From positions 1 through 25,380 of IMG/VR virus record IMGVR_UViG_3300035665_000223: a stretch of 25,380 nt of DNA; one strand, 5' to 3'. Source of the DNA: a virus. The notes below the pieces were generated by a model. It was not told the DNA's origin. It was given only the letters and a program-made list of their open reading frames with translations, and did not search any database. Below, piece after piece: positions 1 through 25,380 of this stretch (the first letter of the stretch is position 1; each line of letters opens with the position of its first letter). The position numbers were made by a program, and so were the translations under genes.

Positions 1-239
1 ACAATTTGAACATTGGATGACAATCTAGTGCCGTCATCGAAAATAATCACATCTGTGTTTACTGTTGGTGCAGTGACTGCATTACCAACAGTGAGGTTAC
101 CAGTAATAATATATTCAGAAGTGTTTGATGTGAATGTTCCACCAACATCTGTAATTGAATTTGCAAATGATATAAGTTGTTGAGTGGCAATTAACCACTG
201 CTCAAATGTATTAGCTGAACTTATTTGATTAATTGCCAT
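1..239 (-). CDS. Fibre-like virion structural protein, N-terminal part (runs off left edge)
   Basis: Only the first 79 codons are in the window. The protein opens with MAINQISSANTFEQWLIATQ and continues with a Thr/Asn/Ser-rich stretch containing ITGNLTVGN and a later FDDGTRLSSN. This low-charge, beta-prone composition and this type of opening are common in tail-fibre or appendage proteins of marine T4-like phages, and the gene is the last visible member of the minus-strand baseplate block. The ATG directly abuts the stop codon of the 71-residue gene upstream (TAA then ATG), suggesting translational coupling; no clear Shine-Dalgarno is visible. The fibre role is inferred from composition and position; a neck or whisker protein would be an alternative. 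Sure that it is coding, unsure of the exact product. Confidence 0.6.
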   Translation of the reverse strand, partial: MAINQISSANTFEQWLIATQQLISFANSITDVGGTFTSNTSEYIITGNLTVGNAVTAPTVNTDVIIFDDGTRLSSNVQI

Positions 240-455
240 TTATCGACTCATCTTTAGAAGTAATTCTTTGATTTCTTGTATATCTTGTTCTAGTTTGTCC
301 AGACGATTCTTCGACTCATTTTGTTCATTTTTTTGTTTTTTAGCAATTTCTTTTTTCACTAGATATTCATTCAAGCCTTTTCTATCAGTATTTAGAATCG
401 CCTTAGAATGAATATCACGAACAAAAGTTGTATCTGGAATCTTTACTTGTTTCAT
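240..455 (-). CDS. Small coiled-coil protein, conserved in T4-like marine phages
   Basis: A 71-residue protein starting MKQVKIPDTTFVRDIHSKAI. I chose the ATG at 455 rather than one seven codons upstream because it falls just after the stop of the 1988-residue gene (one base between), as at the other junctions here, and because the upstream start would overlap that gene. Residues 1-27 form a short motif (PDTTFVRDI, then LNTDRKGL); residues about 28-68 are rich in Lys, Glu and Gln with heptad-spaced Leu/Ile (LDKLEQDIQEIKELLLKM), indicating a coiled coil. I recognise the general pattern from small uncharacterised proteins near the baseplate genes of T4-like cyanophages. Function unknown; a structural adaptor or assembly helper between the large upstream protein and the following fibre-like protein is a guess from position. 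Confidence 0.75.
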   Translation of the reverse strand: MKQVKIPDTTFVRDIHSKAILNTDRKGLNEYLVKKEIAKKQKNEQNESKNRLDKLEQDIQEIKELLLKMSR

Positions 456-456
456 A

Positions 457-3400
457 TCAACCCGCTGGTAAAGCAATCGCTCTCATATCTTTAATTCTTG
501 GAACAATTCCAGTATTAGAACTAGACATTACAATCTTAATAGCAAAAGTTCTAAATGTTGTAAATGCTGTTCCTGCGGAAGTGTAAGATACAGAGTTGTT
601 TGCAATACCATTTACACCTGGTGCAAATGTTAATTCACGATCATCATTTTCATTTAATGATACAAAGTTTGCATTGCCCAGTTCTGTCATCAACTGATAA
701 CTCTTATCATCAAAAACTCCAGGATCAGATGCTGAAAGAATCTTGTAATAAACATAGATGTTAGTTCCCGCCGGTTTATTTGCAGTTACATAAACACGCA
801 AGTCACCAGAATCAAAACCATCAGCGAGAGTTACACGGCGAGTCATATATCGTGCCGTAGCGTTACCACCAGATTTCTCAGTTTCACCAATGTATGTTAC
901 AACAGCATTAGCACCGCCGCCAGATCCTGGTGTTAGTGTAATTGTTGGTGAACTTGTGTAACCAGAACCTGCGTTTGTGATGTATACTGCATTAACGGTA
1001 TTAGACACAACGTTTGCTACAGCTGTAGCACCAGAACCGCCGCCGCCTGAAATTGTAACTGTAATGTCTGCGGAGTTTGCGTAACCAGAACCAGTGTTAG
1101 AAACGACAACACCTGAGTTTGAAAGTCCAAGGTTGTTGATTTCATTTTCAATGGCTAAAAGAGCCATACGAGATACATCGATTACTGGTGAAACATCATT
1201 ACTTAGAGCAGTCATTGTGCCAACAAGAGTGAATGTGTTACTTGTTCCAGTTGTAGAGTTACCGGTATTGCTTAACTTTCTACCAACACCATCGTAAATT
1301 TCCAAATTCTTCAAAGGTGTGATTGAAGTTAACCCAGCAAAACCAGAACTGTCGGCTTTCTCAGAATTAAATTGATAACTTAATGATGTATTTGCAAGAA
1401 CAATATCTGATGTAATCAAATGCACAACTTCATAAGGAACAACAGTTGTTGGAGTAGAAACATGAAATTGAGCTGTAGCGGAACTTGTACTAAAACTACT
1501 ACGATACAATTGGAACATCATGTCTGAAGTTTGATCGGCAGTCCATGTTGATCCGTTTTGCGACAAGAACAATGATCCACCATAAGCTTGTTCAGATATT
1601 TGACGGCCGTTCACAATGTCTAACTTACCGATTTCAGCCACATAAATTTCATACTTGTTAGAGTTAGCAAGAACAACAAACGAATGTTCACCAGGTTGTA
1701 AATACACTGGCGAATCAAAAACAAATTCAGTATACTTACTAGAATCTGTCATGCTAGGACTTGCAGATACTTTAACTTTATCTGGAGTCAAAGAAACAGT
1801 TGAGAACGGATAAACAACAGAACTTGATGGGAATCCATTGACTGTTGGACGAAGTTGTAAAGTCACTGGTACAGTATCGTCTTTTGTTTTGAAGCACAAA
1901 CGAATCTTTGACAAGAATATGCCTTGAGGATATTGTTGTGGACTGACCAAGAATGTTTGTGCTAATGGATCTGCCCAATTGATCGGCGGCAGAGTCTGTA
2001 AAACTCTTGAAACTGAAGATTGGCTTGTAACCACACGATTATCGGTTACAGCGGTTCGTTGAACAACCGGAGATACAGTAGATATGATGACTTCTTCTTT
2101 AGTTTGCAACAAACCTTGTGCGAAGAATGAAGCATCGCCATTAGTAGAAGAACTTGGAATGTCGCCAGTCGAAGTATCAGTCAATCTAAATTGTTTTTCA
2201 CCAACTCGGAAAGTGCCACTAGGAATACTGAAAATACCAACAACTGAACCAGCTGGATCCGTTGTCAATCTGCCGATGCCATAATGTGAGGTTGTATCTG
2301 GGGTTGTTGTCCAAGTGCTAGAAATGTTCGCTACTCTTGTAGAAACATTATATGAAGTAATTGTTGCACTTTGACCAGCGCCTTTACCTTGTGTGATAAA
2401 GATTACTGAACCATTAATTGTATTTTGGTTGCTTGCGTTTTGTGCATCAATACGAAGTGTCACAGAACTAGAGGTAGCAGTATTTACAATACCGCCATTG
2501 TGTTCGTATGTTGCTACGTTGTATGTTAGTCCTGTTTGAGCACCGACCAATTGTAAATTAGCAGCATTTGCTGTGGCAAAATTAAACGAAGTGTTAATTG
2601 CCATGTTTGTAACATACACAATATTATTTGATGTATGGACAACAACAGCGTTTGCCACATTGACGCCAACACTCTTGTCTCTAATGTTTACGACTTCTGG
2701 ATTACTGTAGTTTACATTAAATCCAATGTTGTTTGAAGTTAGATAATATTTGTTAACACGATCACCAACATAATTTTCTACAGAAGTTTCGTCAAAGAAT
2801 GGATAAAGAGTGGTGCTTGGTTTGAAATCAGTGCCAACAAACAACACATTGATGCTTCTCATAAACGGAATAATAGAAACATCTACAACACGATCACCAA
2901 TTGACTGTGTTATTGTATTAGGCACAACTCTTGAGACTATGCCACTTCTTGTTTGTGATTGTGTAGTTGTAGTGGTTGTGGTTTCCACCAAACTTCTACC
3001 AATCCAACCCTCACCAACAGTTGTATTAGTTCCTGTCCAAATAGTTTGCCAAGAATTCCATTCTAGATTTACTGGAAGTCTATCTGTAATTAATTGCCAA
3101 GCATCTCTGTCACCGCCAACATTTACTAAAACATCAGACTGATGGTTTTCGTCAACCCAAATATCCGAAGATGGACTCAACTTCATCTTACCAAGATAGT
3201 TAATCACATTAAAAGGATTAACATTGACGGACTTAGAAGCTTTAGATTGATCTACAAGTAGCGATGAAGTAGCATTAGCAGTTACTAATGAACCTGTTCT
3301 AGTAAAGTTAGTAGAGTTTGCAGAATCAAAAACTAAGGAATGTGGTGTAATTGTAAAAGATGGACGAAGTTCTTTGTTTACAGTATCAATTGAAGCTGCA

Positions 3401-6400
3401 TAGTCTGAGTTTGTAACATCAGCTACAGCATGTCCTTTAAATGAATCAACAACAATGCCGTTTTTGAATCTTTCAACATTTTGACTATCAAGAATAGATA
3501 AATCTTGTTTAACAAGAGCTTCTTGCTCTAACAAACTCAATGAGGTATAATATTCTAAGTTTTCAATGCGTGATTCCAATTGACCAATATCACGCATTGT
3601 GTAACGGCGATGATTAATCTGTTGTATATTAACATCTTTTGTGTCTGACAAATACGGAGAATAACTTAGAATAAACAAAGTCATTCCAGTAGAAGAATCA
3701 TTTGGAGTAACAGGATTCAAAGATGGAATACCTTTAATTACTTCAAATTTTCTTGTTTTATCCAACACAACTTTGTCAATTCTAGCAAGATAATATTGAT
3801 AGTCGAGAATGATATCTGAACCATTTTCTGGTATTTTTGGACCAGTTGTAGTTGAAGACACATCAAAAGATACTGTACTTCCGCCGGAAGCAGTAGCATC
3901 AGAGCGTACTGGCCTAAAATCTAAACAATCCCTTAGATTGTATAGTGTATTATTTGTTGGTGAAGAATAAACTGGAATACTGCCATAAGCAATATCAGAG
4001 TATGAATCAACAGTAAAGAAACCTGGGCCAGATGATGTAAATCGATTAAAGAAAACAACCAATGGGCCTTGCGGCGCAGTTTGCCCAGCTTTTAACTTGA
4101 TCGATGAGTGATCATAGTATGAATCTCTTTGACCGTTATCGAATGTATATCTTGTCGTTACATTTGAAGCAAATGATGAGTTTGCTACAGTAATCGTATT
4201 ACCCGTAAAATCAAGTATACTCGTGACTTCAATCAAATCAGACATGAACAACGATTGAATTTCATTTGGTATCTTTTTAACATAAGAAGCCGCAATGTGG
4301 CATTGTCCGTTGGATGGATAAATCACAACAGCAGAATTGCCAAAAACATCAACGCCGCCAGTTGTTTGAATTGTTGTATTTGCGGCCACATATGTTTTTT
4401 GTTTCTTCGAAATTGTAGAAACATCAATTGTTGCAATAATGTTGGCGGTCATGTTCTGACCATTAGTCACAGTAATCTTATTTGTGCCAGTGTCTACAGA
4501 AAATTTGTCAGCAGGAATTACTTGACCAACAGAGTAACCTGAAGTGCCGGCTGCAGTAACGACAATATAATAGTTGGCCGATTTGGCAGCAGTTGAAGTT
4601 GCGGATGCAATATCTTCACCAGTTCCTAAAGTTAAAGCTGGCGAATCATTTGCAGTAAACGACTGTGAAGCATACAGTCTCTTGTATGAGAAAGAAAAAT
4701 CGGCAATGGTATTCTGTGCAATATATTCTTCACCAAGTTTAAAAATCAATGGCTCAAATGCAGCGTCTGATAAGAAAACATCTTCATATGTTGTTGCGGC
4801 ATCTTTAGAACGACTAGAAATATCAGCGGCAACAACTTTTGTTGTTGTACTAAAGTTAGCTAAAGATTCTACATCATTAAATTCAAAATCAATAGAAAAA
4901 ACTGAAGCGTTTGTTGGAGTTGTTACAAATGCAGGACTTACAGTAAGAGTTTGTGTTGAACCCACGAAGTCTGTAATAATTTTTGGTGCTTCATCAGATC
5001 CAGCGCCACTGGTAATTCGTAGTTTAGCACCAGTATATGCATCATTAACAGTAGAAAAAACTTGCCCGGCCCCGGTATTTCCAATTACAACAGTTGTTGA
5101 TGTAGCAGTATTTACTGTACCAGTGATTGAACCAACACTTACATCAAACAAGAATGAACGATAAGTGTATGTGCTTCCGTTTGATGTGTTGGAAGCGGAC
5201 TCATATGCCATTGACTTAACACGAGCAGTACCAATTTTTGTGTTGGTAATGGATGCAGTAGAAGTAACATTAATTGAAGCAGTGTTTACAACATGCAAAT
5301 CAATTGTCTGTAAACTATTAATTGGGAAAGAACCATAATGGTTTGTAGTGTAAACAAAATTGCCGTAATCTGCCGTAACTCTTTTATTCGAAATACTTGC
5401 AGTTGTTCTCGGTTTATCAATAATTAACTTTGATGGACCATTCGTTTCAAATTCATAACCATAAACATATGCTTTACCTGGCGATAAAGTAACTTCAGTT
5501 TGTGCAGTATTTGAAGAATTTGTATCTAATGAAATTCTAAAATCACGAACTGTGTAATTGCCAGACTCATCAAATGTTCTGCGAGCTAATGTATCTTCTA
5601 AAACAGAATAAATTGGGTATTTGTTTTCACGAATAATTTGACCGTTTTCGACTGTGGCCAATTCAATAAATTGTGTATCGTCAGTAGAAGATAAACTTCT
5701 TGTTGCTAAAACTAAGTTAATCTTATAACGATCAGAACCTGGCGCTTGATAATTTGAAGCGTTTTGTGCTGGGTCTAAAAGAGAGGTATCTGTGTTATTT
5801 GTGACGATTGATTCTGTAATTTCAAAACCAATACGAGCATTTGCTGTGGTATTGTCATATTTCGAAACGGCTACAGTTTGAGCATCGTTTTGAATAAAGA
5901 AACCATCATAGTAAAAAACGCCCTCATTGACCGAAAATATTTGGCCGGTACCGACACCAGAAGAAGAAATATTGGCAAACGAAGGAGAAGTCTCATCAGT
6001 TTTAATTGTTTCCGATGAGGTAAATGTTGATCCATAAAGTTGTTTCACCATCAAAGTGATTGGATCACCATTACCATTATTTGCAGGATAAACTTTAACG
6101 ACTTCAGCTCGTTTTGTTTCGTCTGAGGAAAATATTGTCATACCAACAAAATTGTTGGCATCAATATCTACACCGTTGTAAGATGTGTCTAGTTTTAAAT
6201 AAGTAGCGTCTTGCAAAAAGAACTGGCCGCCAGTAACAACCGAGCCATTTTTGAAAATATGGTCTCCAAAACGCTCAACTTGCTTTTGCAGAATTGTTTG
6301 TAACTGAGTTAATTCACGAGCCTGAACTGCAAAACCTGGTTTAAAAAGTAAACGAAGGTACTTTTTAGTTTCGTCAAAGTCATCATAATATGGATTGACA

Positions 6401-6423
6401 TTAAAATTGGTATTAAGAGCCAT
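457..6423 (-). CDS. Giant baseplate/tail structural protein, DUF4815 type, gp9/gp10 position
   Basis: A 1988-residue protein whose N-terminus ([20 protein letters not shown], then [20 protein letters not shown]) is the signature of the DUF4815 family of phage virion proteins. Around residue 935-960 is a helical stretch ([19 protein letters not shown]). Near residue 1150 a run of seven Thr precedes a segment ending in [16 protein letters not shown], and residues about 1480-1650 (WADPLAQTF, then [16 protein letters not shown]) form a beta-rich module typical of these proteins. Residues about 1775-1850 hold two Gly-Tyr rich repeats ([37 protein letters not shown]). The C-terminus ([22 protein letters not shown]) is a usual family ending. 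It follows gp8, where T4 has gp9, gp10 and gp11, so it probably forms the outer wedge and carries fibres; that role is inferred. A Shine-Dalgarno AGAGG lies five bases before the ATG. Confidence 0.85.
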
Positions 6424-6428
6424 GAATT

Positions 6429-6433
6429 CCTCT
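6429..6433 (-). promoter_or_regulatory. Ribosome binding site of the DUF4815 giant protein
   Basis: AGAGG on the minus strand, five bases before the ATG at 6423. It overlaps the TAG stop of gp8 (6432-6434), so the two genes can be translated from one message by re-initiation. It supports the chosen start. Confidence 0.75.
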
Positions 6434-8303
6434 AAAATCTAACGACAAATTTAATATTTTCTGCTTGGCCACTAGTTCTTTGTACCGCAACTATATTCTC
6501 ATTGTACAAAACATCACCTGTGTATTTTTCAAATTCAGGATAGTTAATTTCTGAGACAGTCCTGCCTGTTGGATTTGTAACAGTACCTTTTAAAACAGAA
6601 CCCAAAGCAATCGTGCCACGCACGTTTGTTAAATTTACTGTTGTACTGGTAAACGATTCAACATATCCACTAAAAGTTGGCGAACTAAAAGAACCTTGAT
6701 AAACAAATTCATTCACTTGATAATCCGAACCCGCAATTAAAGTTAAAGATGTGGTTTGAGAAATAACTGTGTTTGAATTTGCATATGTTACTGGCGTATT
6801 TGCACCATATTTATGTGGGTTGCGGAGTAATCCATATTGTCTAAATGATGTATTAGCTGAAATTACATTACCTTCTGTTGTGTCACCTTCACCAATTTTA
6901 AGAGCAATCATAACATTATGACCACCCAATTCTTTAGCGGGGTTATAACCATGACCGTATTTTGGTCCAATGATGGCACGAGCACTAGCTACGTTTAAAC
7001 CTGTTGCTGTACCGTAAATATTCACATTAGCATATGTGTATCCTCTGCCATAACTAGTCAATGTTATGTTTGATATTTGAGTATTTCCACCAATGTTAGC
7101 AGTGGCTACAGCGCCAGAACCATCACCATCAACGACAACTCTAGTTTTGAATGATAAAGTATTACTTGTTCCGCCACCTGCTGAAGCGGTCGCATAAGAA
7201 AGATTAATTTTTCTGTTTACCAAATCAACAGCTGTAATATAGGTGTTTGCTAATATACCATTACCAGTCACTGCCATGTTGGTCACTATCAAGTTAGCCA
7301 TATCAACAGCTGCTTCAACAGTCAACACCGAGCAAGAAGTGTTAAAAGAAGATACATTTGCATTAGTATTGTAATAACCAGATCCAGCAGTTTGAACTAC
7401 GATTGTTGTTATTTCACCATCTATTGTAGCATTTGCACTACCGTTATATTCTAACTGATCAATCGAAGCAGGTGCTGGCAACCAAACATTTGCTAAAAAT
7501 TTGTTGGCGGCTTGCACATTGTACATGTACTTCCACAAATAACCATCACCAGTTTCAATAATACCACGATTACCTAAATTTGTGCCAAGAGGTTCTACTG
7601 TAGAGTTCGAACTTAAATTATTAGACAAACATTTGTAAACATTTCTCTCCGAATTGTAAACATAACAAGAATATAAATTTTGTCTTGAGTTAGAAGTTAA
7701 AAGTGTATCTAATGTCAAAGTATCATCAAACTGAATATATTTGTTGTTTGCTGCCCAAGTATTTTTTGGTATAACAAATTCTACATCATTCCCAGTTACT
7801 TTTTTAGCTGCAATCATGTTGTTCCATATTGATTTTTCTGCAGCTACGGTGTCGGTAAGAACATCTGGCGCTGACGGGCTATCCCAAACCAAATGTCTTC
7901 CAAGATAGACATATCCAACTGATGCGTTTGTTTCGGAAAAACCTTCTTTAAACTGTTCAGCGTTATTGAACCTTAACTTTTTTGAGGTGTACTTTGTTCC
8001 CTCCGGTTCCACCGCAATATCGGAGATGAAAAGTTCCCAAGTTGTGGAATCATATACGAATTCTGCTTTAACTCCAGCCAAATCCAATAACACATTGTCT
8101 GCATTTCCTTCAATTGTTGAACCGTTTCGATCAACAAGTAAATTGTATGTTTCCCAGTTAGCGCCATCTACAATTTGAACAAAATCTCCAGTTGTCGGAG
8201 AAGCAGGCAATGTGATTGTGAACGATCCAGTCGAAGTGTCGGCAATAATATAATCACCGACATTTGCAGTATAATTTGATGTTTTTCTTAAATATGTTGG
8301 CAT
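6432..8303 (-). CDS. gp8: Baseplate wedge protein gp8, enlarged by an N-terminal fibre-like domain and a repeat insertion
   Basis: A 623-residue protein; T4 gp8 has 334. The gp8 core is recognisable at residues about 125-275 ([10 protein letters not shown], then [39 protein letters not shown]) and again at about 445-623, ending [19 protein letters not shown] and NIKFVVRF, matching the T4 gp8 pattern of a late GEMIYMEN-type motif and an aromatic terminus. T4 gp8 is a dimeric wedge subunit linking gp6, gp7 and gp10. Two additions are visible: residues 1-95 ([39 protein letters not shown]) resemble a beta module common in phage fibre proteins, and residues about 290-445 carry Gly-Tyr rich repeats ([20 protein letters not shown]). 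A perfect late promoter box lies seven bases upstream of the ATG and no Shine-Dalgarno is seen. Confidence 0.85.
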
Positions 8304-8310
8304 AATTTCT

Positions 8311-8318
8311 TATTTATA
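8311..8318 (-). promoter_or_regulatory. T4-type late promoter (TATAAATA) before gp8
   Basis: A perfect TATAAATA on the minus strand, the consensus T4 late promoter read by RNA polymerase carrying gp55 sigma and gp33 co-activator. It overlaps the TAA stop of the upstream gene and ends seven bases before the gp8 ATG. Taking the usual T4 placement of the box at -13 to -6, transcription would start about two bases before the ATG. Confidence 0.7.
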
Positions 8319-10620
8319 CTGAGCCTTGAGATATTTCCGAATAAACTTTTACTGGTGTTTCTTCTATTTCATCAAGTTTGGTTACTTCAGAGTATGCAAT
8401 TAAACCAGCCGGATGTAGCAATTCTTTCAAAACTTGTTTGTATTTTTGAAACTGAATATTTGAAACAACCACATAAGAATAGTCAATGTAGTAGTCTTTG
8501 CCTTGTAATTTAGTATATGATGAAGACACTAAACCTTTTTGACTTGTCCATTTTCCTGGAAACTCTTCAATAGTTGGTATTAAAGACGCTTCAAGAACTG
8601 CTGTGCCATCTCCACTTCTAGTCATGTCAAGCTCTGGAACAGATTTTAAACCTTTACCCGCATCTAAAATTAATACACTTTCAATGCCGCCAGGTTTTTT
8701 AGTTCCAATATTCGCAGTAAATTCTTCGCCATCACCCATAATAGCAATAACTTCAACATTAGCATTTGAACCGCCAGAAGAGTTGATTGTGATTGTTGGT
8801 AATTTATCTTGTGTGTACCCCTGGCCACCTATTAAATAGGTGCCGTAAACTCTAACAGGTTTTGTAGTAGCATTTGAAGAAAAAGCTGTATTTACTGACA
8901 TTAAGACATTCGAAGTAATAGTGCTAACTACTTTTACTTCACCATTAACCATTATTTGATCACCAACAATAAGTTCACTATCAAATGAAGTGCCAGTTCC
9001 AATTACATTTGCGTTTGTTGTAAAGACATTTGCTGTGCCAATTATTTTTGTTGGAACAAATTCTATTTTTTCGATAACACCGTTAGCATCAATGTCCCTC
9101 ACTTCAGCTGCAGCTCCAACGCCATAACTTCCTGATTGATTTGTAAAAACCAATTCGTCACCAATACTATAACCTGAACCGCCATTATGAATAGCTGTTT
9201 TGCCTAAAGAACCAAAACTTTTAATGTAAACGGTTGTGTTGCTTAGTGTTGAACCAATGTTTGCAATCACCAAATTTGCAGACTCAACATCGAAAGATGG
9301 AATTGAAGAGAAGTTAACTTGAACTGAGTTGATTTGAACGCCAATGACTTCTCCAATGTTTGTATAAGCAGTATTAGAAAAGGTATGTCGTATTACACTA
9401 TTTGAATTGCCAGAATAAAGCCCACTCAGTCCATAAGATGCAGCATTTATATAAGTGTTAGCTGGATCAATGTCTGATATAACATCAGAAAAAATTCTAA
9501 AAGTGTTTGCAGAGTTTGCTGAAGTTGTTGTAACAGAAATAACATCTATGTCAACAAATGGCTTACCAAAGCCATCAGCACTAATTGGCGCATTTATTTT
9601 AAAACCAGCGCCGCCATTTAAAATTGTTATAGAGTCAATGACACCTTTTGATACACTCGACACTACAGCTTGAGGAGTTCTTAAAGATCGAGGTGCGGTT
9701 ATAATGACTGGATCACCAATGTTATAATTTGAACCAGAGTTTACAATTGTAATTTCTTTTATTTCAGAAACACTTCGCATTCTAACATCGACAAGTGTTT
9801 CTCCAACAAAAACAGCTGTCTCTAAATTTTCAGCAACTTCAAATTCACCTTCTGTAGTTTTATTGTCTACAAACAACTCAAATATTTCAAAATTATTTAA
9901 AAATCTACGAAATACTTTTTCTACAACTGTTGTTGCGCCAGATGTTACTCCAGTTATTTTTCTATTATTAAAAATATTTCTGTCAACAGAATCATAAAAA
10001 ATTTCAAGTTTGGTGTTTGCCGCCAAATTTGAATCAAATTCAATTAAATTGTATTCTTTTAATACTTTAAATCCTGTGGTTGTTAATGTGCCATTAAGAT
10101 ACACATCCACATTTGCAGATGGTAATTGTGAAATAGTTACGAACTGTTTTGTATTACCATCAGCAGTATAAAAAGAAGAAATGTCGGTTGAGACTTTAAT
10201 TGAGTTATCAATCTTCCATTCGCCAGAAGATGCACGAAGAATACTGTCTTTTGGATAAAAAATAGTTGGTTCTTCAGCAAATAAAAAACGAAATAGTAAT
10301 TTAAAAGAACTTTCAGAACCTTTAGCCTGATATAGTGGCAATATATTTTTGATTAGTAAATCTTTGTTTCCTTGCGCTTCAACAGGAACTAAAGAAGCGT
10401 AAGTATTAAGAAAATATTCTTCAAACTCATCGATAGATTGATCGACATCCGTAATGGTCTTTAGCTTTTTAGCTTGAAAAGTTAAATCGTTCTTGTTGGT
10501 ACCTTGTTTATTTTCCAAAAATTCATAGTAAGCTTCCAAAAAAGTACCAAAAAGCGGATATTCATCACGAACAAATTCAGGTAGTTGTCCGTTGATTAAA
10601 ATTGAAGTTTTTTTATCCAT
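8314..10620 (-). CDS. Large baseplate wedge protein in the gp7 position
   Basis: A 768-residue protein opening MDKKTSILINGQLPEFVRDE, followed by YPLFGTFLEAYYEFLE. This 'LPEF-DYP-F-FLEAYYE' start is typical of a large baseplate protein found between gp6 and gp8 in T4-like marine phages, often assigned to gp7 by position; T4 gp7 has 1032 residues. Residues 1-125 look helical and the rest is beta-rich. At least three Gly-Tyr rich repeats are present: around residue 290-360 (NSGSNYNIGDPVIITAP), around 475-520 (NGGSGYSIGDELVFTN), and around 595-680 (IGGQGYTQDKLPTITINSSG). The gene starts one base after the gp6 stop, and its own stop lies within the late promoter of gp8. In T4, gp7 begins wedge assembly with gp10, gp8 and gp6. 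I see no sequence similarity that proves homology to T4 gp7, so the gp number is from gene order only. Confidence 0.75.
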   Translation of the reverse strand: MDKKTSILINGQLPEFVRDEYPLFGTFLEAYYEFLENKQGTNKNDLTFQAKKLKTITDVDQSIDEFEEYFLNTYASLVPVEAQGNKDLLIKNILPLYQAKGSESSFKLLFRFLFAEEPTIFYPKDSILRASSGEWKIDNSIKVSTDISSFYTADGNTKQFVTISQLPSANVDVYLNGTLTTTGFKVLKEYNLIEFDSNLAANTKLEIFYDSVDRNIFNNRKITGVTSGATTVVEKVFRRFLNNFEIFELFVDNKTTEGEFEVAENLETAVFVGETLVDVRMRSVSEIKEITIVNSGSNYNIGDPVIITAPRSLRTPQAVVSSVSKGVIDSITILNGGAGFKINAPISADGFGKPFVDIDVISVTTTSANSANTFRIFSDVISDIDPANTYINAASYGLSGLYSGNSNSVIRHTFSNTAYTNIGEVIGVQINSVQVNFSSIPSFDVESANLVIANIGSTLSNTTVYIKSFGSLGKTAIHNGGSGYSIGDELVFTNQSGSYGVGAAAEVRDIDANGVIEKIEFVPTKIIGTANVFTTNANVIGTGTSFDSELIVGDQIMVNGEVKVVSTITSNVLMSVNTAFSSNATTKPVRVYGTYLIGGQGYTQDKLPTITINSSGGSNANVEVIAIMGDGEEFTANIGTKKPGGIESVLILDAGKGLKSVPELDMTRSGDGTAVLEASLIPTIEEFPGKWTSQKGLVSSSYTKLQGKDYYIDYSYVVVSNIQFQKYKQVLKELLHPAGLIAYSEVTKLDEIEETPVKVYSEISQGSV

Positions 10621-10621
10621 C

Positions 10622-12667
10622 TTATACAGCAGTTATTTCAGTAGTTACAACAGTTGAATCTGTTTGATCAATTGTTATAATTGTGTTTCGTATAGACGAA
10701 ATAATACCATCCTCAGATTCAATATCAACTCTTATGTCGCCATCTGAAGTTAAAACAGATAAAACTCTTAAATTGGTAATCGTAACTTCACCAGTATCGT
10801 AATCGATTGTGCCAGCGTTAGAATTAATTATTTGTCTTTCCGACAATTCATTAAAATAAACCGTTCTTAGAGTACCAAAACGACCATCTAACACAGCAAT
10901 TGCAGTTGCGCCATAACCATCACCGCCAGAAAAAGACACAACCGCTCTACTATAATTTATACCTCGATTTGTAATTGTGACAGCAGTTACTCTACCATTA
11001 ACGATTGTAGCGACAGCCGTAGCTCCAGTACCATCACCTGTAATCGTAACTGTGGGCGGCGAAGTGTAACCAAAACCAGCATCAGTAACATCTATTCTCG
11101 AAAGGCCGGTATAAGACTCTGGCACTTCTTCAATAATAGCAGTTCTTAAAGTGCCCAAAGAATCATTAACAGTAAATTCTGAAGAAGTTAGTCGGTTTAA
11201 AATTGTACCACGATGCAATTTAGCATTGTATTTAATGCTGTATGTTTTACTATTGTTCAAATCCGGCGTAAATCTTTTCTCAAGTCTCAATGTGGTTTCT
11301 GAACCAACAATCGAATTTAAATCTACACCATCTATACTATCTTGTGCTTTAGAAAGAACAAATGTGGAATCAAACTTATTCAAATTTAAATCAGAATAAG
11401 AAAAAACGGCAGAACGAATTAAATTTTTAAGTTGTTCGTCACTTAGAGAGGTCTTTTTGCGATCAAGCAAAATTTTGTTTGCCAATTTTAAATACAAATA
11501 TTCTGGATCACGTATTTCTGCACTGACAGCAACAATTGATTTTGGCTTTACAATCTCTTCTATAATTCGTGTTTTTTCAGCATCAGTTAAAAAATAATTT
11601 GTTTTTGGTTTAATTGAAATAAAAACTTTACCATAAACTGGAGGAATTTCTTCTTGGCCACCCCAAACTGAAACAGAATCAACAGCACCATAAGTTTTTT
11701 TGATGTAACTTTCATAATCTTTTGTTGTAACTAATCTGTTCTGTGTGGCAAATTGTAAAGTGGAATTTAATTTAACACTATCAACAGATTCTCGTTCAGC
11801 ACCTCCAGCTGATTGTTGAACTGGCGTTATGTTATATACGGTGTACGGAGAAACCGAAGAAGTTGTAACAAAATTATTTGATTTATTTGAAGCCGATCCC
11901 GAAGTCACCAAATAACTCATGTTAACAATATTTCCATCAGTTAACTTTTTACCAACGAAAGCGTCTCCAAAATAAATTTCATACTTGCCATCTTGTCCTT
12001 CTTGTAAGAAATAGACTTCAGAACTAGATGTTACATCTAAAACATCCGTAGCTAAACTATAAGTAGCAGATGACAAATTACTTGACGAAACTTGAACTGT
12101 AACAACAATTGAAGTTGTGTCTACATTAGCATCAGGAATTGGAAAAATAGCTTTTGGATTTGTAGCCGAATTATAAGTGTAATTGTAACTAATTAATTCA
12201 CCCTCATAAATGCTTAAATTTCTAAAAACAAAATCAGATCCAACTTTATCTACAGTTGTGTCGGTTAAAAGTGTATAGTTGTAAGTTGAATTGTCTAAAA
12301 GATTAGTTCTAAAATTAAAGCCTCTTGGAAGAGTTAGTGAGTCTGCCGTGTTAGAACCAGTTGGAATGGTCAAGTCAATAATAGCACGGGGCGCAGTTGT
12401 AGACTGTGGCACATAACCTAAACTCTTAGCATGAGACACCACAGAGCTACGAAGAACAGCAGTATCCATGAATGCCTCATTGGCAACCATATTTAAGTAG
12501 TAAGCATTGTAATGTGTATTATATGCAAGAACATCCAGAAGAACATTCAAACCAGAAGCTTCAAAATCATAGTCGGTAAATTCAGACTGAGATTTTAAAT
12601 AGTTCTTCAGGTTCGTTTTAATCGTATCAAAATCTAGGTCGGTGACCGTTAAACGATTTGTTGCCAT
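10622..12667 (-). CDS. gp6: Baseplate wedge protein gp6
   Basis: A 681-residue protein, close to T4 gp6 (660). The N-terminus (DLDFDTIKTNLKNYLKSQSE, then DYDFEASGLNVLLDVLAYNT and YYLNMVANEAFMDTA) is the family signature shared by gp6 and the gpJ-type baseplate proteins of contractile injection systems. A further core motif is RLVTTKDYESYIKKTYGAVD near residue 300. gp6 makes the ring of dimers that joins the six wedges and rearranges when the sheath is triggered. Residues about 520-595 contain two Gly-Tyr rich repeats (FGYTSPPTVTITGDGTGATA; YSRAVVSFSGGDGYGATAIA), absent from T4 gp6 as far as I know. The ATG follows directly on the gp25 stop (TAA then ATG), so coupled translation is likely. Identification is firm. 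Confidence 0.95.
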   Translation of the reverse strand: MATNRLTVTDLDFDTIKTNLKNYLKSQSEFTDYDFEASGLNVLLDVLAYNTHYNAYYLNMVANEAFMDTAVLRSSVVSHAKSLGYVPQSTTAPRAIIDLTIPTGSNTADSLTLPRGFNFRTNLLDNSTYNYTLLTDTTVDKVGSDFVFRNLSIYEGELISYNYTYNSATNPKAIFPIPDANVDTTSIVVTVQVSSSNLSSATYSLATDVLDVTSSSEVYFLQEGQDGKYEIYFGDAFVGKKLTDGNIVNMSYLVTSGSASNKSNNFVTTSSVSPYTVYNITPVQQSAGGAERESVDSVKLNSTLQFATQNRLVTTKDYESYIKKTYGAVDSVSVWGGQEEIPPVYGKVFISIKPKTNYFLTDAEKTRIIEEIVKPKSIVAVSAEIRDPEYLYLKLANKILLDRKKTSLSDEQLKNLIRSAVFSYSDLNLNKFDSTFVLSKAQDSIDGVDLNSIVGSETTLRLEKRFTPDLNNSKTYSIKYNAKLHRGTILNRLTSSEFTVNDSLGTLRTAIIEEVPESYTGLSRIDVTDAGFGYTSPPTVTITGDGTGATAVATIVNGRVTAVTITNRGINYSRAVVSFSGGDGYGATAIAVLDGRFGTLRTVYFNELSERQIINSNAGTIDYDTGEVTITNLRVLSVLTSDGDIRVDIESEDGIISSIRNTIITIDQTDSTVVTTEITAV

Positions 12668-13072
12668 TTATCGTGTTCTCTCTAGTAAAAAGCTTACTGT
12701 AACTGGATTTGTTTGATTTACTATGTAAAAATACATTTGCACACTAAAAGCATTATTGTCAACATTTGGAATCACCGAAACACTTATCAAATTCACTCTC
12801 GGCTCATAGTTTTGTATTGTTTGTTGTATTTCTCTTTCAATTGCTGAGGCCGTAACAATATCAACAGTTTCAAACAAAAGTTTTCTTACATTTGATCCGT
12901 AGTCTGGATTAAATGGTTTTTCATAGTGGCTTGTTAAAACCAAGTTTTTAATTGCATTTATCACGGCAACTTGGTCTAAATTTTTGTTAATATCCTTTTT
13001 CAAAGGATGAATCGTAAAATTTAGATCCAGGTCTTTAAATTGACGAGCTATATTTGTTCTGATTGTTGCCAT
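12668..13072 (-). CDS. gp25: Baseplate wedge protein gp25
   Basis: A 134-residue member of the GPW/gp25 family (T4 gp25: 132 residues), structurally related to lysozyme but not an enzyme. Family features seen are FNPDYGSNVRKLLFE at residues 54-68 and the EPR motif at residues 90-92 (QNYEPRVNLISVSV). EPR is the conserved core that contacts gp6 and gp53 and lies beside the first sheath ring. gp25 and gp6 are adjacent in nearly all contractile systems, as here. A CATAAATA late promoter box sits only four bases before the ATG, and no Shine-Dalgarno lies in the 17-base gap to the upstream gene, so initiation from this promoter would be essentially leaderless. Confidence 0.95.
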   Translation of the reverse strand: MATIRTNIARQFKDLDLNFTIHPLKKDINKNLDQVAVINAIKNLVLTSHYEKPFNPDYGSNVRKLLFETVDIVTASAIEREIQQTIQNYEPRVNLISVSVIPNVDNNAFSVQMYFYIVNQTNPVTVSFLLERTR

Positions 13073-13076
13073 CGTC

Positions 13077-13084
13077 TATTTATG
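13077..13084 (-). promoter_or_regulatory. T4-type late promoter (CATAAATA) before gp25
   Basis: CATAAATA on the minus strand fits the NATAAATA late-promoter form used by marine T4-like phages. It lies inside the 17-base gap between the 850-residue gene and gp25, with four bases (GACG) between the box and the ATG. With T4 geometry, +1 falls within a base of the start codon. Confidence 0.65.
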
Positions 13085-13089
13085 CCAGT

Positions 13090-15642
13090 TTAGGAGGTGA
13101 TGACTTTGGTCAATGTTCTTCTATGGTTGGTTCCGTCAAAGTTAATTGTATAGGTGTAAGATCCTGTATTTGTGATTGTAGTATTCGCAATCAATGAATA
13201 ACCATTTGGCAAAACAAATCCTGTTCCAGAAATATTAGGTCCAGAGTAAGTGTAAGCGGTATTTGGCTTGGCACCAAATACACGAATATCGAATGGCGAG
13301 TTTGTTACAATAATGTCAGGATTACTGTTCACAATTTCATTATACAGATTTGAATCATCAACAAGGCCACGATCAATACCAATTGTGATGGTTCTTTGTT
13401 GTCCGTCTTCTGTTGTTACCAAGAAGGTAGAAACATTTGGGAATTCAACCAGAGGTTTAACATTAGCATACCACAACACCGAATCATTCACATTTATTAC
13501 ATTTGGTGTGCTGGCCTGATACAACTGAACATTCATATGAGTATTGCTGTTTGTACTCAAAGAGTTGGTTGTTTCAATAACACTTACAATATTGAGTGAG
13601 TTGGCACTTAGGTTTCTAAATGTCCATTTTTCTGTGCCGGTTGCTGCAGGATCCACAATTGCATACGGACCATTAAACTCATTAATCATTGGCCTATTTG
13701 TAGAATTGCCAACATTTTGTGATATATCACCAGGTAACAATATACCGGCAGTCGACACGTTACTGTAACCCTTAACACGAATCTCAATGCCAGGATTAAT
13801 CGTAATCAATCCATAATCAACCGTATTTCCTGTTGTGAGACTTCTAAATTGAACAGAAACATTAAACGATTCTCCATTGGATATGGAGTTTGTTGGATCA
13901 TCAAGTACCGCAATTAAACTTGCACTGGAACCTCCAAGTGCCTGTACATTAAGAGTTGGCACTGAAGTATAAGCACCACGAGAAGTAATATTAACTGTAG
14001 TGATAGCGCCAGTAATTGAATTAACATTGGCACGAATTGTGGCAGCAATGTTATCTGTGCCGCCGCCGGTGATTACAACAACGCCATTGGAATAACCGGT
14101 GCCAGTGTTAGCAATTGTAACAGACTTAATACCCAATCGTTTTGTGGAATCGTCAACAATCACATCAACTTCTGAATTCAAGAAGTTAGAAACTGATTCT
14201 GCATTGGAGTAGTAGTACACATTATCAGAAATATTGGTGACTTGTATAATTCTTGTGCCAGACCAAACACCATTAAGTGTGTTGAAAATAATAGCGCCAG
14301 TATTAACATTGAGTGTGCTATCGCCAACTGTAACAGTTAATGTTTCTAAATTATATTTTTCAATATATTCATCCAATGTAAGTATTGGTGAAGTAGACTC
14401 TCCAGGTGTTACATCATTAGCCGTTGGTGGCGTGCCCTGGTCAAACACGGTTTGTATTAGAGTGTCAGTTGGTTCGGCATTCAAAACAATATTTTCCAAG
14501 TCTTCATCACTCGAAATAACTTTACCAGTTTTTTTGTTGTAAACAGTTACGAAACCATTTGGCGAAACAATCACTTGTTCTTCAAATGGTTTGGGATTGT
14601 CTGGTGTGTTGGCACTTTGTAAGAGTTTTTCCGTACCAACAAAATTATTAACCATAAAATTCTGAAACTCACCGCCATTATTCAGACTATCAAAACCTTC
14701 AAACTCATCAATTACGGCTTGGCTTTTTATCCAAAAATTCTCATCGTGTGTTCTTCGTGTTTCAAAAAGAATTTTTAAACCTTTTATTGTATCTGTAATC
14801 GTAGTTATTACGTTCGAAGACAAATTTGAAGTGTAAACGGCAACTTGACTTTCACCGGACATTACAGATTCTATAGTAATGCTATTTGCAATTAAACCAG
14901 GATATGGTGCAATAGTTGTATTATATGTTCCTAATTCTTGATCGGTAAACAAACTTGTCATTGAACCAATAATTGGTGCAGTATTCATAATGCCATCAGT
15001 TTGATAACAAATATAGAGAAGAACACGGCCAAGACTCATTACATCATCAAAATGTGGAAAATCAGCGATACTGTTTGCAGTTTCAGTTGGGCCTTGTGGC
15101 TTTTCAACATTAGATAAACGATTAGTGTGTCTTAAAAATTTTTCACCTTCGTCTAGAGCAAAATTTGCTTGATTGAAAACCTCTTCAAGATTGGTAACAT
15201 ATGTGTTACTTGTTACTGCAAAACCAGCTTCATAGTCAAAAGTTGTTACCGAAGCGACAAGAATTTTAGATTTAATTTGTTCTAACGCACTATTGATTGA
15301 CACAAGAACATCATTCAATGGGTTTTTATAATAATTACCCACATTTCCATTTCGCATGTCTTCAGCTTGCCAATCTTTGAGCAATCTAGGTATCGACTCT
15401 AAGTGTTTTTTAGCCGCATCTGATAACAAGAGAACGTTATCATCCGCAGGATCAAAATTAAATCCTAAACGGCCAAACACACTTGAAGTTGGCGAACTTG
15501 ATGGAAACTTGCGGTTTTGATTAGTATCTTCACGATTATCTGTCAAAAATTTAGACAAACTTGGCGGCGATGGATCACCAACAGCACCACCGCCGCCATT
15601 CATTTGTATACTAGTAAAACTATCTCTAGAACCTATAGCCAT
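13090..15642 (-). CDS. Large virion structural protein of unknown role between spike and gp25
   Basis: An 850-residue protein with no T4 counterpart that I can name. It opens MAIGSRDSFTSIQMNGGGGA, has a Pro/Ser/Asn-rich linker to about residue 55, then a mainly helical part (residues about 70-330; LLLSDAAKKHLESIPRLL, FNQANFALDEGEKFLRH, ADFPHFDDVMSLGRVLLYIC). The remainder is beta-rich: one Gly-Tyr rich module at about 505-580 (ANTGTGYSNGVVVITGGGTD, then SRGAYTSVPTLNV) and an Ig-like looking C-terminus (GSYTYTINFDGTNHRRTL). Its place in the hub-to-wedge operon and the module shared with gp6, gp8 and the DUF4815 protein indicate that it is part of the particle, probably the baseplate. Possible roles include a hub-to-wedge connector or a short fibre; nothing in the sequence decides. 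No strong Shine-Dalgarno is seen; the upstream stop is two bases away. Confidence 0.7.
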   Translation of the reverse strand: MAIGSRDSFTSIQMNGGGGAVGDPSPPSLSKFLTDNREDTNQNRKFPSSSPTSSVFGRLGFNFDPADDNVLLLSDAAKKHLESIPRLLKDWQAEDMRNGNVGNYYKNPLNDVLVSINSALEQIKSKILVASVTTFDYEAGFAVTSNTYVTNLEEVFNQANFALDEGEKFLRHTNRLSNVEKPQGPTETANSIADFPHFDDVMSLGRVLLYICYQTDGIMNTAPIIGSMTSLFTDQELGTYNTTIAPYPGLIANSITIESVMSGESQVAVYTSNLSSNVITTITDTIKGLKILFETRRTHDENFWIKSQAVIDEFEGFDSLNNGGEFQNFMVNNFVGTEKLLQSANTPDNPKPFEEQVIVSPNGFVTVYNKKTGKVISSDEDLENIVLNAEPTDTLIQTVFDQGTPPTANDVTPGESTSPILTLDEYIEKYNLETLTVTVGDSTLNVNTGAIIFNTLNGVWSGTRIIQVTNISDNVYYYSNAESVSNFLNSEVDVIVDDSTKRLGIKSVTIANTGTGYSNGVVVITGGGTDNIAATIRANVNSITGAITTVNITSRGAYTSVPTLNVQALGGSSASLIAVLDDPTNSISNGESFNVSVQFRSLTTGNTVDYGLITINPGIEIRVKGYSNVSTAGILLPGDISQNVGNSTNRPMINEFNGPYAIVDPAATGTEKWTFRNLSANSLNIVSVIETTNSLSTNSNTHMNVQLYQASTPNVINVNDSVLWYANVKPLVEFPNVSTFLVTTEDGQQRTITIGIDRGLVDDSNLYNEIVNSNPDIIVTNSPFDIRVFGAKPNTAYTYSGPNISGTGFVLPNGYSLIANTTITNTGSYTYTINFDGTNHRRTLTKVITS

Positions 15643-15644
15643 AA

Positions 15645-16466
15645 TTATTTCATTCTTGGAATTGGTGGTCCAGTTGGACCTTTAAAACTTGGATGCTTAT
15701 GTACATTATGTAGCGCTTTGTTTATAGAATCTGTCATCCAGGTCGCTTTCATTACACCAAAAGAACCCAACTTAGAAGACATGGAAACACCGGCAGTGAT
15801 TAAACCGATGCAATTTATAATTCCCGGTGTAGCTACAGGAACACCAATCGAAATACCACCAAGCACAGATACGAAGCCCAATGGACCAGCACTAACTCCT
15901 GTACCCGCATCAACTCTTGTTTTTGATGTAATAATATCGCCAATAATTTCACCACCAACAGTTAGATCACCAGTGATGTAGAGACTATCTCCAGCTGCAA
16001 GTTGCAATTGTCCCAAACCTGTTGATGTGCCGGCACCTACTAAAACATCTTCATCCGAAAGTAAACTTGCTTTTGTGTGTGAATATGCTACAAATTCGCC
16101 GTTTACTTCTAACTTATAATCGCCTTCAATTTTTTCTATTTTGTCGCCTTTGACATTGATAATCGAATCGCCATTGATAGTGACACTACATGTACCTTCA
16201 ATTAAAACATTTTTATCTTTGATTGTGATTTCGTAACCATCACCATAAACTTTGTGTACCTCATCACCATTTGGACCCATTTCAATGAAAGTGCCGGTTC
16301 GGTGTGTAACACGAATGCGCTCACGATTTGGTGTATCATCAAGTTCCACCAAATGACCTGATTCGGTCTGTATTGTTTTATTGTAAGGATATTTTGGCTG
16401 AGTGTCTTCGTTAGCCGCAGATTCTGGCTCTAACCAACCGTTATCTTCTTCTGGTTTTGTTGCCAT
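15645..16466 (-). CDS. Central spike beta-helix protein (gp5 C-terminal part as a separate gene)
   Basis: A 273-residue protein. After an acidic N-terminal tail (residues 1-25), residues 26-62 (YPYNKTIQTESGHLVELDDT, RVTHRTGTFIEM) match the region that leads into the spike in gp5/VgrG-like proteins. Residues 77-124 fall into six consecutive eight-residue repeats (GYEITIKD, KNVLIEGT, CSVTINGD, SIINVKGD, KIEKIEGD, YKLEVNGE), the octad pattern of the T4 gp5 triple-stranded beta-helix. More Gly-rich beta follows (ITGDLTVGGEIIGDI). The C-terminus carries H253 and an HKH motif (256-258) then GPTGPPIPRM, resembling the metal-binding spike tips of P2 gpV and phi92 gp138. The protein should trimerise into the membrane-piercing needle. 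Its ATG directly abuts the stop of the OB-fold gene, consistent with equal production of the two halves. Confidence 0.85.
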   Translation of the reverse strand: MATKPEEDNGWLEPESAANEDTQPKYPYNKTIQTESGHLVELDDTPNRERIRVTHRTGTFIEMGPNGDEVHKVYGDGYEITIKDKNVLIEGTCSVTINGDSIINVKGDKIEKIEGDYKLEVNGEFVAYSHTKASLLSDEDVLVGAGTSTGLGQLQLAAGDSLYITGDLTVGGEIIGDIITSKTRVDAGTGVSAGPLGFVSVLGGISIGVPVATPGIINCIGLITAGVSMSSKLGSFGVMKATWMTDSINKALHNVHKHPSFKGPTGPPIPRMK

Positions 16467-17579
16467 TTATATTGTTTGCCCCATTGTATTTGCAGACATT
16501 ACATTTCGATTATATATTGTTGTGCCAGTAGTTGTCAAAGCATTCACATGACCTTTAAGTTGTCTTTCAACAGCACTGAGATCAGAATCACTTGAAGGAT
16601 TAACTAGAGCACCAATAAATTGCCCCGGCATAGAAACAAGTTTACCAGTTTCATTCAAAAGACCTCTTGCAGCGCCACTAATTTCGTTAAAAGATTTTTG
16701 AAGTTCGGAAAAAGCACCAGATGATGCACCAACAATTGGTTTCACAAAAAGGTCAGTAAAACCTTGAGCTAATGCAGCTAAAAACTTTGTTATACACTCA
16801 GTTAAAAACTTTCTAGCTCTTTCTGGCAAACTTAAAATGTAATCGATCACAGCACGAATTGTTTGAGCAACTTTAACTAAAGTAACTATTTGTTCATTTA
16901 TTTCTCGTATAGCCGCAGTCACCTTTTTCAAAAGTCGAGTAACTTCTTTTGCAATTTGTGTAAAATATGAAGCTGTGCCTGAAGGATCAAATCCAAGCGC
17001 AGCTAATATAGCTCGTATTGCAGCTCTAATTGCTTCTAAAACTTGTCCAAATTGTCCTTTTATATAGGCTACTGATTTTGTAACCTCTGGAGTAATATCG
17101 CAAATGTGTGATCGTCTTTGATTTGTAGCATCAATTACAGTGCCTGCAACTGAACCCTCTGAACGAGCTACAATCGGCGTGATGGGTTGGCCAACTTCAC
17201 GACCATCCCACGGCGTTTGTGGCACTTCATCCGGTCCACCTTTTTTGATTGTAATGTTTTGATAAAGTGTTCTTGATTGGACACTTTCAATACCTGGAAA
17301 AATTCCCATAACCACAGGAATTTGTGCGACTTCACCATCTTGGAAGAAACCAATCACCCAATCACCAATTCTAGGCGGAACTGTAGTGTTCGAACCAGTT
17401 ACTGGCAACATCAATTGCGCCCAAGGCAAACTCTCTGTTGGAACTAAATTCGTATCTTCACTATGAACGCCAATAATTCGAACACGAACTGATCCCAATT
17501 TGAGTGGGTCTTCGTCATCTTCTACTGCACCAACCCACCAAATGAAACCTTTTTTGCCGTAAAAATCGTTTGTCAACAT
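16467..17579 (-). CDS. Baseplate hub protein with gp5-type OB-fold and long helical tail, no lysozyme domain
   Basis: A 370-residue protein. Residues about 10-105 (GFIWWVGAVEDDEDPLKLGS, VRVRIIGVHSE, LPWAQLMLPVTG, PRIGDWVIGFFQDGE, IPVVMGIFPGI) are the OB-fold of gp5/VgrG-type hub proteins. Residues about 165-330 are mostly amphipathic helix (QFGQVLEAIRAAIRAILAAL, AKEVTRLLKKVTAAIREINE, LPERARKFLTECITKFLAAL). T4 gp5 is OB-fold, lysozyme and beta-helix in one 575-residue chain; here the lysozyme is missing, helices take its place, and the beta-helix is the next gene. The OB-fold would sit on the gp27-like ring encoded just upstream. Start chosen because the ATG lies one base after the upstream stop and MLTNDFYGKKG begins the fold without an extra leader. 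Confidence 0.85.
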   Translation of the reverse strand: MLTNDFYGKKGFIWWVGAVEDDEDPLKLGSVRVRIIGVHSEDTNLVPTESLPWAQLMLPVTGSNTTVPPRIGDWVIGFFQDGEVAQIPVVMGIFPGIESVQSRTLYQNITIKKGGPDEVPQTPWDGREVGQPITPIVARSEGSVAGTVIDATNQRRSHICDITPEVTKSVAYIKGQFGQVLEAIRAAIRAILAALGFDPSGTASYFTQIAKEVTRLLKKVTAAIREINEQIVTLVKVAQTIRAVIDYILSLPERARKFLTECITKFLAALAQGFTDLFVKPIVGASSGAFSELQKSFNEISGAARGLLNETGKLVSMPGQFIGALVNPSSDSDLSAVERQLKGHVNALTTTGTTIYNRNVMSANTMGQTI

Positions 17580-17580
17580 A

Positions 17581-18900
17581 TTAGTTTTCTATTTTATCCG
17601 TACAAACTTCAATAAAAGTTTCATGCTTATCATAACGAATCACATGTCTTGTTCCAGTTATTATGTATTTACCACTTAAAGTCTTATCCAAAGTTTCTTT
17701 ACTTCCATCGTTGTATGAAAATTTAGGTACATTCAAATTAATCACTCTACCAGAAAACAAACCAAAATTACCAGGCATCGCCAATTGTAATCGTCTTTGT
17801 AACAAATTAGAAAAGATGGCTTTTCTCTGAAACACATATAATTCAGCATTATCAATTAAACTTGTAGCTTCTGGATCATTTTCTTTAATATATTCAACTG
17901 TGGTTCTCGGTAATGCAAAAGGATAAGAAACAATTCTAGAATCGGTCATTTGTGTAAAGTCTTTTCGATCTTTACTTTTTGCATTAAGAGCTAAATTTGG
18001 CGAATACTGTCTTTTGTTTGTTACTGTACTTTCATATACATTTTTGACTGTAGTAATTTTCTGTGTGCGAGTTAATGTGTCAAAACCAATAAATTTACCT
18101 GCATAAGCACCATCTCGCACACTATCCAGTAAACTAAATTGAGAAAGCACTTTCATATCACGAGCACCCAAAAATTCTTCAGCAACATTCTCATCAATGT
18201 TTTTTGGTTTTACATTTATTTGAAAGGCGGGATCTAAATCCATCAAAAATAAAAGCGGTACGAAATTATAACCCTGTTGTGCAGTTTCATAGAATAAAAA
18301 GTCAGGACTATATTCGGCACCTTTTGGATTTTTCCATAAAGCACGTTTTGAAATCCAATTTAACGATTCAAATGGTGTAATTGTTGGCAATATGAAATCT
18401 TGTACTGTAGTTGTTGGATATATTACACCAACACCAGAACGACCATTTGCCGGTGAAGAATTTGGCACTCTCAAATAATTATTAAGTATTCTTGTAACAG
18501 CTTCAGAATATAATCCAGTAAAATTTTGTGATAGTTTTTGTTGTTCTGAAAAAACAAATTCTTCAGAAACTAAATTTAAAACATAACTTGATGATGTTAA
18601 ATTAATACTTTTCTTATTTGTTAAACTGTATATTACAAACTCTTTCTCAAATCTAAGCATTCTATCATTTGCTTTAGAAATGGTAATTTTTATTTTTTCT
18701 TGTCCTTTTAACTTTAACTTGTTAGACAAATTGTTAGCGTCAGTTAAAAGTATATTCGCAGAAACACAAGGCGTAAAAAGATTATCGAACAAATTAATTT
18801 CGGTAAAAACACCAGTCAAATCGTACTTTTGATTGCTGGGTAAAATTAATATCAGTTCCTCAATTGTAAATTGAGTTGATTGTGTTACTGTTAAACTCAT
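17581..18900 (-). CDS. gp27: Baseplate hub protein, gp27-like
   Basis: A 439-residue protein (T4 gp27: 391). Features include an early beta-rich domain (FTIEELILILPSNQKYDLTG, LFTPCVSANILLTDANN), a middle segment (RILNNYLRVPNSSP, TPFESLNWISKRALW) and a C-terminal barrel-like ending (YIITGTRHVIRYDKHETFIE, VCTDKIEN). This layout fits the gp27/gpD hub family, whose trimer forms the pseudo-sixfold ring between the tail tube and the gp5 spike. Its position just before the OB-fold gp5 gene supports the call, as the two make one complex. The start overlaps the end of gp53 by four bases (ATGA), indicating coupled translation. The match is by pattern and order, not strong residue identity. Confidence 0.75.
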   Translation of the reverse strand: MSLTVTQSTQFTIEELILILPSNQKYDLTGVFTEINLFDNLFTPCVSANILLTDANNLSNKLKLKGQEKIKITISKANDRMLRFEKEFVIYSLTNKKSINLTSSSYVLNLVSEEFVFSEQQKLSQNFTGLYSEAVTRILNNYLRVPNSSPANGRSGVGVIYPTTTVQDFILPTITPFESLNWISKRALWKNPKGAEYSPDFLFYETAQQGYNFVPLLFLMDLDPAFQINVKPKNIDENVAEEFLGARDMKVLSQFSLLDSVRDGAYAGKFIGFDTLTRTQKITTVKNVYESTVTNKRQYSPNLALNAKSKDRKDFTQMTDSRIVSYPFALPRTTVEYIKENDPEATSLIDNAELYVFQRKAIFSNLLQRRLQLAMPGNFGLFSGRVINLNVPKFSYNDGSKETLDKTLSGKYIITGTRHVIRYDKHETFIEVCTDKIEN

Positions 18901-19541
18901 GCTCTAAAAACCAATTCAACTTCTTTTTCTAAATCTGCGACAAATTCAGGCTTCAGAAGTTTAATTTTTCTTTTCTTTTCATTTTCTTCAACTTCATATT
19001 CATAGTAATTTTTAGTTTGTCTTGAAGTAGCAATCGTAATTACGCTATTATCTTGTAATGTAACTGAACTAGTAGAAACTACAACATTAGCGTATGTGTT
19101 AGCATCAACCTCATATTTTTTAATTTCTTTTGTGCTATTTGGATTAGTTGTGGTAACCACTTTATAATAAGAATGCGTATTTGTTTGAGCAAAAGTTATA
19201 CCAGCGCCAGTTGTATTGGAATTAGCATATTCGCTGGTAGAATATTTTTTATCAATATAGTTGTTTAATGTTATTGTTGTTAAAGGCCAGTCATATTGCG
19301 GATCGACAATATCATTCATCATCAAAACAATCCAATGTCTTTCTGGTGATTCATATATTTTACTTGCAACAATTTCTGGTGTATCACCTTCAATAATATC
19401 ATATTCGTAGTAAACTGCCGTATTTTCTTTGGTTTCTTTTTCCAAAGAAAACCGAGCCATAATGTTCGTAACTAAATCAGCAGTATTAAAGTCATTGTAA
19501 CTGTAATAAAACTGTGGAAACTTTACGAAATAATTAGCCAT
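18897..19541 (-). CDS. gp53: Baseplate wedge protein gp53
   Basis: A 214-residue protein (T4 gp53: 196). Residues 1-20 (ANYFVKFPQFYYSYND) and the core at about 45-87 (YEYDIIEGDTPEIVASKIYE, HWIVLMMNDIVDPQYDWPL) are the gp53 signature; this core has a LysM-like fold. gp53 joins neighbouring wedges and stabilises the hub-wedge contact with gp25 and gp6. Residues about 105-165 are Thr/Ser/Asn-rich and look like an insertion, and the C-terminus (NEKKRKIKLLKPEFVADLEK) is charged. A GAGGGAG Shine-Dalgarno within the end of the gp48 gene serves this start; the tail end overlaps the gp27-like start by four bases. Confidence 0.9.
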   Translation of the reverse strand: MANYFVKFPQFYYSYNDFNTADLVTNIMARFSLEKETKENTAVYYEYDIIEGDTPEIVASKIYESPERHWIVLMMNDIVDPQYDWPLTTITLNNYIDKKYSTSEYANSNTTGAGITFAQTNTHSYYKVVTTTNPNSTKEIKKYEVDANTYANVVVSTSSVTLQDNSVITIATSRQTKNYYEYEVEENEKKRKIKLLKPEFVADLEKEVELVFRA

Positions 19542-19543
19542 GA

Positions 19544-20707
19544 TTATTCTCCCTCACTAGTGCCATAAATTTCAGGAGCTTCCGAATCACTTGAAAACCC
19601 AAGAGAACGGTTCTTTTTGCGATAGTTTTCTTTTGTAAGTATTTCAGTCTCTTTAAATCCAAGTGATAAACGAATGGCAACTGGCATACCGGTTTTACCA
19701 ACTGAAGGTGTATTTTGACCCGGTACCTCATAAGCAGCAAAACCATTTGGCGCATAATCTACATCAATTGTATCTAACACACAAGTGGAAATTTTAGGTA
19801 TGTTGTCATTTTCTTTACCATTGTAATAAAATTGTACATCAAATTCTGATGGAGGAACTAAGAAGAAACCTTGGCCTTCGGTTAAAACTTCCGGCGCTTG
19901 ATGAAATCTTAAAATTTCTAAAATTCTTTGCACTTCTTGTGCTTCTTTTTCATCTCTAGGATAGAACATAAAATCAAATCTAAATGTTCTAAATGCTGGT
20001 TGCGAATACAATAGTTCAAGAATTGGATTTTGAACTACGCCAGTAACTGCTGCAAAACCTGCTCTTAGAAGAGGCGAATTTTGTGTCACAGCATTTAAAA
20101 CAAACGGTGATAAGTTTTGTACCACAGATTGTATAGATTCACTGGTATTGCCACCTTTCTGTAATGCGTCAACCACACTTGCGCCGCCGGCCAACAATGA
20201 AGCTAAACCACCAGTTAAAGTCATGTCTGAATATTGTTGATTGTATGTAAAATTCAATGTATCTGGCATGTAAAGAGCAATCGTTTCAGTTGTTCGTTTG
20301 ATTGTTCTTGCTCCAGATGTAATAATATCTTGGCCACTGGCGCCGCCGGCAATATTTGAATATTGTGTTAATTTGTTAACAAAACCGCCTAGTCTTCCAC
20401 TTGACAACGAATTTGCAGCGTTAAAAATGTTTCCAACATTTGAATAGATAGTCGGTGCACCATTTTCTCTTCTATTACGAATGATTGTTGGTTCATCACC
20501 ATACACTTCAGTAGCGTTAAACTGTGTTCTACGTTGTGTGTTGATGTGTATGACCATATAATGACCCTTATCCGCACTTCCAATGTCTATCGGATATCGA
20601 GCTATATCGTAATTATATGTCTTATTACCCAACAGCCTATCGTTAGTACCAAAGCCCTGTCTTGTTGCTGTTCTAAAACGAAGGTCTGCAAAGGAGAATA
20701 GTGCCAT
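19544..20707 (-). CDS. gp48: Baseplate tail-tube cap protein gp48
   Basis: A 387-residue protein (T4 gp48: 364). Family features are KGHYMVIHINTQRR (residues about 48-61), a Gly/Ala/Ser-rich middle, TIALYMPDTLNFTYNQQYSD (about 141-160), and FRTFRFDFMFYPRDEKEAQE (about 242-261) followed by VQRILEILRFHQAPE. These are typical of gp48/gp54-type proteins with the tail-tube beta fold. gp48 caps the hub above gp27 and is the platform from which the tube grows with gp54. It is the first gene of the minus-strand block, with a late promoter 25 bases upstream (20732-20739) and a usable AGGA Shine-Dalgarno, so it alone among the promoter-proximal genes here has a normal leader. Confidence 0.85.
   Translation of the reverse strand: MALFSFADLRFRTATRQGFGTNDRLLGNKTYNYDIARYPIDIGSADKGHYMVIHINTQRRTQFNATEVYGDEPTIIRNRRENGAPTIYSNVGNIFNAANSLSSGRLGGFVNKLTQYSNIAGGASGQDIITSGARTIKRTTETIALYMPDTLNFTYNQQYSDMTLTGGLASLLAGGASVVDALQKGGNTSESIQSVVQNLSPFVLNAVTQNSPLLRAGFAAVTGVVQNPILELLYSQPAFRTFRFDFMFYPRDEKEAQEVQRILEILRFHQAPEVLTEGQGFFLVPPSEFDVQFYYNGKENDNIPKISTCVLDTIDVDYAPNGFAAYEVPGQNTPSVGKTGMPVAIRLSLGFKETEILTKENYRKKNRSLGFSSDSEAPEIYGTSEGE
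19549..19555 (-). promoter_or_regulatory. Ribosome binding site of gp53
   Basis: GAGGGAG on the minus strand, seven bases before the ATG at 19541 and inside the last codons of gp48. It is one of the strongest Shine-Dalgarno sequences in the left block and fixes the gp53 start. Confidence 0.75.
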
Positions 20708-20712
20708 AGTTT

Positions 20713-20716
20713 TCCT
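20713..20716 (-). promoter_or_regulatory. Ribosome binding site of gp48
   Basis: AGGA on the minus strand, five bases before the gp48 ATG at 20707. With transcription predicted from about 20726, the leader would be about 19 bases, just enough to include this site. Confidence 0.6.
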
Positions 20717-20722
20717 ATGTAA

Positions 20723-20730
20723 AATAAATA
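20723..20730 (+). promoter_or_regulatory. T4-type late promoter (AATAAATA) driving gp4 and the plus-strand block
   Basis: AATAAATA on the plus strand, six bases before the gp4 ATG at 20737. With T4 geometry the transcript would begin about one base before the ATG. It shares a 15-base palindrome, ATAAATA-G-TATTTAT (20724-20738), with the opposite-facing box. Confidence 0.6.
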
Positions 20731-20731
20731 G

Positions 20732-20739
20732 TATTTATG
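20732..20739 (-). promoter_or_regulatory. T4-type late promoter (CATAAATA) driving the minus-strand baseplate block
   Basis: CATAAATA on the minus strand. It overlaps the first bases of gp4 on the other strand: its CAT is the complement of the gp4 ATG. Predicted start near 20726 gives a 19-base leader for gp48. It forms the right half of a near-perfect palindrome with the plus-strand box at 20723-20730. Confidence 0.7.
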
Positions 20740-21171
20740 TCATATAAAGGAAGATTTATACCCAAACATCCCAAGAAATACGCCGGTGATTCAAACAACA
20801 TCATCTGGCGGTCTACTTGGGAAAGAAAAGTCATGGATTGGTTAGACCAGAGTGATAGTGTTGTTTACTGGTCTTCCGAAGAATTGGCGATTAAGTATTA
20901 CAACCCCGTGGATAACAAGATCCACCGATACTTTCCAGATTTCATCGTCAAAGTGAAGCGCAAAGACGGAACTGTAATGACCCATGTGATTGAAGTCAAA
21001 CCAGAGTATCAAACAAAACAACCGGTTCGTAAGAGAAAAACACAGAAGTTCATCAATGAATACATCACTTACACCATCAATCAGTCTAAGTGGAAGGCGG
21101 CTACTGAGTTCTGTAAGGATCGTGGATGGGAATTCAGGATTCTAACGGAGAAGAACTTAGGTATTATTTAA
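20737..21171 (+). CDS. gp4: Head completion protein gp4 (PD-(D/E)XK nuclease fold)
   Basis: A 144-residue protein strongly resembling T4 gp4/gp50 (150 residues): SYKGRFIPKHPKKYAGD, NIIWRSTWERKVMDWLD, HRYFPDFIVKVKRKDGT, THVIEVKPEYQTKQP and TYTINQSKWKAATEFCKDRG. Candidate active-site residues of the PD-(D/E)XK superfamily (TnsA-like) are E29, D68 and E86-V-K88. gp4 acts after DNA packaging to make the head able to join the tail; its exact reaction is not settled. In T4, gene 4 lies next to gene 53, and here it is divergently placed beside gp48-gp53, so that neighbourhood is partly kept with a strand flip. The start is supported by agreement with the T4 N-terminus, although no Shine-Dalgarno precedes it. 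Confidence 0.93.
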   Translation: MSYKGRFIPKHPKKYAGDSNNIIWRSTWERKVMDWLDQSDSVVYWSSEELAIKYYNPVDNKIHRYFPDFIVKVKRKDGTVMTHVIEVKPEYQTKQPVRKRKTQKFINEYITYTINQSKWKAATEFCKDRGWEFRILTEKNLGII

Positions 21172-21243
21172 AAGCGGACACCAATACTTATGCTCTGAAA
21201 CCAGTGACTGACAGGTAATCTTAGCAATTCACCTAAATACAAC
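21172..21243 (+). other. 72-base gap between gp4 and the next gene
   Basis: The longest non-coding stretch in the window. I see no hairpin followed by a T-run and no tRNA-like fold. The only notable element is the promoter-like CCTAAATA near its 3' end, listed separately. Confidence 0.5.
21232..21239 (+). promoter_or_regulatory. Possible weak late promoter (CCTAAATA)
   Basis: One mismatch from NATAAATA, four bases upstream of the ATG at 21244, the same spacing as the box before gp25. The gene it precedes has no Shine-Dalgarno and follows the only sizeable gap in the block, so an own promoter is plausible. The mismatch keeps confidence low. Confidence 0.35.
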
Positions 21244-21822
21244 ATGGCTTATTTACTCGACCGTATTAAAAGTTCCCTTGCAAAAGAAGGTTTGAACACT
21301 CGCACTAATCAGGCACGAGCATGGCTACGTGCCAAAATACCCACACTGAAGCCCACTCGGCAAGCACTTTTTGCGGATCGACAAAGATTAAAAAATAATG
21401 CCATAATTGGTCGTATGTACTTTTACTTTTACGATCCAAAAACGAAAGATAAGTTGCCATATTACGACAGGTTCCCACTGGTCTTACCCATAGAACAATA
21501 TGACGATGGATTTTTAGGGTTGAATTTACATTATATTCACCCAAGGCAACGTATCGTTCTCTTGGATAAATTGAGTGAATTTGCAAACAATGATAAGTTT
21601 GATAAGACAACAAAACTTAGATTGACCTATGATTTACTTTCACGAGCAAGTAAGATTTATGAAGTTAAACCTTGTATTAAACGATACTTGTTCAATCATG
21701 TCGAATCCAGGTTTTTAGAAATTAGCGCTGATGAGTGGGACATTGCCGCTTTGTTGCCAATGGAATCATTCGCTAAAGCCTCAACAAGTAAAGTATACGC
21801 CGAATCTAGAGAGAAATTTTAA
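21244..21822 (+). CDS. Uncharacterised 192-residue late protein
   Basis: Begins MAYLLDRIKSSLAKEGLNTR. The N-terminal 50 residues are basic and helical (ARAWLRAKIPTLKPTRQAL); the centre is aromatic-rich (GRMYFYFYDPKTKDKLPYYD, then FPLVLPIEQYDDGFLGLNLH and YIHPRQRIVLLDKL), and the C-terminal part contains KPCIKRYLFNHVESRFLEIS then DEWDIAALLPMESF. I have the impression of a family conserved in T4-like marine phages but cannot name it. It sits between gp4 and the gp54-like gene and overlaps the latter by one base (TAATG), so a tail-assembly or head-tail joining role is likely. T4 gp28, a hub-assembly protein of similar size, is a possible counterpart on position only. No membrane segment or known catalytic motif is visible. 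Confidence 0.8.
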   Translation: MAYLLDRIKSSLAKEGLNTRTNQARAWLRAKIPTLKPTRQALFADRQRLKNNAIIGRMYFYFYDPKTKDKLPYYDRFPLVLPIEQYDDGFLGLNLHYIHPRQRIVLLDKLSEFANNDKFDKTTKLRLTYDLLSRASKIYEVKPCIKRYLFNHVESRFLEISADEWDIAALLPMESFAKASTSKVYAESREKF

Positions 21823-22598
21823 TGTCATTTTCACCACAAGCATTCTTATCTAATGTCAATGCCAAAGAAGGTTTTGCTAAACCCTCACGATTTGAAGTCA
21901 TTGTGCCAATTCCACAATACATTAATCAATTTGTTGGCAATTCATTTTTAGAAAAATTAGTAAACTTACCTAATGTTTTGGTGGCTGATATTACGGATAT
22001 TATTCGTGGCGGAACACAAGACGCTCAATCACGCAGCGACAATCCATCGTTGTCACGCTATCTAGCACTTCAATGTGAAAGTGCTGAACTGCCAGGTAAA
22101 ACATTGGTGACCGCAGACGCTAAGATTTATGGCCCAACTTTTAAAGTGCCATATCAAACACAATACAATGACACCACATTAAATTTTATTTGCACTAACG
22201 AATTCTATGAGCGTAAGTTGTTTGAAAAATGGACCGATTCTATTATGCCATCAGACACAAACAACTTGCGTTATCCAAAAGGCAATAACTCAAGATACTT
22301 AACAAACATCAAAATTATTCAGTACGATGAGTTTATTCGCCAAATTTATGCAGTTGAATTGATTGATGCTTTTCCAATTGGCATCGCTGCACAACCACTC
22401 GCATGGTCGGAAGAGGGTTTTCATCGCCTTTCTGTTCAGTTTGCATATCAACGATATAAAGTGCTCTTTAACGGCAACTATGACCTTGTTCAGGCTGCAG
22501 CTCAGCTATTCGGTGATGCGGTTGGAAGAAAACTCACAAATGTCACAGATAAATTATACAATCCAGCAGGAACATTGTTTGGAAGAATTTTTAACTAA
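21822..22598 (+). CDS. gp54: Tail-tube-fold protein, gp54-like baseplate tube initiator
   Basis: A 258-residue protein. The pattern LALQCESAELPGKTLVTADA followed by YGPTFKVPYQTQYNDTTLNF, LFEKWTDSIM, and a C-terminal IYAVELIDAFPIGIAAQPLA with FHRLSVQFAYQRYKVL is that of tail-tube beta-barrel proteins (gp19, gp54). N-terminal residues 1-30 (FLSNVNAKEGFAKPSRFEVI) also fit. T4 gp54 has 320 residues and starts polymerisation of the gp19 tube on gp48; being beside the hub genes and larger than the major tube protein (T4 gp19, 163 residues) favours gp54 over gp19. It starts in a TAATG overlap with the upstream gene, so coupled translation is expected. Confidence 0.75.
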   Translation: MSFSPQAFLSNVNAKEGFAKPSRFEVIVPIPQYINQFVGNSFLEKLVNLPNVLVADITDIIRGGTQDAQSRSDNPSLSRYLALQCESAELPGKTLVTADAKIYGPTFKVPYQTQYNDTTLNFICTNEFYERKLFEKWTDSIMPSDTNNLRYPKGNNSRYLTNIKIIQYDEFIRQIYAVELIDAFPIGIAAQPLAWSEEGFHRLSVQFAYQRYKVLFNGNYDLVQAAAQLFGDAVGRKLTNVTDKLYNPAGTLFGRIFN

Positions 22599-22599
22599 T

Positions 22600-22603
22600 G
22601 GAG
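22600..22603 (+). promoter_or_regulatory. Ribosome binding site of gp26
   Basis: GGAG seven bases before the ATG at 22611. Another ATG overlaps the upstream stop at 22598 but reads a different frame, so this site decides the start. Confidence 0.7.
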
Positions 22604-22610
22604 ATATATT

Positions 22611-23339
22611 ATGGCTCTGCCAAAAATTGAAACGCCTGTCTATGAAACGAAACTAATATCTACAGGCAAAAAAGTAAAATTTAGGCCATTTCTCGTTAAA
22701 GAACAAAAACTTCTTTTGATGGCCTTAGAATCTAATGATCCAAAAGAAACAATTGGCATCGTAAAACAAATTCTCAATAATTGTTTAGTAACAAAAGTAA
22801 ATATAGATGAATTGCCATCATTTGATATTGAAAATCTATTTTTACATTTAAGAGCTAAATCTGTTGGCGAAACAATCACTCTCAGATATAATTGCAATAA
22901 CATTATTGAGAATGATAAAAAGTGTAATGGTTTGGTACAATTTGATTTGAATCTTTTAGAAATAGAACCAGTTAAAGAAACATCTCATACAAATAAAATA
23001 GAAATTACAAATAAACTTGGTGTGGTAATGAAATATCCAAGTTTTAATAGTATTGATGTTGATAATGTGACTGAAGAAAATCAAATGGAAAAAACAATTG
23101 AAATGATTGCAAAATGTATAGATTACATTTATGACGAAGAAACTCTTTTTTATGCTAAAGACTCCACAAAAGAAGAATTGATAGAATTTATTGAAAACTT
23201 ACAGCAAGACGATATGGAAAAAATTCAAAACTTTTTTTTAACGATGCCAAAAATTAAAAAAGAGTTAAATTTTAAATGTCCAAAATGTAAGTATGAAGAA
23301 AACTTGGTTGTAGAGGGTTTGCAAAATTTTTTCGTATAA
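22611..23339 (+). CDS. gp26: Baseplate hub assembly protein gp26 (T4_baseplate family)
   Basis: A 242-residue protein beginning MALPKIETPVYETKLISTGK, then KVKFRPFLVKEQKLLLMALE, the signature of the gp26 family (T4 gp26: 208 residues). Residues 45-110 include VKQILNNCLVTKVNIDELPS and FDIENLFLHLRAKSVGE. Two cysteine pairs, C95/C105 (NCNNI to KKCNG) and C223/C226 (KCPKCKY), could together bind one zinc. T4 gp26 is needed for hub assembly but is low or absent in the finished baseplate, so a chaperone role is likely. The last codons (CAA AAT TTT TTC GTA TAA) contain overlapping -1 slippery heptamers, and the -1 frame leads into the next gene, so a longer gp26-gp51 product of about 304 residues may also be made. 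Confidence 0.87.
   Translation: MALPKIETPVYETKLISTGKKVKFRPFLVKEQKLLLMALESNDPKETIGIVKQILNNCLVTKVNIDELPSFDIENLFLHLRAKSVGETITLRYNCNNIIENDKKCNGLVQFDLNLLEIEPVKETSHTNKIEITNKLGVVMKYPSFNSIDVDNVTEENQMEKTIEMIAKCIDYIYDEETLFYAKDSTKEELIEFIENLQQDDMEKIQNFFLTMPKIKKELNFKCPKCKYEENLVVEGLQNFFV
23324..23333 (+). other. Putative programmed -1 ribosomal frameshift site at the end of gp26
   Basis: Read in the gp26 frame, A AAT TTT (23324-23330) and T TTT TTC (23327-23333) both fit the X XXY YYZ slippery rule, two codons or fewer before the GTA and TAA codons. AGAGGG at 23312-23317 is Shine-Dalgarno-like and lies six bases upstream, as in bacterial frameshift cassettes such as dnaX. The -1 frame is open from 23297 to the gp51 stop at 23524. 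No strong downstream stem-loop is visible. Either slip gives the same protein: gp26 through F241, then RISLSHDNLM and the gp51 sequence. Confidence 0.55.
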
Positions 23340-23359
23340 GTCTTTCTCACGACAATTTG

Positions 23360-23524
23360 ATGAACTATTTTCAAACTAATTTTGCAATGATGCAACACCA
23401 CAAATATAGTTTGACTGAACTGGATAGTATGTTGCCGTGGGAAAGACAAATTTATGTAGACATGTTAGTTAAACATTTGGAAGAAGAAAAAGAAAGATTG
23501 AAAGCACAACAAAAGGCACGATAA
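23360..23524 (+). CDS. gp51: gp51-like hub assembly protein, or C-terminal extension of gp26 by frameshift
   Basis: From the ATG at 23360 it encodes 54 residues: MNYFQTNFAMMQHHKYSLTE, then LDSMLPWERQIYVDMLVKHL, ending in a charged helix (EEEKERLKAQQKAR). The 'HHKYSLTE-L-MLPWERQIY' pattern resembles the small protein after gp26 in T4-like marine phages, usually called gp51, the hub assembly catalyst of T4. It begins 20 bases after the gp26 stop with no Shine-Dalgarno, and its frame continues open upstream into the end of gp26 in the -1 register. It therefore may be made mainly as a gp26-gp51 fusion. Its stop overlaps the next start by one base (TAATG). Confidence 0.75.
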   Translation: MNYFQTNFAMMQHHKYSLTELDSMLPWERQIYVDMLVKHLEEEKERLKAQQKAR

Positions 23525-25380
23525 TGGCTACTAAAAAATCTAGACTAGCAGAAATTTATAAGTCGGAGAAAGCTCGAGGCGGTGGTGTTGCTTCAACACT
23601 AGGTAAACGAGCTCTAGAAAAAATAGATCCTCGACAATTTTTTAATCAATCAGGATTTTTAGCTACGGTTTTGCCTTCATTGTTCAAAGCTTATAGCGCT
23701 ACAGGCGGTACCGATACAAGTAAAATAACTATGACTCCAACAAAAGAGTCGATGGTTACGGAAGCCATGAATGTTAGAATGAATGATTTGGCTTCAAGAA
23801 TGAATGATGTTGCCGTCAATACACAACTAAGTGCGAAAAATTCTCTAGTGTTGCCGGCGATGGCCAGAGACATGAATTTGATGAGGCAAAATATCGCTAA
23901 GTTGGCCAAAGCTCAAGGTGTCAAACCAACATATAAAGCAGACATGTTTTTCAAAGGTGCTTCTGAAAGAGAAAAAGAATACGAGTCTAAGTTTGGAAAA
24001 GCAAAAGCAACAATGCCGACTGCATCACCAACAACTAAACCTGAAGAGAAGGGTGGACTGAGTGGCATTTTAGGATTTTTAGCACCTTTATTTGCACCTC
24101 TTTTGAAAATAGGATCAACAATTGTCGGTGCGATTACTAGCACTTTGAGTGGCTTAGGTGAATTTTTACTTAAAGGCATCACTTCTATTTTCAGCGTTGA
24201 CAACTTAATGAAAGCTTTAGGTTTGACCGGAAGTGTTTTAAAAGGTTTAATAAAAATGGTTGGGATGATAGTGACAAACCCAATATTTTTAGCAATTGCT
24301 GCGGCGGGTAGTTTATTCGCTCTCGCCAAAATGCTTCGTGAAGAATTTGATGAGAAAAAACAACGCTACATGGAACTTGCTACTAAGAAAAAAGAGCAAG
24401 GTGCTTTATCGCCAGAAGAGGAAGCTGAATTACAAAAATTAAACAGTACAAAGTTGCAACAGGCCGCAAGAGAAGAATTGGGTGGCTATGATCCTATCTT
24501 GAACAAAGTTACCAAAACAACAAGAGTTCAAGGCATCGTTGCTGAAACTGCAGCTGCTGGTGCATCACTTAGAGATGAAGCAGCAATTCAACTTAGAGAT
24601 GAATATGAACAAGCTGGCAAAAATCCGAATTTAATAACGAATGAAGAAATTGCAAAACGAGCAGACCAACTAAAACAATTGAGAACTCCAGTACCAGATG
24701 ATGGTTCTTTTGCTGCAGCTGAAGCAAGAAGATTTAGGCAGACTGAGGGTAGTGAAGGGAGAATGGCCAGACTAGGTGTTTCTCCAAGTCCAGTTGAGGG
24801 TGGCCGTGGCACAATTAATCCGCCGAATGTATCTCCAACACCAGTGAGTGGTGTGTTGGACTTAATTGCTTCTGGTGAGGCGATAAGCAAAGACCCATAT
24901 AACTCCATGAATCAAGGAACTCCAGGTGGAAAAATTTCTGGTTCTGGTGTATCAACCAATATTATTGGACAAAACCTTACAGACATGACCATTGGTGAAA
25001 TATTAAGTAGAGCACCAAATGCAAATGATAATGCTGAAGAGAGAAAACAAAAAGGCGCAGTATTCGCTGCAGGTCGTTATCAAATAATACCCAAAACATT
25101 ACAGGGTTTGGTCGACCAAGGTGTTGTGAGTAAAGATGAAAAGTTTACACCAGAAGTTCAAGATAGATTAGCTCTCAAATTGGTCGAACAGTCTGGTGCA
25201 ACAAAATCAATCAATGAGGGTGATTTAGAAAAAGCACAGTATCAACTATCAAAAGTTTGGGCTTCTTTGCCAGTGCCGGCGGGAATGATGTTGAAGAGTG
25301 GACAAGTTAGCACTGGTGTTGAATCATTTTATGGTGGTGCAAATAAAGCAAAAGAAGGATTAACTTTAGCTTCTCTACAG
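23524..25380 (+). CDS. Tape-measure/hub-like tail protein with lysozyme-like domain (runs off right edge)
   Basis: 619 codons are visible and the gene continues. Residues 1-165 are polar and helical. Residues about 178-272 are strongly hydrophobic (GILGFLAPLFAPLLKIGSTI, GEFLLKGITSIFSV, TNPIFLAIAAAGSLFALAKM), as in tape-measure proteins. Residues 273-415 are charged helix, then a Pro/Gly linker. From about residue 443 comes a lysozyme-like domain: VLDLIASGEAISKDPYNSMN, with E452 a candidate catalytic Glu, then MTIGEIL (488-494), AAGRYQIIPKTLQGLV (515-530) and FTPEVQDRLALKLV (541-554). The 'GRYQIIP-TL' element is typical of phage muramidase modules. Being directly after the gp26/gp51 chaperone-like pair suggests the tape-measure role held by gp29 in T4, but homology to gp29 is not visible. 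The enzyme would open peptidoglycan during injection. Confidence 0.68.
   Translation, partial: MATKKSRLAEIYKSEKARGGGVASTLGKRALEKIDPRQFFNQSGFLATVLPSLFKAYSATGGTDTSKITMTPTKESMVTEAMNVRMNDLASRMNDVAVNTQLSAKNSLVLPAMARDMNLMRQNIAKLAKAQGVKPTYKADMFFKGASEREKEYESKFGKAKATMPTASPTTKPEEKGGLSGILGFLAPLFAPLLKIGSTIVGAITSTLSGLGEFLLKGITSIFSVDNLMKALGLTGSVLKGLIKMVGMIVTNPIFLAIAAAGSLFALAKMLREEFDEKKQRYMELATKKKEQGALSPEEEAELQKLNSTKLQQAAREELGGYDPILNKVTKTTRVQGIVAETAAAGASLRDEAAIQLRDEYEQAGKNPNLITNEEIAKRADQLKQLRTPVPDDGSFAAAEARRFRQTEGSEGRMARLGVSPSPVEGGRGTINPPNVSPTPVSGVLDLIASGEAISKDPYNSMNQGTPGGKISGSGVSTNIIGQNLTDMTIGEILSRAPNANDNAEERKQKGAVFAAGRYQIIPKTLQGLVDQGVVSKDEKFTPEVQDRLALKLVEQSGATKSINEGDLEKAQYQLSKVWASLPVPAGMMLKSGQVSTGVESFYGGANKAKEGLTLASLQ

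Follow-up and report, generated by a model that had tools for sequence, protein, structure and literature searches.

gp26 and gp51 of T4-like phages as a tail-assembly-chaperone locus probably joined by a -1 frameshift

Hundreds of phage records annotate homologues of T4 gp26 and gp51 as a baseplate hub subunit and an assembly catalyst. In the DNA analysed here, a stretch of 25,380 nt from an IMG/VR virus record (hereafter the window) that represents a new Kyanoviridae/pelagiphage-like member, the sequence homologous to gp51 follows gp26 in the -1 frame. Are these two separate proteins, or two forms of one? A sequence-only reading had proposed a programmed -1 frameshift in the manner of lambda gpG/gpGT, and comparison with related loci supports that proposal. 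Very probably, the pair is a tail-assembly chaperone (TAC) locus, in which a -1 slip at UUU UUC would yield both a short protein (TAC-N) and a 304-aa fusion (TAC-NC). The features of the locus are collected in Table 1.

Table 1. Features of the gp26/gp51 locus and its neighbours, in window coordinates
Feature	Position	Strand	Basis
Tail-tube-like protein, directly 5′ of gp26	21822-22598	+	phrog_45 (E=5e-31), phrog_3629 (E=3e-25)
gp26 homologue, putative short chaperone form (TAC-N), 242 aa	22611-23339	+	PF12322 and phrog_150 profiles; AF2 model
SD-like candidate stimulator AGAGGG, ending 9 nt 5′ of the conserved heptamer	23312-23317	+	anti-SD energy, codon bias
Overlapping second heptamer A AAT TTT	23324-23330	+	in phase here; 19/91 loci
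Putative -1 slippery heptamer T TTT TTC (U_UUU_UUC)	23327-23333	+	91/91 non-redundant loci, in phase
gp51, putative C-terminal extension (TAC-C), -1 frame	23333-23524	+	phrog_634; phrog_150 columns 230-281
0-frame stop TAA, one codon past the heptamer	23337-23339	+	sequence
Tape-measure-like protein with lysozyme-like region, extending past the window end	23524-25380	+	phrog_90 (E=9e-24 over residues 429-602)

The identity of gp26 is clear from profile searches, with E=2.4e-64 and 217 bits against PF12322 (T4_baseplate, gp26; cut-off 24.5) and E=3.2e-70 against phrog_150. Its 3′ end (23322-23339) reads CAA AAT TTT TTC GTA TAA, exactly as had been described, with an open -1 frame spanning 23297-23524. 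In the window, the +1 frame ends 13 codons beyond the gp26 stop; in the loci examined for this frame, it closes within 3-19 codons. The -1 product matches phrog_634 (gp51, E=7e-29). It also matches columns 230-281 of phrog_150 (E=6e-7), the final 50 of gp26's own profile, which suggests that some phages carry both parts as one protein. The predicted fusion in the window comprises 241 + 63 = 304 aa. The window's own IMG/VR record, which consists of the 25 kb contig alone, contains only one gp26.

The pair stands between a tail-tube-like gene and a tape-measure-like gene, the order tube-TAC-TMP. The ATG of the latter gene overlaps the gp51 stop. Its assignment as a tape measure, and with it the claimed position of the pair just before such a gene, is indirect: besides its profile match, the protein has two hydrophobic segments, placed much as in relatives, and the gene at the homologous position in phage OC matches tape-measure PHROGs at 4e-8. 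A T4 gp5-like protein is split elsewhere in the window (15648-17579, minus strand), where one ORF matches columns 14-115 of the gp5 profile and another matches columns 327-449. These two ORFs lack the lysozyme middle and the tape-measure-like gene has a lysozyme-like region; the lysozyme may have moved. Also on the minus strand, the baseplate cluster includes an 850-aa protein (13093-15642) with no PHROG match at 1e-5, and a 1988-aa protein (457-6423) that matches phrog_358, of unknown function, adjoins the baseplate wedge genes.

For comparison, relatives of gp26 were taken from IMG/VR, with S-PM2 added, and 91 loci less than 90% identical were kept, many of them about 40% identical to the window. 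These loci share ancestry, so the p-values given below overstate their independence and are indicative only. An in-phase T TTT TTY is present at the end of gp26 in all 91 loci, as TTTTTTC in 70 and TTTTTTT in 21. It lies 0 to 3 codons ahead of the stop, with exactly one codon between Phe-Phe and the stop in 78 of the 91. The same heptamer is found in the cultured phages OC, Ps15, V07, S-PM2, Mosig, ACG-2014j and S-CRM01, and in two Schizotequatrovirus-like IMG/VR records (L150 and L151), which we take to be KVP40-like; Rhizobium phage I1_9 has T TTT TTG at its gp26 end. Within the window's 16 main genes, the T6 heptamer occurs at 5 of 8149 in-frame codon positions, and the only one at a gene end is the gp26 site. 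The sequence-only reading had pointed to two overlapping slippery heptamers. Both are indeed present and in X XXY YYZ phase in the window, but A AAT TTT is kept in only 19 of the 91 loci; it was rejected as the functional heptamer for that reason, and T TTT TTC is taken as the site under selection.

The candidate stimulator is also conserved. A GGAGGG or GAGGG ends 9-10 nt 5′ of the heptamer across loci. The spacing of six bases originally given for AGAGGG holds for A AAT TTT, and it is nine bases to T TTT TTC. When the duplex energy with the anti-SD tail of 16S rRNA is averaged over the 91 loci, there is one sharp peak, of -6.8 kcal/mol at -16..-8; the profile as a whole averages -0.7. At this site, 51 of 71 Glu-Gly pairs have GAG as the Glu codon, compared with 10 of 56 Glu-Gly pairs elsewhere (p=1e-9). 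The element was also considered as a start signal for gp51 and rejected in that role, because in all 91 loci the stretch from the element to the heptamer is free of -1 start codons. On the 3′ side, RNA just past the heptamer folds better than dinucleotide shuffles (mean z -1.17 at +12 versus -0.04 to -0.22 upstream), and z is near zero at most distant offsets. No consensus pairs that would mark a conserved downstream pseudoknot or stem emerged from gapless RNAalifold on about 90 loci. A structural stimulator 3′ of the site is possible. Individual strong hairpins do occur, as in S-PM2 (L024, ~3720-3760; -14 kcal/mol), a few bases past the slippery site, and in L054 and L096; they are weaker in most loci.

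In all 90 loci that include the downstream end, the -1 frame is open and encodes a conserved protein; stops in the -1 frame, or a conserved strong gp51 ribosome binding site, would have spoken against a frameshift, and neither was seen in these 90. The alignment of junctions that had been proposed as a check has thus come out with heptamer, upstream GAGGG and open -1 frame all conserved. In the record of Synechococcus phage ACG-2014j (L128:2017-2201), the gp51 extension is unannotated, yet encoded in the -1 frame.

Could gp51 nevertheless be a separate gene, with its own or coupled initiation just past the gp26 stop? Public records annotate it as its own CDS (in S-PM2, for example, from an ATG after the stop), and some loci have an ATG 3-5 codons past the start of the heptamer. 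However, the first -1 start codon is scattered from codon 3 to codon 34, and only 1 locus in 90 has an SD-like motif before it, in agreement with the earlier remark that gp51 lacks a ribosome binding site. Moreover, the conserved residues of the -1 frame (R/I/L, H, L, N, Y, NF) start right at the heptamer, ahead of any start codon. The earliest -1 start codons in the window, TTG 23357 and ATG 23360, both lie within conserved sequence, and the conserved stretch RISLSHDNL precedes or coincides with them. Separate initiation, which would also leave the invariant heptamer unexplained, is therefore very improbable, and gp51 appears to have no usable start of its own.

Two further explanations concern the T run itself. 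Slippage of RNA polymerase could make a fused message on a run of 6-7 T, but six T is short for such slippage, the run ends in C in 70 of the 91 loci, the X XXY YYZ phase is invariant, and an SD-like element at fixed spacing acts on ribosomes only; we consider this slightly less probable than a separate gp51. The least probable explanation is that the heptamer merely follows from AT-rich codon usage at a conserved Phe-Phe, with no frameshift at all. Phe-Phe is indeed invariant in the gp26 protein alignments, and 72% of Phe codons are TTT. Yet the codon ahead of Phe-Phe ends in T and the first Phe is TTT in 91 of 91 loci, while at the second Phe it is TTC that is over-used (77% of loci; elsewhere in these genes, TTC makes up 28% of Phe codons, p=8e-20). 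With the loci treated as independent, a condition that they do not satisfy, the gp26 genes' own codon usage gives a chance of ~10^-33 for 91 heptamers in 91 loci. Furthermore, T4-type phages keep the residues EFF as the non-slippery GAG TTC TTT.

The fold of gp26 is also consistent with a chaperone. An AlphaFold2 model (pLDDT 92) matches the solved structures 3fgx (Z 7.6), 3klu (Z 7.5), 2ob9 (Z 7.2) and 5ir0 (Z 5.6) over the N-terminal ~85-87 residues of gp26. All Z values are under 8, and the support comes from the gap to unrelated structures, the next of which has Z 2.3. We take 3klu (YqbN) and 3fgx to be relatives of phage TACs; the record of 2ob9 names the HK97 tail-assembly chaperone. With Foldseek, the match of the gp26 model to 2ob9 is weak (E 0.9, prob 0.75). 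There are no TACs among the Foldseek and VIA matches of a T4-type gp51 model, and a sequence search of the PDB gave zinc-finger chance matches only. The model comparison supports a TAC fold for gp26, shared with the HK97 chaperone and its kin. At the level of sequence, hhalign detected no similarity between gp26 and lambda gpG (prob 0.4%, E 0.15). Overall, those features of a TAC that could be tested were found here, which supports gp26/gp51 as the tail-assembly-chaperone locus of a T4-like phage.

The anatomy of the locus, its conservation and the fold of gp26 come directly from sequence and comparison. From these we infer that frameshifting occurs, as well as its efficiency and the binding partners of the products, as follows. 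The majority of ribosomes would end at 23337 and make gp26. A minority would stall at UUU UUC, aided by pairing between 16S rRNA and the upstream SD-like GAGGG, and perhaps also by structure in the RNA downstream. The two tRNA-Phe would then move back one base, from U UUU UUC to UUU UUU, and reading would resume at CGU 23333 and continue to 23522, giving the 304-aa TAC-NC. If the products act like lambda gpG/gpGT, the N part common to them would cover the tape-measure protein and the C part would bring in tail tube subunits, with both gone from the finished tail.

The T4-type phages serve as a natural control. In T4, genes 26 and 51 are on opposite strands, which rules out this frameshift in T4 itself. 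Both T4 proteins match PF12322 and phrog_150, and T4 gp51 covers the profile up to column 280, which indicates a gp26-like domain with an in-frame gp51 tail. The gp51 of the window aligns with the C-terminus of T4 gp51, and the junction in the latter aligns with the slip point. Judging from these alignments, T4 gp51 is the long form, with both parts fused in frame, and T4 gp26 the short form. In T4 and its close relatives gp26 ends in EFF, coded GAG TTC TTT or GAA TTC TTT, and in others the end diverges; the heptamer is missing from all 12 T4-type gp26 ends that could be read, and the codons TTC TTT would no longer slip. In a phylogenetic tree, T4-type gp26 and gp51 each form one clade (100/100), and together they fall on one side of a branch (86/72), as expected from one duplication, although this is not firm. 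In one T4-type IMG/VR record (L113:2501-3246), gp51 is broken, through either a sequencing error or a real disruption: near residue 120 there is a TAG stop, and the protein continues in another frame. Genes 26 and 51 of T4 are reportedly named in earlier work by Vladimirov and colleagues, which is also said to describe frameshifting in several other T4-like groups.

How does the locus compare with known systems? In the dnaX gene of E. coli, a -1 frameshift likewise has an SD-like sequence ~10 nt 5′ of a tandem-slip heptamer, but there the heptamer is A AAA AAG with a defined downstream stem-loop, whereas here it is U UUU UUC with no conserved stem. The slippery site of lambda, G GGA AAG, also differs from T TTT TTC in the window. 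Lambda gpG/gpGT resembles gp26/gp51 in having a short protein with an extension made by a -1 frameshift (mechanism: Atkins 2016, PMC5009743), encoded between the tail tube and tape measure genes, and differs in its family, PF06894 (Phage_TAC_2), which is not among the Pfam matches of gp26 (PF12322). T4 gp26 and gp51 are homologous proteins corresponding to N and N + C, and differ in being separate opposite-strand genes, with an in-frame fusion and no slippery site. The G-T frameshift has been described as conserved "except T4" (Atkins 2016, PMC5009743). The sequence-only reading knew of no demonstrated gp26-gp51 frameshift; there is a precedent for this gene family, reported by Vladimirov, Gautam and Davidson (2022, Virology 566:9-15) according to two later papers. 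PRFect (PMC10885494) cites that work for T4-like phages that have a short gene and a long fusion gene in place of a frameshift, and the phage Adele paper (PMC12846349) for poly-T frameshift signals within the TAC-N genes of T4-like phages. The gp26/gp51 locus described here is a well-supported further example of this published mechanism.

In the gp26 homologues of Ackermannviridae (L115, L118, L119, L121, L123, L132-L149), an open -1 frame likewise leads into a short conserved tail, FEIDL..MPWHL. Their gp26 ends read GAR ATT TTC ATY TAA (kutterviruses and kin) or CTT TTC / GTT TTT, not T TTT TTY. An alignment-based hunt for further Ackermannviridae loci offered no conserved stretch to use. On balance, we lean towards a picture in which the gp26/gp51 pair is expressed in three ways: by an SD-boosted shift at U_UUU_UUC in Kyanoviridae, Schizotequatrovirus and relatives; by a non-canonical -1 site (GAR AUU UUC AUY UAA) in Ackermannviridae; and by a single duplication with in-frame fusion in the T4-type phages.

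The evidence points to gp26 and gp51 being a single tail-assembly chaperone in two forms, and many records probably give gp51 an artefactual start codon. The two-form reading also agrees with Leiman 2010, where gp51 is described as essential although the T4 particle lacks it. The sequence-only reading had sought to explain the need for gp26 and gp51 in T4, and their scarcity there, by the frameshift itself; this does not apply to T4, with its separate short and long genes. The locus is also well suited to the study of an SD-stimulated -1 shift at U_UUU_UUC, and of how gene duplication can take the place of a frameshift.
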